Below are positions 1-64,000 of a stretch of DNA of 64,000 bases, in pieces. Under the pieces are notes generated by a model that did not search any database, was not told the origin of the DNA, and saw only the letters and a list, made by a program, of their open reading frames with translations. The stretch covers positions 744,001 to 808,000 of the forward strand of contig NZ_CP032152.1 of assembly GCF_003555505.1 (NCBI RefSeq), given 5' to 3'. This stretch comes from Thermosynechococcus sichuanensis E542. Lineage in GTDB: Bacteria; Cyanobacteriota; Cyanobacteriia; Thermosynechococcales; Thermosynechococcaceae. Every line of letters starts with the position of its first letter. The stretch's first letter is position 1. Both the position numbers and the translations under genes were made by a program.

Positions 1-1
1 T

Positions 2-79
2 GTCAGTAAGGTAGCAGAGGAGACAGCCCCAAGTCAGACTCCTGAAGCTGTTGAGACTTTATTATCGGACGGTGGGTAG
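2..79 (+). CDS. C-terminal tail of an upstream gene (partial)
   Basis: An open frame enters from the left edge and ends at TAG (77-79). It encodes 25 residues, rich in Glu, Thr, Ser and Pro and ending LLSDGG, which looks like a soluble C-terminal tail. In several cyanobacteria ctpA, the D1 C-terminal processing protease, lies directly upstream of petB, so this could be the end of ctpA. That is inference from gene order only; the tail carries no recognisable motif. Confidence 0.35.
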   Translation, partial: VSKVAEETAPSQTPEAVETLLSDGG

Positions 80-170
80 CACCAATCAACAACTGAATAT
101 GGAAAGTCTGAGAGGGCTTATGTTACATTTTTCAAAGTAAAGCAGCGGTTTCGCAGGACTAATCACTGTT

Positions 171-818
171 ATGAACAAAGTTTACGACTGGTTTGAGGAA
201 CGCCTCGAAATTCAGGCGATCGCTGATGATGTCACCAGCAAGTATGTGCCGCCCCACGTAAACATTTTTTACTGTCTTGGTGGCATTACCCTCACCTGTT
301 TCTTGATCCAATTTGCCACAGGCTTTGCCATGACGTTTTACTACAAACCTACGGTGGCTGAAGCCTTTGCCTCTGTGCAGTACATCATGAATGAAGTCAA
401 CTTTGGCTGGTTGATCCGCTCCATTCACAAGTGGTCCGCCAGCATGATGGTCTTGATGATGATTCTGCACGTCTTCCGCGTCTATCTCACTGGTGGCTTC
501 AAGAAACCCCGCGAACTTACTTGGGTGACGGGTGTGGTCTTGGCGGTGATTACCGTCAGCTTTGGTGTCACGGGCTACTCCCTGCCCTGGGATCAAGTGG
601 GCTATTGGGCGGTCAAAATCGTTTCTGGTATCCCTGCGGCGATTCCCGTGGTGGGTGACCAACTGGTGGAACTGATGCGCGGTGGTGAAAGTGTTGGTCA
701 AGCAACCCTCACTCGCTTCTACAGCTTGCACACCTTCGTGCTGCCTTGGTCGATCGCCGTCTTTATGCTGATGCACTTCCTGATGATTCGTAAGCAGGGT
801 ATTTCTGGTCCCCTGTAA
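171..818 (+). CDS. petB: Cytochrome b6 (cytochrome b6f complex)
   Basis: This is the haem-carrying core subunit of the thylakoid cytochrome b6f complex, which oxidises plastoquinol and passes electrons to plastocyanin or cytochrome c6. The 215-residue length is the family standard. The four b-haem histidines are visible at the expected places (His86, His100, His187, His202), and Cys35, which covalently holds haem ci, is present. Four hydrophobic helices follow the classic b6 pattern. petD lies 105 bases downstream on the same strand and shares the terminator at 1433-1463, so the two are probably co-transcribed. Confidence 0.98.
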
Positions 819-923
819 ACCAAGCATCAAGAAATGTAACAGAGCCTGCTATTTGCAGCGGTTTCACTTGTTATGCTCCAAGTAATCTCCCCCTTGCTGA
901 CCCTCTAGGAGAACGATTGATTT

Positions 924-1409
924 ATGGCAAAAGTTTTGAAAAAGCCCGATTTAACGAATCCGGCACTGCGGGCAAAACTGAAAAAAGGCATGGGCCACAA
1001 CTACTACGGCGAACCCGCTTGGCCCAATGACCTGCTCTATATCTTCCCTGTGGTGATTATGGGCACGATCGCCCTTGTGATCGGTCTAGCGGTAATGGAT
1101 CCTGCTATGGTCGGTGAACCAGCGGATCCCTTTGCCACCCCCTTGGAAATTTTACCAGAGTGGTACCTCTATCCCACTTTCCAGATTTTCCGAGTGGTGC
1201 CCAATAAACTGCTGGGGGTGCTCATGAATGCCTCCATTCCCTTGGGTTTGATGTTGATTCCTTTCATTGAGAGTGTCAACAAGTTCCAAAATCCCTTCCG
1301 TCGTCCTGTGGCCATGACCGTGTTTCTCTTTGGCACACTGGTGACGCTGTGGCTGGGGATTGGTGCTGCTTTCCCCTTGGATAAGTCACTGACCCTCGGC
1401 CTGTTCTAG
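924..1409 (+). CDS. petD: Cytochrome b6f complex subunit IV
   Basis: Subunit IV completes the cytochrome-b-like core with cytochrome b6 and contributes to the quinol-oxidation (Qo) site. The PEWY motif at residues 78-81 supplies the Qo-site glutamate. The 161-residue protein has the usual N-terminal stromal stretch ([10 protein letters not shown]...) and three membrane helices. A good ribosome-binding site (CTAGGAG at about 906-912) precedes the ATG. It is the second gene of the petB-petD pair and is followed by a strong hairpin terminator. Confidence 0.98.
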
Positions 1410-1432
1410 GAATCTTAAAAAAGACTTGATTT

Positions 1433-1463
1433 GCGCATCTGGCGATCGCTGGGTGCGCTTTTT
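1433..1463 (+). terminator. Rho-independent terminator after petBD
   Basis: GCGCATC (1433-1439) pairs with GGTGCGC (1452-1458) with one G-U pair. The loop contains a HIP1 palindrome that can extend the structure, and five T residues follow (1459-1463). The hairpin lies 24 bases after the petD stop and touches the stop codon of the convergent NYN gene. Confidence 0.8.
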
Positions 1464-1992
1464 AGTTGGCGTTTTGCAGGTCAAGTTTTTCAATAAAGGG
1501 GCGAATTTCGTTGAGATCAATGTAGCGATCGGTAGCATTGCGCAGTTCACGGGCAATCATCCCTTCGGTGGAAACGACTGTGATGTGGGTATTTTTGGAA
1601 CGCAAGAGTTCGATCGCCCGCTCAAAATCACCATCGCCACTAAAAAGAACCACGCGATCGTACTGGCCGACGGTATTGAACATATCAATCACAATTTCAA
1701 TGTCTAAATTGGCTTTTTGGTAATACTTGCCAAGGGTTTCATCGTAATATTCTTTCAGCAGCTTTGTGCGCACGGTATAGCCAAGGTTGATGAGGGCATC
1801 CCGAAAGGAACGCTGATCTTGCATGTCCTTGAGACCGGTGTACCAAAAGGCATTGACCAAGACAATGTTGGGATCACGGGTGAAGAATTCGAGCACACGA
1901 CGGGGATCGAAAAACCAGCCATTTTTCTGCTGGGCATAGAACATATTATTCCCATCGATAAAAATTGAGAGCCGTTCTTGATGGGGAAGCAT
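1462..1992 (-). CDS. NYN/DUF88 (LabA-like) PIN-fold protein
   Basis: The 176 residues form a single NYN domain, a PIN-like nuclease fold also found in the cyanobacterial LabA proteins. Visible hallmarks are the N-terminal FIDGNNMFY strand with its first acidic residue, a central DIEIVIDMF segment, and FSGDGDFERAI, the SGDGDF signature holding the metal-binding aspartates. Family members are predicted RNases; LabA itself affects clock output in Synechococcus. Whether this protein acts in RNA decay or clock signalling cannot be told from sequence. It is convergent with petD and appears monocistronic. Confidence 0.85.
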   Translation of the reverse strand: MLPHQERLSIFIDGNNMFYAQQKNGWFFDPRRVLEFFTRDPNIVLVNAFWYTGLKDMQDQRSFRDALINLGYTVRTKLLKEYYDETLGKYYQKANLDIEIVIDMFNTVGQYDRVVLFSGDGDFERAIELLRSKNTHITVVSTEGMIARELRNATDRYIDLNEIRPFIEKLDLQNAN

Positions 1993-2371
1993 AATAGGGA
2001 GAACCTATAGATGAGTTTGTAGTGAGACAACAATGGATAGTAGTTTGAATCGCGTGTGATTTCTATACATTCTATAGAGGACAGTTTAGAATCATTCAAG
2101 ATACAAAGAAGTAGCCATTCCAAAGGCCACAAAATAGAAAGAAGTCAAAGATAAGCACTGCGATCGCTAATAATTAGCAAAATAAAAGTTACCTAATGGT
2201 TCAATGGGAACACTTTTAAGAACAGGAAAAGATTTATTAATGCTTGTTTAATCACTGCAATCTATTTTAATGGAACTGCCCAACAGATGCTACACTCTCT
2301 TCCTCGGCGATCGCCCCTTGAAAACCAAAAAGGGGGCAGTGCCCCCATCACTAACCTTATCCCACAACTTG
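1993..2371. other. AT-rich intergenic region
   Basis: This 379-base region holds the upstream side of the NYN gene and the downstream side of the secreted-protein gene. It is markedly more AT-rich than the genes, especially 2030-2270. A short inverted repeat (ATAGG...CCTAT, about 1993-2008) sits just upstream of the NYN start. The right end carries the minus-strand terminator at 2327-2346. I see no RNA gene or convincing ORF; a 63-codon frame starting at 2270 is low-complexity and overlaps that terminator. Confidence 0.6.
2327..2346 (-). terminator. Rho-independent terminator
   Basis: On the minus strand GGGGGC-ACT-GCCCCC (2346-2332) forms a perfect 6-bp GC stem with a 3-base loop followed by TTTTT (2331-2327). 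It lies 25 bases past the stop of the secreted-protein gene at 2372-2845 and should end its transcript. Confidence 0.85.
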
Positions 2372-2845
2372 TTAATACAGGGCACGTACTGGAGGAGCGG
2401 GCATGACCGCAGGGGGGGGTGGGGGGGCAAAGAGGGGCTGCTGCGGGGGCGGCAGGGGTGACTCCACCATTAAATTGCAGGGGAAGGGCGTACCGTACAT
2501 TGAGGTACAGAAGGGGCTATCGAGATCGCGGGTGCGGACAGGAGGTTGATTGCTTTGCTGATACCACGCATCCGTAGAAACATAGTTGATCCGCCGCGCC
2601 CGGTGAATGATGTCATTATCACGATAGGTGGGCGCACCGAATGTAAAAGCGGCATCGCCAGCGATCGACTCATCCTGCCAGTACCCTTGACTACCATCAA
2701 TGCGTTCAAAAGCTTGGGGCAGGGTAGGTTGAGTTACCGGAAATTGTTGGGGATTGATGGGTTGGCGGCGGCTTTGGGCAGTTGCCGGAGCGACCACCGC
2801 TGCCAACATTGCCACGCATACCAGCGGCACACATTTCATGCCCAT
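2372..2845 (-). CDS. Secreted proline-rich protein, unknown function
   Basis: A 157-residue protein with a clear Sec signal peptide: a hydrophobic run after MGMK, with likely cleavage after ATA at about residue 23. The mature part is polar, rich in Gln, Pro and Tyr, with a C-terminal polyproline stretch (LPPPQQPLFAPPPPP). Two cysteines around residues 113 and 123 could form a disulphide in the periplasm or lumen. I do not recognise the family. The gene stands alone, with its own terminator, and is divergent from recQ. Confidence 0.75.
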   Translation of the reverse strand: MGMKCVPLVCVAMLAAVVAPATAQSRRQPINPQQFPVTQPTLPQAFERIDGSQGYWQDESIAGDAAFTFGAPTYRDNDIIHRARRINYVSTDAWYQQSNQPPVRTRDLDSPFCTSMYGTPFPCNLMVESPLPPPQQPLFAPPPPPAVMPAPPVRALY

Positions 2846-2940
2846 AGGTTCATCTCCATAAGCGTTTTATACTTCGGCAACAGTGATAGGCCTAAAGCAT
2901 CTTAGGCATCCTAGAATTTCTTGCTTAAAATTATTCTAAA

Positions 2941-4434
2941 TTGACTCCCCTTGCTGCTCCCAGAAGACTGTGCCGCTTTTTGCAACATTGGAATCCCGAC
3001 AGGCTTAAGCCAGTGCAAGATTTAGAGCCGATACAGGCTGCCCTACAACAATACTGGGGCTATTCTGAGTTGCGATCGCCCCAAGCGGAGGTGATAACAG
3101 CACTTTTGCAACGACGGGATGCTTTAATTGTCCTTCCTACGGGCGCGGGCAAAAGTCTCTGTTTTCAGTTGCCAGCAGTGCTTCAGGGCGGATTGACACT
3201 GGTGATCTCGCCGCTGCTTGCCCTCATGGAAAATCAGATCACTGAATTGCAGCAACGGGGTCTTGCGGCCGCAGCCTATCATAGTGAACTGCCCAGCAGC
3301 CAACGCCGCCAGATTCTCTCGCACTTAACCCACTACCGCCTGCTGTATCTTGCGCCGGAGTCCTTATTTTCCACCCCCCTTTGGCAGCGCCTCTGTTCAC
3401 CACAGGTACACCTCAATGCCTTGATTGTGGATGAAGCCCATTGCCTCGTGCAGTGGGGCGATCGCTTTCGACCGGTTTATCGTCGCTTGGGAACGGTGCG
3501 GCCTGCCCTCCGTCAATCTAAACCCCACCACCCACGGCTGGCGATCGCTGCTTTTACCGCCACTGCCAATCCCAATGCCCAGCGCACCCTCATTGAGGTT
3601 TTAGGCCTAGAGCAGCCTGTGCAGATCATTCACAGCCCCTATCGTGCCAATCTCTATTTAGCCGTACGCTCGGTGTGGAGTCGGGGCTATCGCCGCCATT
3701 GTCTCCAGCAATTTCTCAAGCAGCAGGGCAGAACCTCAGGCTTGATCTATGCCCGCACCCGCCGCGACTGTGAAACCTTGGCCACTTGGCTTCAGCAGCA
3801 GGGGCACCGCACCACCGCTTACCATGGCGGACTACCGGCAGCACAGCGACGCCAAATTGAGAGCGATTGGTTGCAGGACAAGCTACCCTTTGTGGTTTGT
3901 ACCAATGCTTTTGGTATGGGGGTCAATAAACCTAATGTGCGTTGGATCTGCCACTATCAGCCGCCCCTGCAACTCAGTGAATACCTCCAAGAGGTGGGAC
4001 GTGCTGGACGCGATGGCCAACCGGCACAGGCACTGGCTTTGGTGAGCGATCGCTGGGGTTTAGATCGCAAAGATCAACAGCGTTGGCATTTTTTTCAGCG
4101 CCAAAGTCAAGAGACTTACAATCGCGCCATGGTACTTCAAACGCATCTGCCCCTCAATGGCAATCTTCAGGAACTGCGGCAACACTTTCCTGAGGTGGAA
4201 CTGACGCTGGCCCTACTACATCAACAGGGAGGACTCCGCTGGCAAGACCCCTTCCACTATTGCCGTCAACCCTTGGTACAAGTACCACCGCCGCCCAAAG
4301 ACACTCAAGAACAGTTGATGCAAGAGTTTCTCTATCACCGGGGCTGCCGCTGGCAGTTTCTCCTCCAAGCCTTTGGTTTTGCGCCTGAGGCAAGAGGATT
4401 GCGTTGTGGCCATTGCGATCGCTGTCAGCTCTGA
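2941..4434 (+). CDS. recQ: ATP-dependent DNA helicase, RecQ family
   Basis: A superfamily-2 3'-5' DNA helicase for recombination and fork repair. Motif I (LPTGAGKS), the DEAH box followed by the RecQ-specific CLVQWGDRFRP loop, and motif VI (QEVGRAGRDGQ) are all present. At 497 residues it is shorter than E. coli RecQ (about 610). It ends in a Cys-rich segment (RCGHCDRC) that looks like the zinc-binding subdomain, without a clear winged-helix or HRDC domain. The frame opens after an in-frame stop at 2926; TTG at 2941 gives the longest product, but an internal GTG near 3012 is a plausible alternative start. Confidence 0.9.
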   Translation: MTPLAAPRRLCRFLQHWNPDRLKPVQDLEPIQAALQQYWGYSELRSPQAEVITALLQRRDALIVLPTGAGKSLCFQLPAVLQGGLTLVISPLLALMENQITELQQRGLAAAAYHSELPSSQRRQILSHLTHYRLLYLAPESLFSTPLWQRLCSPQVHLNALIVDEAHCLVQWGDRFRPVYRRLGTVRPALRQSKPHHPRLAIAAFTATANPNAQRTLIEVLGLEQPVQIIHSPYRANLYLAVRSVWSRGYRRHCLQQFLKQQGRTSGLIYARTRRDCETLATWLQQQGHRTTAYHGGLPAAQRRQIESDWLQDKLPFVVCTNAFGMGVNKPNVRWICHYQPPLQLSEYLQEVGRAGRDGQPAQALALVSDRWGLDRKDQQRWHFFQRQSQETYNRAMVLQTHLPLNGNLQELRQHFPEVELTLALLHQQGGLRWQDPFHYCRQPLVQVPPPPKDTQEQLMQEFLYHRGCRWQFLLQAFGFAPEARGLRCGHCDRCQL

Positions 4435-4576
4435 CTAGAACCGTAAAGTACCGTGAATCCACAGATTTGTATCACTGGGACTTTGTGTACACTGGCACAT
4501 AGAACGGTAGGTTTATCATCGGTAGGCAAAGGTTTCCCAGCAGTCATTCTGTTGCCACGAGGTAGGGGTTGCGGGC

Positions 4577-5275
4577 ATGGGGCTACTACAAGTTGAGCAA
4601 ATTCGCGAAACACTTCAGGATGTGCTTTCAGAACACGCCGTTGTTGTGCAAGTGAACCAGTTTCGCAACCAATTAAACATTGTTTTGAACAAGCCCCCCG
4701 GCACCGTTGCCCATTATTCTGCCTTGGTGGATCTCCTCAAGTCTCGCTTGGGACAGTTTCACCTTGATGATATTGCCCGCATCAAAATTATTGGCCGCAT
4801 TCAAGGTTCCCCTAAACCCGATTGGGAAGAGGTCATTGATCTGCGCCCCCCCAATCCAGCCCTAGCTGTTCCTGTGTATGCTTCCTCGGCTCCTTGGGTG
4901 GTGGCGATCGCCGCTGGGGTTGTGAGTTTACTAGTAATCTTTAGCTATCATCTCGGTCAGTGGCAGCAACAGCAACGGATGCAGCAATTGATTGGCGGTA
5001 GCCTTGCACAACAGGGCGTTACCATGGCGGACTTCAAGTGGCATCTCGAGGGCGGCGTACCGTTTATTGTGGGTGTTCTGAAAAACTACAGTAAAGACTA
5101 CTTTCGCATGATTCAGGCCGACTTTGAACTCTTTGACAAGGCCGGGCAGCGGGTCGGCGCCGTTTCAGTACAGGTTTATGGCCTTGGCCCTGAGGAAACT
5201 TGGCACTTCCGTGAACCCGTGGGCAATCATCAGGCAGTGCGAGCACGACTGGTAAAATTACAGTCATTCCATTAA
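4577..5275 (+). CDS. Single-span membrane protein with FxLYD-like domain
   Basis: This 232-residue protein has a cytoplasmic N-terminal part (residues 1-100), one membrane helix (about 110-130, PWVVAIAAGVVSLLVIF), a Gln-rich linker, and a C-terminal domain resembling the FxLYD/DUF3426 immunoglobulin-like fold (GVLKNYSKDYFRMIQADFEL, then WHFREPV). Such domains occur on the extracytoplasmic side of bacterial membrane proteins. The function is unknown. It sits between recQ and a HAD phosphatase on the same strand with short gaps, which does not imply a shared pathway. Confidence 0.7.
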   Translation: MGLLQVEQIRETLQDVLSEHAVVVQVNQFRNQLNIVLNKPPGTVAHYSALVDLLKSRLGQFHLDDIARIKIIGRIQGSPKPDWEEVIDLRPPNPALAVPVYASSAPWVVAIAAGVVSLLVIFSYHLGQWQQQQRMQQLIGGSLAQQGVTMADFKWHLEGGVPFIVGVLKNYSKDYFRMIQADFELFDKAGQRVGAVSVQVYGLGPEETWHFREPVGNHQAVRARLVKLQSFH

Positions 5276-5310
5276 TTTTTCCCCTTGCAGGGATTCACTA
5301 AAAACTTCCT

Positions 5311-6144
5311 ATGGCTCACCTCAAAGCCCTGATTTTTGATGTGGATGGCACCTTAGCGGACACTGAGCGGGATGGCCATCGTGTTGCCTTCAATAAAGCC
5401 TTTGCGGCGGCAGGTCTGGATTGGGAGTGGGATACTGCCCTCTATGGTCAACTGCTGGCGGTGGCTGGAGGCAAAGAGCGGATGAAGTATTACCTTGATC
5501 GCTTTCGCCCCGATTGGCCACGTCCCCAAAATTTGGATGCTTTGATTGCCGATTTGCATAAGGCTAAGACCCGCTACTATACGGAGCTATTGGCGGAAGG
5601 AGCGATTCCCCTGCGACCGGGGGTGAAACGGCTGCTCACTGAAGCCCGTGAAGCAGGATTACGTTTGGCGATCGCCACCACGACCACCCCGGCTAATGTC
5701 ACCGCACTTCTAGAAAATGCCCTTGCAGCCGATGGTGTAAGTTGGTTTGAGATCATTGCTGCCGGGGATGTAGTGCCAGCCAAAAAACCTGCGCCTGACA
5801 TTTACTTCTACACCCTTGAAAGAATGCGCCTCTCACCCCAAGAGTGCCTTGCCTTCGAGGATTCTGCCAATGGGATTCAGGCGGCCACCGCCAGTCGCCT
5901 AGCGACGATTATCACGATCACCGACTACACCAAGGATCATGATTTTCGGGATGCAGCGCTTGTCTTGGATTGCCTAGGGGAACCGGATTACCCCTTCCAA
6001 GTGATTCGCGGTGAGGTGGGCTGGACAACCTATGTGGATGTGCCCCTCTTGCGATCGCTGCACCAGCAGTGGACAAGTACGTTGATTGACATCCTCCCTG
6101 TCCTAAAGGACAGGGATTCCTACGGCGTTCAGGCACGACATTGA
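5311..6144 (+). CDS. HAD-superfamily hydrolase, CbbY-like; C-terminus altered by mobile element
   Basis: A subfamily IA HAD phosphatase or phosphomutase. FDVDGTLAD near the N-terminus supplies the nucleophile and acid/base aspartates, KKPAPD the catalytic lysine, and FEDSANG the metal-binding acidic residues. The helical cap follows motif I as in CbbY, which acts on xylulose-1,5-bisphosphate or similar sugar phosphates; the substrate here is unknown. Residues from about 259 on, including VLKDRDSYG, are translated from the end hairpin of an IS200/IS605-type remnant (6086-6325), and the stop codon lies inside that element. The native C-terminus has therefore been replaced, beyond the conserved fold. 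Confidence 0.88.
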   Translation: MAHLKALIFDVDGTLADTERDGHRVAFNKAFAAAGLDWEWDTALYGQLLAVAGGKERMKYYLDRFRPDWPRPQNLDALIADLHKAKTRYYTELLAEGAIPLRPGVKRLLTEAREAGLRLAIATTTTPANVTALLENALAADGVSWFEIIAAGDVVPAKKPAPDIYFYTLERMRLSPQECLAFEDSANGIQAATASRLATIITITDYTKDHDFRDAALVLDCLGEPDYPFQVIRGEVGWTTYVDVPLLRSLHQQWTSTLIDILPVLKDRDSYGVQARH

Positions 6145-6325
6145 GCCGCTCCTGATTCGCTTCGGTGGGTTCCTGGGCCGAGCGCGCAACCGCTGCTCGT
6201 GTCTCCTCAGGCGTAACTTCCGGCATGTCCTGCCGTAGGCCATAAATGGCAATTTGATTATAGGACAGCTGCGCCGTCCGCGCTATCCTTCCCCGTCCTG
6301 AACGGCGGGGCTTGCCGCGCATCGG
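6086..6325 (-). mobile_element. Decayed non-autonomous IS200/IS605-type element (tnpB remnant)
   Basis: About 240 bases bounded by two imperfect palindromes, as expected of IS200/IS605 ends: CCCTGTCCT-AA-AGGACAGGG (6096-6115, perfect 9-bp stem) and CCCCGTC...GGCGGGG (6291-6310, with a G-U pair). TTGA, the complement of a TCAA-type cleavage site, sits just outside the first hairpin (6086-6089). Read on the minus strand, the interior gives AQEPTEANQERLNVVPE followed by RNPCPLGQGG, which resembles the C-terminal tail of TnpB proteins; the catalytic body is missing. A TATAAT box lies at 6262-6257 on the minus strand. Exact boundaries are estimated. Confidence 0.75.
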
Positions 6326-6398
6326 GTCACCGCTAATTTTCTAGCCACAACGTTTTACAGTAAATATACAAACCTAGCCTAAGTGATTAAAGAACGCA

Positions 6399-6680
6399 AT
6401 GTACACGATTGATTTAATTCTGCGTCATGTCCCCATGCCCGTCAGCATTGAACGCAAAGAAAGTGCAGCAGCCACAGCAGCCTATCAGCAAATTCAGCAG
6501 GCGATGGCCAGTGGTACTCCGACTGTCCTCGAACTGACGTGCGATCGCCAAGTGGGCAAAAAGCTGACTGTGCTCACCTCAGAAATTGTGGCGGTGCAAA
6601 TGGCCGATAAGGATGCTCCCTCCGGTGTCACTAGTCGTGGCGGCTTCTTTGCTCAATTGGTGCAGCAAAGCAGCAACTAA
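6399..6680 (+). CDS. UPF0367 family protein
   Basis: A 93-residue soluble protein starting MYTIDLILRHVPMPVSIERK, matching the conserved N-terminus of the cyanobacterial UPF0367 family. It has an alpha/beta-like pattern, no membrane segment and no obvious catalytic residues. The function is unknown. The gene lies just downstream of the mobile-element remnant and appears intact. Confidence 0.85.
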   Translation: MYTIDLILRHVPMPVSIERKESAAATAAYQQIQQAMASGTPTVLELTCDRQVGKKLTVLTSEIVAVQMADKDAPSGVTSRGGFFAQLVQQSSN

Positions 6681-6830
6681 GGGAAAATCTCTCAATAAAG
6701 TTTAATTTTTCTTCGCAATCGTGAGTCTTTGCCGTTAGGATACTAGGCAGACTGATCCGTAGGGGAACGTTCAGCGAATCCTCCCCGTCTGAAAGTCAGG
6801 TATCTGTGGTGTGTCGTAATAGGGTTATCT

Positions 6831-7397
6831 ATGGTAAAGCGTTTCCTACCGGTTCTGATTCTGTTGGGGTGTAGTCTTGGTCTTGTCACCCCTGCCCTTG
6901 TGCGTGCCCAAGCCAATCAAGGGTTTACGTTTACTTGGGGGGATGGCCCTAGTGGGCGGCAGCAATTGCAATACCACTTAGATAATGGCACCCCCGGCTT
7001 TATGGGCGATCGCTATTGGCTACGCCTTGGTCAGCAAAAAGTAGCCATTAACCGCATCAACATCACCTACCCTGACTACTACAACGGCATCATTGATCCG
7101 AGGGGGATTGAAGTCCGTGTGGGTGGAAACACTGGGAATAGATTCTTTGAGTTTCGTCGCAACCCCGGCAAAAAAATTGAACTTGCGGAAGTATCTCTTG
7201 ATCGCGATAACCGTGTGATTGACATTGTGCCTGCTGAGGTGATTCCCGCAGGAACGCCGGTGCAAGTCATCCTCAACAATGTCCGCAACCCCAACCATGG
7301 TGGCATGTACTACTTCAATGCTCGCATTGGTTCCCCGGGGGATATTCCCTTGATGCGCTACGTTGGCACTTGGATTCTCAGTATTGCCAATAACTAA
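6831..7397 (+). CDS. DUF2808 secreted protein
   Basis: A 188-residue protein with an N-terminal signal peptide (hydrophobic core, likely cleavage after VRA at about residue 26). The mature domain begins FTFTWGDGPSGRQQL and contains INRINITYPDYY and a VQVILNNVRNPNHGG motif typical of the cyanobacterial DUF2808 family, a predicted all-beta extracytoplasmic domain of unknown role. It is intact and appears monocistronic. Confidence 0.85.
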   Translation: MVKRFLPVLILLGCSLGLVTPALVRAQANQGFTFTWGDGPSGRQQLQYHLDNGTPGFMGDRYWLRLGQQKVAINRINITYPDYYNGIIDPRGIEVRVGGNTGNRFFEFRRNPGKKIELAEVSLDRDNRVIDIVPAEVIPAGTPVQVILNNVRNPNHGGMYYFNARIGSPGDIPLMRYVGTWILSIANN

Positions 7398-7519
7398 GCC
7401 AATAACTAACTGGGACTCAGTTTGCCAATTCATGAACTGGTGCGCCATCCCTAGAAAGATTGGGGCGATCGCCCTAGGCTAGTTTTTATGTGTGACAGCC
7501 GGTTCACTCTTCACGCCTA

Positions 7520-8206
7520 ATGCTAGATTCTGCTAAATCTTCATTGCCCCGTATTTCACCCCTGCTGACCCCATTAATGTACCGCTTAGTGGGGGATATT
7601 GTCCTCCAGCGCTATTTTCGTAGCCTTGAAGTGCAAGGACAGGATCAGGTGCCCAAAAGTGGTCCAGTGATCTTGGCACCCACCCATCGTTCCCGTTGGG
7701 ATGCACTGATTATTCCCTATGTCACTGGGCGGCGGGTGAGTGGGCGCGACCTCTACTACATGGTCTCCCACGATGAAATGCTGGGACTGCAAGGCTGGGT
7801 CATTGGTCAGTGTGGTGGTTTTCCCGTCAATACCCAAGCACCTTCGGTGAGCGCGTTGCGCACGGGTGTGGAACTCCTGCGGCAAGGTCAAGCCTTGGTG
7901 GTCTTTCCTGAGGGCAATATCTTTCGCGATCGCCAGATTCATCCCCTAAAGCCGGGCTTGGCTCGTTTAGCCCTTCAGGCTGCCCAGCGTTGTGAAGAAG
8001 CGATCCAGATTGTGCCGATTTTACTCGATTATGCTCAGCCCTATCCGCAGTGGGGCAGCGAGGTCAAGGTGCTCATTGGTGCCCCCTTGAGTACACGGAA
8101 TTACGATGTCACCCGCCCCAAAAGTGTTGCCCAGCAACTAACCAATGATTTATTTAGGGCACTTCAGCAGCTTCAGGAGGGGCGATCGCTCCTGTGTTTG
8201 GCTTAG
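7520..8206 (+). CDS. 1-acyl-sn-glycerol-3-phosphate acyltransferase (PlsC-like)
   Basis: A 228-residue PlsC-family acyltransferase that probably adds the second acyl chain to lysophosphatidic acid for membrane lipids. The catalytic H-x4-D motif is visible as HRSRWD (near residue 56), and the substrate-binding FPEGNIFRD motif is near residue 135. A further conserved segment, IQIVPILLDY, follows. It faces a second, larger acyltransferase-like gene across a gap of 19 bases. Confidence 0.88.
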   Translation: MLDSAKSSLPRISPLLTPLMYRLVGDIVLQRYFRSLEVQGQDQVPKSGPVILAPTHRSRWDALIIPYVTGRRVSGRDLYYMVSHDEMLGLQGWVIGQCGGFPVNTQAPSVSALRTGVELLRQGQALVVFPEGNIFRDRQIHPLKPGLARLALQAAQRCEEAIQIVPILLDYAQPYPQWGSEVKVLIGAPLSTRNYDVTRPKSVAQQLTNDLFRALQQLQEGRSLLCLA

Positions 8207-8225
8207 ACCTCAAACTTGAATCCCC

Positions 8226-9599
8226 CTAAGAATCGGTGGGTACAATCAGGGCTTCAAATTGTTGGCGAATCTGGTCAGTAACTTCCTTGACGGCCTGCCG
8301 TGCCCCTTGGCGATCGCGACGATACAGGGGCCAATAACTCTCTAAGTTGAGGGGTTCTCCGACACTTACACGCACCTGCCGCAAGCCCACCAAACGATTC
8401 ACATTTGGGCTTTTCCCCTCTAGCCAATCAAACGTGCGCCAGAGAATCAGCGCCACATCGGCAAAGCGATCAATCGTGAATTTCTCACGGACATAGCTAC
8501 CCGTAATCGAGGTAAATCGCTCTGCAAGGCGCATATGGCGTAATCGCACATTGGCTTCTTCCGCTAACCAGTCGGCTAAGCAGCGCTCTACGGCAGACAG
8601 TTGTGCCAAATCTCCGCGAAACATCCGTTCCCAAGCGGCTTGCTCAATCCGCCGACAGCGACTGACAAAATCTTCACTGGCCTTAAGACCAAAATAGGAC
8701 TCCGCCACCACTAGGGCACTGTTGAGGAGTCGCTGAATCCGTGCTGCCAATTCCGCATTGGGGGAGTCAAAGGGGGGCAGTTCGGGAAAATCTTGGCGGT
8801 AGGAGGTGGCATAAAAGGTCTCGAGACGATCCAAAAGGTGCATCGCTAAATTTAGAAGACGGTGGTAGAGAGCCTGCGGTTCGGTACTGTGGGAATTGGT
8901 GGGGCATCCAAGGCGGTTCTCCAGTTGGGTCATCAGCATTGCCATGCGTTCCCAAGAGGGCTGACTGAGGGTGTACTGAATGCCAACGGGGAGAATAACC
9001 ACAGGGAGCGATCGCCCCGCCTTGGCCAAATCTTCTAAACACCAAAACCCCAGTTGCGCCACGCCCGGTTCTAAAGGTGCCACTAGTTCATTGTGTTCAT
9101 TCGTTGCCCCCTCCGGAGCTGCTGCTAGGGGAAATCGTCCTTCTAAGAGTAATTCCCGTGCCGATCGCAGGGCTGGGCTATCGAGCTTACCGCGCATGAT
9201 GGAAATGCCTCCCAGCCGTGAAAAAAGCCAGCCGATTTGCTCTCCTGCCCAGAGCGGAATCCCGCGATCGTAGAGAAAATAGCCATTCGTGGGCGGGCGT
9301 AGCCGAATCCCCAGCCGTCGTGCTGTCTGCGGCAACAGATGCCACATCAAATAGCCCATTACCAAAGGATCATCCGTACAGGGATGGCGAAAGGCGATAA
9401 GGAGCCGCACCTGCCCCTGTTGAAACTGCTGGTAATAACGGGCAAGGGTCTCAACATTCACCCCTTCCACCCGATTCAGACCAAGACCATAGCGGATATA
9501 GAAGGGCAAGAGTCGCGCCACTGTCCACCACACTGGGTAGCTAAACCGCTGGGGGAGAAAATGCAACGGGGGTTGGGCAGTCGCAACCACACTGGACAT
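8226..9599 (-). CDS. PlsC-type acyltransferase-like protein, long cyanobacterial form
   Basis: A 457-residue protein whose N-terminal half is a PlsC fold: an H-x4-D motif (HPCTDD near residue 72) and an APEGATNEHNE motif in place of FPEG. The C-terminal half is helical, ends in VSVGEPLNLESYWPLYRRDR, and has no recognised domain. The family is common in cyanobacteria and annotated as glycerol acyltransferase; the substrate is unknown. It is convergent with the smaller PlsC gene. Confidence 0.82.
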   Translation of the reverse strand: MSSVVATAQPPLHFLPQRFSYPVWWTVARLLPFYIRYGLGLNRVEGVNVETLARYYQQFQQGQVRLLIAFRHPCTDDPLVMGYLMWHLLPQTARRLGIRLRPPTNGYFLYDRGIPLWAGEQIGWLFSRLGGISIMRGKLDSPALRSARELLLEGRFPLAAAPEGATNEHNELVAPLEPGVAQLGFWCLEDLAKAGRSLPVVILPVGIQYTLSQPSWERMAMLMTQLENRLGCPTNSHSTEPQALYHRLLNLAMHLLDRLETFYATSYRQDFPELPPFDSPNAELAARIQRLLNSALVVAESYFGLKASEDFVSRCRRIEQAAWERMFRGDLAQLSAVERCLADWLAEEANVRLRHMRLAERFTSITGSYVREKFTIDRFADVALILWRTFDWLEGKSPNVNRLVGLRQVRVSVGEPLNLESYWPLYRRDRQGARQAVKEVTDQIRQQFEALIVPTDS

Positions 9600-9625
9600 G
9601 ACGCAAACTCCTCAGAAACAAGAGC

Positions 9626-10525
9626 TTAGACTGAGGCAGTGGCCAACTCCGCAATCAACTGCTCCAACATTGGCTGATCCGCCCAATAGACAGCATTACA
9701 GAACTGACAGGTGGCTTCTGCCTTCGCCTCTGTGGCTAGAATATCCTTTAATTCTGCCTCCCCGAGGAGTTTGAGTGCCGCTAGCATCCGTTCATGGGAA
9801 CAGCCACAGTGGAAGCGCACCATTTGCCGCTGGGGCAAAATTTGCAGATCCATATCCCCTAGGAGTTCCTGAAAAATATCCGGCAATGTCCGCCCTGCCT
9901 GTAGCAGTGGTGTAAAGCCCTTGAGATTGGCCACCCGTTGTTCAAGAGTTGCGATGAGCTGTTCATCACTGGCAGCTTTGGGTAGCACCTGTAACATCAA
10001 CCCACCGGCGGCAGTCACCCCAGCTTCTTCAACAAAAACACCCAACATCAGCGCTGAGGGGGTTTGCTCTGAGGTGGCAAGGTAGTAGGTGACATCTTCA
10101 GCAATTTCCCCGGAGACAAGCTCCACCGTGCTGGAATAGGGATAGCCGTAGCCAAGATCATGGATGACGTAGAGATACCCCTGATGCCCCACCGCTGCAC
10201 CCACATCTAGTTTGCCCTTGGCATTGGGGGGCAGTTCAACACTGGGATACTGCACATAGCCGCGAACCGTGCCATCGGCACCCGCATCAGCAAAAACCGT
10301 TCCTAGGGGGCCATTGCCTTGAATGCGCACATTCACCCGCGCTTGGGGCTGTTTGAAACTAGAGGCCAGAATTAGGCCAGCGGCCATCGTTCGTCCCAAC
10401 GCAGCCGTGGCAACGTAGGAGAGTTGGTGGCGTTTGCGGGCTTCATCGGTGAGTTGAGTAGTGATCACCCCTACTGCACGGATGCCTTCAGCCGCAGCCG
10501 TTGCTCGCAACAGAAAATCTGCCAT
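9626..10525 (-). CDS. hslO: 33-kDa redox-regulated chaperonin Hsp33
   Basis: Hsp33 is a holdase chaperone switched on by oxidation. Its zinc centre is visible at the C-terminus as Cys240-x-Cys242 and Cys273-x2-Cys276, the canonical spacing. I place the start at the ATG at 10525 (MADFLLRATAAAEG), giving 299 residues that begin where the family begins; an in-frame ATG 16 codons upstream lengthens the protein with non-conserved residues. Its role fits the other thiol-redox genes in the window (trxA and the Prx-Grx fusion). Confidence 0.95.
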   Translation of the reverse strand: MADFLLRATAAAEGIRAVGVITTQLTDEARKRHQLSYVATAALGRTMAAGLILASSFKQPQARVNVRIQGNGPLGTVFADAGADGTVRGYVQYPSVELPPNAKGKLDVGAAVGHQGYLYVIHDLGYGYPYSSTVELVSGEIAEDVTYYLATSEQTPSALMLGVFVEEAGVTAAGGLMLQVLPKAASDEQLIATLEQRVANLKGFTPLLQAGRTLPDIFQELLGDMDLQILPQRQMVRFHCGCSHERMLAALKLLGEAELKDILATEAKAEATCQFCNAVYWADQPMLEQLIAELATASV

Positions 10526-10664
10526 GATTAACCTAAAGAAATGTTTCGTTACACTTAGTTTATCTCCTTTCATTTGATCCCAAAGGCAACTACCTGACGG
10601 CCAAAATTGGGGAGACCTCTAGCAAGAACCTCAGGAAATTGGCGATGATAAGCAAACAACGGTA

Positions 10665-11789
10665 ATGCAGCGTCCAGTGATTGCTCCTATGGCCATGCCC
10701 TTAACTGTTTTGTCGGCAGCAACTGTCTTGGCACAGGCAACAGAATTGCCTCAAGGTGGCCTGATTACGGAGATTCCGACGCTGGCGATCGCCCACCGCT
10801 TGGCACACCATCTTCGCCACCACTGGCCTTTAGAGACGCTTTGCACACTCATTGACGCCCAACACCAGAGTACACCCCTCACCCTTGGTGAATTGGCAGA
10901 GCTAACGGAGGCCACCTGCCCGCTACAACTCTATGTGCCACCCCCCCTACCAGAGGCACTGATTCAATTTCAACGCCTGATTGACGTGGTACGCGAACTG
11001 CGCCATCCTGAGCGGGGCTGCCCTTGGGATTTGCAGCAAACACCCACCACCCTCATTCCCTACGTCCTTGAGGAGGCCTATGAAGTCGTCCATGCTCTTC
11101 AGGAGGGAGACACTGGAGCGATCGCCGAAGAATTAGGAGACCTGTTGCTGCAAGTGGTGCTCCAGAGCCAACTCGCCCAAGAAGCTGATCAATTTACCCT
11201 TGCCCAAGTCATTCAAGGCATTAGCGATAAACTGATCCGTCGCCATCCCCATGTTTTTGGTGAAGTGGCACTCACCACTGCGCAAGAGGTGCGCGACCAA
11301 TGGGAGCAAATCAAGGCCTCTGAAAAGGGCAGTGAGGAAGCCGTCCCCCTCAGTCAAAAGCTGCAACGCTATGCCCGTACCCTGCCCCCCCTGATGGCGG
11401 GGATGAAAATTGGTGAGCGTGCCAGTCGTGCTGGCCTAGATTGGCCAACCATTAGCGGCGCATGGCAAAAATTTTATGAAGAGCTGGCGGAATTTCAGGA
11501 GGCGCTTCTGCAAGGGAATGCCGCCCAACAAACTGCTGAACTTGGGGATTTACTTTTTAGTGTGATTAACCTCGCCCGCTGGTGCCAACTTGACCCCATC
11601 AATGCCCTGCAACAAACCTACCAACGCTTTATCCAACGCCTAGAGTGCATTGAGGCGGCCATCGATCGCCCCCTTGAGACCTACACCCTAGAAGAACTGG
11701 AAGCCCTCTGGCAACAGGCCAAAATACAGTTAGCCACAGACAGCCAGCCGACCGAAACACCGACAGACCCTCATCCTGAAGAAGCCTAA
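10665..11789 (+). CDS. mazG: Nucleoside triphosphate pyrophosphohydrolase MazG
   Basis: MazG hydrolyses NTPs and dNTPs, including aberrant ones, to monophosphate and pyrophosphate. Two MazG domains are visible. The first (from about residue 108) has RGCPWDLQQT and the EEAYEV...EELGDLLLQV metal-binding pattern; the second has FYEELAEFQEA...ELGDLLFSVINLARW. The N-terminal 100 residues are a shortened extra domain like that preceding MazG in other cyanobacterial proteins. Total length is 374 residues. The stop overlaps that of the convergent lipoprotein gene by 4 bases. Confidence 0.93.
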   Translation: MQRPVIAPMAMPLTVLSAATVLAQATELPQGGLITEIPTLAIAHRLAHHLRHHWPLETLCTLIDAQHQSTPLTLGELAELTEATCPLQLYVPPPLPEALIQFQRLIDVVRELRHPERGCPWDLQQTPTTLIPYVLEEAYEVVHALQEGDTGAIAEELGDLLLQVVLQSQLAQEADQFTLAQVIQGISDKLIRRHPHVFGEVALTTAQEVRDQWEQIKASEKGSEEAVPLSQKLQRYARTLPPLMAGMKIGERASRAGLDWPTISGAWQKFYEELAEFQEALLQGNAAQQTAELGDLLFSVINLARWCQLDPINALQQTYQRFIQRLECIEAAIDRPLETYTLEELEALWQQAKIQLATDSQPTETPTDPHPEEA

Positions 11790-13534
11790 TCCGCTGCGGC
11801 CATCTCCACTTTGAGTTCATCAAGATTCCATAGGGCACCCCCCAGCGCCGTGGGATTCGCACCGACCACATGATTGCGAAAAGCCGTAAGGGAGAGGGGA
11901 TTCACAAGGTAGATAAAGGGGAGATATTCCTGAGCCAGTCGTTGCGCTTCGGCGTAGATTTGCTTGCGGCGTTCCAAATTTAGCTCCTGTGCCCCCTGCA
12001 CATAAAGATCACTAATGCGCTGCTCCCAGTCAGCGACCACTCGCCCGGTAATGGGGGGTTGATTCGGTGCGGGTTGCTGATTAAACGTATGCAAGAGGCC
12101 ATCCACCCGCCAGATATTGGCACCGCTATTGGGTTCATTGCCCCCGCCCGTAAAGCCAAGGATATGGGCTTCCCACTCTAGGGAATTGGACAGGCGATCC
12201 ACGAGGGTGCCAAAGGCCAAAAATTGCAGATCCACCTGCATGCCGATCGCCCCCAAGTCCTGCTGAATTTGAGTTGCTATTGCCTCACGGATCTTGTTGC
12301 CTGCATTCGTAATCAGTGAGAAGCGGACGCGATTTCCCTTGGCGTCAAAGAGGCGACCTTGATTGTCGTAGCGGAAACCGGCCTCTTGCAGTAATGCCTT
12401 GGCCTTGGCCACATCGTAACTGTAGGTAGGCAGACCCTGCTCCGGCGAGAAGTAAAAGGGGCTTTGTACGGGAATGGTGGAGTGTTGGGGTGCCCCTAGA
12501 CCTTGGTAAATGTTGTTAATCATCCGCTGGCGATCGATCCCATAGGCCACAGCTTGCCGAAAGCGTACATCGTTAAACCACTCAGACTTCACGGGATCGA
12601 CGAGGGGCTTGCCATTGCGGCGACCGCGATTGAGATTAAAACACAAGAAAAGGGTATTGGGACTCGGGCCACTGTTGTAGATACTGAACTGGCCACGCTT
12701 TTCTTCGCGTTTTAAGAGGGCAAACATCTCCGGAGTGACGGCAAATAAGTCCAAACCGCCGGAGCGAAATTGCAGCATGGCAGTGTCGGTGGACTCCACA
12801 ATTTGCCAAATAAAACGTTCCAAATGGGGTAGGGGCGATCGCCAGTAGAAGGGATTGCGGCGAAAAATCAACCGCTGGCTATTCACATAGCGCTCCATGA
12901 CAAAAGAGCCATTGCCAACAATTTCGCGGGGGTCGGTGTCTGTGCCCCACATAGACAGGAACTTCAACCGCCCTTGGCTATCCCGTTCTCGTACTGCTTG
13001 CCGCAGCAAATGGGCAGGCAAAATCGGCAATCCAGTATTGCGTAAAAACGGCGCAAAGGGTTCAGGTAGCTTAAATGTGACTTGGCGATCGCCTTGGGCA
13101 GTCACTTCAGGCAGTAGCCCCTTCTGGCCAATACGGAGAATATCGCGGCTACTAGTGGGAATTTCAGGATTGAAATAGATCTCGTTGTAGGTGAACACCA
13201 CATCCTCACTGGTGAGGGGCACCCCATCCGACCATTTCAGATTTGGCTTCAGTCGAAAGACAATCTCGAGGGTTTCCGGCTTAATTTCCCAAGACTCCGC
13301 CAGGGCAGGCTCCAACTCACCCGTAAGGCCATTTTCTTGAATTAACCCTGTGTAGAGGTAGCCAAAGACATTGGGGGATTCTTGGCTTAGGGCGTAGTTA
13401 AAGGTTTTGGGGTCTGAGGTGACAGCGGTCACTAACTGGTTGCCCCGCGGCGTAATCAGGCCAGCACAGCTTCCGAGGCTAAGGGTGCACAGACAAACCA
13501 GCAGCGCAATCAGAGGCCATCGCCAGCCGCGCAT
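11786..13534 (-). CDS. ABC transporter substrate-binding lipoprotein, peptide/nickel family
   Basis: A 582-residue family-5 extracellular solute-binding protein (oligopeptide/dipeptide class). The start at 13534 gives MRGWRWPLIALLVCLC, a lipoprotein signal with lipobox LGSC. The fold signature runs through YLYTGLI, ALAESWEI, FRLKPNLKWSDGVPLTSEDVVFTYN and AVAYGIDRQRMINNIYQG. The gene starts within the stop codon of thiS (TGATG), so the two are translationally coupled. No permease or ATPase genes are adjacent, so the partner transporter must be elsewhere. The ligand is unknown. Confidence 0.88.
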   Translation of the reverse strand: MRGWRWPLIALLVCLCTLSLGSCAGLITPRGNQLVTAVTSDPKTFNYALSQESPNVFGYLYTGLIQENGLTGELEPALAESWEIKPETLEIVFRLKPNLKWSDGVPLTSEDVVFTYNEIYFNPEIPTSSRDILRIGQKGLLPEVTAQGDRQVTFKLPEPFAPFLRNTGLPILPAHLLRQAVRERDSQGRLKFLSMWGTDTDPREIVGNGSFVMERYVNSQRLIFRRNPFYWRSPLPHLERFIWQIVESTDTAMLQFRSGGLDLFAVTPEMFALLKREEKRGQFSIYNSGPSPNTLFLCFNLNRGRRNGKPLVDPVKSEWFNDVRFRQAVAYGIDRQRMINNIYQGLGAPQHSTIPVQSPFYFSPEQGLPTYSYDVAKAKALLQEAGFRYDNQGRLFDAKGNRVRFSLITNAGNKIREAIATQIQQDLGAIGMQVDLQFLAFGTLVDRLSNSLEWEAHILGFTGGGNEPNSGANIWRVDGLLHTFNQQPAPNQPPITGRVVADWEQRISDLYVQGAQELNLERRKQIYAEAQRLAQEYLPFIYLVNPLSLTAFRNHVVGANPTALGGALWNLDELKVEMAAAD

Positions 13535-13755
13535 CAGCCGCCACCGACAATCGTGACAATTTCCAAGCGATCGCCCGCCTGCACATAGGTGGTTTCCCAA
13601 AACTGCCGATGCAAAATTTCACCATTGTATTCAATGGCAACAAGGCGGGGGTGAATGTTGAGCAGGTTACAGAGTTCTGGAATTGAGAGCGATCGCCTCA
13701 AGGTGTGAGGAGTGCCATTGACATGAATGACGATCGCTGGCTCAACTGGAACCAT
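13534..13755 (-). CDS. thiS: Sulfur carrier protein ThiS
   Basis: A small ubiquitin-like protein that carries sulfur as a C-terminal thiocarboxylate for the thiazole part of thiamine. The chain starts IVIHVNGTPHTL and ends in VGGG, giving the required terminal Gly-Gly. From ATG at 13755 it is 73 residues; a TTG at 13770 with a short AGG upstream is an alternative start. It follows trxA closely and overlaps the downstream lipoprotein gene by one base. No other thi gene is in the window. Confidence 0.88.
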   Translation of the reverse strand: MVPVEPAIVIHVNGTPHTLRRSLSIPELCNLLNIHPRLVAIEYNGEILHRQFWETTYVQAGDRLEIVTIVGGG

Positions 13756-13776
13756 AGCAGTAGGCGCCAACTCGAC

Positions 13777-14100
13777 CTACAGGAACTGCTCAAGGGTTGC
13801 TTCAATTTTTGTTTTTGGCACTGCACCCACCAAGATATCTACTTTTTGGCCGCCCTTGAAAATCATTAGCGTCGGGATGCTGCGAATGCCAAAGTCAGTC
13901 GCCACCTTCGAGTTTTCGTCCGTATTTACCTTGACGACCTTGACTCTGCCCTGATATTCGTTGGCGATTTCATCAACAACGGGTGCCACCATGCGGCATG
14001 GCCCACACCAAGGTGCCCAGAAATCCACCAACACAGGAATATCGCTATTTAATACTTCTTCTTCAAAGGTGGCATCTGTAACGGACAATGCACTGGACAT
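13777..14100 (-). CDS. trxA: Thioredoxin
   Basis: A 107-residue m-type thioredoxin that reduces target disulphides in the cytoplasm. The active site FWAPWCGPC is complete (Cys32, Cys35), the cis-proline loop is SIPTLMIF, and the length is standard. Its start faces psaX across a 214-base divergent region. thiS and the peptide-binding lipoprotein follow it closely and could be co-transcribed. Confidence 0.97.
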
Positions 14101-14274
14101 AAACAGAACCCTTATAACGAATCAGCAGCCTTAAAAATATACTCTAGCAACCTTTAGGCTGACCTTGGGCTTCGGATTATTTTTTGATTTTCCAGACCCT
14201 AGGCAGTCTAGCTCGCGGCTAGGTTTGATTTGCAGTATATCACGTCGCCCTCGGCATACAGGAGGCTATCGGCG

Positions 14275-14280
14275 TATAAT
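14275..14280 (+). promoter_or_regulatory. -10 box of the psaX promoter
   Basis: A perfect TATAAT lies 35 bases before the psaX ATG, predicting a transcript start near 14287 and a leader of about 28 bases. I see no good -35 hexamer at the 17-base distance. A ribosome-binding site AGAGGA (14301-14306) sits 8 bases before ATG 14315, which selects that start over the upstream in-frame ATG at 14306. Confidence 0.65.
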
Positions 14281-14314
14281 AAGGTTGCCGTTTCCCATCA
14301 AGAGGATGTCAACT

Positions 14315-14425
14315 ATGGCAACAAAATCTGCAAAACCCACCTACGCTTTCCGTACCTTCTGGGCTGTGCTGCTGTTGGCCATTAACTTCTTGGTTGCCGC
14401 CTACTACTTTGGCATCCTCAAGTAG
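14315..14425 (+). CDS. psaX: Photosystem I subunit PsaX
   Basis: PsaX is a small single-helix subunit at the periphery of photosystem I, known from the Thermosynechococcus crystal structure and from few other cyanobacteria. The 36-residue product starts MATKSAKPTYAFRTFWAV and continues into one membrane helix ending near the C-terminal GILK. The AGAGGA ribosome-binding site supports ATG 14315; longer in-frame extensions upstream run through the promoter and are rejected. The gene is a strong pointer to a thermophilic Synechococcus relative. Confidence 0.9.
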   Translation: MATKSAKPTYAFRTFWAVLLLAINFLVAAYYFGILK

Positions 14426-14445
14426 GACTTTAGACTCAGGAATTG

Positions 14446-14465
14446 GGGGGGCACCCTAGCCCCCC
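14446..14465. terminator. GC-rich hairpin between psaX and the YccF gene
   Basis: GGGGGGC (14446-14452) pairs perfectly with GCCCCCC (14459-14465) around a 6-base loop. It lies 21 bases after the psaX stop and 12 bases before the end of the convergent gene. There is no T-tract on either side, so it may act as a weak bidirectional terminator or a 3'-end stabiliser. Confidence 0.55.
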
Positions 14466-14476
14466 ACTACTCGTAA

Positions 14477-14845
14477 TCACTTCAACTCACGGCCAAAGGG
14501 TAGTAATCCTAAAATCATCAGCTTGAAGTGCTGCTGCGCAAAGGGCAGGCCGACAATCGTCACCGCCAAGATCACCCCCCAAACTAAGTGATTGAGGGCA
14601 ATGCCCCAGCCCACAACCAAAAGCCACAGGATATTAAAGATCATCGTTAGGGTGCTATTGGCATCGGGCGCTTCAACAATTTGCTTACCAAAGGGGAGTA
14701 GGGCACTCCAGCCCAGTTGAATGGCTTTAATCCCAAAGGGAATGCCAATGATCGTCAAGCACAGCGTCACACCGCCCAGCATATAGCCGATACCCGTGAG
14801 GAAGCCGCCAAAGATCAACCAGATGATATTGCCAAGAAGACTCAT
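14477..14845 (-). CDS. YccF-family inner membrane protein
   Basis: A 122-residue membrane protein with two copies of the YccF repeat: hydrophobic helices followed by TIIGIPFGIKAIQLGWSALLPFGKQ and later TIVGLPFAQQHFKLMILGLLPFG. I choose ATG 14845 because GGAGGAG lies at the right distance upstream; the ATG five codons earlier overlaps that site. The family function is unknown. Confidence 0.85.
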   Translation of the reverse strand: MSLLGNIIWLIFGGFLTGIGYMLGGVTLCLTIIGIPFGIKAIQLGWSALLPFGKQIVEAPDANSTLTMIFNILWLLVVGWGIALNHLVWGVILAVTIVGLPFAQQHFKLMILGLLPFGRELK

Positions 14846-14895
14846 GATCTGCTCCTCCAAACCTTGTCTAGACCCAGCCTAGCAAGCATCTAGTA

Positions 14896-16602
14896 CTATT
14901 TCGGTAGCGTAATGCGGAAGCCGGGGGGGAGATAGTCGTCCCCTAGATAGTTGCTGGGAATCGTGCTGGTGTTGCCATCCCGCAGTGCTAAGTAGCTCGG
15001 TGACATGATTTCGATACCCGCTTCGTTGCAGGCATCTTGAAGGTTTTGATGCAATTCCGAAATGGTATAGCGCAGCCCCTTCCAGTTACGGGTGTAAACA
15101 TTCAGCTCGTAGGCGATGTGGTAGTCATTGAGGGCAGTTTGCAACACAAAGGGGGGAGGATCGTCAAGGATACCTGTGGTGCGGCGACCCGCCTCAATCA
15201 TGGCCTCATAAACGTCGCGCCAAGGGACATCGTAGCCAAGGGTAATCGTGGTTTGCAAAATCAAGGGCTGACCCATTTCCCGAATGGCCACAGCGTAATT
15301 GATGACTGTGCTGTTTAGCAGTGACGAGTTGGGGACTGTAATCACTTGATTATTGAAGGCACAAATGCGGGTGACAAGGAGCGTTTTTTGTACCACAATC
15401 CCCTTGACATCGCCGATTTGAATGAGGTCGCCCACCTGAAAGGAGCGAGTATAGATGAGAATGACCCCACCCACCACGTTGGCGATCGCCGAGGTGGAAC
15501 CCAAGGAAAAGAGAATCCCCAAAAACACAGAAATGCCGCGAAAGGCTGGGGAGTCAAAGCCGGGTAAGTAGGGAAAGACAACAACAGCCGCCAAAGCAAT
15601 AATTAAAATTTGCAGCAGGTTGTAGGTGGGTTTTGCCCAATCCGTGTAGAAGCCCGGAATCACCAAACGCTCGGTTTCAATGGCGTAGAAAATCGCCCGC
15701 ACCCCTTTCAAGATGTAGTAGGTGATGGCCACAATGACGGCGATCGCCACCAGATTAGGGAGATAGTTACCAATACTGGTGAGAATAAATTCAAGGGAAC
15801 CTAGGAAGTGATTGAGAAAATTCTTGCCAAAGGTGCGTGTCCAAGGAAAAAGATTGAAAACAAACGTCAGGTACAAATAGAGGATAAACAGCAGCAGTGC
15901 CAACCGGGTAAACTGCAATATCCGCAATAGCCAACGCTCAACCGTTTCCCGAGAAATAATCTCAAAATTTTGCAGGCGTAAGGGAGGAATTCGCTCTCCA
16001 CCCCAGCGACTCAGCGGCGGAAAAATCTTACCGGAGATGCGAATAATCACTGAACAGAGAATCAGGGTGAGGATTGTTGTTAAAACCGCAAAAACAGTAT
16101 TTTTGAGCAGATTTTGGGGAACGCGATCTTGGCGATAACGGGTAATGGCTTCACGAATGCGCTGGGCGAGTTCAATCGCTACTTCTTCTTGACTCTCTAG
16201 GCGATCGCCAACATCCGCTTTTGTGACTGTAATTAAGGGGCGGTTTCCTTGAACAACCGTGACATTGTCGCGATCGCCCACTCTTTTGATCGTAATGCTG
16301 TCAATGGGAATGTCCTCATCCTCTGCCACTTGCAGGATACGGCGTTGAATCGCTGCCGCCCGTTCTTCGGGGGTAAAGGAGCCAATACCTTGGCGCACCT
16401 CAAACAAAACTTCACCATCGAGGGTCACTGGGTATTCCTGAATCTCCAGCGGCGCTAGGGGAGCTTGGGTATCTTGCGCCATTAAAGGCCACTCTGCCTG
16501 CCCCACCACCAGTAAAAAAGCGAATAACAGGCACAGGAAAAAGCGTGTCCAAGAGCGTGGTTTCGTCATAGATAGCGAGGATGCAGGCAGATCATTCTCC
16601 AT
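14896..16602 (-). CDS. MscS-family mechanosensitive ion channel
   Basis: A 568-residue MscS-type channel with an N-terminal signal sequence (cleavage after LMA near residue 42), a polar extracytoplasmic domain of about 120 residues, several membrane helices (from about residue 165), and the MscS core. The pore helix and beta domain are visible as FLGILFSLGSTSAIANVVGG and TRSFQVGDLIQIGDVKG, with the usual VITVPNSSLLNSTVINY downstream. It probably releases solutes on osmotic downshock or conducts ions. A second, cyclic-nucleotide-linked MscS relative is at 29246-31030. Confidence 0.9.
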   Translation of the reverse strand: MENDLPASSLSMTKPRSWTRFFLCLLFAFLLVVGQAEWPLMAQDTQAPLAPLEIQEYPVTLDGEVLFEVRQGIGSFTPEERAAAIQRRILQVAEDEDIPIDSITIKRVGDRDNVTVVQGNRPLITVTKADVGDRLESQEEVAIELAQRIREAITRYRQDRVPQNLLKNTVFAVLTTILTLILCSVIIRISGKIFPPLSRWGGERIPPLRLQNFEIISRETVERWLLRILQFTRLALLLFILYLYLTFVFNLFPWTRTFGKNFLNHFLGSLEFILTSIGNYLPNLVAIAVIVAITYYILKGVRAIFYAIETERLVIPGFYTDWAKPTYNLLQILIIALAAVVVFPYLPGFDSPAFRGISVFLGILFSLGSTSAIANVVGGVILIYTRSFQVGDLIQIGDVKGIVVQKTLLVTRICAFNNQVITVPNSSLLNSTVINYAVAIREMGQPLILQTTITLGYDVPWRDVYEAMIEAGRRTTGILDDPPPFVLQTALNDYHIAYELNVYTRNWKGLRYTISELHQNLQDACNEAGIEIMSPSYLALRDGNTSTIPSNYLGDDYLPPGFRITLPK

Positions 16603-16644
16603 TTTGGGTCAAATCCTTGCCTGCCGCTGTTTTAGCGAAAATCC

Positions 16645-17379
16645 TTAACAATAAGTAGCTAGGTATGCCGCCAGTGCTTCGGAACCGCCAATGTATTTGC
16701 CGTCAATAAAGATTTGGGGAACGGTCGTTGCCCCGGTAACCGCTTGCAGCGATCGCAGGCTAGCCCCCTCACCGATGACAATCTCATCGTAGTGAATACC
16801 CTTTTCTGCAAGCATGGTTTTGGCGTTAGCGCAGTAGGGACAGCCCCGTTTGGTAAACAGGGAAACACATTGCCGCTTGTAGCCGGGGTTGAGGTAGCAG
16901 AGCATTGTTTCCGCATCAGAGACCTTAAAGGGGTCGCCGGGTTCTTCGGGTTCAATGAACATTTTCTCGATGACGCCATCCTTCACTAGCATTGAATAAC
17001 GCCAAGAGCGCTTGCCAAAGCCAAGGTCCTCCTTATCGACAAGCATTCCCATGCCGGCGGTAAATTCACCATTACCATCGGGAATGAGGCGCACATTCTC
17101 CGCCTGCTGGGTTTTGCCCCACTCATTCATGACAAAGGCATCATTGACGGAAATGCAGAGGATGTCATCCACGCCACATTCCCGAAATAGGGGTGCCAAT
17201 TCGTTGTAGCCGGGGAGATGGGTTGAAGAACAGGTAGGCGTGAAAGCGCCCGGCAAAGCAAATACGACAACGGTTTTGCCATTGAATAGATCATTGGTGG
17301 TCACATTGACCCATTGATCGCCTTCACGGGTGTGAAAGGTGACTTCGGGAACACGTTGCCCTTCACGGTTGGGTAGCAT
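16645..17379 (-). CDS. Peroxiredoxin-glutaredoxin fusion
   Basis: A Prx5-type peroxiredoxin (residues 1-165, peroxidatic Cys50 in [15 protein letters not shown]) is fused to a class I glutaredoxin (residues 170-244, CPYC at 180-183, [14 protein letters not shown] for glutathione binding). Such hybrids reduce peroxides with glutathione, without a separate thioredoxin. I start at ATG 17379, which has GGAGG about 8 bases upstream; the GTG at 17394 overlaps that site. The fusion type is known in cyanobacteria and some pathogens. Both active sites are intact. Confidence 0.93.
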
Positions 17380-17423
17380 GGTGGAGTCCTCCACATAACG
17401 TTGCTTTCTAAAGCGTAGTCGTT

Positions 17424-19265
17424 ATGACTTTGTTTTGTCAAGTCGCCATGGAACCGCAAATTGTTCATGCCACAACAGGGCGAGTGCGCTTTCGCGTGCC
17501 GCGTGTGCAGCAGGATCCCGCCTATGGGGAGTTGTTGGTGCAGTTGCTGGCGTCTTTGGCGATTGTTGAGCGGGTGCGTCTCAATCCACAGGCAGCGACG
17601 GTGGTGGTGCAGTATCAACCCCATTTGCTCGATGAGGCGGCGGTCTATGAACGTCTAAATCATTGTTTTGAACAGGCAATGGTGGCCATGCCACAGCCTT
17701 TTCCCGATAGTGCGGCTCCTGCGGATGCGATCGCCCTTGAAGACTACGAAGCCCAATTAGAGGCGGATGCTCGCCTTGAAACCGATTGGGAACGCTTGGG
17801 ACTGCCCTTGGTGGCTTTGGGAGTCTCACTCCTCAGCGTGCCCTTGGAATTGCCCTTCGCGGTGGTTGGGGCTACGGTCTTAGCCAGTGCTTGGCCTTGG
17901 TTTCAGCGGGTGGGGCATCAGATGCGTCAGGGGCATTCCCCCAATGTGGATTTGCTCGATAGCCTCTGGATGGCACTGCATACCATCAATGGCCAGTTCT
18001 TAGCACCTGCATTGAAGACCACGTTGGTCGGGGCACGGGCAGATGTGCGCGATCGCCAGCGACGCCAACAGTTGCATCGCTATCCCAGTGTCTTGATGGC
18101 TCACTATGAACACCTGACGGTGGAACGTCAAGGACATTCCCTGACGCTTGAAAGTCAGGAGTTGCAAGCCGGTGATCTCCTGTGGTTGCGACCGGGGGAT
18201 GTTGTCCCTGCTGATGGCGACGTTGTTGCCGGACTAGCGGAGGTGGAGCCTGCCCATTTTGAACCTTCCCGACAGGTGCGGGTTTGTTGCCCCGGCGATG
18301 CCCTCTATGCAGGCTGTCAAATTCTCACGGGACAGGTTCAACTACGGGTGATGCGCACCGGTTGGCAAACGCGCCTTGGTCTCATTACGGATCTGCTACA
18401 CACTGAACCGGTCTATGACAGTGTTCTTGCCCACCAACAGGGGGAATTTGCCCGCCATGCAGTCTTACCAACCCTTGCCCTCAGTGGTGCCCTCTGGCTG
18501 GCTACGGGTGCCTATGGGCCGGCGATCGCCCCCCTACAACTTGATTTTGGCAGTGGTGTGCAACTCTCACTACGGACGGTGATGCTCTCAGCACAGGTCT
18601 TTGCTGTGCAACAGGGGATCTACTTACCCACGGCCGGTACTTTAGAGCAACTGGCGCAACTAGATAGCTTGGTAATTGACGCTCGCGCGGGTCTTCCCCA
18701 GCCCCAACAGGCACAAATTCTGATTCAGCAATTGCGACAGCTTGGCCTTCATGTCTATTTGCTGCAAGATCAAGGCTCGCCCCTTGAGGGCACCACCGAT
18801 CTCACCAGCGATCGCCTCACTGATCTTCAGGCCTACCTCGTGGCTAAGCGGCGGCGGGTGGGGTGGATCAGCTTTGGTGAAACCTGCTCCTGTCCTGAAC
18901 CCACATGGTTGCCGATTCGCTGGCAGCCCCCTACCTTTGCCCCCAATGCCAAAGTGGTCGTTTTGTTGGATGGCGATTGGTCTGCCCTTAGCCGTGGCAT
19001 GGCCATTGCCCGCGATGCCCTAGAACGCACCTATCAAAATGTGGCCTTGATTTCTCTACCAAATTTAGCTGTTACCTTCGGTGGCATGTTTTTGGGCCTG
19101 CATCCTGTGGTTAATGTTGTAACCAACAACGCCACTGCCTTTATGGCCGAGTTTTGGCATGGAAACTCACCCCAGTTTCGCACTACCCTATTACCGACCA
19201 CATCAACGGCCGTCCCCCTGCAACCGCTGTCCCTAGAACTGCCCCAACCGGCGGTGGCCTTATAG
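17424..19265 (+). CDS. P1B-type ATPase-like protein lacking catalytic motifs
   Basis: The 613 residues align by pattern with a heavy-metal P-type ATPase: an N-terminal HMA-like segment (IVHATTGRVRFRVPRV), membrane helices (130-165), an actuator domain with LQAGDLLWLRPGDVVPADGDVV (247-268), and membrane helices (345-400). The catalytic signatures are gone. DKTGT is replaced by VIDARAG (Asp419 kept, the rest lost), TGES by HFEPS, and there is no CPC metal motif in the membrane and no GDGxND. The nucleotide-binding region is very short. It is unlikely to pump ions. The reading frame is long and intact, so it may be a regulatory or scaffold protein. ATG 17448 is an alternative start. Confidence 0.8.
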   Translation: MTLFCQVAMEPQIVHATTGRVRFRVPRVQQDPAYGELLVQLLASLAIVERVRLNPQAATVVVQYQPHLLDEAAVYERLNHCFEQAMVAMPQPFPDSAAPADAIALEDYEAQLEADARLETDWERLGLPLVALGVSLLSVPLELPFAVVGATVLASAWPWFQRVGHQMRQGHSPNVDLLDSLWMALHTINGQFLAPALKTTLVGARADVRDRQRRQQLHRYPSVLMAHYEHLTVERQGHSLTLESQELQAGDLLWLRPGDVVPADGDVVAGLAEVEPAHFEPSRQVRVCCPGDALYAGCQILTGQVQLRVMRTGWQTRLGLITDLLHTEPVYDSVLAHQQGEFARHAVLPTLALSGALWLATGAYGPAIAPLQLDFGSGVQLSLRTVMLSAQVFAVQQGIYLPTAGTLEQLAQLDSLVIDARAGLPQPQQAQILIQQLRQLGLHVYLLQDQGSPLEGTTDLTSDRLTDLQAYLVAKRRRVGWISFGETCSCPEPTWLPIRWQPPTFAPNAKVVVLLDGDWSALSRGMAIARDALERTYQNVALISLPNLAVTFGGMFLGLHPVVNVVTNNATAFMAEFWHGNSPQFRTTLLPTTSTAVPLQPLSLELPQPAVAL

Positions 19266-19279
19266 AGCTAGTGAAAAGT

Positions 19280-19456
19280 TCAATAGCGCTGTTTCAAAAA
19301 GGTGAGAACCGACCAAAGTCCCGTAAACCAACTGGCAATAGCCAGGATTAAGAAAATTCCCCCCGGCAGCATTGTCAGCCAACCGATTCCTCGCAAAACG
19401 TAGAGAATGAGGAAGACGGTGAAACAAGCAGCAAAAGCATAGTAGGCGACGCGCAC
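19280..19456 (-). CDS. Small two-helix membrane protein
   Basis: A 58-codon frame from GTG 19456 to TGA 19280. It reads MRVAYYAFAACFTVFLILYV, then a short loop RGIGWLTMLPGG, then a second helix FLILAIASWFTGLWSVL ending FLKQRY. An in-frame TAG lies nine codons upstream, so the start cannot be much earlier. The hydrophobic pattern and basic end look like a real membrane protein. The longer overlapping frame on the same strand (from 19670) has no such pattern. Convergent with the P-type ATPase-like gene; function unknown. Confidence 0.6.
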   Translation of the reverse strand: MRVAYYAFAACFTVFLILYVLRGIGWLTMLPGGIFLILAIASWFTGLWSVLTFLKQRY

Positions 19457-19850
19457 GGCAAATTGGGTAATGAAGTGCTATAGTGATCTCGTAATGTAAG
19501 GGCATGGGACTTGTCAACAGTGAAACAATTGACGTTGATGGGTTATCCCAACACCACCACTTGGTATCTCGAAATGGGGTTGCGCCAACGGCGAGCAGCC
19601 ATCCCTGCACTCTCGGTTGTGGATAATTGCGAAGGACCCAGTATGAGCTGATCGGCCTGCAAGTGTTCACCCCTAGGTGAACTGGGTCGATCAGAAGTGT
19701 TGAGCGTGTTCATCACTGTTACTGCACTTCAAGTTTTTAACAACTGAAGCCAATTAGACACCCCTCAGCGGGTTCAGTAGTGCTGCGGTTAGGAATGTTC
19801 CTGACTCAGCGGCTATGCCTGCTGTGGACTTAGCTTGCGAGGAACGACCG
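19457..19850. other. Intergenic region with interlocking inverted repeats and a possible transposase fragment
   Basis: This 394-base stretch precedes the deoxyhypusine-synthase-like gene. A 43-codon frame (GTG 19520 to TGA 19651) encodes QLTLMGYPNTTTWYLEMGLR, reminiscent of the HTH segment (LGYP...TLYxW) of IS transposases; this is weak. At 19635-19694 there is a perfect hairpin (GTTCACC-CCTA-GGTGAAC, 19665-19682) and two 7-bp pairings that overlap: GACCCAG (19635) with CTGGGTC (19682), and CTGATCG (19648) with CGATCAG (19688). I see no tRNA or other RNA gene. Confidence 0.5.
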
Positions 19851-21014
19851 ATGTCTGCATTTGCTACCCCCATTACCCCTGCACCTATTCCCGACAACAT
19901 CAGTTTAACAGAACTTATTGATAAATACTTCACAGCCTACAACTCGGCACGCTTGCGGGAAATTTGCCAACTCCTGAGCCAACGGGTCTTTCAGCCAGAG
20001 GTGACGGTTGGCCTCAGCCTCTCAGGGGCGATGACCCCCACGGGGTTGGGCATCTCTGCCTTAGCGCCTTTAGTGCGGGCAGGATTTGTTGATTACATCA
20101 TTAGCACTGGGGCAAACCTCTACCACGATATTCACTATGCCCTCGGCATGGATCTCTATGCGGCGCATCCTTTTGTCGATGATGTCCAACTGCGCAAAGA
20201 AAGCAAAATCCGCATCTATGACATTATTTTTGACTACGATGTGCTCCTTGAAACCGATGCCTTTTTGCGGCAAGTGCTGCGCAGCGAAACCTTCCAACGC
20301 CGTATGGGCACTGCCGAGTTTCACTACCACCTAGGGCGCTATGTGCGGGAACTGGAAGTACAGCGGGGACAAACCCATTCCTGTCTCTTGGCTACGGCCT
20401 ATGAGTGTGGTGTGCCCATTTACACCTCCTCGCCGGGGGATAGCTCCATTGGGATGAATGTGGCGGCGATCGCCCTCGAAGGGTCGAAACTCATCATTGA
20501 CCCCGCCATTGATGTCAATGAAACCGCTGCTATTGCCTACTTTGCCCGCGAAGCCGCTGAGGGCCATGGTAAGAGTGCCGCTCTCATTATTGGTGGTGGC
20601 AGTCCGAAAAACTTCCTGCTGCAAACCCAGCCCCAGATTCACGAAGTTTTGGGATTAGAGGAACGGGGGCACGATTACTTTATTCAGATTACCGATGCGC
20701 GGCCGGATACGGGTGGCCTCTCAGGTGCTGTGCCCAGTGAAGCGGTCAGTTGGGGCAAGGTGGATCCCCAAGGGTTGCGGGATACCGTGGTCTGCTACAC
20801 CGATAGCACGATCGCTCTTCCCATCCTCACCGCCTACTGCCTCAATCGTTGCCAACCCCGTCCCCTGAAACGGCTCTACGATCGCCGCGGCGAAATGGTC
20901 GAACGCCTGCAGCAGCTCTACCTGCAAGCCCAACTGCAGCACAAGGTAAAAGACCTGCCCACCGAAGCACCTGTAGCCACCTATCCCTGTGGTACGCCGA
21001 TTCGTCGGGGCTAG
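19851..21014 (+). CDS. Deoxyhypusine synthase-like protein
   Basis: A 387-residue NAD-dependent enzyme of the deoxyhypusine synthase superfamily. Bacteria lack eIF5A hypusination, and relatives act as homospermidine synthases or in other polyamine chemistry; the substrate here is not known. The signature [11 protein letters not shown] and the stretch PSEAVSWGK are present; the lysine in WGK matches the catalytic lysine of deoxyhypusine synthase. I start at ATG 19851, preceded by GAGGA; the in-frame ATG 12 codons upstream has no ribosome-binding site. Its stop overlaps that of convergent mntA by 4 bases. Confidence 0.88.
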
Positions 21015-21757
21015 TCACAGCGGCGGGGGATCCGCAGGGATCCCTCGAAGGCTCGCGAGAGATTTTCAGGGGTAAAGACCTCACTGGTGCGGCCATAGGC
21101 TAGGATGCTGCGGTTTACCAGCACCACTTGGTCACAAAAGGTGGTAATCGAGGCGAGATCGTGGGTGGAGATGAGAATTGTGTGCCCCTTCTGCCGCTCC
21201 GCCATGAGGAGATCAATAATCAGCTTCTCCGTTTTCACATCCACACCTGCAAAGGGTTCATCCAGGAGCAACACTTGGGCTTCTTGGGCAAAGGCGCGGG
21301 CAAGGAACATCCGCTTCTTTTGTCCCCCCGAGAGTTCGCCAATTTGGCGGTGCCGCAGGGGCCACAGTTCCACTTGCTCTAAACTTTCTCGTACCCGCTG
21401 GCGATCGCGCCCCGTTGGTTGGCGCAGCCAGTTCATCTTGCCATAGCGCCCCATCATCACGACATCCCAGACCCGTAGGGGAAACTGCCAATCCACATCT
21501 TCACTTTGGGGCACATAGGCCACAAGGGACTGCCGTTGTACCTGCTGTCGGCGTAGGCCATGAATGCGCACTTGGCCTCGGATCGGCTTGACAAACCCCA
21601 TGATGGCCTTGAAAAGGGTGGATTTGCCAGCACCATTCATGCCCACGACCCCACAGATCGTGCCGGCGGGCAGTTGCAGCGTTGCCCCATGGAGGGCGAG
21701 ATGGCGATGATAGGTCACCGTCACATCTTGTAAATCAATGGCAGGGCTAGAAATCAT
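21011..21757 (-). CDS. mntA: Manganese ABC transporter ATP-binding protein
   Basis: The 248-residue ATPase of a metal-ion ABC importer (MntA/ZnuC class). Walker [10 protein letters not shown], signature LSGGQKKR and Walker [13 protein letters not shown] are complete. The Q-loop region [14 protein letters not shown] is characteristic of the MntA subgroup. It overlaps mntC by 4 bases (ATGA), so the two are co-translated. The membrane permease mntB, which follows mntA in Synechocystis, is not present: the next gene is unrelated and on the other strand. Confidence 0.9.
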
Positions 21758-22692
21758 GAGGCTGTTCTCCCGGTGAGACCACGAACAAGGGTGTTGATGT
21801 TGTACCTGAGTAGGTCAAGGTAGGTGGGGGCATTGCCCTCAGGGGGCGATAGGGAATCCACATAGAAAATGCCAGCAAATGTAGCGCCAGACTCTCGTGC
21901 TACTTGTTGTTGAGGCCCTGAATTGACGGTACTTTCGCAAAAGACAGCGGGAATCTGTTGCTGCCGCACAATGTCAATTACCCGCGTAATTTGGCGGGGC
22001 GTCCCCTCCTGATCGGCATTGACTGGCCAGATGTAAACTTCCTCAAGGTCATAGTCCCGCGCAAGGTAGGAGAAGGCCCCTTCACAGGTGACAATGTAGC
22101 GTTTATTGGCAGGGAGGGCGGCTAGGGCTTGACGTAGCTCTTGATCAAGGGCGCGAATTTGGGCTTTATAGGCGGCGGCGTTGGCGGCATAAATCTCAGC
22201 ACCAGCAGGATCCAGTTCTGTGAGTGCTTTGCGAATGTTCTCGACGTAAATCAGAGCATTCTGGGGCGACATCCAGGCATGGGGGTTGGGTTGACCTCGG
22301 TAGGCGTCCTCCTGAATAGGAATGGGAATAATCCCCTCTGTGAGGGTGACGCGGGGCACATTCGGTAGGCTGTTGTAGAAGCGATCGCCCCAGCGTTCGA
22401 GGCCAAGACCATTTTCTAAAATGAGGGCGGCTTCCTGTCCCCGCACAAGGTCACTGGGGGTAAATTCATAGCCGTGGACTTCTGCTCCCGGTTTAATCAA
22501 TGACTCCACCCGCAGGCGATCGCCCGCCACCTGTTGCGCCATATCGGCAAGGACGGTAAACGTGGTCAGCACTAAGGGGCGTTCATCCCTATCGGTTTGG
22601 GTTTGGCGGGTTTCTTGGCGATTCTCCGGGGCTGGGGCTGCACAGCCGCCTACCAAGAGAACTCCCACCAGTAACCAACTCAGACCACGCAT
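21754..22692 (-). CDS. mntC: Manganese-binding lipoprotein MntC
   Basis: The 312-residue solute-binding protein of the Mn importer, which feeds photosystem II. It has a lipoprotein signal ending LLVGGC (Cys17). His73, His138, Glu204 and Asp279 have the same spacing (65, 66, 75) as the four Mn ligands of Synechocystis MntC (His89, His154, Glu220, Asp295). Cys203 and Cys252 also match the spacing of its regulatory disulphide. First gene of mntC-mntA; the 11-bp tandem repeats at 22708-22778 lie immediately upstream. Confidence 0.93.
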   Translation of the reverse strand: MRGLSWLLVGVLLVGGCAAPAPENRQETRQTQTDRDERPLVLTTFTVLADMAQQVAGDRLRVESLIKPGAEVHGYEFTPSDLVRGQEAALILENGLGLERWGDRFYNSLPNVPRVTLTEGIIPIPIQEDAYRGQPNPHAWMSPQNALIYVENIRKALTELDPAGAEIYAANAAAYKAQIRALDQELRQALAALPANKRYIVTCEGAFSYLARDYDLEEVYIWPVNADQEGTPRQITRVIDIVRQQQIPAVFCESTVNSGPQQQVARESGATFAGIFYVDSLSPPEGNAPTYLDLLRYNINTLVRGLTGRTAS

Positions 22693-22707
22693 TGTTACTT
22701 ACCTTTA

Positions 22708-22778
22708 CCTTTCATAATCCTTTCATAATTCTCAGCCTAGCACAGGAGGTTCAAAAAAAATGAAAAGAAAATGAAAAG
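22708..22778. promoter_or_regulatory. Opposed pairs of 11-bp tandem repeats upstream of mntC
   Basis: CCTTTCATAAT occurs twice in direct succession (22708-22718, 22719-22729). Twenty-seven bases on, AAAATGAAAAG occurs twice in succession (22757-22767, 22768-22778), which reads CTTTTCATTTT on the other strand. Both pairs thus share CTTT(T)CATWWT with one-helical-turn spacing, and they face each other between divergent mntC and the cyclophilin gene. Tandem repeats of this spacing are typical of OmpR-type response-regulator sites. mntCAB in Synechocystis is repressed by ManS/ManR, so a ManR operator is a plausible but unproven reading. Confidence 0.6.
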
Positions 22779-22844
22779 CTCCCCCTTGGAGGGCGATCGC
22801 CCCGTCCGATACACTGAGGGGAGACGAAGTCATGGGAAGAAACG

Positions 22845-23951
22845 GTGAAACGACGCAAACGCTGGCTAGCTCTTGTGGTAATCCTGCTCCTCTGGTTGGG
22901 AACCTTCCTGCTGCCGCCGCTGGCGATTGCCCTGCCTGTTGAACAGCCATTAATTGCTGCCCTGCCCCAAGGGAATGCCATTACTGATCCCAAAGCCCTG
23001 CTCCGTTGGGCTTTACCGATTGACAATCCAACGGTACGAGAACTGCAAAAGGACTTAGAACAAATCTCTTTTTGGGTGCGGGGCAAACAGTGGTCAAAAA
23101 TTGCCAGCAATGTCAGCAAGGCGAAAGCCATTGTTCGCGATCGCGCCGATGAACTGCTCAAAAGTATCCCTGCCGAGAAACAGGCGGCCGCCAAAACCCT
23201 CTTGGCGGAGTTAGAGACCTCCCTCGATACGCTTCAAGAAGCTGCCAAAGCCAAAGATCGTAACCAACTCTTGCCCGCTAAAGCCGCCGCCCTCGACAAA
23301 GTGGGGGACTTGGAGGCCATGATGGTACAAAACGTTAGCTACACGCCTCCCAAGGGCTATGAGAACTTGCCGCGATTACTGGGTCGTGCCACCGTGGAAA
23401 TGGAAACCACCAAGGGGAATCTCACGATTGTTGTCGATGGCTACAGTGCCCCCTTGACCGCAGGTAATTTTGTGGACTTGGTGCAGCGCCACTTCTACGA
23501 TGGCCTACCCTTTACCCGTGCTGAGGAATCCTATGTGCTGCAAGCGGGCGATCCCCCAGGACCAGAGGTGGGTTTTGTTGATCCGAAAACAAACCAGTAC
23601 CGTGCCATTCCCCTTGAAATTCTGGTGGAGGGCGACAAGTATCCCCTCTATGGCATTACCCTTGAGGATGCGGGGCGTTACCTAGAACATCCCGTGCTCC
23701 CCTTTTCCGCCTATGGCACCGTCGCCTTAGCACGTCCCAACGATGATCCCAATGGTGGCTCATCACAATTTTTCTTTTTGCTCTTTGAACCCGAACTGAC
23801 ACCCGCCGGGCTAAACCTCTTGGATGGTCGCTATGCTGTCTTTGGCTATGTCGTAGAGGGAGAAGAAACCCTGCGGCAACTGCGCCAAGGGGATAAAATT
23901 CTCTCGGCTAAGGTGGTGAATGGCCTTGAAAATCTGGTACAACCTGCGTAG
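22845..23951 (+). CDS. Lumenal/periplasmic cyclophilin-type peptidyl-prolyl isomerase (TLP38-like)
   Basis: A 368-residue protein from a GTG start with a signal peptide (cleavage near AIA, residues 27-29). A helical bundle of about 130 residues resembles the N-terminal domain of plant lumenal TLP40/CYP38. The cyclophilin domain begins VEMETTKGNLTIVVDGYSAPLTAGNFVDLV and includes GGSSQFFFLLFEPELTPAGLNLLDGRYAVFGYV. CYP38 relatives assist photosystem II assembly in the lumen. The active-site arginine context is FTRAEESYVLQAGD, which differs from canonical FHRVI...QGGD, so isomerase activity is uncertain. Confidence 0.88.
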   Translation: MKRRKRWLALVVILLLWLGTFLLPPLAIALPVEQPLIAALPQGNAITDPKALLRWALPIDNPTVRELQKDLEQISFWVRGKQWSKIASNVSKAKAIVRDRADELLKSIPAEKQAAAKTLLAELETSLDTLQEAAKAKDRNQLLPAKAAALDKVGDLEAMMVQNVSYTPPKGYENLPRLLGRATVEMETTKGNLTIVVDGYSAPLTAGNFVDLVQRHFYDGLPFTRAEESYVLQAGDPPGPEVGFVDPKTNQYRAIPLEILVEGDKYPLYGITLEDAGRYLEHPVLPFSAYGTVALARPNDDPNGGSSQFFFLLFEPELTPAGLNLLDGRYAVFGYVVEGEETLRQLRQGDKILSAKVVNGLENLVQPA

Positions 23952-23988
23952 GTTAGGATGTCCAGTATAGAACCGTTGAGAGAGTGCG

Positions 23989-24450
23989 ATGCTTGCTAAG
24001 GTTGCGCCTGCCCTTTTCCTGCTCCTAGTCAGTGCGCCTGCTTGGGCCGCCAATCCAGCCCATTTAGAACAACTGCGGCGCACGGGTAACTGCCCCAACT
24101 GTGATCTCAGCTATGCACGCTTGCGGGGACGGAATCTTCAGGGAGCGGATCTGCGGGGGGCAAACCTCAATGCTGCCAATTTACGCGGTGCCAACCTTAG
24201 CCGTGCCAACCTCAGTGGTGCGGTTCTCAATAATGCTGATTTAACGAAGGCCAATCTCACGAATGCCAACCTCAGCGGGGCAAGCCTACTCATCACCCGT
24301 TTGGATCGAGCCATTCTCGTGGGGGCGCAGTTGGTGGATGCCATTCTCGGGGGGCGCGATCGCTTAGCGCGGGTGCGGACATTGCGCGATGCCACCTTGC
24401 CCAATGGTCAAAAAGCCTTCTTTTTAGAAGAACCCAACCACCGTCCCTAG
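23989..24450 (+). CDS. Secreted pentapeptide-repeat protein
   Basis: A 153-residue protein with a signal peptide (cleavage after AWA, about residue 20), then [14 protein letters not shown] with a C-x2-C pair, and roughly 12 pentapeptide repeats of the A(D/N)LxG type forming a right-handed beta-helix. The tail FLEEPNHRP follows. Cyanobacterial lumenal and periplasmic proteins of this type are common, with unknown roles. The gene is followed after 3 bases by a small membrane ORF. Confidence 0.85.
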
Positions 24451-24453
24451 CCT

Positions 24454-24606
24454 ATGGGGATTGCGATCGCCAGCTTTATTATTTTATTCCTGCTCAGCGA
24501 AGCCGTATTGCACCTACGGCAGTGGGTGATTCCCTTACCTGCTGTCCTAATTGCGGCGGTTGGTTTAGTGGTGGCCTCCAATTGGTCGCTCTTTCGCCGT
24601 GAGTAG
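24454..24606 (+). CDS. Small two-helix membrane protein
   Basis: A 50-residue ORF, ATG 24454 to TAG 24606. It starts MGIAIASFIILFLLSEAVL, has a short polar loop LRQWVIP, and a second hydrophobic stretch ending NWSLFRRE. It begins 3 bases after the pentapeptide gene and overlaps the start of the following GTPase by 8 bases, so it fits a three-gene co-translated run. The family is not recognised. Confidence 0.7.
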   Translation: MGIAIASFIILFLLSEAVLHLRQWVIPLPAVLIAAVGLVVASNWSLFRRE

Positions 24607-25675
24607 CCTCCCCGTCCTAGACATAACGGCCAAATGTCTAGAGGAACTCCTCGCGTGGCATCAGGTGCACCATCCGCAATGGAGTGCCCAATGGCAGCCC
24701 CTCTATGAGTTGCGCGATCGCCTCCACCAGCGCGCATGGCACATTGTTGTCCTTGGTCAAGTGAGCCGGGGCAAGTCTGCCCTTTTGAATGCCCTCTATG
24801 GTGAAGCGATTTTTCCCGTGGGTGCCATTCATGGCACGACTCAATGGCCACGAACGGTTCGCTGGCACTGTCAGGATCAAATCGTCGATCTCACAGATAC
24901 CCCTGGACTGGATGAAGTGGCCGGTAGTGACCGCGAAAGCATGACATGGCGCGCTGTTGAAATGGCTGATCTTGTCCTTTTTGTTACCCAAGACAGTCTC
25001 ACCCGCGTCGAAGACGAAGCCCGCGATCGCCTAGATACCCTTAGGATTCCCTACAAGCTCATTTGCACCAAAGCAGATCTCTACCCACCCATGGCCAAAG
25101 GCATTGCTGTCAGCAGCACAACGGGTCAAGGCATTCCAGAACTGCGCCAGCTTCTTCAGCAGTGGCTACAACAGGAGGCTCCCCAAGCCCGTGCCCTGCG
25201 AATTCTCCACCAAGCCAGTCAAGTCGAACAGAACCTCGGGGCAGCGCTGGGCAGGCAAGATACGTCGGCATGGTCTTGGTTAACCGCACAGATGGTGGGT
25301 AGCCTGCTGCTGCCGGGGGGATTTTTTGATGTCGTGCTGGCGATAATCAGTACCCTTGCCTATATCCGCAAGGCCTGCCAAGCCTACGCCGTGCCCTTTC
25401 CTCTGCCGGCCTTTGGGGGTCTGAGTCAGTTTGTCTTACTGTGGTATGCAGCAATTTATCTTTCTAGTTGGCAAGGCTTGACCTTCGGCAGTGAACTCTG
25501 GGGAGTCAATACCAATGTTGTCCTACAGGGGGGAGTGATCTTCTGGGGCTACCAACAGATTCGCCGCCGCCTAGCCCCCTATCTTCAGCAGGGCTATCAA
25601 TGGGGACAGTATGGCCCCCAACGGCTGTTGCAGCAACTGAGTCAAACCCGCGCCAATGTAACGGCCTCCGGCTGA
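24599..25675 (+). CDS. Era/dynamin-like membrane GTPase
   Basis: A 358-residue P-loop GTPase from GTG 24599. G1 is GQVSRGKSALLN, the switch II region is DTPGLDE, and G4 is CTKADL. After the G domain (about residues 45-195) comes a helical region and hydrophobic segments (LLLPGGFFDVVLAIISTLAYI, FVLLWYAAIYL) that suggest membrane association, as in DUF697-type GTPases. The cellular role is unknown. The 3' end overlaps the convergent dcd gene by 34 bases. Confidence 0.83.
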   Translation: MSSLPVLDITAKCLEELLAWHQVHHPQWSAQWQPLYELRDRLHQRAWHIVVLGQVSRGKSALLNALYGEAIFPVGAIHGTTQWPRTVRWHCQDQIVDLTDTPGLDEVAGSDRESMTWRAVEMADLVLFVTQDSLTRVEDEARDRLDTLRIPYKLICTKADLYPPMAKGIAVSSTTGQGIPELRQLLQQWLQQEAPQARALRILHQASQVEQNLGAALGRQDTSAWSWLTAQMVGSLLLPGGFFDVVLAIISTLAYIRKACQAYAVPFPLPAFGGLSQFVLLWYAAIYLSSWQGLTFGSELWGVNTNVVLQGGVIFWGYQQIRRRLAPYLQQGYQWGQYGPQRLLQQLSQTRANVTASG

Positions 25676-26223
25676 TCTTGGTATTTACCCCGGCGGGTTT
25701 CATAACTCACATCGCAGGGTTCCCCCTCAAAAAAGAGCAACTGCACGACCCCCTCATTGGCATAGATGCGACAGTCGGCACTGGATGAATTGGAGAATTC
25801 TAAGGTCAGATGGCCTCGCCAGCCCGCTTCTGCCGGTGTCAGGTTGGCAATAATTCCAGCACGGGCATAGGAACTCTTACCAATACACAGCACCGTGACA
25901 TTTTCGGGAACCTGTAGCCGTTCTAGCGCCACCCCAAGGCCGTAGGAATGGGCGGGCAAAATAAAAAAAGCACCATTGGCATCTTCATGCAGGGGTGCAG
26001 ATTCCAGATTCGCGGGGTTAAAGTTTTTGGGATCCACCACCGTCCCCGGCACATGGCGAAAGATGCGAAATTCCTTGGGGCTGAGGCGAATATCATACCC
26101 GTAGGAGGAAAGGCCAAAACTAATCACGGGTTGCTCGGCCACTCGCCGCACCAGTGTCGGTTCAAAAGGCTGAATCATGCCCTGAGCCGCCATGGCTCGA
26201 ATCCAAATGTCATTTTTGATCAT
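25642..26223 (-). CDS. dcd: dCTP deaminase
   Basis: Converts dCTP to dUTP for thymidylate synthesis. The 193-residue product from ATG 26223 starts MIKNDIWIRAMAAQGMI, as the family does. Conserved segments SYGYDIRL, CIGKSSYARAGI, the LTLEFSNSS strand with the catalytic glutamate, and YETRRGKYQDQ at the end are all present. An in-frame ATG 18 codons upstream would add non-conserved residues. The gene overlaps the end of the opposing GTPase gene. Confidence 0.95.
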   Translation of the reverse strand: MIKNDIWIRAMAAQGMIQPFEPTLVRRVAEQPVISFGLSSYGYDIRLSPKEFRIFRHVPGTVVDPKNFNPANLESAPLHEDANGAFFILPAHSYGLGVALERLQVPENVTVLCIGKSSYARAGIIANLTPAEAGWRGHLTLEFSNSSSADCRIYANEGVVQLLFFEGEPCDVSYETRRGKYQDQPEAVTLARV

Positions 26224-26276
26224 TGTGCTGTCGCGATCGCGCAAACCACCAATGTATCTTACAGCCCTTTTTACCA

Positions 26277-26612
26277 CTATGAGCGCTTTGCTTCCCGCTG
26301 CCCCCAGCGATAGCCCAATTCAAAGCAAATTAGCGAATTGATAAGATAAATCCCAACAACAGTTAACCGCTGCCATATCTGACCCCCCCCAGGCCAAAGC
26401 CACGGCACTAGAATAAACCCAATGGCAAGACCAACGAAGAAGCCGAAACCTGTCCCCGCTGCCATCACCAGCATGATGAACAACCCCCCCAGTTCTAGCT
26501 TGCTAGGCAACTCGCGGCGAAATAGCCAAAAATAAAACTGCATGAGATAGATATGCGGCCATGTCAGCAGGCAGATCACCGCCAGCAAGAGACTGGAGAA
26601 TAGGCCTTCCAC
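26277..26612 (-). CDS. Small membrane protein, unknown
   Basis: A 111-residue protein with about three membrane segments (LFSSLLLAVICLLTW, LFIMLVMAAGTGFGFFVGLAIGFILV, VVGIYLINSLICFEL) and a basic cytoplasmic end (RWGQREAKRS). I do not recognise the family. It lies between argS and dcd on the same strand and could be part of a longer transcript with them. Confidence 0.7.
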   Translation of the reverse strand: MEGLFSSLLLAVICLLTWPHIYLMQFYFWLFRRELPSKLELGGLFIMLVMAAGTGFGFFVGLAIGFILVPWLWPGGGQIWQRLTVVGIYLINSLICFELGYRWGQREAKRS

Positions 26613-26669
26613 GCTTTAGAACATCCCAGAAACAACAGTGGTGCTGCGCCCCAGTATAACTAGGAGGCT

Positions 26670-28424
26670 CTAAATCCGATCCAAAACCCGAATCCCCAGT
26701 AGGGATAGCCCTAGCTTGAGGGTTTGGGCGGTGAGATAGGCGAGGGTGAGACGGGATTGTTTCGTCGGCTCAGGAGCAGAGAGGATGGGACAGCGATCGT
26801 AGAACTGGTTGAAAAGCTGGCTCAGCTCAAAGAGGTATTGACAGAGGCGGTTGGGCAATAGCTCAGCACTCACAAAGTCGAGGGTTTCCGCCAGTTGTAC
26901 GAGGTGCTTGGCAAGGTTTTGCTCGGTCTCATCCTCTAGGAATAAGGGGGTATCTGGTGAAAGGGTACGCCAGTCAATGTCACCACGCCGGGTGAGGCCT
27001 TGGACACGCACATAGGCATAGAGCAAATAGGGAGCGGTGTTCCCCTGCAAGGAGAGCATTTTGTCGTAGCTAAAGACGTAGTTGCTGTTGCGGTTTTGGC
27101 TGAGATCCGCGTACTTGACCGCACCGATACCGATCGCCCGTGCCACGGTGTCAATGAATTCTGGAGATTCGCTACGGCCTTCAGTGGCAAGGCGCTGTTC
27201 TAAATCCGCTCGACTGCGGGCGATCGCCTCCGTCAACAAATCCATCAGGCGAATTGTTTCCCCAGAACGGGTTTTCAAGCGTTTGCCATCTTCCCCCAGC
27301 ACCAAACCAAAGGGGACATGGGTCAGCGTTACATGGGGCGGCACCCAGCCTGCGCGCTGCGCCACTTGAAAGACTTGGGCAAAGTGGGTGGACTGCCCAA
27401 CATCGGTGACGTAAATAATCCAGTCCGCCTGATCCTTTTCAATGCGATAGCGCAGGGCGGCCAAATCCGTGGTTGCGTAGTTGTAGCCACCATCAGACTT
27501 TTGAATAATCAAGGGTTGGGGTTGCCCCTCTTTATTCGTGAAGCCCTCTAAAAAGACGACCTTTGCCCCCTGATCTTCCACCAAGAGGCCGAGAGCCGCC
27601 AAGTCCTCAATCACCGCCGGCAAAAAGGGATTATAGAAGGACTCTCCCCGCTCTGTGAGTTGAATATCGAGCAAATCGTAAATCTTTTGAAACTCGCGGC
27701 GAGACTGCTCACACAAAAGTTGCCAAGCGCGGCGACTGTGTTCTTCCCCCTGCTGAAGCGCCACCACCTGCTGCCGTGCCTTTTGTTGAAAGTCGGGATC
27801 ACTGTCAAAGCGTTGCTTAGCCTTTTTGTAGAATGTCACCAAGTCTCCCAAATCAAGGGCATTGGCGGTGGTGAGGGCGTCGGGATACACCTCATCAAGG
27901 TAGGCAATGAGCATGCCAAACTGGGTTCCCCAGTCCCCCACATGGTTGAGCCGCAGGACATCGTGGCCTTGGAATTCAAGAATGCGGGCAATGCAGTCCC
28001 CAATAATGGTGGAGCGCAGGTGACCGACGTGCATTTCCTTGGCAATGTTGGGGCTGGAAAAATCAACCACCACCCGTCGCGGCTCTGGCGCCGGCGGAAT
28101 ACCCAAGCGATCGCTCCCGATCGCGGCTTGCAGACTGCGCGCCAAAAACTCTGGCTTGAGGCGAAAATTCAGGAACCCCGGCCCAGCAATTTCGACGGGC
28201 TGGCAGATATCGTCAACGTTGAGATGTGCCACAACCTCTTGGGCGAGTTGACGCGGCGCTTTGCCCACCTGCTTGGCAAGGCTAAGGCACACATTGGATT
28301 GATAGTCGCCAAACTTGGCTTGACTGGCTGGCAACAGCAGTGGCTGGGGATAGGTTTCTAAAGAAAGTACTGTTTTGAGGGCACCAAGGAGGCGATCGCC
28401 CAACAGTTGTACAGGAGCAACCAT
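26670..28424 (-). CDS. argS: Arginyl-tRNA synthetase
   Basis: A class I aminoacyl-tRNA synthetase that charges tRNA-Arg. The 584 residues from ATG 28424 match the family length. The HIGH-type motif is HVGH in [19 protein letters not shown], and the KMSKS equivalent is the degenerate [12 protein letters not shown] usual in ArgS. The N-terminal Add-1 domain ([10 protein letters not shown]...) and C-terminal anticodon-binding domain are present. Its ATG overlaps the TAA of the preceding 51-residue ORF by one base (TAATG), so I reject the in-frame start 21 codons further upstream. Confidence 0.96.
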
Positions 28425-28579
28425 TACCGTTTGCGCCCCCGTCGTTGTTCTTTTTGCTCCGCTTGCAGACGGCGGCGATCGCGCCACTCAGCAAAGGTAA
28501 GATAGCCAATGCCGCCGGTGACGACAATCAGCAGTAGCAAGGCCACTAAAACCGGCAGATCCGCCAGTGAAACGCTCAT
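28424..28579 (-). CDS. Small single-span membrane protein between petN and argS
   Basis: A 51-residue ORF, ATG 28579 to TAA 28424. It has one N-terminal membrane helix ([20 protein letters not shown]) followed by a strongly basic tail ([21 protein letters not shown]). It starts 18 bases after petN and its stop overlaps the argS start. The spacing and composition argue for a real, co-translated protein. I do not recognise the family. Confidence 0.7.
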
Positions 28580-28597
28580 CGCCCTCGTCCCAGGTCA

Positions 28598-28687
28598 CTA
28601 CATGCCGTGGCGACCCCAGACCACAAAAGCGATCGACAGTGTAAAGACACTGAGAACACCCACCCAACCGAGCGTGATAATATCCAT
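28598..28687 (-). CDS. petN: Cytochrome b6f complex subunit PetN
   Basis: The 29-residue single-helix subunit VIII of the cytochrome b6f complex, needed for complex stability. The sequence [15 protein letters not shown]...VVWGRHGM matches PetN along its whole length, including the conserved GW and VVWGR motifs. AGGA lies 9 bases before the ATG. A TAAAAT-type -10 box is found about 35 bases upstream on the minus strand. It heads a run with the 51-residue ORF and argS. Confidence 0.95.
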
Positions 28688-28769
28688 GGCATGTGATCCT
28701 GAACTCAATGCAGACATCATTTTAACTTAGATAGATTATCTTTTCTTTACTAGCAGCAGGCTGAAGGCA

Positions 28770-29249
28770 ATGACCCAAGGCATGACGGCCATTGAAACCG
28801 CAATTCAGCAAGGAGACCTGACCGCTGTCCAAGCGGCGATCGCCAACGGTCTTGAGATCAAAGGGGAGGCGCTGGCACTAGCAGCAGAACTGGGGCACAC
28901 TGAAATTGTCAATGCCCTGATTGCCGCAGGGGTTGATGTCAACCAAGGGGACAGTGAGGGTTGGACACCATTGATGGCGGCAGCCGGCAGCGGACATACT
29001 ACCATTGTTGAGAAACTGCTAGCAGCAGGTGCCAATGTCAATGCTCAAACCACCTTTGGTCTGACCCCCTTAATGGCCGCAGCAGCCAAAGGACAAGCGG
29101 CGACGGTCAAACAACTGATTGCAGCAGGTGCCGATCTCAACGCCAAAGATCAGAATTCTTGGACCGCTTTGGTGTGGGCGCTGGACGGGAAACATGCCGA
29201 CGTGGTGGCAGTCATTAAAGCCGCTCGCGCACAATCTTTGGGATCATGA
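28770..29249 (+). CDS. Ankyrin-repeat protein
   Basis: A 159-residue soluble protein made of about four ankyrin repeats; examples are GHTEIVNALIAAGVDVNQGD, EGWTPLMAAAGSGH and FGLTPLMAAAAKGQ. Such repeats bind other proteins. The stop overlaps the start of the following cyclic-nucleotide-binding MscS channel by 4 bases (ATGA), so an interaction with that channel is a reasonable inference. The start codon is ATG 28770. Confidence 0.9.
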   Translation: MTQGMTAIETAIQQGDLTAVQAAIANGLEIKGEALALAAELGHTEIVNALIAAGVDVNQGDSEGWTPLMAAAGSGHTTIVEKLLAAGANVNAQTTFGLTPLMAAAAKGQAATVKQLIAAGADLNAKDQNSWTALVWALDGKHADVVAVIKAARAQSLGS

Positions 29250-31030
29250 TTAAGTACCTCAGTTTATTTTTAGCAGCAGCTCCTGCGAGTATTCTTATTG
29301 CTCAACTGGCGCGAACTCAACGGCTGCGGGTTGCGTTCATTGAAGCGGCTCAAATTGTGGGGATTGTCGGCATTGCCATCCTCACTGACTGGCTCCTGCT
29401 GAACTTGGGAATTCAGCAACTGCAACAGCGGCTTGACCAAAAAGCTAGCCACCAATCCCAGCCTTGGTTCTCCCTCGGCGCTAGTCTATTGCGCCTGACG
29501 CTGCGAATTTTACTCTGGTCACTCGTTTTATCTTGGATTCTCCAATCGGTTCAAAGTCTTTCCCCTTGGCATGAGCGCATTGATAGCACGATTCAGTTTC
29601 TCCTCGAACGGGTGGCCGTAGTGTTTAACACCCCCTTTATGGAGCTGGGGCGTACCAAGGTCACGCTGAACTTTCTTTTCTTAATTCTTTTTCTATCCCT
29701 TGCCGTGATTTCCATCTCCCGCTGGGTGAGCGAGTGGCTCAAGAGTCGGATTCTCATGCAGTTACGGGTGGATCGCGGTAGCCAAGAAACCATCACCCGT
29801 GTGGTTAGCTATAGCCTCAGTTTTATTGGCTTTATTATTGTCCTGCAAACCGCAGGCATTGACCTCAGCTCCCTCACAGTCTTAGCGGGGGTCTTGGGGA
29901 TCGGTTTTGGTTTTGGTTTGCAAACCCTCGCCAGTAACTTTATTAGTGGTCTAGCGATTCTGCTGGAACATCCGATCAAGGTCGGGGATTTTATTGAAGT
30001 GGATGGCCTGCTGGGTACGGTGGAGAAAATCTCAATTCGCGCCACGATTATCCGCACCAACGATAGCCAGTACGTGATTGTCCCCAACAACCGCTTTATT
30101 GAAAAGAATGTCGTTAACTGGAGTTACGGTAGCCCCGATAGCCGCATCCATATCCCCGTGAGTGTTGCCTATGGTAGTGATACGGTTCTCGTCACCGAAG
30201 CCCTCCTCAGTGCCGCCCGTCAGGATCCGCGCGTTCTGCTCACCCCACCCCCCAGCGTTTGGTTTCGCGGTTTTGGCGAGAATGCCTACCTCTTTGAATT
30301 GCTAGTGTGGATTAACCGCCCCCAAGATTCTGAACCCATTAAAAGCGCCCTCAATTTTCTCATTGAGCAGGAATTACGGCGGCGGCAGATTGAAGTGCCC
30401 TTTCCCCAGTTGGATCTGCGGTTGCGCGACTTGGGAGAGCTGCGCTCCTTGGCTCATTATTACCACCGTTCTGTGGCCAATGTGCCCGAAACCTCAGCAG
30501 TAACTGAGCCAGGGGCTAGAGAAATCACTAAAGCGGAACCCTCCCTTACCAATTTACTGCGCAATATCAGTTGTTTTTCCCGCTGCTCCAATGCGGAATT
30601 GCAAATGCTGATTGAGTTGGGCAATCGCCAATTTTATGGTGTGGGGGAAATTATCTGCTGTGAGGGAGATCCGGGGGATGCCTTTTACATCATCCTTGAG
30701 GGATCCGTTGAAGTCCGCTCGGAGCACTTGAATCAAATTTTAGCCACCCTCTATGAGGGAGAGTTTTTTGGTGAAATTGCCGTACTGACGGGGATGCCGC
30801 GATCGGCCACAGTGCGAGCTTTGGAAGAAACAGTTCTATTTGTGGTGCACCGTTCAGCGGTACAGCGACTGCTGCAAGCCCAACCCCAATTGGCGGAGGA
30901 TATTGCCCATGAGCTAGCGGCACGACAACAGGTTCTCCAAGAACTCGGCCTCGTGAACTCCCAAGACATCAAAAGTCTGCCCCCCTTGCAGTGGATTCGT
31001 CGCCGTTTGCAAACCCTCTTTAATGTCTAG
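29246..31030 (+). CDS. MscS-superfamily channel with cyclic-nucleotide-binding domain (bCNG type)
   Basis: A 594-residue membrane protein. Four to five membrane helices occupy residues 1-200. The MscS pore and beta domain follow (LTVLAGVLGIGFGFGLQTLASNFISGLAILLEHPIKVGDFIEV). A C-terminal cNMP-binding domain starts near residue 435 (LLRNISCFSRCSNAEL), with phosphate-binding cassette FFGEIAVLTGMPRSATVRA in which the Glu and Arg ligands are kept. This is the layout of bacterial cyclic-nucleotide-gated channels, which are MscS relatives with weak or no mechanosensitivity. Translationally coupled to the ankyrin gene. Confidence 0.92.
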   Translation: MIKYLSLFLAAAPASILIAQLARTQRLRVAFIEAAQIVGIVGIAILTDWLLLNLGIQQLQQRLDQKASHQSQPWFSLGASLLRLTLRILLWSLVLSWILQSVQSLSPWHERIDSTIQFLLERVAVVFNTPFMELGRTKVTLNFLFLILFLSLAVISISRWVSEWLKSRILMQLRVDRGSQETITRVVSYSLSFIGFIIVLQTAGIDLSSLTVLAGVLGIGFGFGLQTLASNFISGLAILLEHPIKVGDFIEVDGLLGTVEKISIRATIIRTNDSQYVIVPNNRFIEKNVVNWSYGSPDSRIHIPVSVAYGSDTVLVTEALLSAARQDPRVLLTPPPSVWFRGFGENAYLFELLVWINRPQDSEPIKSALNFLIEQELRRRQIEVPFPQLDLRLRDLGELRSLAHYYHRSVANVPETSAVTEPGAREITKAEPSLTNLLRNISCFSRCSNAELQMLIELGNRQFYGVGEIICCEGDPGDAFYIILEGSVEVRSEHLNQILATLYEGEFFGEIAVLTGMPRSATVRALEETVLFVVHRSAVQRLLQAQPQLAEDIAHELAARQQVLQELGLVNSQDIKSLPPLQWIRRRLQTLFNV

Positions 31031-31536
31031 GGCGTCAAGCGTTCAATTAATCTCTGGTGTTGGGGAAACTGTGTCTGTAATTGCTGGCGATCGCCCAATT
31101 CAAAATCGCGAAAGTCAAATCCCGGCGCGACTGTACAACCCACCAAACTAAAACTATCTGACCCCTCCACCGTTGCCCCAAACCACGCCCCTGCCGGTAC
31201 CACCCGTAGCAACTGCTCCCCCTGATCGATATTCATCCCCAAGCGCAGGGGTTGATACTCGCCTGTCGGTAGAATCACATGAATGGTTAGGCTACTCCCT
31301 GCGTAAAAGTGCCACAGTTCATCACTGGCAATGCGGTGGAGTCGCGAACAGGCCGTGGAGGGGAGCAAGAAGTAAATACTCGTGCAGTAAGGGCGATCGC
31401 CCCCCTGAAAGCCTGAAGGCAAAACCGCTGCGGGAATGCTCCCTGCTGAGCGATAGACCTCGCGGAAATAGCCCCCCTCTGGGTGGGGTTGCAGGTCAAG
31501 TGCCTCAATCCACGCCTTAGCTGGCCAAGTATTCAT
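31027..31536 (-). CDS. Cupin-5 (DUF985) family protein
   Basis: A 169-residue cupin from ATG 31536. The family start [22 protein letters not shown] is present, as are [16 protein letters not shown] and [16 protein letters not shown], the cupin strands with conserved His and Glu. Enzymatic activity is unknown. The start lies inside the 3' end of the sigma-factor gene (20-base overlap, same strand), suggesting co-translation. The longer upstream frame has no cupin homology. Its stop overlaps that of the convergent channel gene by 4 bases. Confidence 0.88.
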
Positions 31537-32500
31537 ACATTTGCTGGCGCCGCCGCCGCAGGTGATCGAGGGCTTGTCGCTCCAGTTGCCGCACCCGCTC
31601 ACGGCTGAGATTGAGTTGCTCACCCACCTTGGCAAGGGACAGCTCTTGACCATCCCCCAACCCGTAGCGCAGGGTGAGGACTTGCCGCTGTTGCGGGGTG
31701 AGTTCTGCTAGCCACAGGTTGACATCATCGCGGAGGGACTCCACTGTGGTAAATTGCTCCGGCGAAACACCGTCATCCTCAAGGAGTTCACCGAGTTCAG
31801 TGTCCTGATTGTCCCCCACGCGCAGGTCGAGGGAAACCGGTTGACGAGCAAGGGTCAGGTATTCACGGATTTGCTCCGGTTCGAGTTCTAGGGCTGCTGC
31901 CACCTCAGCAGGGGTTGCACTCCGTCCCAATTTTTGCGCCAGTTCGCGTTGGGTGCGTTTGATCTTGTTCAGCTTCTCAGTGATGTGGATGGGCAGCCGA
32001 ATTGTCCGCGCCTGTTGGGCGATCGCCCGTGTAATGGCCTGACGAATCCACCAGTAGGCATAGGTAGAGAACTTGTAGCCCCGCGTCGGATCAAACTTTT
32101 CCACACCGCGTTCGAGGCCAAGGGTACCCTCTTGCACCAAGTCCAGCAATTCAAGGTTGCGTTTTTGATACTTCTTGGCCACCGAAACCACTAGCCGCAG
32201 GTTGGCTTCAATCATTTTTTGCTTGGCGCGTTCGCCGCGCTTGAGGAGATTGCGCAGTTCCGTCGGCGTGAGATTACAGGCCGCCGCCCATTCTTCAAAG
32301 GTTGGTTCACGTCCCAGTTCTTTCGTGAGAGCCTCGCGTTTTTCCCGCAGTGCCATCATTTGCTGCACCTGTTTACCCAGAATAATTTCCTGTTCATGGG
32401 TCAGCAGTGGCACGCGCCCAATTTCCTGTAGGTATGTGCGCACCATGTCGGTGCTAACAGTGGGTGTAGGGGATGGGGTTTTGGAAGGGTCGTTCATCAT
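31517..32500 (-). CDS. Group 2 RNA polymerase sigma-70 factor
   Basis: A 327-residue non-essential-type sigma-70 factor. Region 1.2 ([21 protein letters not shown]), region 2 ([49 protein letters not shown]), region 3, and region 4 ([19 protein letters not shown], then the [21 protein letters not shown]) are all visible. The long N-terminal region of the principal sigma factor is absent. I cannot assign a letter (SigB to SigE) with confidence. Cyanobacterial group 2 factors respond to stress, light or nitrogen. Confidence 0.92.
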
Positions 32501-32720
32501 AGCAGCACAGATTCTAAACAGTATTTGGCAAGGAAGAATTTAGATAAAAGATTTATCGCGATGAAGATGACGACTCGCACTGATAAAGCTGAGGTTTGTA
32601 TAGGGTTAGCCTAGCAGGTGAGAGGGAGTTGGCCTGTATCCTAATCTACTTAGACTTAAATTGTGCCCCGAAAGTTGCCAATTCATAACAGCCGATTCCT
32701 GAAATAAAGATTAAACTTTG

Positions 32721-33401
32721 TCAACTAGAGACGGGGATCAGGAGATCGGCAAGGGCTTTGGGGGCAAATTCGAGGGCAAAAACACGGCCAAAGGCAGCAA
32801 CAAACTGCTGACGCACGTCCTCTAAATCGATGTCGGCACAAAACTGCCGTAGGTTCCCAACGGGGCGATCGCCAATGCCACAGGGGACAATGCGACCAAA
32901 GCCCTTCAAATCGTTCACCACATTGAGGGCAATACCGTGGAAGGTAATCCAGCGGGTCACCTTGATCCCGATCGCCGCCACCTTGTACCCCTCCACCCAA
33001 ACACCGGTAAGGCCAGCAACGCGCTCCCCTTTAAGGCCATAGTGCCCTAGGGTTTGAATCACGACTTCCTCCAACTGGTGGAGATACCAATGCAGATCGC
33101 AGCGATGACGGCGTAAATTCAAAATCGGGTAGGCCACCAATTGGCCGGGGCAGTGGTAGGTGACATCGCCTCCGCGCTCAATGCGCAATACCTCAATGCC
33201 CGTAGCGACGGGATCAAAGTGAATGTGAGCCGTGGTTGCCCCTTGACCAAGGGTATAGATGGGGGGATGCTCCAAGGTGAGTAGGACATCTCGAGCAGTG
33301 GGATCGTGGCAGCGCTCAGCCACCAGTTGCTGTTGCCAGCGCCAAGCATCGCGGTAGGGAATGATCCCCAAGGCACAATGCCAACCAAGGGCAGTTTTCA
33401 T
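32721..33401 (-). CDS. lipB: Octanoyltransferase LipB
   Basis: Transfers the octanoyl group from acyl-carrier protein to lipoyl domains, the first step of lipoate synthesis. The 226 residues contain [13 protein letters not shown], the [20 protein letters not shown] motif, [14 protein letters not shown] with the catalytic lysine, and [13 protein letters not shown] with the catalytic cysteine. lipA is not in the window; lpdA, the E3 component of a lipoate-dependent complex, is at 60630-62066. Confidence 0.95.
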
Positions 33402-33560
33402 AGGAGTGCCAGATTGTCAAGAGCTAGAGGATAAGAATTATCACAGAACACGAATAAAGGTGAAGAGCCTCAGGATGCCCTGTAATCCCCGATACGAAGA
33501 TGTTAGGGTGGAAGTAGATCAGCCTTAGATGTATCTGTTTTGCTCAGGGGAGGCAACCCT

Positions 33561-34178
33561 ATGAGGCTAGTGATTCACGGTAAAAACATTGATATTACGG
33601 ATGGCATTCGCAGCTATGTGAACCAAAAAATTGAGCGAGCCACCAGTCATTTCCAGAATGGGATTAACGAAGTGGATGTGCATCTTTCCGTGGCTCGTAA
33701 CCGCAGTACAGCCCCTCAACAAACTGCTGAAGTGACTCTATTTGTTAATGGCTCAGTGATTCGCGCCGAAGAAAGCAGTGAAAATCTCTACGCCAGTATT
33801 GATCTCGTTGCCGACAAAATTGCGCGCAAACTCCGTAAACTCAAAGAAAAACGCCAAGACAAGTCCCGCGCTAAAGACACTAATAGTGTGGTGGAACCGG
33901 CAGTGGTGACGGATTTGCTGGGCGATCGCACACCGCAACTACCCGAACAAGTGGTGCGCATGAAATACTTTGCTATGCCGCCAATGACGATCCAAGAAGC
34001 CCTTGAGCACCTCGAAATGGTGGATCACGACTTCTATGTCTTCCGCAATCGCGATACGGGGGAAATTAACGTGGTCTATGAACGGAATCATGGGGGCTAT
34101 GGCGTCATTCAACCCCGCCCCACATCCCAAGAGAATCATCACGCTGCTACTAAACCCATGGCGAAAACCAGCCACTAG
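33561..34178 (+). CDS. hpf: Ribosome hibernation-promoting factor, long form (LrtA)
   Basis: A 205-residue long-form HPF that dimerises 70S ribosomes in the dark or stationary phase; the cyanobacterial gene is known as lrtA, light-repressed transcript. The N-terminal RaiA domain starts [20 protein letters not shown], and the C-terminal domain contains [36 protein letters not shown] (33547-33553) supports ATG 33561 rather than the TTG-initiated frame seven codons earlier. LrtA leaders are long in other cyanobacteria; here 159 bases separate it from lipB. Confidence 0.93.
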
Positions 34179-34482
34179 TCGGTGTGTTGTGAACATTCCC
34201 ACAACTGTTAATCGCCCTTTTCAGAAGCATGGCACACCCTCATAAAGTGTCCAAGCAATCAGAGGAGAGGATCGTATCTGAGGTATCCCTGATTTTAGAA
34301 AAGGGCGGTAGGGCGGTAGTGAGATAAGGGTGGGGCAATTCATGGACTTGACGACCCTCTTTCCCAACGGTGACTTGAACTTCAAAGCATTGTTGAAAAC
34401 GCAGTTGTGGGAATTTTCCAAACGGATTTAGTAGGAAACTATCTGTGTGCCAATCCTGCCCTTGCCCACCTGTACGGCTATC
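34179..34482. other. Intergenic region with a gene remnant
   Basis: Downstream of lrtA there is a weak hairpin (GTTGTG...CACAAC, about 34187-34206) followed by CCCTTTT, a possible terminator. The middle (34240-34370) has no ORF of note and contains a short AAAGGGCGGTAGGGCGGTAG repeat. The right part carries a PAS-domain fragment, listed separately. No RNA gene was recognised. Confidence 0.5.
34374..34475 (+). pseudogene. PAS-domain fragment of a lost signalling gene
   Basis: The frame beginning CTT GAA CTT CAA at 34374, directly after an in-frame TGA, reads LELQSIVENAVVGIFQTD followed by GNYLCANPALAHLYGYP. This is the typical start of a PAS sensor domain (SIFENAVEGIFQTTPDG.YL.ANPALA.IYGY). 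There is no start codon, and the domain stops after about 34 residues where the 3' end of the opposite-strand gene begins. It looks like the remnant of a histidine kinase, cyclase or GGDEF protein. Confidence 0.65.
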
Positions 34483-34989
34483 CTAGGGGCGCAGGATCAA
34501 TTGCCATTCCTGCGTTTGGCGATCGCGCTGAAGTTCCTCGTTTTCACCAATGACATAGGGACCCCAGTAGCGCTTGGAACCGTCGAGGGTAAACGCAAGA
34601 AGAATATCCCCTGATTGGAGGGTGAGCTTACCTTCTGGTAGGGTTAACAGTAATCCCTTAATGCTGCCCTCCATGGGGGCAAAATCCCAGTGAACAGCAC
34701 TTTTATGAGGATGGGCGCGATCGCGGGCAGCAAGCAACACCACGCGCACCGGAAAGGCCGTTTGATTACTGATGCGTAGCCCATTTGGTTGCGGGTTGGC
34801 CGGCGTTTGGGGAGTGGGTAAGGGCTGAACAGCAGTGGTTTCTGGTTCTGCTTCAACAATGGGTGGCGGTTGGGTCAGCAGGTCTGGCTCCCACCAGAGG
34901 GTAAAGTGCAGTTGCGAAAGAATAATCGCACCAATCACCCCGATCAGCACTGCCACGAGGTAAGGAAGAAATTTAATTCGGATAGACAT
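34483..34989 (-). CDS. Membrane-anchored protein, unknown
   Basis: A 168-residue protein with an N-terminal membrane anchor (FLPYLVAVLIGVIGAIILSQL), a proline-rich linker (residues 40-70), and a C-terminal domain of about 100 residues that starts GLRISNQTAFPVRVVLLAA and looks all-beta. The anchor places the domain outside the cytoplasm. I do not recognise a family. Confidence 0.7.
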   Translation of the reverse strand: MSIRIKFLPYLVAVLIGVIGAIILSQLHFTLWWEPDLLTQPPPIVEAEPETTAVQPLPTPQTPANPQPNGLRISNQTAFPVRVVLLAARDRAHPHKSAVHWDFAPMEGSIKGLLLTLPEGKLTLQSGDILLAFTLDGSKRYWGPYVIGENEELQRDRQTQEWQLILRP

Positions 34990-35074
34990 AGAGATAGGTT
35001 ACTGCCGATGCCGCGCCTTTCTTTCCAGTTTAGAGAGTTGTGGCAGAAACCGCAGTGGGCAAAAAAGTTTGATC

Positions 35075-35767
35075 TCAATTGTCAGTGCCCTGAACTTCAG
35101 AGGAAAGTCGTTCTTGCAAGCGTTGCAAAGAAATCTGGGCTGCCGTCGCCACATGGGGATGCTCATCTTTGGCGAGGTATTCTAGGGCGGCTTGGGTTTT
35201 CGGGCTAGGCAGGTTGCCCAGAGCTTCAGCGAGCCGTTGGCGTACCAACCAATCCTCTGCGGTCACAAAGGGCAAAATATCTTCGACAACACTGGGATCG
35301 CCAATTTCCCCTAGGGCCGCGATCGCCCCTTGGAGCATCACCACTTCTTGACTTTTCAGCGCCGCTCGCAACACTTCCACCGCGCGGGGATCCTTGAGAT
35401 TGCCCAGCGCCACAGCGGCACTAAAGCGCACCAACCAATCGGTGTCTTCATAAAAAGCGCGCACTAGAGGTTCAAAGGCACGTTCATCTTCAAGATAGCC
35501 CAACGCTCCGGCGGCATCGGCACGAATGCCGTAGTCTGGTTCGGTTTCGAGCAAACGCACTAAGATGTCAAAGCACTCGGGTGTGGATTTAACCCCAAGG
35601 GCAAACACCGCCATTGAGCGAATCTGTAGATTTTCGTCCCAAAGAACTTTTTTAATCAGGGGCACGGCATCCGCAGAGGGGACATCCCGTAGCGCGGCTA
35701 GCGCTAGCAGGCGATCGCGGGAATTGGGACTTTCCAGTTGATGGGCAAGCTGTTCAAGGGAAGGCAT
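35075..35767 (-). CDS. HEAT-repeat protein (PBS lyase-type / NblB-like)
   Basis: A 230-residue all-helical protein with about six HEAT/PBS-lyase repeats of the type DWLVRFSAAVALGNLKDPRAVEVL. Cyanobacterial proteins of this size and pattern include phycobilin lyase subunits and NblB, needed for phycobilisome breakdown. No cpc or nbl genes are adjacent, so a link to phycobilisomes rests on fold alone; other HEAT proteins are simple scaffolds. Confidence 0.8.
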   Translation of the reverse strand: MPSLEQLAHQLESPNSRDRLLALAALRDVPSADAVPLIKKVLWDENLQIRSMAVFALGVKSTPECFDILVRLLETEPDYGIRADAAGALGYLEDERAFEPLVRAFYEDTDWLVRFSAAVALGNLKDPRAVEVLRAALKSQEVVMLQGAIAALGEIGDPSVVEDILPFVTAEDWLVRQRLAEALGNLPSPKTQAALEYLAKDEHPHVATAAQISLQRLQERLSSEVQGTDN

Positions 35768-35908
35768 GGCAGTAACCTGAAAACTAATTTACAAAAATTA
35801 ACAATATATTCCCCATTATAAAAAAGTCTCCCCAAAGTAAAACCAGTGGAAAGATTCCTGCTGATCTTTTGGGGAGAACTTGCCCAACAACGATCTAAGA
35901 CGCAAGTC

Positions 35909-36034
35909 CTAAGCTGCTTTTGCTTTTTGCAGGAGCTTTTGCACCTGTTTCACGGCATAGGGCAGAATATTGCGAACTGCCCAACCCGCAGCCAGTAGGA
36001 CAGGTAACAGGACAATCAGGACACGCCAATCCAT
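35909..36034 (-). CDS. psbY: Photosystem II protein PsbY
   Basis: A 41-residue single-helix subunit at the edge of photosystem II, next to cytochrome b559. It starts MDWRVLIVLLPVLLAAGW and ends with a basic amphipathic tail (VKQVQKLLQKAKAA), as in PsbY. GGGAGG lies 8 bases before ATG 36034, which favours it over the ATG two codons upstream. A TACAAT -10 box and an inverted repeat lie upstream (36077-36103). Confidence 0.92.
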   Translation of the reverse strand: MDWRVLIVLLPVLLAAGWAVRNILPYAVKQVQKLLQKAKAA

Positions 36035-36076
36035 ACCCATAACCTCCCAAAATGTTTTCTGAAAACTTTATGAATT

Positions 36077-36103
36077 ATTGTACAGCCTTCTCTAAGGAGA
36101 GAA
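36077..36103 (-). promoter_or_regulatory. psbY promoter with an inverted repeat behind the -10 box
   Basis: On the minus strand TACAAT (36082-36077) fits a -10 box, about 43 bases before the psbY ATG. Directly upstream TTCTCT-AAGG-AGAGAA (36088-36103) is a perfect 6-bp inverted repeat in the spacer between -10 and the expected -35, where no -35 consensus is seen. This is a natural place for an activator or repressor to bind. No factor can be named. Confidence 0.5.
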
Positions 36104-36158
36104 AGGGGGGAGGCAATGTCACAAAAAAAGATTCTGATGACAGATCATTTCTAAACCA

Positions 36159-36187
36159 TTGACAGGCTATCCCATCCCAAGGCTAAT
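36159..36187 (+). promoter_or_regulatory. Candidate promoter for the pentapeptide membrane protein
   Basis: A consensus TTGACA (36159-36164) is followed after exactly 17 bases by GCTAAT (36182-36187), a partial match to TATAAT. It would start a transcript near 36194, about 70 bases before ATG 36265. The region between psbY and this promoter (36104-36158) also holds a 12-codon ORF with a very strong ribosome-binding site at 36106-36113. Confidence 0.5.
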
Positions 36188-36264
36188 TTTCACAGTTTGG
36201 GGTGTGTTCTCCCCTTGGAAAAAGGTCTGTATGATTGGTTTAACTCCTTTAAGACCAAATCCTG

Positions 36265-37461
36265 ATGGGCGAAGACAAAATGACCCTCCGTGAAAACCAA
36301 ACGGCGGCTGCTCTGCGTCTCAGTAAAGTGTTAGCAGCTCGTAATCGTTGGCGCACGGCTTGGCAGTCTCTGCGTTCGGTGTTGATGCCGATCGCCATGG
36401 TCACGGTCTTGGTGGCTTGGGGACTCGATTGGGATGCGGTGGGTGTGGTGGCTGCCTTGGTGCTGGGGGCACTGAGTTTCCCCTTGGTCTGGACTTCGAC
36501 CTATCACTGGTTTACTGAAGATCTCACAGAACAGCAACGGCAGTTTATCGTGGCCTCCTTGGGTCTGAGTCTGACAGTGGTGGCGCTTATTGCCATGACC
36601 GGAGCGATGGACTGGATCCGTGGACGGTTTCAAGGCACCAATTGGGATGCGGTAGGAGCACTGGCGGAGGGCTTCGGTGCCTTGGGGCAAATTTTGGTGG
36701 CACTCTTGGCCGCCTATGTGGCTTGGCGACAGTACGTGATCTCGCGGGATTTGACGACGCAGCAAAACCGCATTACCCAACAGCAAACGATTGACAGTTA
36801 TTTCCAAGGCATTGCCGATCTCATCCTTGACGATGAGGGATTACTGGAGGACTGGCCGCCGGAGCGGGCGATCGCCGAGGGACGCACCGCCGCCATCTTG
36901 GGGGGATTGGATGCCGAAGGCAAGGCTAAAATCATTCGCTTTTTATCAGGGGCAAAGTTACTATCGCCGCTGAAGCGCGATCGCCGGCTGGGACGGGCGA
37001 TTTTTGATGGTTTAGGTGGCTATGAAGAAGATATTGAGTATGGTGTGCGGGTGATTAACCTTGGCAGTATGCTGGCGGGTGCTGATCTCAGTGGTACGGA
37101 TCTGCGCTGGACGGAATTGAGTGATGCCAATCTCACCGGAACGCTCTTTCGCAATTGTAATTTGACACGAGCCAATCTAGCGGGGGCAATTTTGCAGGGG
37201 GCAGATTTCACCAATGCGGATCTTAGTCGTGTTCGCTTCTTTTACGGCACAGTCGAGCAGGCCAGTCCCCGCGATCGCCTGAATCCGCCGAACTTTCGCA
37301 CTGGAGCACAGACCGGTGCCGTGGTCGAGGATGTCAACTTTACCAATGTCAAAAACCTCTCCGAAGAACAACGCTACTATTGCTGTGCTTGGAGTGGGAG
37401 CCGTTCCCGTGAAACCATTCCGGGGGGTTGTGAGGGCATTCCCAATAAACTGGGACGCTAG
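36265..37461 (+). CDS. Membrane protein with pentapeptide repeats
   Basis: A 398-residue protein. Three or four membrane helices occupy residues 35-170 (including VLMPIAMVTVLVAWGL and LGQILVALLAAYVAW). A soluble helical part (DDEGLLEDWPPERAIAEGRT...) follows, then about ten pentapeptide repeats (residues 270-325, ADLSGTDLRWTELSDANLTG). The C-terminus has four cysteines (YYCC..., GGCEG). The topology resembles cyanobacterial proteins of unknown function annotated only by their pentapeptides. No clear ribosome-binding site; ATG 36280 is an alternative start. Confidence 0.8.
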   Translation: MGEDKMTLRENQTAAALRLSKVLAARNRWRTAWQSLRSVLMPIAMVTVLVAWGLDWDAVGVVAALVLGALSFPLVWTSTYHWFTEDLTEQQRQFIVASLGLSLTVVALIAMTGAMDWIRGRFQGTNWDAVGALAEGFGALGQILVALLAAYVAWRQYVISRDLTTQQNRITQQQTIDSYFQGIADLILDDEGLLEDWPPERAIAEGRTAAILGGLDAEGKAKIIRFLSGAKLLSPLKRDRRLGRAIFDGLGGYEEDIEYGVRVINLGSMLAGADLSGTDLRWTELSDANLTGTLFRNCNLTRANLAGAILQGADFTNADLSRVRFFYGTVEQASPRDRLNPPNFRTGAQTGAVVEDVNFTNVKNLSEEQRYYCCAWSGSRSRETIPGGCEGIPNKLGR

Positions 37462-37469
37462 ACTTCTCG

Positions 37470-38738
37470 TTAGTAGCGCGATCGCGGGCGATGATTGGCC
37501 ACAGAGAGCACCATGCCCAAGCCAAGATAGGTTGCTAGCATCGCTGAGCGGCCATAGCTTACCAGCGGTAGCGGCATCCCTGTCACAGGGAGCAGACCAA
37601 TCGTCATGCCAATATTCACCACCACTTGAAACAGAATCATGGCAAATAGACCGATCGCCAGCAACGAACCAAAGTCATGCCCAGCACTATTGGCAATTTG
37701 CAATAAGCGCAAACCAATCAACCAAAAGAGACACAGGAGAACTAAACTGCCAATAAACCCCGTTTCCTCAGCGATCGCTGAAAAAATAAAGTCTGTATGC
37801 TGTTCGGGAATAAATCCCAACTGAGTCTGGGTGCCCTGAAAAATGCCCCGTCCCCACAGCCCACCAGCGCCAATGGCAATCCGCGATTGAATCAAGTGGT
37901 AGCCCGCCCCGAGGGGATCCTTGTCGGGGTCAAGAAACATGAGAATACGGGTTTTTTGATAATCCTTGAGCACACTCCAAAGCAGTTGCCCCAAACCAGC
38001 CCCCCCTAGATTGAGCACCAGTCCTCCCAACCCGCCAACCCAGCCCAAGGGCAAGCTCCGCCAAGCAACGATTGCCATCGCCAGCGTCCACAGGAACCAA
38101 ATGACTAAATTCAGGTGATAGGGCAAAGGCAGCGCAAAGAGAATTGCGGCCACCAAAGGGGAAAGCATCAAGATAATCCAACTGCCGGGCGTATTCGCCC
38201 AGTAGAGCATTGTCAATGTAATGGCAATAAAGACAAGGGATGTGCCCAAATCCGGCTGCGTCAAAATCAGGAAAAAAGGGGGGGCAGTGGCTGCAAACAC
38301 ACTCAGAATTCCCTTTAGGGAATGACCTGAAATGCGGTGCAACAGCGCTGCTTGGGTGAGAATGAGGGAAATTTTGGCAAACTCCGAAGGTTGCAGGTTA
38401 AAGCCGCCAATTGCCAACCAGCGCTCTGCGCCCTTGGCCTCTACCCCCACCAGATCAACCGCCAGCAGTAGGGCACAACTGAGGCCATAGATCACCCAGT
38501 GACTGCCCATAAAGACCGATTCTGGGACGCGGGCAAGGATGAGGGCAAGAAGGGTACCAATCGCCCCCACTAGTAAATGTTGAAGACTATCGTTTTCCTC
38601 GAGGTGTAGTTGACTACTGTGGATGAAAACAGCACCGATGAGCGTCGTTGCCCAAACAGCGCTTAGAAGCAGCCAATCCACGCCTCGCCAAGGATAAAGC
38701 CAGCCAAAAGTTCGCTGTCGGGGTACTCGCCAAGTCAT
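37470..38738 (-). CDS. rodA: Rod-shape-determining protein RodA (SEDS glycosyltransferase)
   Basis: A 422-residue membrane peptidoglycan polymerase of the SEDS family. About ten helices are visible. Conserved blocks include GAERWLAIGGFNLQPSEFAKI, ILTQPDLGTSLVF, GYHLIQSRIAIGAGGLWGRGIFQGTQ followed by LGFIPEQHTDFIFSAIAEE, and MTIGLLPVTGMPLPLVSYG. The GYHLIQSRIAIG block with FIPEQHTDFIF favours RodA over FtsW. It works with a class B penicillin-binding protein, not encoded here, in cell elongation. Confidence 0.93.
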   Translation of the reverse strand: MTWRVPRQRTFGWLYPWRGVDWLLLSAVWATTLIGAVFIHSSQLHLEENDSLQHLLVGAIGTLLALILARVPESVFMGSHWVIYGLSCALLLAVDLVGVEAKGAERWLAIGGFNLQPSEFAKISLILTQAALLHRISGHSLKGILSVFAATAPPFFLILTQPDLGTSLVFIAITLTMLYWANTPGSWIILMLSPLVAAILFALPLPYHLNLVIWFLWTLAMAIVAWRSLPLGWVGGLGGLVLNLGGAGLGQLLWSVLKDYQKTRILMFLDPDKDPLGAGYHLIQSRIAIGAGGLWGRGIFQGTQTQLGFIPEQHTDFIFSAIAEETGFIGSLVLLCLFWLIGLRLLQIANSAGHDFGSLLAIGLFAMILFQVVVNIGMTIGLLPVTGMPLPLVSYGRSAMLATYLGLGMVLSVANHRPRSRY

Positions 38739-38884
38739 CAGCCACTGTCCTGTCTCTCCTAGGGGGTTAGTCTATCCGCTGGCTCAAAAGGTTGCAAACC
38801 CACAGCTCGGACAACCAACATGAAGCCTTGCCGTGGTGTATTATCCGAAAGGTTAAGCTTCTATTCCGACAAGGAGCGATCGCA

Positions 38885-39601
38885 GTGGCAACCCTAGGGG
38901 TCAACATTGATCATGTGGCAACGATTCGGCAAGCGCGGCGCACGGTTGAACCAGATCCTGTAGCCGCTGCCGTTTTGGCAGAATTGGGGGGCGCCGATGG
39001 CATTACGGTGCATCTGCGCGAAGATCGCCGCCATATTCAAGAGCGGGATGTGCGCCTGCTGCGGCAAACGGTGCGTACCCATTTGAACCTAGAAATGGCT
39101 GCCACCTCTGAAATGGTGGCGATCGCCCTTGAGATTCGTCCAGATTACGTGACACTGGTACCTGAGCGGCGTGAAGAAGTCACCACCGAAGGGGGGCTAG
39201 ATGTGGTCGGCCAGCAGGAACCCTTGACCCAAGTCGTGCAAACGCTGCAAGGAGCCGGCATTCCCGTGAGCTTATTCATTGATGCCGATCCTGCTCAAGT
39301 GGCGGCTGCCGCCAAAACCACGGCTCAATTTATTGAACTGCATACCGGTCGCTATGCCGAAGCCAAGGGGGAAGCGGCGCAACAGCAGGAATTGGCGATT
39401 TTAGCTCAGGGGGTACAGCAGGCAAAAGCCCTAGGATTGCGGGTGAATGCGGGTCATGGGTTGACCTACACCAATGTTGGCGCGATCGCCCGCCTTGACG
39501 GCATTGAAGAACTCAATATTGGCCACACAATCATCAGCCGCGCTGTGCTTGTGGGTATGGTGCAAGCCGTACGGGATATGAAAGCCCTGATTAGCCCTTA
39601 A
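38885..39601 (+). CDS. pdxJ: Pyridoxine 5'-phosphate synthase
   Basis: Condenses 1-deoxyxylulose 5-phosphate with aminoacetone 3-phosphate to pyridoxine phosphate, in the DXP-dependent vitamin B6 route. The 238 residues from GTG 38885 start with the family's [16 protein letters not shown] and include [23 protein letters not shown] and [17 protein letters not shown] (38871-38876) supports the GTG; the longer in-frame ATG at 38792 adds non-conserved residues. Its stop overlaps the convergent YbjN gene by 11 bases. Confidence 0.95.
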
Positions 39602-40046
39602 ACTCCGCCCTAAGGGGATCATCGTAGTCATCCGCTAGTGTCGCCACGATCGTAATTAAGCGGGAAATTTCACCCGCAGTGATGCCCCCTAGGGTGCGAG
39701 TGGCCACGACTTGGACTTGGTCTTCGGCAATGGCAAAGTGTGCCTCGAGGGTGCTGAGCCAGTTTAATGTCAGGAGCTTACGATAGAGTCCCAATTCATC
39801 CGTTACGGGCAAAGGCAGTACCGGAGACCAAATGGTGAGAAAGTCCTCCTCTGTCTGGCCGCCCAACTGCACAAAGACCTCGGCACTGCCATAGCGAAAC
39901 ATCCAAATTTTGCCACTGTCCGTTTGGCCAACGAGGGGAGTGTCCCCTTGGTGGAGACTAGCAATCACCGTTTCAATAATCTCAACTAGATTTTCTGGCG
40001 GCGCGTCAAGGGATGCTGCGGGAACGGGCTGCACTTCACTGACCAT
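39591..40046 (-). CDS. YbjN-domain protein
   Basis: A 151-residue protein with the YbjN/type III chaperone-like fold: [50 protein letters not shown] and [19 protein letters not shown]. YbjN proteins in other bacteria affect stress tolerance; the role in cyanobacteria is unknown. ATG 40046 has AAAGGA about 7 bases upstream, better than ATG 40052. It lies 31 bases after the gene at 40078-40515 and is probably co-transcribed with it. Confidence 0.82.
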
Positions 40047-40077
40047 GGTCATTCCTTTCGTGAATCGGGACAACTTG

Positions 40078-40515
40078 CTAGAGGACTTGGTGGGTATAGG
40101 CATGTTGTTTGACATTATCAGCAGCGGTAACAATGCGCTCGGAGTTGAGCACCCGCTTGCGTTCCGTGGAGGTATTAAAGTTGCGGTAGGTTTCGCCGAG
40201 GGGAATATGGCGGGTACTTTGGGGACGGGCAATGTAGGTGCGTGCGGCTGCTGCAAGGCGATCGCCATAGTCATCGCACCAATGGGCACCAGGGGGGAAT
40301 TGCTGCTGCACCTGTTCTAAGTCTTGGGCTGTACCATAGGTGAGGGCATGGGCTTCACTGTAGGAGGTGGGCAAGCCATGGAGCAAGGCTTCCAATGCTG
40401 CTGAGGGAATCGGCTCAATCACCTCTACGGGCTGGAGTTTTCCCTCCACCTGCACAAAACAATGAGCCAGTCCAAGCACCACATAGGCTTCTGGGGGGGG
40501 GATCTCTTGACTCAT
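40078..40515 (-). CDS. Conserved cyanobacterial protein, unknown function
   Basis: A 145-residue soluble protein starting MSQEIPPPEAYVVLGLAHCF, with LPTSYSEAHALTYGTAQDLEQ and a basic C-terminal half (RHIPLGETYRNFNTSTERKR). I see no catalytic motif and do not recognise a named family. Next gene downstream on the same strand encodes a YbjN-domain protein. Confidence 0.7.
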   Translation of the reverse strand: MSQEIPPPEAYVVLGLAHCFVQVEGKLQPVEVIEPIPSAALEALLHGLPTSYSEAHALTYGTAQDLEQVQQQFPPGAHWCDDYGDRLAAAARTYIARPQSTRHIPLGETYRNFNTSTERKRVLNSERIVTAADNVKQHAYTHQVL

Positions 40516-40672
40516 TGCAACCTCACAATCATGTGGTTCCCCTCAAGTCTAGCCTGCTTTTCGAAAAATCAGCGTAGTGGGCAACATAGGAGTAGGCGGC
40601 AGTCGTCAGCGGAGAAACGGCTAAGATCATTTAGGCCGATTTCAACATGAATCCTGTCACCATTGCTGTATA

Positions 40673-41317
40673 GTGAGCACTCTAGAGCGTATGGAAACGG
40701 CAAACTCAATGCCAGCAACAATCGAATCCCCTGAAGTTGAGCTATTACCCCCGATGTTGGCAGCACTGCCCGATCCCCAAGGGGTGAGTGTGTGTCCTCG
40801 GCGGGCACGTTGGCAATTAGACTTATTGTTGCTTGCCCTAGAGTGCGTTGATCTGCATGCCTCTGAGTTGATGTTGCAAGTGCTGCGGGATCTGCAACTG
40901 CAAGTGATGATCCCCAATCGGGTCGTATTTTGGCAAATTCGCTGTACCAATCCTTTTCGCCAAATTACCCAGCGTACCCCCTTGCCCTTGGCGGAAACAA
41001 AGGCACTCACCGCAGTGGTGGTGCAAGTGGCGCGGCGGCAGACGGCCATCCTACGGCATTTACTTTTGGTGCTTGATCAATTGCAGGCGCAAAATTTGCC
41101 CCCGGAAACCTATGCGCCATTGGCGGACTATTTGGATCGCTTTCGCCGCCATTTTCGTAAACGGATGAACCTCCAGCGATCGAGCCTGTTTCTCTACAAA
41201 AATCACCAAGCCCTCAACGAGTTGGCTCTGAAGCTGTTGGCACAACTGCTCCTCTGTGCTGGCACAAAGGGCATGGAACGCCTTTGGTTTAGTTTATTTG
41301 ACGGGGAAGTGAGTTAA
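40673..41317 (+). CDS. DUF3038-like cyanobacterial protein
   Basis: A 214-residue mostly helical protein. The central part (RARWQLDLLLLALECVDLHASELML) and the basic block RFRRHFRKRMNL resemble the cyanobacterial DUF3038 family. The function is unknown. GTG 40673 gives the full frame; ATG 40691 is an alternative start. The TAA overlaps the ATG of the next gene by one base, so the two are translationally coupled. Confidence 0.72.
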   Translation: MSTLERMETANSMPATIESPEVELLPPMLAALPDPQGVSVCPRRARWQLDLLLLALECVDLHASELMLQVLRDLQLQVMIPNRVVFWQIRCTNPFRQITQRTPLPLAETKALTAVVVQVARRQTAILRHLLLVLDQLQAQNLPPETYAPLADYLDRFRRHFRKRMNLQRSSLFLYKNHQALNELALKLLAQLLLCAGTKGMERLWFSLFDGEVS

Positions 41318-41991
41318 TGCTGCTGCAACGCCAGTATTCATTGCCCAATTGCACACTGCGCATTGAAGGACTCAGCAGTCAAGTCGGGGCAGAGCAGTTG
41401 GATATTGTCACCCTTTGCGAGTGGGAAATTATTGGCCAGAATCAGCGGATCAAAGGGGGCAAAGAATTCCTTGTGGCGTTGCTCAATAGTGTGCCAGCGG
41501 CAGCGCAAACATGGTTGAGTGGTGTCAAATTGCGGCGATCGCCCCAGTACCCAATTCAGGTCGAAATTGAGGCCTTTAATCAGGTGTCTCTCCATATTCC
41601 CCGCAAGCTGCTGCAAGCCTCCCCGGAAGAGAATTCAGAATCACCCACCAGCGATGAAGCAGGGGAAACCGTCGCAGTGCATCTCACATGGTTGCAACTG
41701 GCGGACTTAGTGGAGGCGCTGGATCAGCTCTGTAGTGATGGCCAAACGCTGCCTACGCTCATCCCCACATTCCATTCCCTCCCGCGGCGGGCGATCGCCC
41801 CTGCTGTGCCTTTGCGCAAACAACTAATGCCCTTGGGAATTGGCGCCGCTAGCTTAGCTGTTATGGCTGCGATCTTTTTCCATCTACCGGTGCCCGAACG
41901 TCGTCCCCCCCGCGAGGAAGCCCTGCCCCCCACCCCCGAAGCCGTTACACCCTCACCGGCACCCACGACACCGGAAACTCCCAATCCTTAG
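41317..41991 (+). CDS. DUF4335-like membrane-anchored protein
   Basis: A 224-residue protein. The N-terminal 160 residues (YSLPNCTLRIEGLS, TLCEWEIIGQNQRIKGGKEFL, RRSPQYPIQVEIEAFNQVSL) resemble the cyanobacterial DUF4335 family. A single membrane helix (MPLGIGAASLAVMAAIFF) and a proline-rich tail follow. It is coupled to the DUF3038-like gene. These two families usually occur side by side in cyanobacteria, which suggests a joint but unknown function. Confidence 0.72.
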   Translation: MLLQRQYSLPNCTLRIEGLSSQVGAEQLDIVTLCEWEIIGQNQRIKGGKEFLVALLNSVPAAAQTWLSGVKLRRSPQYPIQVEIEAFNQVSLHIPRKLLQASPEENSESPTSDEAGETVAVHLTWLQLADLVEALDQLCSDGQTLPTLIPTFHSLPRRAIAPAVPLRKQLMPLGIGAASLAVMAAIFFHLPVPERRPPREEALPPTPEAVTPSPAPTTPETPNP

Positions 41992-42039
41992 GCCGAGTTT
42001 GGCAACTGTTGTTTAGCTTTTTGATGCTTAGAATAGGTC

Positions 42040-42573
42040 ATGGTCATCACTGCCCCTAGTGCCTTTTGGCCCCCCGTTGCCAGCGATCGCGCTGCCTTTA
42101 TTGCCCCCAATGCCACCCTTGTTGGGGATGTGCGTCTCGGTGAGGGCTGTAGCGTTTGGTATGGCGCCGTTTTGCGCGGTGATGTCGAGTACATCGAGAT
42201 TGGTGCCCACACCAATGTTCAAGATGGCGCCATTCTCCATGGGGATCCGGGGCAACCCACGATCCTTGGTGAAGAGGTCACCGTCGGGCATCGCGCGGTC
42301 ATCCACGGAGCAACCGTTGAAGACGGCTGCTTGATTGGCATTGGTGCTGTGATTCTCAATGGTGTTCGGGTGGGCGCTGGCAGTATTGTTGGTGCCGGGG
42401 CAGTGGTCAGCAAAGATGTGCCGCCGCGCTCTTTGGTTGTGGGCATTCCCGCTAAAGTGGTGCGAGAAGTGAGTGACACTGAAGCCGCCGATCTGCGTCA
42501 GCATGCCCGCAAGTATGAACAGCTTGCCCATGTCCACAATGGCACAGGCACCGATTTAGGATTCCATCCCTAG
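42040..42573 (+). CDS. Gamma-class carbonic anhydrase-like protein
   Basis: A 177-residue left-handed beta-helix of hexapeptide repeats. The zinc-site histidine pattern of the gamma carbonic anhydrase/YrdA family is visible: [44 protein letters not shown] has three His at the expected places, with [22 protein letters not shown] upstream. CcmM uses a related domain, but the RbcS-like repeats of CcmM are absent. Carbonic anhydrase activity is possible but unproven. Confidence 0.85.
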
Positions 42574-42684
42574 CAGTTGTATTGACGGCTGTCCTATCTC
42601 CACAGTGTTGGGTGTCTGCCCTTCTTAGGAAAAGGGCTGTCATCTGCTAGAATTCTGAAGGATTTTCTCGTAAGAGTTCAGCCA

Positions 42685-43710
42685 ATGACTCGTGCACGGA
42701 TTGCTGTGGATGCCATGGGGGGGGACTATGCTCCCGATGAGATTGTTGCCGGTGCCCTCAGAGCCAGTGAAGAATTAGATGCCGATATTCTCCTTGTGGG
42801 TGATCCGGTGCCCATTCAGCGCTACCTCAAGGAACATGCCCCCACAGCCAAGCCCCAAATTGTTGAAGCCGGTGATGTTGTGGCAATGGGGGAAGAACCC
42901 CTGACCGCCCTGAAAAAGAAACCCAAGGCCTCAATCAACGTGGCAATGGATCTGGTCAAAGCAGGTGCGGCTGATGCAGTTGTTTCCGCTGGTCACTCAG
43001 GGGCAGCAATGGCTGCGGCACTATTGCGCTTAGGCCGACTCCCTGGGATCGATCGCCCCGCCATTGGTGCAGTTTTACCCACCCTCATCCCCGGCAAATC
43101 TGTTCTTGTGCTCGATGTCGGTGCTAATGTGGACTGCCGCCCCAAATACCTTGAGCAATTTGCGGTCATGGGTTCGATTTACAGCCAGTACGTTTTGGAT
43201 GTCGAAGATCCCAAGGTGGGCTTGCTCAACATCGGGGAAGAGGACTGCAAAGGCAATGATCTAGCCCTGAAGGCACACCAACTCCTGCGGCAAAATCGCC
43301 AAATCTCCTTTTTAGGCAATGCCGAAGGCCGCGATGTCCTGTCGGGGCAATTTGATGTCGTGGTTTGTGATGGCTTTATCGGCAACGTTCTGCTCAAATT
43401 TGCTGAATCCTTGGGGAGCGTTCTGCTTCAAATTCTCCGCGAAGAGCTACCTCGGGGCTGGCGGGGGCAACTGGGTACGGCGCTGCTGCGTCCCAATCTC
43501 CGCAAAATTAAGCAGCGCATTGATCATGCGGAACATGGGGGGGGTCTGCTGTTGGGGGTGGATGGCATCTGTATCATTAGCCACGGCAGCTCCCAAGCGC
43601 CCTCGATTTTTAATGCCATTCGTTTAGCCAAGGAAGCGGTGGATCATCGCGTTTCAGAGCGGATTCAGGCCTGTTACCAGCAGGCCGTTGCCGTTGAGGA
43701 TCAGGCTTAG
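42685..43710 (+). CDS. plsX: Phosphate acyltransferase PlsX
   Basis: Makes acyl-phosphate from acyl-ACP for glycerolipid synthesis. The 341 residues contain IAVDAMGGDYAPDEIVAGAL at the N-terminus, DAVVSAGHSGAAMAAALL, GLLNIGEEDCKGND and VVCDGFIGNVLLKFAE. Its TAG overlaps the GTG start of fabH by one base, an arrangement common in bacteria. It works upstream of PlsC-type enzymes such as that at 7520-8206. Confidence 0.96.
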   Translation: MTRARIAVDAMGGDYAPDEIVAGALRASEELDADILLVGDPVPIQRYLKEHAPTAKPQIVEAGDVVAMGEEPLTALKKKPKASINVAMDLVKAGAADAVVSAGHSGAAMAAALLRLGRLPGIDRPAIGAVLPTLIPGKSVLVLDVGANVDCRPKYLEQFAVMGSIYSQYVLDVEDPKVGLLNIGEEDCKGNDLALKAHQLLRQNRQISFLGNAEGRDVLSGQFDVVVCDGFIGNVLLKFAESLGSVLLQILREELPRGWRGQLGTALLRPNLRKIKQRIDHAEHGGGLLLGVDGICIISHGSSQAPSIFNAIRLAKEAVDHRVSERIQACYQQAVAVEDQA

Positions 43711-44699
43711 TGACTGTGCAGGGCGTTAAATTTAGCGGCGTAGGTGCGGTAACCCCCCGTCAATGCCTGACCAATGCCCACCTCAGTGTCCTTGTGGATA
43801 CTTCTGATGAGTGGATTCAATCCCGTACGGGCATTCAAGAACGGCACGTAGCAGCTCCTGACCAGTGCCTTGTGGATTTGGCCAGCGAAGCGGCGGGTGC
43901 AGCCCTACAGATGGCAGGACTAGAACCCACAGCGGTAGATTTGATTATCTTGGCCACTTCGACGCCGGATGATCTCTTTGGCACCGCCTGCTTGGTGCAA
44001 ACTCGCATTGGTGCGGTAAATGCCGTGGCCTTTGACTTAACGGCTGCCTGTTCCGGCTTTCTCTTTGCCTTGGTGACGGCTGCCCAGTATTTGCGCACGG
44101 GTGCTTATCGCAGTGCCCTAGTTATTGGTGGCGATATTCTCTCTCGTTGGGTGGATTGGGGCGATCGCCGCACCTGCATTCTCTTTGGTGATGGCGCCGG
44201 TGCGATGGTTTTGCAAGCGAGTAACGTGGATCAGCTCCTGAGCTTTGAATTGCGCAGTGATGGTCGCCTCAATGAGCACCTCACCCTTGCGTTTACGGGA
44301 ACGCCCCACACTTTAGGGGACAATCTCGCGATCGCCCAAGGGGGATTTGCCCCCATTGCCATGAATGGTCGTGAAGTTTATCGCTTTGCCGTCACCCAAG
44401 TTCCCGAGGTCATTGAGAAAGCCCTGCACCGCGCGGGGTGTACGGTTGAAGACATTGACTGGCTAGTGTTGCATCAAGCAAATCAACGCATCCTTGATGC
44501 TGTGGCTGAGCGTTTGGGGATTCCTCAGGAGAAAGTGATTAGCAATGTGGGTCAGTGTGGCAATACCTCCGCCGCCTCAATTCCCCTTGCCCTGAGTGAA
44601 CCGATTCAACAGGGGCATATTCAACCCGGAGATTTAATTGCCACCGCTGGTTTCGGTGCCGGTTTAACTTGGGGAGCTGCCCTGTTCCGCTGGCAATAG
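43710..44699 (+). CDS. fabH: 3-oxoacyl-ACP synthase III
   Basis: Starts fatty-acid synthesis by condensing acetyl-CoA with malonyl-ACP. The 329 residues carry the Cys-His-Asn triad: FDLTAACSGFLFAL, WLVLHQANQRILDAVAERL and SNVGQCGNTSAASIPLAL. The N-terminus has TSDEWIQSRTGIQERH. GTG 43710 overlaps plsX, so the two are co-translated; a second GTG two codons on is possible. Confidence 0.96.
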   Translation: MTVQGVKFSGVGAVTPRQCLTNAHLSVLVDTSDEWIQSRTGIQERHVAAPDQCLVDLASEAAGAALQMAGLEPTAVDLIILATSTPDDLFGTACLVQTRIGAVNAVAFDLTAACSGFLFALVTAAQYLRTGAYRSALVIGGDILSRWVDWGDRRTCILFGDGAGAMVLQASNVDQLLSFELRSDGRLNEHLTLAFTGTPHTLGDNLAIAQGGFAPIAMNGREVYRFAVTQVPEVIEKALHRAGCTVEDIDWLVLHQANQRILDAVAERLGIPQEKVISNVGQCGNTSAASIPLALSEPIQQGHIQPGDLIATAGFGAGLTWGAALFRWQ

Positions 44700-44702
44700 C
44701 CT

Positions 44703-45224
44703 ATGCAAGGGGACGACGACCGGCGTGAATTAACGATGCGGGTGGAGGCGATTCTATACCTGAAGGCACAGCCCCTCACCCTTGCTGAACTAGCAACCCT
44801 TGCCGGCACTACCCCTGAGAATATTGAACTGGCACTGATTGAGCTACTCAATGACTATGCCCATCGCCAAACCGCCCTTGAAATTGTCCAAATTGATGAT
44901 AAATACAGCCTGCAACTCAAGCCCGCCTTTCAAGAACTGGTGCAGGCCCTTGTCCCCGTTGAATTGGGGGTTGCGGCACAGCGCACACTAGCCCTGATTG
45001 CTTTTCGTGGCCCCATTCGCCAACCAGAGGTGATTGAACTGCGGGGTTCTAGCGCCTACCAACACATTCAGGAACTTCTTACCCTTGGGTTTATTCAGCG
45101 GCGGCGGGATCACCAAAGTCGCTCCTACATCCTCCAAGTCACTGAGCGCTTTCACCAGTATTTCCAGGTGGATCAACTGCCAACTATTGGGGAAGAGATG
45201 GCGGACGATTCACATACTCACTGA
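44703..45224 (+). CDS. scpB: Segregation and condensation protein B
   Basis: ScpB is a winged-helix kleisin partner of the SMC condensin. The 173 residues contain the family blocks RVEAILYLKAQPLTLAELA, RTLALIAFRGPIRQPEVIELRG and LLTLGFIQRRRDHQSRSYILQVTERF. scpA is not adjacent. It begins 3 bases after fabH, so it may share its transcript. Its 3' end overlaps the convergent FHA gene by 41 bases. Confidence 0.92.
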   Translation: MQGDDDRRELTMRVEAILYLKAQPLTLAELATLAGTTPENIELALIELLNDYAHRQTALEIVQIDDKYSLQLKPAFQELVQALVPVELGVAAQRTLALIAFRGPIRQPEVIELRGSSAYQHIQELLTLGFIQRRRDHQSRSYILQVTERFHQYFQVDQLPTIGEEMADDSHTH

Positions 45225-46062
45225 GCAACTGAGAGGGCAAATCATCATTGGTCGCCAATTGCAGATTCAAAAGGGCGACTGCGAGCTTCTCTTGCTCTAG
45301 TTTGGTGCGCCCCAAGGCCTTGAGAATGCGCCGCAACTGAGCCGCAATTTCCGCCCCAAACATTGTCAGATTTTCATCGGGTAGTGCGGGGAGCCAATCA
45401 ATTGCTCCATGTTCTACTGCCCATTGTCGCTGCATGGGGGAAATGTGGTTGTCGTAGCGGTCAATAATGAAACTGCGCAGCCTAGGATAGGTCGCCTTGA
45501 TCCAATTCAAAAGGTTACCAATATCCGGGGTTTCCAGTTGCGAATCAAGGAGCAACAGATCAGGGTTGCGCTGCATCACGGTGACAACATCACTAATAAT
45601 GCGGCGGCTATTGATTTGCCCTGACTCTACAATAACTTCTAGCCCCTGACTCCGCAGCAATTCTTGCCAAATTTGTACTTGAATGCCGGGGGGTTGAATG
45701 ATCAGAATCGTCGGTTGCAGGGCAAGAGGAACATCCGGCGGGGTGGTGGAGACAGCCTCATCCGTACGAAATTCAAGGGTTGTTTTGCCGATAATAAAGC
45801 GATCGCCGGTTTTGAGAAGCGTTGGCACCTGAATCATTTGACCATTCAGCACACAGCCATTGCGACTCCCCAAATCAATGAGATAATAATCATCATTATC
45901 CAGACGCTGGATCATAGCATGGCGACGGGAAGACCAGCGATCCGCCAAAACAATTGTGCAGTCTTTGCCCCGACCAATCACCCATGAATTGCCTTGGGTA
46001 AGAGGGACGATATAGGTGCTGGCCTCCGTGGAGATGACCAATTGTGGATACTGTGGTACCAA
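45184..46062 (-). CDS. FHA-domain protein with pseudo-receiver domain
   Basis: A 292-residue protein. Residues 1-100 form a forkhead-associated phosphothreonine-binding domain (SWVIGRGKDCTIVLAD, SSRRHAMIQ, LIDLGSRNGCVLNG). Residues 115-235 look like a response-regulator receiver fold (ILIIQPPGIQVQIWQELL, LLLLDSQ, SFIIDRY), but the acidic pair at the start is replaced by QPP, so classical phosphorylation is doubtful. The C-terminus is helical. It probably reads out Ser/Thr kinase signalling. No kinase is adjacent. Confidence 0.82.
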   Translation of the reverse strand: MVPQYPQLVISTEASTYIVPLTQGNSWVIGRGKDCTIVLADRWSSRRHAMIQRLDNDDYYLIDLGSRNGCVLNGQMIQVPTLLKTGDRFIIGKTTLEFRTDEAVSTTPPDVPLALQPTILIIQPPGIQVQIWQELLRSQGLEVIVESGQINSRRIISDVVTVMQRNPDLLLLDSQLETPDIGNLLNWIKATYPRLRSFIIDRYDNHISPMQRQWAVEHGAIDWLPALPDENLTMFGAEIAAQLRRILKALGRTKLEQEKLAVALLNLQLATNDDLPSQLLSEYVNRPPSLPQ

Positions 46063-46113
46063 GGTGATCCCTCTTCCAACTCCCTGTAGGAATAAATTCG
46101 GTCTCTCGATCCT

Positions 46114-46392
46114 TTATTCAAAATGATAGTCGGGACATTGAATGGCGGCTTCAGTGGCTGCCCAATCGGGATGTAGTGAACACTTGAGGCGATAGTCTCC
46201 GGAAAAGAAACGACAGCGCGAACAGGGAATTTGATGTAAGCGGCGGGCGATCGCCAGCCCATCCTGGGTCAATTGCCACACATTCCACGCCATGATTGCC
46301 AGCAGCAGCCAAGCAAAACAGAAACAAATTGGTACTAGTAATGGCTCTACTCTATGGAAAAAAGATAACAACCAAACAACCATAGGCTGCAA
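46114..46392 (-). CDS. Small membrane protein with cysteine motif
   Basis: A 92-residue protein with one or two N-terminal membrane helices (LLVPICFCFAWLLLAIMAWNVW) and a cytoplasmic tail with conserved-looking cysteines (PCSRCRFFSGDYRLKCSLHP, then AIQCPDYHF): C-x2-C, C, C. The pattern suggests a metal site or disulphides. Similar proteins of this length occur across cyanobacteria, without a known role. Confidence 0.75.
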   Translation of the reverse strand: MQPMVVWLLSFFHRVEPLLVPICFCFAWLLLAIMAWNVWQLTQDGLAIARRLHQIPCSRCRFFSGDYRLKCSLHPDWAATEAAIQCPDYHFE

Positions 46393-46602
46393 AAGGAGAA
46401 GAAATGAGAAAGATGTAGGCGAATGCTAACCTTTAATTATTTCCTACGACAATTTTACCACTTGGCTATACAGGTATGAAGATTGCGTAGGATTTGGCGG
46501 TTCTTTGCAACAGTTCTTATCGTTATCTTATCGTTGCCACCTTTTTCTAAAATACGGGCTACATACAATCCAAGGCTGTCCCTATCCTTGGCAGTTCCTC
46601 AG

Positions 46603-46626
46603 CATATACTAAACTCATATACTAAA
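46603..46626. repeat. Direct repeat CATATACTAAA upstream of the ComFB gene
   Basis: CATATACTAAA occurs at 46603-46613 and again at 46616-46626 (period 13). It is followed by a small GGGG-gagtg-CCCC hairpin, all within 70 bases before ATG 46672. The TATACT inside each copy resembles a -10 box, so the repeat may contain two overlapping promoters. The rest of 46393-46671 holds no gene I can support. Confidence 0.45.
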
Positions 46627-46671
46627 TTTGAGTGGGGGAGTGCCCCTACACCAATTACAGCGGAAACACCT

Positions 46672-47226
46672 ATGGGGATTCAAGAGATTGTTGAACAAGC
46701 ACTGCGCAACGGCTATCTAACGCCAACGCAAGAAGCAGAAGTAGGACGCATTTGCGACAAAGCCACAGAACTCTCCGTGGAAGATTACATGGCGTTGGAT
46801 CGTCTCATGGGTGCCCTGTTGACGGGGCAAGTGGTGGCTGTCCCCCGCAAACAATTTATCAACGTCATGGAAGAACTGGTGCTTACCGAGGCAATTACCC
46901 GCATTGCTGCCATCGAAGCGGAGCAAGAGTGTGCCCTTGATTTGGGAGATATTGCTGCCTATGCCCTCAACCGCCTCCCCCCACTCTATGCCACAACCGA
47001 AGAGGGGGCGCAGTATCAGCGCCAGCGTGCCGAAGAGGAACTCATGGATCTAATTCGCACCCAAGTGCAAGAGGCCATTAACCACAGCATGGCACGGCCA
47101 CAGTTTCATCCGGAGCGATCGGCCATTGGCAAAACCTCCGGCAAAGAGGTGTTTACCCAAGTCAGCTCTCTACTGCAAGCCTACGCCAATGACTATGAGC
47201 GTCCCAAGGGAGAGTCAGCACGGTGA
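46672..47226 (+). CDS. Late competence protein ComFB-domain protein
   Basis: A 184-residue protein with a ComFB domain: NVMEELVLTEAITRIAAIEA, then ALDLGDIAAYALNRLPPLYATTEEGAQYQRQRAEEEL. The N-terminal 60 residues (MGIQEIVEQALRNGYLTPTQ...) form a separate helical segment. ComFB-type proteins in cyanobacteria bind cyclic di-nucleotides and affect competence and motility. I start at ATG 46672; a frame extension to a TTG at 46483 adds an unrelated hydrophobic stretch. It overlaps cimA by 4 bases. Confidence 0.78.
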   Translation: MGIQEIVEQALRNGYLTPTQEAEVGRICDKATELSVEDYMALDRLMGALLTGQVVAVPRKQFINVMEELVLTEAITRIAAIEAEQECALDLGDIAAYALNRLPPLYATTEEGAQYQRQRAEEELMDLIRTQVQEAINHSMARPQFHPERSAIGKTSGKEVFTQVSSLLQAYANDYERPKGESAR

Positions 47227-48833
47227 AAATTTGGCTATACGATACCACCCTCCGCGATGGCGCCCAGCGGGAAGGTCTCTCCCTCTCCCTTGAAGATAAA
47301 CTGCGGATTGCCCGCCAACTGGATCGCTTAGGGATTCCCTTTATTGAGGGAGGGTGGCCAGGGGCCAATCCCAAGGATGTACAGTTTTTTTGGCAGTTGC
47401 AGGAGACACCCCTCCAACAGGCAGAAATCGTTGCCTTTTGTGCCACTCGCCGCCCTGGTCGCAAAGCCGCAGAAGAGCCAATGTTTGAGCCGATCCTAGC
47501 CGCCGGTACTCGCTGGGTGACGCTCTTCGGTAAATCTTGGGATCTCCATGTCATAGAGGGTCTCAAGACCACATTGGTGGAAAACTGCGCCATGATTGCC
47601 GACTCCATCCAGTTCCTCAAATCTCAAGGACGGCGGGTGATTTACGATGCTGAGCATTGGTTTGATGGCTACCTTGCCAATCCAGAGTATGCCCTACAAA
47701 CCCTTGAAACGGCTTTGGCGGCTGGAGCAGAATGGCTGGTTTTGTGTGATACCAATGGCGGTTGCTTACCCCATCAAATTCAGGCGGTAGTGAAAGAGGT
47801 GATGGCGCACTTTGGCGGCCTTGATTGCCTAGGGATCCACACCCACAATGATGCGGGGACGGCAGTGGCCAATGCTCTGGCGGCGGTGCAAAGCGGTGTG
47901 CGGATGGTGCAGGGAACCATCAATGGCTATGGCGAGCGCTGCGGCAATGCCAATCTGTGTACGCTGATTCCCAATCTGCAATTGAAACTCGGCTATGACT
48001 GTGTCACCCCAGAGCAGTTGGCGACACTAACGGAAGTCAGCCGCCATGTGAGTGAAATTGTCAATCTTGCCCCCGATGATCACGCGCCCTATGTGGGTCT
48101 ATCCGCCTTTGCCCATAAGGGGGGCATCCATGTCAGTGCTGTGCAGCGCAACCCTCGTACCTATGAGCATATTGAGCCGCATTTGGTGGGCAATCAACGG
48201 CGGATTATTATTTCTGAGCAGGCGGGCATCAGCAATATTTTGGCGAAAACCAGTGAACTTGGCTTTGAGTTGGATCGGCAGCATCCCCTGAGTCGAACAA
48301 TTTTGGAGCGGATTAAGCATCTCGAAAGCGAAGGCTATCAATTTGAAGCGGCAGAGGCCAGCTTTGAACTGCTGATTCAGGAGATCCTAGGACAACGCCA
48401 GCGACCCTTTACCCTCAAGGGCTTTGATGTTTTTTGCCGCACGGATTCACGCCAACTGGAAGTCACGATTCGCAGCCAGTCTCTGGCCACGGTCAAAGTG
48501 GAAGTGAATGGTGAGGAGATGCTCACGGCGGCGGAGGGCAATGGCCCCGTCTCTGCCTTGGATCAGGCGCTGCGTAAGGCCTTAATGTCTTTCTATCCAG
48601 AGATTGCCGAGTTTCACCTGACGGACTACAAGGTGCGGATTTTAGATGGCCATGCCGGCACGGCGGCGAAAACACGGGTACTGGTGGAATCCAGTAATGG
48701 GCGCGATCGCTGGACTACAGTCGGCGTTTCTGCCAATATCATTGAAGCCTCCTACCAAGCAGTTGCCGAAGCCCTTGAATATGGCCTCCAGCGCAGTCGC
48801 CGCTCCCAGCTTTCCCCTTTGGTGGCCTCTTAG
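47223..48833 (+). CDS. cimA: (R)-citramalate synthase
   Basis: Condenses pyruvate and acetyl-CoA to citramalate, starting the threonine-independent isoleucine pathway. The 536 residues have the DRE-TIM barrel start YDTTLRDGAQREGLSLS, the HxH metal site LGIHTHNDAGTAVANALAA, VQGTINGYGERCGNANL, and a C-terminal LeuA-type regulatory domain with GHAGTAAKTRVLVES. GTG 47223 overlaps the ComFB stop. The YDTTLRDG...EGLSLS form and length favour CimA over LeuA. Confidence 0.92.
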   Translation: MKIWLYDTTLRDGAQREGLSLSLEDKLRIARQLDRLGIPFIEGGWPGANPKDVQFFWQLQETPLQQAEIVAFCATRRPGRKAAEEPMFEPILAAGTRWVTLFGKSWDLHVIEGLKTTLVENCAMIADSIQFLKSQGRRVIYDAEHWFDGYLANPEYALQTLETALAAGAEWLVLCDTNGGCLPHQIQAVVKEVMAHFGGLDCLGIHTHNDAGTAVANALAAVQSGVRMVQGTINGYGERCGNANLCTLIPNLQLKLGYDCVTPEQLATLTEVSRHVSEIVNLAPDDHAPYVGLSAFAHKGGIHVSAVQRNPRTYEHIEPHLVGNQRRIIISEQAGISNILAKTSELGFELDRQHPLSRTILERIKHLESEGYQFEAAEASFELLIQEILGQRQRPFTLKGFDVFCRTDSRQLEVTIRSQSLATVKVEVNGEEMLTAAEGNGPVSALDQALRKALMSFYPEIAEFHLTDYKVRILDGHAGTAAKTRVLVESSNGRDRWTTVGVSANIIEASYQAVAEALEYGLQRSRRSQLSPLVAS

Positions 48834-48898
48834 ACCTTGGCAAAATCCGCTAAGATCAAAACTGCTGTTTAGGTTGCATCACTGCCAAGGAGCCGCGT

Positions 48899-49639
48899 GT
48901 GCTCAGCACCCTCAAAGCAGATTTCCAAATTATCTTTGAGCGGGATCCCGCTGCCCGCAATTGGTTAGAGGTTGTTTTTTGCTATCCCGGACTTCAGGCC
49001 ATTGTTCTGCATCGGTTGAGCCACTGGCTTTGGCGGCGGGGTATTCCCTTTGTCCCCCGCTTCATTTCCCACATTGCCCGTCTCCTGACAGGAATTGAAA
49101 TTCACCCCGGCGCGACGATTGGCAAGGGTGTTTTTATTGATCACGGCATGGGGGTAGTGATTGGTGAGACGGCCATTGTTGGCGATTATTGTTTGATCTA
49201 TCAGGGGGTCACCCTCGGCGGTACGGGTAAGGAAACGGGAAAGCGGCACCCCACCCTCGGTGAAAATGTGGTTGTCGGTGCAGGGGCAAAGGTGTTGGGC
49301 AACCTGAGGATTGGGGACAATGTGCGCATTGGCGCGGGGTCTGTGGTCTTACGGGATGTGCCCTCGGATTGTACAGTGGTGGGGATTCCCGGGCGGATTG
49401 TCTATCGTGCTGGCGCTAAAATTGCCCCCTTGGAACATGGTCAACTCCCTGACTCTGAGGCCGAAGCAATTCGCTATCTCTTGGATCGCATTGAACTTCT
49501 AGAAAAACAAGTGCAAGCGCTGCAACAGCAGCAAAAGGTGCCTGTTCTTGTTCAAGGAGATGCTCAACTCTCCCAAGGTCAAGCCTGCCGCCTCAGCGAT
49601 CGCCCCATTGAAGAGTTTCTCAACGGCTCTGGTATCTAG
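48899..49639 (+). CDS. cysE: Serine O-acetyltransferase
   Basis: Makes O-acetylserine for cysteine synthesis. The 246 residues from GTG 48899 contain the N-terminal helical domain, then hexapeptide repeats: IEIHPGATIGKGVFIDHGMGVVIGETA, GVTLGGTGKETGKRHPTLGENVVVGAGAKVLGN, with the catalytic His residues of the HPGA and DHGMG motifs. A C-terminal Gln-rich coiled-coil-like stretch (LEKQVQALQQQQK) is an extension beyond the minimal enzyme. The stop overlaps the convergent DciA-like gene by 4 bases. Confidence 0.95.
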   Translation: MLSTLKADFQIIFERDPAARNWLEVVFCYPGLQAIVLHRLSHWLWRRGIPFVPRFISHIARLLTGIEIHPGATIGKGVFIDHGMGVVIGETAIVGDYCLIYQGVTLGGTGKETGKRHPTLGENVVVGAGAKVLGNLRIGDNVRIGAGSVVLRDVPSDCTVVGIPGRIVYRAGAKIAPLEHGQLPDSEAEAIRYLLDRIELLEKQVQALQQQQKVPVLVQGDAQLSQGQACRLSDRPIEEFLNGSGI

Positions 49640-50154
49640 GCGGGTCGCGTAGAACACAGCCCACAGAGTCCCCAGCGCTGCAACTCCTTGATGGGCGTAG
49701 GGCACTGACAGCGGGGGCAGAGGGGACAGTCCCGCGATCGCTGGCGCACTTGGGCTTGCCATCTTTGAAAGGCCTCTTGGGGAGTGGCCGCAGGAGGGAC
49801 TTTGGGCAGATCACCCACTTTCGGCAGAGGGTCATGGGGCGCTATCGCTGAGCGTTGGGAGTGCCAATCCCGATGGGAAAAGCGAATATCACTGAGAGGA
49901 ATGCCTAGGGTCTGCTGAATTTTAGCCATCAGGGGCGATCGCGAGAACATCAGATGATGTGCCCAAGTACTACTGGCAACGGCCACTAGCAAAACCCCTT
50001 GACCTGTCAGTTCCAACGGCACAGTGTGCTCTGCTACAATTGCCCCCACCAGCTTTGGCCAATGCTCCAAGAGACGCAAGAACTGCTGTGGCTGCTGCCA
50101 CTCCGCAGCCTGCTGCCATTGCTGAAGTACCGTGGCCAGTGGGGTATAGGCCAT
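49636..50154 (-). CDS. DciA-like (DUF721) protein with zinc ribbon
   Basis: A 172-residue protein. The N-terminal 100 residues resemble DUF721/DciA, the ancestral loader of the replicative helicase in bacteria lacking DnaC (WPKLVGAIVAEHTVPLEL, VLLVAVASSTWAHHLMFSRSPLMAKIQ). The C-terminus has six cysteines (CPLCPRCQC...CGLC) that look like a zinc ribbon. That extension is typical of cyanobacterial members. Direct participation in replication is inference from family. Confidence 0.82.
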   Translation of the reverse strand: MAYTPLATVLQQWQQAAEWQQPQQFLRLLEHWPKLVGAIVAEHTVPLELTGQGVLLVAVASSTWAHHLMFSRSPLMAKIQQTLGIPLSDIRFSHRDWHSQRSAIAPHDPLPKVGDLPKVPPAATPQEAFQRWQAQVRQRSRDCPLCPRCQCPTPIKELQRWGLCGLCSTRPA

Positions 50155-50170
50155 CGTAAACTATTCCAGA

Positions 50171-51061
50171 CTATTCGTGATCGTATTCCTCTTGCTTTTG
50201 CCGCTGCTCAAGGCGAATGGGTTGTGGTTCTTCCCAAGGATCGGCAGTAGGTTCCGATTCCGGCAGTTCTATAGGCATGGCTTGAGCAGGGGGCTTGACT
50301 TGACGCGAGCGGGGATGCTCTTCGTACTCATACTCCTCCTCCTCATACTCCACATACTCCGGCTGGCGACGGCGACGACGGGGAGCGGTTTCCCAATCGG
50401 CTTCGTAATCACTGCGGCTGCGTTGGGGGGGATAGACGGGCGATCGCGCCCCGGAGGGCAATTGATTACTGCTCGGTGTAATGGGTTGATAGTACTCGTC
50501 CTCGTCGCTTTCCCAAGGGGGTGCCCCCAAGCCGACCCGTTCTAAGAGACCCACGGTTAATTGCCGCAGGCGGGTTTCTGCCCCTTCAAAGACAATAATG
50601 CGATCAGGCCCCGTGCTGACAATTTCCTCAATGGGCAACTCGTAGGTGCTAATCAGTTGAGCCGGAATCCAAGGCAAGCCAATAGAAGCCAAAATCAAGT
50701 CTGTAATGTCGCCCGTTTCGGGATCAAACTTGAAGCCCCGTACCCTACCCAGCACTTCGCCGGTTTCGGTGACTATTTCACTATCAATCAGCGTGCTGTA
50801 GTTGTAGGTATTGAGAGCCTCAGTGACATCATCATCATGCTCAACGAGAATGACATCGCCAATTTGGCGAATGCTGTCGAGAAGAATGTAGCGTTGCTCG
50901 CCGGTAAAGAGGGTATTGCGTACCCCCAAGGCCACCACTTGCCGCTGGTCAATATCGACCCAAACCTGATTAATGACGCCTAACTTCCGACCAGTATCAC
51001 GGGTAATTACCTGTGTACCGATCAAATCTGCCCGTTGCAGCAATTGCGCCGATATGGTCAT
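50171..51061 (-). CDS. PRC-barrel domain protein with disordered tail
   Basis: A 296-residue protein from ATG 51061. Two PRC-barrel domains are visible: LIGTQVITRDTGRKLGVINQVWVD and then SEIVTETGEVLGRVRGFKFDPETGDI. The C-terminal 110 residues are low-complexity, rich in Arg, Glu, Tyr and Pro, and likely disordered. PRC barrels occur in RimM, in reaction-centre H subunits and in regulatory proteins. The role here is unknown. A longer frame upstream adds a hydrophobic stretch without a ribosome-binding site. Confidence 0.82.
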   Translation of the reverse strand: MTISAQLLQRADLIGTQVITRDTGRKLGVINQVWVDIDQRQVVALGVRNTLFTGEQRYILLDSIRQIGDVILVEHDDDVTEALNTYNYSTLIDSEIVTETGEVLGRVRGFKFDPETGDITDLILASIGLPWIPAQLISTYELPIEEIVSTGPDRIIVFEGAETRLRQLTVGLLERVGLGAPPWESDEDEYYQPITPSSNQLPSGARSPVYPPQRSRSDYEADWETAPRRRRRQPEYVEYEEEEYEYEEHPRSRQVKPPAQAMPIELPESEPTADPWEEPQPIRLEQRQKQEEYDHE

Positions 51062-51214
51062 GCCTTTGTGTATCCCAATGAATCTTAGTAATACTATAGC
51101 GGCGAATACCAATGGTACGCCAAAGGTGATCGCAGGCGGGATAAATTCAATTTCCCCATGCAATCGGTGCTTCTAGGCTAGCGCATTTTTGCCACACTGC
51201 TCAGTTGAATTAGT

Positions 51215-51685
51215 CTATTCCCCTAGGATGGACTGCGTCAGTGCCATCACAGGCTGCATTAACGGCGCTTCCTCGCCCGAGAGCACTTGATTGACCGCTT
51301 GGGGCAGGACTTGGTACGTCACTTGCGCCACCTTCTCGTCCCTGAAGGCCTTAATGATCGTGCGGTACCACAGCAAGAAGCCATCCCGCAGGGCATCCAA
51401 ATCCGCAAATAACATCGCGGCTGCCGCTAGGCGTAGCACATGCTTGCGATCGCGCCGACACACGGCTGAATAGTCGTGATTGCCCTTACGGAAAATATGG
51501 GGACTTTTGGCGCGCAGTTGCTGCTCCACCTGATCCAAGATTTTCTCTTCAGCATCGCGGATTTTTTCGTAGGCACTAATGCGCTGCTCCGCTGCCGCTA
51601 GATAATTTTTGAGAAATTCTAGTTCCTTGGCGCTGGCGTAGCGACCATCGGCTTCAAGACTGAGTTTTTCTAGCTGACGCAGCAT
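51215..51685 (-). CDS. Phycobiliprotein-like protein, paralogue 2
   Basis: A 156-residue globin-like phycobilisome-family protein. The start ADGRYASAKELEFLKNYLAAAEQRISAYEKI and the segment AVCRRDRKHVLRLAAAAMLF match the family. Cys76-x-Arg-Asp79 corresponds to the bilin-binding Cys-82 region of allophycocyanin. It differs strongly from ordinary ApcA/ApcB. It is a close relative of the next gene upstream (same length, same cysteine position) and third in a run with a V4R protein. See the finding on this operon. Confidence 0.85.
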   Translation of the reverse strand: MLRQLEKLSLEADGRYASAKELEFLKNYLAAAEQRISAYEKIRDAEEKILDQVEQQLRAKSPHIFRKGNHDYSAVCRRDRKHVLRLAAAAMLFADLDALRDGFLLWYRTIIKAFRDEKVAQVTYQVLPQAVNQVLSGEEAPLMQPVMALTQSILGE

Positions 51686-51706
51686 AAATCCTACCCTACC
51701 ACAATT

Positions 51707-52180
51707 CTATTCTGACAAAATTGAACTGCCGAGGGCAAGAACCGGCTGCATGACCCGTTGTTCTTCGGGGGTGAGCAGTTGCTTCATCATGTTCGGCAGG
51801 TACTTGCCATAGGTGGAGGAGGAGGATGCCTCATAGTTAAAGGATTTGACAATGGTGCGATACCACAGCAGGAAGTTATCCCGCAGCAAATCTAGCTCAG
51901 AAAAGAGCATTGCCGAGGCACATAGGCGAATGGTATCCACCAAGTCACGACGGCAGATTTCTGAGCGATCGCCATTGATGAAATGAAAACAGCGGGGATT
52001 TTCTGCCTTTTGCATGGCTTGAATTTTATCCGCCATCATTTCCGCTTCAGCGCGGATTTTCTCATAAGCACTAATGCGCGTCTCTACCGAGGCCAGATAG
52101 TCCCGCAAAAAGTTTAATTCCTCAGGACGAGCATAGCGACCATCGGCAACAACGGTTAAGTGATTCAACTGACGGAACAT
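51707..52180 (-). CDS. Phycobiliprotein-like protein, paralogue 1
   Basis: A 157-residue phycobilisome-family protein with ADGRYARPEELNFLRDYLASVETRISAYEKI, and EICRRDLVDTIRLCASAMLF carrying Cys76-x-Arg-Asp79, the possible bilin site. It shares FLLWYRTI and MQPV.AL..SIL.E with paralogue 2 located 21 bases downstream. The V4R-domain gene lies 45 bases upstream. The pair could form a heterodimer, as alpha and beta subunits do; whether they bind bilin is open. Confidence 0.85.
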   Translation of the reverse strand: MFRQLNHLTVVADGRYARPEELNFLRDYLASVETRISAYEKIRAEAEMMADKIQAMQKAENPRCFHFINGDRSEICRRDLVDTIRLCASAMLFSELDLLRDNFLLWYRTIVKSFNYEASSSSTYGKYLPNMMKQLLTPEEQRVMQPVLALGSSILSE

Positions 52181-52225
52181 AGGGCAACCCTCCCTAGAAA
52201 GTAAATGAACACACTCACCTGTGGC

Positions 52226-52957
52226 TTATCGTTTCACCAACTCCCCTTGGCGCAGGCGTTTTTCAATATCCCGGGCCGTGGCTCCTTCGTTTTGCCAGAA
52301 GGCAGCCGCATCAATGCGATCCTGTTTACCGACGAGAAACTTGCAGTAGGTTTCCCCCATGGCATAGCACTGCAACTCGATACAACTCAAGGGCTTTTGA
52401 ATCAATCCCGTAAAGAAGCCCGCAAAAAGACCAGCATAGATGTAGCAGACCGGCTTACCCACATCCCCCAAGGTGCGTGCCACCACGGAGTCAAAGATAT
52501 TGATGAACATAAAACCATTCTTTTGCTCCGTGAGATCCACTTCCCAGTTGCCCCAGCCTAAGGTTGTAAAGGGCCACCACCACGCCTCAAGGAGAAATGT
52601 CAAAGCACTCTTGCGTAGCTCGCGCTGGTACTCCTGCTCAAAGTGTTGCTTAAAGACAACGGCATCGCGTTTGCCCCACTCTTCACCAATTCTGTACATG
52701 ACGAGGGTAGAGGCAGAGCCAACTTCCTCTTCGAGACCTTCCACTAAACCGATAACAAAGTCTTCTGTCGCTAGGGCGATCCGCTGATCATACCAGTCAG
52801 TAATGCTGCCCCGTTGGTGATCAAATTGCAGATAGTCCCGCAGGCTATAGTGATTCGTGCGCGTCGGATGAGTTTGGTGTAACTGATGGTGATAACCCTG
52901 AGCAGGAGTCATAGCACTAGCACTCCCAGCAGGTCGAGACGGCGTGACAGAAACCAT
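52226..52957 (-). CDS. V4R (4-vinyl reductase) domain protein
   Basis: A 243-residue protein whose C-terminal half is a V4R domain, a small-molecule-binding fold found in proteins linked to bacteriochlorophyll and bilin metabolism. Hallmarks are LVMYRIGEEWG, FEQEYQRELRKSALTFLLEAWWW, YIYAGLFAGFFTGLIQKPLSCIELQCYAMGETYCKFLV. Two Cys near the end (SCIELQC) may bind a ligand or metal. The start is ambiguous: ATG 52957 gives the full frame, but ATG 52912 may be the true one. First gene of the run with two phycobiliprotein-like genes. Confidence 0.82.
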   Translation of the reverse strand: MVSVTPSRPAGSASAMTPAQGYHHQLHQTHPTRTNHYSLRDYLQFDHQRGSITDWYDQRIALATEDFVIGLVEGLEEEVGSASTLVMYRIGEEWGKRDAVVFKQHFEQEYQRELRKSALTFLLEAWWWPFTTLGWGNWEVDLTEQKNGFMFINIFDSVVARTLGDVGKPVCYIYAGLFAGFFTGLIQKPLSCIELQCYAMGETYCKFLVGKQDRIDAAAFWQNEGATARDIEKRLRQGELVKR

Positions 52958-53063
52958 AGATCAGCGAATTGCCCCCTATTGTGCGTTAGGTACTAAGCAG
53001 CCACACTTTTTAGGCTAAAAGATTTTTCAGGGTTGTGACGCCGTACTCCCACTGATTTTTTGT

Positions 53064-55148
<2,085 letters not shown>

Positions 55149-56069
55149 CTATTCTTGACTATGTTTGGGACGTGGTTTGGCCACATGGGGCAGTCCCCAG
55201 CCCAGTTTCTGCCGCAGGACATGGAAAAATTCTGGCGCCCGCAGGCGAATAAAGCGGGCACGGTAGGGGGCACGTTGCACAAACACTTGATCCTCCGGCT
55301 GAATGTAGCAGCCTGCATTACCATCCACCACAAGAATCAGATGTTTGAAGGGGTTTGCTGGATAGATCCACACGGGTTCGCTGTTGGCAAAGACAAGGGC
55401 ACGGGAGGCTAAGGAGTGGGGACAAATGGGTACCAATTGTAAAGCCGCCACACCGGGGGTAATCACAGGGCCACCCGCCGAGAGGGCATAGGCTGTAGAA
55501 CCGGTGGGGGTGGAAAGAATCAGACCATCGGCAGCAATATCAACACGGGCATGGGCACCCACATCCACTTCAAAGTGGCACATTCCCGTCAGGGGTTCTT
55601 TGTGGATCACCATTTCATTGAGGGAGAGGGCTTCCCAAATGACGGTTTGATCCCGCAGGACTTGAACCGTGAGCATCGTGCGATCTTCAATCGTGTAGTC
55701 CCCCCGCAGCACTTGATCAAGGGCAGGCTCAAGATCAGCCACATAGCCCTCAGTGAGAAAACCCAAGTGCCCGGTGTTGATGGTGAGCAGTGGAATCTCA
55801 CAGGGTGCCAACTGCCGAAACGCAGATAAGACGGTGCCATCGCCGCCAAGAACAACCGCAAAGGCCATGGAAGCATCAAAGCCGGGGGGCACCAGTTGAT
55901 CAATGGGGGTATGGCAGACGGGACTATCGGGACGAGAATAGCCAAGAATGCCACCAATCCCTGTGGCCATGTGCACTTCCCAGCCCTGAAGTTCTAAAAT
56001 TTGGCGGACACGGTTGGCCAATTCGACCGCAAGGGGTTTGCCTTCGTTGTAGATGATCCCCGCCTTCAC
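55149..56069 (-). CDS. nadK: NAD kinase
   Basis: Phosphorylates NAD to NADP. The 306 residues contain the GGDGT motif ([13 protein letters not shown]), [12 protein letters not shown], and [23 protein letters not shown]. Cyanobacteria carry two NAD kinases; I cannot tell from sequence which paralogue this is. It ends 39 bases before ligA starts and follows ycf39 by 8 bases, so the three may be co-transcribed. A link between ligA (NAD+ user) and nadK is coincidental as far as can be seen. Confidence 0.95.
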
Positions 56070-56077
56070 AGCAACTC

Positions 56078-57070
56078 CTAGGGGGTGGACTTAAAGGGAC
56101 TGCGTTTTTTGCGTCCAGATTTTTTTTGTTTGGCTTTTTCGTAGTCCAATTCTTTGAGTTTACGCAGAATTCGGGTGAAATAGTCCTGTAAATAGGCCTC
56201 AAGGGTCAGGGTTTCGCTGGGATCGAGGTCAAAGGTGCGATAGACTTCCTCCATCGGGGCATTGAAGACGCGACCACTGGCAATCACTTCCGTAAAGGCA
56301 AGGCGATCGCTAATGTTCCATGTCCACTGAAACCACTGGGTGGCCTGCCGTGCCGCTCGCAAAACCCCAATGGGCAAGCGGGTAATTTTCGCCTCCTGTC
56401 CTGAGAGATTTTCACATAGCTTAATAATTTCATCGGCTGTCCAAGCGCGGGTGCCCGCGAGGTCAAAGGTTTTGCCATAGGTTGCTGGCCGATCAATGGC
56501 ACGCACGGCAAATTTGGCCACGTCCTGAGTATCCATGTAGGCAATGGCGGTGGACTCTCCCAAAACCCAGATGGATTGATTTTCCAGAATCGGGATCGCG
56601 TATTGGCCAATTAATCCCTGAAAGAAGCCACAGGGACGCAGGATCGTGTAGTTTAGCCCTGATTCGCGCAAAAAGTCTTCAGTACAGTGTTTGATTTGCA
56701 TCAGGGGCACGTGGGGATAGTCCTGCGCTCCCATAATCGAGAAAAAGATCAGGTGTTCAATATCAGCAGCTTGGGCAGCCTGAATCAAGTTGACTTTGCC
56801 TTGCCAATCCACGGCTTCAATCGTCAGCGTGTCCGTGGGGCGAGTGGCAGAGGCATCAATGACCACCGAGGCTTTGGCGTACTGCAATGCCTCAAGAATA
56901 CTGTCGGCAGCACAGAGGTTTCCCTGAAGAATGGTGGCGCCCCATTCCCGCAGAAACGTAGCTTTGGCTGGACTGCGGACAAAACAATAGACCTGATGTC
57001 CTTCATCTAAGGCACGGCGCACAATTTGCCGCCCCAAGGTACCCGTACCGCCAACAATAAAAACGTTCAT
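56078..57070 (-). CDS. ycf39: Ycf39-type atypical short-chain dehydrogenase
   Basis: A 330-residue NAD(P)-binding protein. The N-terminal Rossmann motif is [20 protein letters not shown], followed by [29 protein letters not shown] and [13 protein letters not shown], as in Ycf39. Ycf39 binds high-light-inducible proteins and delivers chlorophyll during photosystem II assembly. The catalytic Tyr of classical SDRs is absent, as usual for this family. The C-terminus is highly basic ([16 protein letters not shown]), longer than I expect. Confidence 0.92.
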
Positions 57071-57186
57071 GAAAAACTCTAGTCATAAATCTTAACTTTT
57101 GTAATACTTTATCAGAATTCCCGACATGGGCGATCGCAAAGCGTACCCTTTGGGGATCATCCTTCCCCTGAGCCAATGAAGACAGA

Positions 57187-57690
57187 TTAGGACGCAAAGT
57201 CTTCACAGTGGAGCGTCTCCCACGTCTTGCGTCCCGTCACGGGATTGGTGCCACTGGCAACCTTGCAGAGCTTGCGTTGGGCGTCTTCCCGCAGTTCGAC
57301 ATCCGTAAAGTCAGCACCGGTGATAATGGCGTCGTCAAAGTTGGTATTAAAGGCAAAGGCACCTTCAAGGATGGCATTGGTGAGATTGGCCTTGGTCAGC
57401 CGTGCAGTGTCCAATGTGGCGTAGCGTAAATCGGCACCTTCAAGGTTAGCCGTTTCCATATTGGCGCCAAAGAAGCTCACCCCCTGAAGATTGGTGTGGC
57501 TGAGGTTGCTGTGGAAGAGGTTGGCTTTTGTGAATTCCGACCCCCGCAGATCCCGCCCAGAAAAATCCATATTGATCAGGGCTTCTTTCGTGTAATCTTC
57601 AGCGATCGCCCCCGTGGGGGTCAACAGAATCCACAGGAGTGCCAATAGCAGTGCTACACACCAGCGCCAGTAACGGCAAATGGTTGTCAT
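57187..57690 (-). CDS. Thylakoid-lumenal pentapeptide-repeat protein
   Basis: A 167-residue protein from ATG 57690 with a signal peptide (CRYWRWCVALLLALLWILL, cleavage after AIA). Pentapeptide repeats follow (SGRDLRGSEFTKANLFHSNLSHTNL...). The C-terminus has two Cys (KLCKVASG...LHCEDF). It resembles plant lumenal TL17-type proteins. The function is unknown. The longer frame starting near 57723 lacks a ribosome-binding site. Confidence 0.85.
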   Translation of the reverse strand: MTTICRYWRWCVALLLALLWILLTPTGAIAEDYTKEALINMDFSGRDLRGSEFTKANLFHSNLSHTNLQGVSFFGANMETANLEGADLRYATLDTARLTKANLTNAILEGAFAFNTNFDDAIITGADFTDVELREDAQRKLCKVASGTNPVTGRKTWETLHCEDFAS

Positions 57691-57738
57691 GACAGCCGAG
57701 GATGACAGTAGCATAGGCAACACTAGAGTTAATGTGAA

Positions 57739-58353
57739 GTGTCTATTGTTCAGATTATCAGTATGGAGATTTCTGAGGTTGAGTGGGTACGGGATACCTT
57801 TATTGATGATGGCTATGCTGCAGGCTACTTTCTCATGGGGGAAGGCGATGATCTAGAGTGGTACACCAGCCGCCAGCGGGCATTGATTCCCCTTGATGAG
57901 CGGTTTCGCTACCCCAAGTCTTTGCAGCGGGTGCTCAATCAAAATCGCTTTCAAGTGGCGATTAACCGCGACTTTGCTGCTGTGGTTGAGGGGTGTGCCG
58001 ATCGCCCCAGTACGTGGATAACGCCCCGTCTCAAGGAGGTGTACCATCTGCTTTACGCTACGGGTTGGGCAGTGAGTTTTGAAACGTGGCAGGGCGATGA
58101 ACTCGCAGGGGGGATTCTCGGTATTGTTATTGGCGGCGCATTTATTGGTGAGTCCATGTTCTATCGCATCCCCGATGGCTCGAAGGTGGCGATGGTGAAA
58201 CTGGTGGAGCATCTGCGGCGTCGCGGCTTTCTGCTCTTTGATGCCCAACTGCAAAATCCCCATCTTGAGCGCTTTGGGGCATATGTTGTCAGCGATCGCG
58301 AGTATCGACAACTATTGGCACAGGCCATTCGTAAACCCTGTCAATTTTTCTAA
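57739..58353 (+). CDS. aat: Leucyl/phenylalanyl-tRNA-protein transferase
   Basis: Transfers Leu or Phe from tRNA to N-terminal Arg or Lys of proteins, tagging them for Clp degradation. The 204 residues contain [33 protein letters not shown], the C[16 protein letters not shown] block, [21 protein letters not shown] and [27 protein letters not shown]. It is slightly shorter than the E. coli enzyme. GTG 57739 is the longest start; ATG 57763 is possible. An open frame continues directly after its TAA. Confidence 0.92.
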
Positions 58354-58599
58354 ATTATTATTGTTGGTCTGATCATTTTCATTCCTTTCATCATCATTTT
58401 TGCGATCGTCAGGTTTATTTTCAATTTCTTTGCTGGCAACCGGCCGCAGCCTGAGTACCGCTCTCGCCCCTCCTATCACTACGACGATGACGATCGCTAT
58501 CGCAGTTACTCTAGCTATGATGATAGTTACTCGAGCCGCAGTGATGATGAGGGTGGACATTCGCTTCGGGCAGTTGGTAACTGGATTAACCCCTACTAG
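58354..58599 (+). CDS. Small membrane protein after aat, without a normal start codon
   Basis: An 81-codon frame follows the aat TAA directly and in the same frame, ending at TAG 58599. It begins IIIVGLIIFIPFIIIFAIVRFIF, a perfect membrane helix, then FFAGNRPQPEYRSRPSYHYDDDD, a Tyr/Ser/Asp-rich tail (YRSYSSYDDSYSSRSDD), and ends GNWINPY. The composition is far from random and the frame is open throughout. No ATG, GTG or TTG lies in frame; ATT codons at 58354-58362 are the only candidates. See the finding. Confidence 0.5.
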   Translation: MIIVGLIIFIPFIIIFAIVRFIFNFFAGNRPQPEYRSRPSYHYDDDDRYRSYSSYDDSYSSRSDDEGGHSLRAVGNWINPY

Positions 58600-58654
58600 A
58601 ATTGAAGGCCAAAATGCTAAAATAGCGTCGTTCCGTAGCACATGAGACACTCTC

Positions 58655-59173
58655 TTGACGCAAGCGACTAATCTTCCGGGCATTGATTCCCCCCAAATTG
58701 ATGAGTTTTTGCAAGAATTAGCAACAATCCAGGACTCTGGTCCTAAGCGGATTGCGCTCCTTGGCTCGCGTCATGTCCCGATTACGCATCAGCACCTCAT
58801 TGAAATGATGAGCTATGCCCTCGTGCTGGCGGGCAACCGCTTGATGACCTCAGGTGCTGTTGGAACCAATGCCGCGGCGATTCGGGGAGCCATGCGGGCA
58901 GACCCCAATTTGTTGACCGTGATCTTGCCCCAGAGTCTCGAGCGCCAGCCTCGCGAGTCCCGCCAACAACTGGATAAGGTGATGCACTTGGTGGAAAAAC
59001 CCGAAAATGATCACCTGCCCCTCGCCGAAGCCAGTTCTCTCTGTAATCAGGAAATTATTTCCCGCTGCCAGCAACTGATTTGCTTTGCTTTCCACGATAG
59101 CCACACGCTACTGCAAACCTGTGAACTGGCGGAAGAACAGCATAAGGTGGTGACGCTCTTTTACTTTGATTAG
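58655..59173 (+). CDS. DprA-like/SLOG Rossmann-fold protein
   Basis: A 172-residue protein from TTG 58655. It has IALLGSRHVPITHQHLIEMM and GNRLMTSGAVGTNAAAIRGAM, a nucleotide-binding Rossmann pattern like that of DNA-processing protein DprA and the wider SLOG superfamily. It lacks the remaining DprA domains. The exact role (DNA binding or nucleotide-derived signal sensing) is unknown. The gene is 55 bases after the start-less ORF. Confidence 0.75.
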   Translation: MTQATNLPGIDSPQIDEFLQELATIQDSGPKRIALLGSRHVPITHQHLIEMMSYALVLAGNRLMTSGAVGTNAAAIRGAMRADPNLLTVILPQSLERQPRESRQQLDKVMHLVEKPENDHLPLAEASSLCNQEIISRCQQLICFAFHDSHTLLQTCELAEEQHKVVTLFYFD

Positions 59174-59249
59174 CCGCGGACGGTTTTCCCCACCTAGGGC
59201 GATTGAGTCCCCATGCCAGAATGGGAGCAGGGTTGAAGGTTGATACTCC

Positions 59250-59510
59250 ATGAGCAGCTTCTACAACTGGTATCGGAATCTGTTGCGGCATCCCAAGTAT
59301 CGCTGGTTGATTATTGCCGCGAGCTTGATTTATCTGCTCAGTCCTTTGGATATTTCACCGGATCTGGTGCCGATCCTTGGTCAGTTGGATGATGTCACGG
59401 TCATGGTGATCCTTGCCAGTGAGCTAACACAATTGCTGGTGGAGCGGATGAAAAGCCGGCGATCGCCCAACATCACTACGACCGTAGATGTGGAAGCAGA
59501 GCAAGTCTAG
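59250..59510 (+). CDS. DUF1232 (YkvA-like) membrane protein
   Basis: An 86-residue protein with the DUF1232 core WLIIAASLIYLLSPLDISPDLVPILGQLDD, a membrane segment with the conserved SPxDxxPD motif. The C-terminus is polar. The family function is unknown. It is convergent with a small membrane protein gene across 3 bases. Confidence 0.88.
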   Translation: MSSFYNWYRNLLRHPKYRWLIIAASLIYLLSPLDISPDLVPILGQLDDVTVMVILASELTQLLVERMKSRRSPNITTTVDVEAEQV

Positions 59511-59513
59511 GGA

Positions 59514-59783
59514 TTAGTCTCGCGATCGCAAGTCACTGCCCACAGAGCGCAGCAGCCAGCGGTTTTGCACATAGCTGAGGGCACCGTTAATCAGTGCGGC
59601 TGCCATCAAGATGCCAATAGCGGGCATAAAGAGGGGTTCCCAGAGGCTGATCCAGAGATCAAAGCCAAGGGGTAGCTCCAAGGAGCGCCCCACAAGGGCA
59701 GCCACAAACCAGCCAAAACTGGCAAGGACAAAGAAGGTATCCGCCACCAAGAGCCAATTGATCACTTCCCGCAGCCGTGCCAT
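59514..59783 (-). CDS. Small two-helix membrane protein, unknown
   Basis: An 89-residue protein from ATG 59783. It has two membrane helices (LLVADTFFVLASFGWFVAALVG and PLFMPAIGILMAAALINGAL) and a basic end (NRWLLRSVGSDLRSRD). The upstream in-frame ATG at 59831 lies inside the TPR gene. It starts 2 bases after the TPR gene ends, so the two are likely co-translated. The family is not recognised. Confidence 0.75.
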   Translation of the reverse strand: MARLREVINWLLVADTFFVLASFGWFVAALVGRSLELPLGFDLWISLWEPLFMPAIGILMAAALINGALSYVQNRWLLRSVGSDLRSRD

Positions 59784-59785
59784 AG

Positions 59786-60229
59786 TTACCCCCCCAGTAC
59801 CCACTGTTTGACGCGGGCAAGGCTCTCCCAATTGGGCTTGCGCTTCAGACCGTCGGCAAAGTTATCAATGACCTCTTGGCGCAGCTCAGCCACAGCGGCA
59901 ACAACGGTTTGTGCCAATTCAATGTGGGGACGAACCCCCTTTTGGCCTGTTTCTAGCATCGCCACTGCAAGGTTAATGCGGGCTTGGGGGTCTTCAGGAT
60001 TCAGTTTGACCGCTTTTTGAGCTGCCTTTAGGGCAGACTGGGGTTTGTCATCGAGAAGATAGAGCCACGCCAAGCAGGTCCAAGCGGCGCTACTTTTTTG
60101 CGCCCGCTGGCAAATCTCTTTGAATGTGGGAATGAGTTCTGAGGCAGTTGCCCCTTCTTTGTAGCGGGCGATCGCCGCCTCAAATTGACGTTCAACGTCG
60201 CTCACCGGCTGAGATGGGGTCAAGGGCAA
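59786..60229 (-). CDS. TPR-repeat protein
   Basis: A 147-residue helical protein with tetratricopeptide-like repeats: AWTCLAWLYLLDDKPQSALKAAQKAVKLNPEDPQARINLAVAMLETGQ. Such folds bind partner proteins. It lies 6 bases downstream of the A-type Fe-S carrier gene and directly upstream of a small membrane protein, suggesting one transcript. The role is unknown. Confidence 0.82.
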   Translation of the reverse strand: MPLTPSQPVSDVERQFEAAIARYKEGATASELIPTFKEICQRAQKSSAAWTCLAWLYLLDDKPQSALKAAQKAVKLNPEDPQARINLAVAMLETGQKGVRPHIELAQTVVAAVAELRQEVIDNFADGLKRKPNWESLARVKQWVLGG

Positions 60230-60235
60230 GACTCC

Positions 60236-60592
60236 TTAGGCAGAAAATGAGGTACCACAGCCACAGGTTTGGGTGGCATTGGGATTGGTGAACTTAAATC
60301 CACCGCCAATAAGGGCATCACTGTAATCGAGCACCAAGCCATAGATGTAGAGCATACTCTTGGGATCGGAGACCACCTTGAAGCCATCGTAGTCAAAGAC
60401 TTCATCATCGGGACGGATATTGGCGGGGTCTTCAAAGTCCATCGTGTAGGACATTCCCGAGCAGCCACCCCCTTTGACACCCACCCGTAAACACAGGTCT
60501 TTGCCGTGCTTATTGCGGAGTTCGAGCACGTGCTTGAGGGCAGCTTCGGTCATCATGATTCCCTTGGCGGCTTGTGTGGCCTGTGTCATCAC
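60236..60592 (-). CDS. A-type iron-sulfur cluster carrier (IscA/SufA/ErpA family)
   Basis: A 118-residue protein that carries Fe-S clusters to target proteins. The three ligand cysteines are present: Cys44 in GVKGGGCSGMSYT and Cys110-Gly-Cys112 in TCGCGTSF near the C-terminus. Conserved LIGGGFKFTNPNA precedes them. Which of the IscA/SufA/ErpA groups it belongs to cannot be decided here. ATG 60592 is one of several closely spaced Met codons. Confidence 0.93.
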   Translation of the reverse strand: MMTQATQAAKGIMMTEAALKHVLELRNKHGKDLCLRVGVKGGGCSGMSYTMDFEDPANIRPDDEVFDYDGFKVVSDPKSMLYIYGLVLDYSDALIGGGFKFTNPNATQTCGCGTSFSA

Positions 60593-60629
60593 CCACTCCT
60601 GAAAGACTCCAAACTTTATCGTAGCAAGT

Positions 60630-62066
60630 TCAGCGCTGGGTCACCATCTCATGGGCACGCTTAAAGGCTTCGTCAAGCACCTCAGAGAGGGTGGGATGGG
60701 TGTGGACATTAAAGGCCAAGTGGCTCACCGTCTGGCGATCGCGAATGGCATTGGCGGCCTCTTGAATTAAATCCGAAGCATGGAGACCAAAAATATGCGC
60801 CCCCAGTAGCTCGCCCGTATCCGCACGGAAGATCACCTTGGCTAGGCCATCGGTTTCCGTTTCCGCCAGTGCCTTGGAGTTACCCTTAAAGTAGGTACGT
60901 GCCACCTGCACCTCAAAGCCTTCTTTTTCCCCTAGCTCACGGGCTTGGGGTTCCGTCAAGCCGACAAAGCTCATTTCGGGGTGGGTAAAGGCCGCCGCAG
61001 GAATACTGCGATAATCCACTTGGCGAGGCCGACCGACAATTGTTTCGACAACGGCAATCCCCTGCGCCGAAGCCGCATGAGCCAGCATCATTTTCCCCGT
61101 GGCGTCACCGATCGCCCATAAATGAGGTACTGGTTCGCCCTCTTTAGTAACTGCTAGATAGTCATCCACGGGAATGAAGCCGCGCTTATCAGTCGTCACA
61201 CCCACGCTCTCTAGACCAATGTCTTGAGTGGCGGGAATACGCCCCGTGGCCACAAGGCAGGCATCCACCTCTAGGACATCCACCACTTCTTTGGTTTTGG
61301 CATCCGCTAATTCAATGACTACTGGGCTACCGGGAATTACCCGCTGGGCGAGTGTACCGCTGTAGGTTTCAATGTCGCGAGGGGCAATCAAGACGCGCTG
61401 TGCCTGTTTGGCGATATCTGGATCAAAGGTGGGCATCAGTTGATCCAGCGCTTCAATCATGGTCACTTCGCTGCCGAGGGCAGTGTAAATATCAGCAAAT
61501 TCTAGGCCAATGTAGCCACTGCCAATAATGGCTACCCACTGGGGTAACCAATCCAGCTTAATGGCGTCGTCACTGGTATAGACAGTTTTGCCATCCACTT
61601 CAATACCGGGGGGCACCCAAGGCACTGACCCCGTGGCAATGATAATGTCCTTGGCGGTAACAATTTTTTCCCCGCTGGGGGTGGTGATACTCACTTTTTG
61701 GGAACCCGCCACTTTCCCTCGGCCAATGAGCGTATCCACACCAAGACGCTTGAGGCTGTTGGTGAGATCACTGCGGATTTTTTGCACCAGATTGGCAGCA
61801 TGGGCAGCAACCCCAGCCCGATCCACGCTCACTTGCCCCAGTTGAATGCCAAGGGCTTGCCAATGACTGGCTTGGCGCAGTTCCCGTACCCGTCCGGCTG
61901 CCGCAAGGAGAGCCTTTGAGGGAATACAGCCGCGATTGACGCAGGTGCCCCCCATTTCTGCGGCTTCGACAATGGCCGTTTTTAGACCGACACTGACGGC
62001 ATGGAGAGCAGCCCCATGTCCCCCCACACCAGCACCGATAATTACGAGATCGTAGTCAAAGCTCAA
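60630..62066 (-). CDS. lpdA: Dihydrolipoamide dehydrogenase (E3)
   Basis: The flavoprotein that reoxidises dihydrolipoyl groups of pyruvate dehydrogenase and glycine decarboxylase. In 478 residues it shows the FAD motif [16 protein letters not shown], the redox pair [16 protein letters not shown], the NAD motif [33 protein letters not shown], and the C-terminal His-Glu pair in [14 protein letters not shown]. Length and all motifs are standard. Confidence 0.96.
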
Positions 62067-62124
62067 GGACGGTTCTCCCCAACTGCATTCCCTTAGCTTA
62101 CCAAAGGCTGCTCCTCGTGAGAAC

Positions 62125-63087
62125 TTAGGCTTTTTGGCTATAGGCAGTTAAGGGTTCCTTGATCCAGCGAATATAGAGATGTTTGAAGGTGGATTTGAGG
62201 ACGCGCGGCGCGCCAAAGTCAATGGGCATCATCTGCTGCGGCAGTTGCCAATCCCAAATCGCCAACTCATGGGGCTGCGCCAAGGGAAACTCGATCTCAC
62301 TCAGCTCATAGTTGTAGCCGAGGGCAGTGGCAGCGCGTTGGGTGGGAATACGTTCAGGATCTACATTGAGGATAGCCACAAGGGCGCGATCGAGGGCAAA
62401 GACATCACGACTGGCACCCAAAACATTCAGGGGTCGCGGCGTTCCGCCACTGGGGCCGTTGCCTTCATGGCCGATAATGCCATCCACAATCGTGAGGTCG
62501 GGGGCGATCGCCCGTGCAGTTTCCACAAGCATGCGGCCAAAGCGATCGGCATCCTTACCGGCTTCCATGTGCCACCATGCCTTCATTTTGCCGGGGACAC
62601 AGCCAAAGAGATTCTTCACTCCAAGGGTGAGGGTGAGTTGCACATGGGATTTGACCTTAGGCAGGTTAATGACAACATCGGCGGCCATCGCTTCTTTGCT
62701 CAGGCGCAGGTGGGCAAATTCCGGATTGTCGGTGGCATAGCGATCGCCATGGAATTCAATGACAGGCAAATTCAATTCCCGAATAAAGGGCAAGTAGCCA
62801 TTGTTGCGGGCGACCCCCAGTGCCGAACCAAAGGCAGGTCCATCCCCTAGGAAGGGTTGTCCCCCCACCGCCTGCACCATTTTGGCGACGCAATAGACCA
62901 GTTCTGGGCGAGTGACGCATTCGTGTTTCGGCCGTGCGCCGGTGAGTAAATTCGGCTTCAGCAGCACGCGATCGCCCGGTTTAACCATCGCCGCCATTCC
63001 CCCCAAGGGCGCTAGCAGTTCCTCAAGGGAGGCACTGAGACAGTCAAGGTCATAGGATGTTGCCCGCAGCAGACTCACGCTTGGCAT
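62125..63087 (-). CDS. DUF362-domain protein
   Basis: A 320-residue protein of the DUF362 family. Conserved blocks are [48 protein letters not shown] and [35 protein letters not shown]362 proteins are often iron-sulfur associated, but no ferredoxin-type Cys cluster is seen here. ATG 63087 has GAGGAG upstream; an earlier in-frame ATG adds 11 non-conserved residues. Function unknown. Confidence 0.85.
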
Positions 63088-63239
63088 CGGAGGCTCCTCT
63101 TCACTGGCGTTGTTTCTCAACAGTGTGCCACAAAGATAAAATTGAGTTTTTTTGTTCAGTGGCGTCCTGAGAAGGTACCCCCTTGCAAACTAACATTGGA
63201 TGGTGAAAAAGCTGCAAAAAGATACGATAGAGAAGAGAG

Positions 63240-63644
63240 ATGTCTGCGAACGAGCGATCGCGAATGCCCCAAGGCCTTGAGTCAGAATTTCGGCAGCAGG
63301 TGGATCGCCTGCATCGCTTTACCGTTCTCATGCGCTGGAGTGTGGTGCTCTTTCTTTGGCTCACTGTGGGTACCTTGAGTCTCTGGGGCTTCCGTTATGA
63401 AATTAGCTTGATGCGGGAGCATTTTACGTGGGCAGCGTTGCGCTATGGCATTCTCTTCAACCGGCTGCCAGCGATCGGTTTGGCGCTGTGCATTGGCATG
63501 ACCCTGAGTGTTCTCTACTGGCAGACCCGCAACATTTTCTGGGGCAGATCCCGCCGGTGGCAGCAACGCCTAGAAAAACAAGTCCTGCGCATTCGGCAGC
63601 AAGGGCAACGTCATCCCCTATGGCATTGGGTGTGTCGGCAGTAG
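63240..63644 (+). CDS. Two-helix membrane protein, unknown
   Basis: A 134-residue protein with an N-terminal polar part, two membrane helices (WSVVLFLWLTVGTLSLWGF and AIGLALCIGMTLSVLYW), and a basic C-terminus (RSRRWQQRLEKQVLRIRQQGQRH). I do not recognise the family. The last 27 bases overlap the convergent protease gene. Confidence 0.7.
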   Translation: MSANERSRMPQGLESEFRQQVDRLHRFTVLMRWSVVLFLWLTVGTLSLWGFRYEISLMREHFTWAALRYGILFNRLPAIGLALCIGMTLSVLYWQTRNIFWGRSRRWQQRLEKQVLRIRQQGQRHPLWHWVCRQ

Positions 63645-64000
63645 TAAATCCGCAAGGGGGGCCGGCACCGGGAAAATAATTAGCAATAGCAACACCAGTG
63701 CCATCAAGCCAAGGGCATCGCGCCAGTTATCCAACTCACTGACATCATTGAGGGCAGGTTCATCAAAGGCGGGCATAAAGAACAGGATCAAAGCCCAGAC
63801 AAAAAGCCACGGTTGAATAAAGGAGAGAATCAGCACCAGTAAACGGCTGACTTGGCCAATGATTGCCCCCGCCCGATGGCCATACATCGCATGGACAATG
63901 TGCCCCCCATCCAATTGACCCACAGGCATCAAGTTCAAGGCCGTCACCACTAAGCCCAGCACCCCGGCCACTGCCATTGGATGAAGGTGTAGCGCACTAT
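63618..64000 (-). CDS. Site-2 protease, M50 family (C-terminal part)
   Basis: An intramembrane zinc metalloprotease, cut by the window edge; the frame is still open at 64000. The visible 127 residues include the second metal-site motif LNLMPVGQLDGGHIVHAMYG, followed by membrane helices (LLVLILSFIQPWLFVWALILFF and LMALVLLLLIIFPV). The HExxH motif must lie upstream, beyond the window. The NxxPxGxLDGGH form fits cyanobacterial and plant EGY-type proteases. Confidence 0.88.
   Translation of the reverse strand, partial: SALHLHPMAVAGVLGLVVTALNLMPVGQLDGGHIVHAMYGHRAGAIIGQVSRLLVLILSFIQPWLFVWALILFFMPAFDEPALNDVSELDNWRDALGLMALVLLLLIIFPVPAPLADLLLPTHPMP

What the first reader, a model, noticed from the sequence alone, without database searches (positions are those of the whole stretch)
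51215..52957. Operon of a V4R-domain protein and two divergent phycobiliprotein-like paralogues
Three minus-strand genes with gaps of 45 and 21 bases encode a V4R protein and two phycobilisome-family proteins of nearly equal length (157 and 156 residues) that both keep Cys76-x-Arg-Asp79, the bilin-attachment pattern, but otherwise differ from allophycocyanins. V4R folds bind small molecules, often tetrapyrrole-related. The set may be a pigment-handling or assembly module distinct from light harvesting. As I recall, the Synechocystis slr0144-slr0152 photosystem II assembly cluster also contains V4R and phycobilisome-domain proteins, which would make this a reduced version; that comparison needs checking.
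Basis: partly seen in the sequence, partly recalled or inferred. Interest (0 to 1): 0.7.

Follow-up and report, generated by a model that had tools for sequence, protein, structure and literature searches.

The report
Relocated, duplicated bilin-globin and V4R module
Three neighbouring genes of a heat-loving cyanobacterium are a moved and partly duplicated piece of a known photosystem-II-assembly gene cluster, carrying the cluster's only two proteins that keep the pigment-attachment site, so it is a new arrangement of a known system rather than a new system.

Summary
In detail: three minus-strand genes, gaps of 45 and 21 bases, encode a V4R protein and two phycobilisome-family globins (52% identical), both with Cys76-Arg-Arg-Asp79. 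The same genome carries that operon elsewhere, but without slr0149, the bilin-globin (BBAG) that most other cyanobacteria with the operon keep after slr0148. The two window globins are the slr0149 orthologues, moved next to ligA and tandemly duplicated. The window V4R is a second copy of slr0144. Trees place both duplications on the same stem, shared by Thermosynechococcus and two related genera; a fourth genus has a simpler ligA-V4R-globin state. Across 386 cyanobacterial genomes the two families co-occur almost perfectly (53 shared, of 54 and 55). In Synechocystis, Slr0149 co-purifies with Slr0144-Slr0148, and related BBAGs bind bilins with weak fluorescence. Most likely reading: a V4R/bilin-globin subcomplex that works in trans with the operon's products in photosystem II assembly or repair. 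The biochemical role of cyanobacterial BBAGs remains unknown; an A/B heterodimer on a dedicated V4R is a testable but unproven idea.

The parts
52226..52957 (-). V4R protein (V4Rw), second copy of slr0144; putative zinc-site ligands Cys171, Glu194, Cys197, Cys205
   Evidence: Pfam V4R 9e-22; sister clade to the genome's own operon slr0144-type gene; the four putative Zn ligands in 68/68 homologues, aligned to MopR; fold match MopR Z 15.3
51707..52180 (-). Globin B: slr0149-type bilin biosynthesis-associated globin (BBAG), C76-R-R-D79
   Evidence: PF00502 5e-10; B clade with G274, G400 and Thermosynechococcus
51215..51685 (-). Globin A: slr0149-type BBAG, C76-R-R-D79, tandem duplicate of B
   Evidence: PF00502 1e-18; orthologues follow the slr0148-type gene in other cyanobacteria; model pLDDT 86, Z 18 to smURFP and allophycocyanin B
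52958..53063 (-). Intergenic region between ligA and V4Rw with a block conserved in the genus (AGTACGG...AATCTTTTAGCCTAAAAA); candidate promoter region
   Evidence: Alignment of six species; no sigma-70 consensus match there

Best explanation
The three genes are a relocated, duplicated fragment of the cyanobacterial slr0144-slr0149 (pap) cluster. Shown here: the globins are slr0149-type genes that left the operon and duplicated in tandem; the V4R is a duplicate of the slr0144-type gene made on the same stem; the rest of the operon stays at another locus and lacks slr0149. Inferred: A and B are bilin-binding phycobiliprotein-fold globins with phycocyanobilin on Cys76, positioned by Arg78/Asp79. 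The V4R is a zinc-stabilised ligand-binding scaffold that docks them. The set acts in trans with the operon-encoded second V4R, Cys-less globin, 2Fe-2S protein and TPR protein at thylakoids during photosystem II assembly or repair, as a pigment-handling or sensing subcomplex rather than an antenna. A and B may pair with each other as phycobiliprotein alpha and beta subunits do.
For: Operon without slr0149 elsewhere in the genome; only two globins close to this type in the genome, both here. Globin trees: A and B are sister clades nested among the family's slr0149-type genes, 94 SH-aLRT in the larger tree, 91/95 in the careful tree. V4R tree: window V4R and operon slr0144 are sister clades within a 94/94 group, each holding Thermosynechococcus, G274 and G400. 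Simpler state ligA-V4R-one globin in G396. Co-occurrence 53 of 54/55 genomes; a V4R gene near the globin in 46 of 53 genomes examined (counted). All 28 A/B sequences keep C-x-R-D. Purifying selection. Literature: Slr0149-GFP co-purifies Slr0144-Slr0149, thylakoid-located (PMC9880817); the operon's products are reported to stabilise PSII intermediates (PMC4853703); CxRD BBAGs bind bilins, low fluorescence (PMC10151467).
Against: No experiment on these proteins. Only 32 of 65 other slr0149-type rows keep CxRD, and 21 have Trp at the Cys site, so covalent bilin attachment is not a family-wide requirement. The phenotype of the pap operon may be due to slr0150-slr0152 rather than slr0144-slr0149 (PMC10151467). 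PSI association has also been claimed (PMC4853703). The stem support for A+B is good, not decisive.
Confidence: 0.62

Rival explanations
1. The module is a separate bilin- or tetrapyrrole-responsive unit that has left photosystem assembly altogether: the V4R copy and the A/B pair form a light- or pigment-sensing complex of their own.
For: Physically apart from the operon and with its own V4R copy; V4R fold closest to aromatic-sensor domains with all four putative zinc ligands kept; BBAGs fluoresce weakly, so the bilin is probably not for harvesting (PMC10151467).
Against: In every species with the module whose operon was read, the operon left behind has no CxRD globin at the slr0149 position, which suggests A/B still serve it; no output domain or regulator in the module; the BBAG adducts described as photoinactive or photoinert in PMC10151467.
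Confidence: 0.2
2. A and B are minor allophycocyanin-like phycobilisome subunits.
For: PF00502 match and phycobiliprotein fold.
Against: At most 38.7 bits against antenna family cut-offs of 225-280; no PGGNxY loop before the Cys; separated from the genome's own antenna subunits by a 100% supported branch; the Acaryochloris 'apcA' of this type has already been judged probably misannotated (PMC6002478).
Confidence: 0.03
3. Non-bilin structural globins: the fold and motif are kept, but no bilin is attached; the proteins act as protein-protein scaffolds in the complex.
For: 21 of 93 homologue rows have Trp at the Cys position yet keep Asp79, several of them in the operon setting; none of the 51 slr0146-position globins has the motif at that site.
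Against: Every A and B sequence of the module keeps C-x-R-D (28 of 28); homologues with CxRD bind bilins without lyases (PMC10151467).
Confidence: 0.15

Closest known systems
slr0144-slr0152 (pap) operon of Synechocystis sp. PCC 6803
   Same: Same gene families: slr0144-type V4R and slr0149-type globin; co-purifying complex in Synechocystis (PMC9880817).
   Different: Here slr0149 is outside the operon, duplicated, and beside a second slr0144 copy; the rest of the operon stands elsewhere in the same genome.
Cyanobacterial BBAGs (bilin biosynthesis-associated globins; Rockwell et al. 2023, PMC10151467)
   Same: A and B are slr0149-type genes, which that paper places among cyanobacterial BBAGs; CxRD motif as in the characterised BBAG-1 and BBAG-3.
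   Different: Tandem pair of BBAGs with a V4R but without the Fe-S protein and second V4R next to them.
Allophycocyanin / phycocyanin subunits
   Same: Phycobiliprotein globin fold and CxRD; Z 18.0 to allophycocyanin B.
   Different: 17-28% identity in the structural alignments, short pre-Cys loop, far below family cut-offs; separate branch.
V4R aromatic-sensor domains (MopR, PoxR, DmpR)
   Same: Fold (Z 14-15) and Cys/Glu/Cys/Cys zinc-site pattern.
   Different: No AAA+ or DNA-binding domain; 14-18% identity; ligand unknown.

Membership tests
Cyanobacterial BBAG (slr0149 type) | Phylogenetic placement with slr0149-position globins, apart from light-harvesting phycobiliproteins | tested here: met
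Cyanobacterial BBAG (slr0149 type) | CxRD bilin-attachment motif | tested here: met
   C76-R-R-D79 in both; 28/28 in the module. Only 32 of 65 other homologue rows have it, so it is not strictly defining.
Cyanobacterial BBAG (slr0149 type) | Binds bilin, low fluorescence | not testable with these tools
   Shown for BBAG-1/2/3 homologues in PMC10151467, not for these proteins
slr0144-slr0149 (pap) cluster | V4R-A, globin, V4R-B, Fe-S and globin genes together at this locus | tested here: not met
   Only V4R-A and two slr0149-type globins at the window locus; V4R-B, Fe-S and slr0146-position genes are at another locus, L013
slr0144-slr0149 (pap) cluster | Gene products orthologous or co-orthologous to slr0144 and slr0149 | tested here: met
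   Trees; the Synechocystis sequences themselves were not at hand, so naming rests on gene order in other cyanobacteria and published descriptions
slr0144-slr0149 (pap) cluster | Role in PSII assembly or stability | not testable with these tools
   Literature on Synechocystis only (PMC4853703, PMC9145668)
Light-harvesting allophycocyanin/phycocyanin | Passes the curated family cut-off (ApcA, ApcB, CpcB) | tested here: not met
   Best 38.7 bits against 270
V4R domain protein | PF02830 above gathering score, V4R fold | tested here: met
   77.4 bits against 31; MopR, TRAPP and V4R-family folds Z 13-15

The most novel reading that the evidence does not exclude
The BBAG duplication is a second, independent origin of an alpha/beta-like heterodimeric biliprotein: A and B pair with each other, dock on a dedicated V4R copy, and form a bilin-bearing assembly factor that serves the split pap complex in thermophilic cyanobacteria.
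Probability: 0.2. Interest if true: 0.7.

Novelty: new variant of a known kind. Interest (0 to 1): 0.42.

Why it matters
The function of cyanobacterial BBAGs is stated to be unknown (PMC10151467), and in Synechocystis the question is blurred by the neighbouring slr0150-slr0152 genes. In Thermosynechococcus, a main source of PSII structures (my own knowledge), the bilin-globins and one V4R lie away from those genes. Deleting 51215-52957 would test the bilin-globin part alone, and thermostable proteins are good candidates for structure. The joint duplication of V4R and globin on one stem also points to those two as a core contact.

Tried and rejected
Reduced-operon reading: rejected, since the genome has the operon elsewhere. 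Antenna subunit reading: rejected. PRC-barrel gene 50171-51064 as a fourth member: rejected as a core part, since it adjoins the module in most Thermosynechococcus examined but was not found beside it in G406, G274, G400 or G396. Sigma-70 promoter scan: nothing above shuffled expectation. AU tests on whether the single G396 globin belongs to A, to B or outside both: not decided (p 0.145, 0.18, 0.457), so the order of relocation and duplication is open. Wegener et al. 2008, the original paper on the operon, could not be read.

Full report
Observation. The window has the three genes at the stated places: V4R 52226-52957, globin B 51707-52180, globin A 51215-51685, all minus strand, gaps 45 and 21 bases. 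Pfam finds V4R (9e-22) and Phycobilisome domains (A 1e-18, B 5e-10). A and B are 52% identical and both carry C76-R-R-D79. They score at most 38.7 bits on antenna families with cut-offs of 225-280. The three genes are under purifying selection within the genus (dN/dS 0.04-0.15; dS is near saturation in the wider pairs).

The rest of the genome. The window lies in a 2.65 Mb single-contig genome whose close relatives are Thermosynechococcus. It has two globins close to this type, both in the window, but three V4R genes. The other two V4R genes lie at one locus in the order V4R (slr0144 type), a protein X with tryptophan-containing repeats, a phycobilisome-family globin without the Cys, V4R (slr0147 type), 2Fe-2S protein (slr0148 type), TPR protein (slr0151 type), Ser/Thr kinase (slr0152 type) (L013; labels by gene order and published descriptions). 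So the slr0144-slr0152 operon is present, but the position after the 2Fe-2S gene, where slr0149 stands elsewhere, is empty: the 2Fe-2S and TPR reading frames overlap by a few bases.

Other cyanobacteria. Of 386 genomes drawn across the phylum, 54 have a globin of this type (E up to 1e-14) and 55 an slr0144-type V4R (E up to 1e-30); 53 have both (Fisher p about 1e-61, which ignores relatedness). In most, the globin follows the slr0148-type gene. In 46 of 53 genomes whose surroundings I read, a V4R gene lies within about 7 kb of a globin of this type (my count). Two adjacent globins of this type occurred only in Thermosynechococcus and G274 in this sample; a family survey added G400.

History. 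Survey of the family: the Thermosynechococcus genomes read have ligA-V4R-B-A, and those whose operon was read lack slr0149 there; G400 likewise; G274 has V4R-B-A away from ligA and the same gapped operon; G396 has ligA-V4R-one globin and an operon lacking both slr0144 and slr0149; G290, G399, G401, G386, G390 and others have the ordinary operon with slr0149 in place. In the globin trees A and B are sister clades nested among the family's slr0149-type genes (94; 91/95). In the V4R tree the window V4R and operon slr0144 are sister clades, each with Thermosynechococcus, G274 and G400 (parent branch 94/94), with the single G396 V4R beside them. Both genes thus duplicated on the same stem. Whether relocation came before duplication, as G396 suggests, is not settled (AU tests).

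Protein features. The model of A (pLDDT 86) has the phycobiliprotein fold; nearest solved structures are smURFP (Z 18.2, rmsd 2.0 over 124 residues), a small bilin-binding fluorescent protein, and allophycocyanin B (Z 18.0, rmsd 5.8 over 148). A and B lack four residues of the loop before the Cys in antenna subunits. Asp79 is kept in 92 of 93 homologue rows and Cys76 in 69 of 93; 21 have Trp instead. All 28 A and B sequences have C-x-R-D; of 65 others, 32 do. The operon's other globin never has the motif at that site. The V4R model (its first 60 residues unreliable) matches MopR, PoxR and DmpR sensor domains (Z 14-15) and TRAPP/V4R folds. Cys171, Glu194, Cys197 and Cys205 are invariant in 68 homologues and align with a Cys/Glu/Cys/Cys set of MopR; in DmpR three Cys with the same spacing and a Glu bind zinc (PMC7264223).

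Literature. Rockwell et al. [quoted passage not shown] they also note that the cluster is variable and duplicated in some cyanobacteria. Slr0149-GFP pull-down was used to validate the Slr0144-Slr0149 interactions (PMC9880817). The operon (pap) is reported to stabilise PSII intermediates, though PSI links are also reported (PMC4853703). A 2026 preprint reports slr0144-family duplications at the base of thylakoid-bearing cyanobacteria and within Thermostichales (PMC13174344). I found no description of the Thermosynechococcus arrangement in the papers searched, but many papers are not held.

Mechanism. Shown: orthology, relocation, duplication, co-distribution, conservation of the attachment motif. 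Inferred: covalent bilin on A and B; V4R-globin contact; function in trans with the operon products in PSII assembly or repair; A/B pairing. The strongest hint here for a V4R-globin partnership is that both were duplicated on the same stem and stand together.

Verdict. The main value is that this lineage separates the bilin-globins from the neighbours that confuse the Synechocystis genetics.

Noticed in passing
e.g. L053, L055, L057, L060, L064, L084, L099: Many slr0149-type globins outside this family have Trp in place of the bilin Cys while keeping Asp79; this includes copies standing alone and copies in the operon. They may bind bilin non-covalently or not at all.
   Followed up: partly
window 50171-51064: A PRC-barrel protein follows the module in most Thermosynechococcus examined but was not found beside it in G406, G274, G400 or G396.
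   Followed up: partly
window 52958-53063: The region between ligA and the V4R gene holds a block conserved across the genus (AGTACGG...AATCTTTTAGCCTAAAAA) without a sigma-70 match; possible regulatory site.
   Followed up: partly
L152:7924-8407: In one Thermosynechococcus (G402) the operon's Cys-less globin is split across two frames, a possible frameshift or sequencing error.
   Followed up: no
L051 and L052 (G302): One cyanobacterium carries two near-complete copies of the slr0144-slr0152-like operon on two contigs.
   Followed up: no
L018: A contig filed as Candidatus Gracilibacteria carries a cyanobacterial pap operon; probably a mis-binned contig.
   Followed up: no
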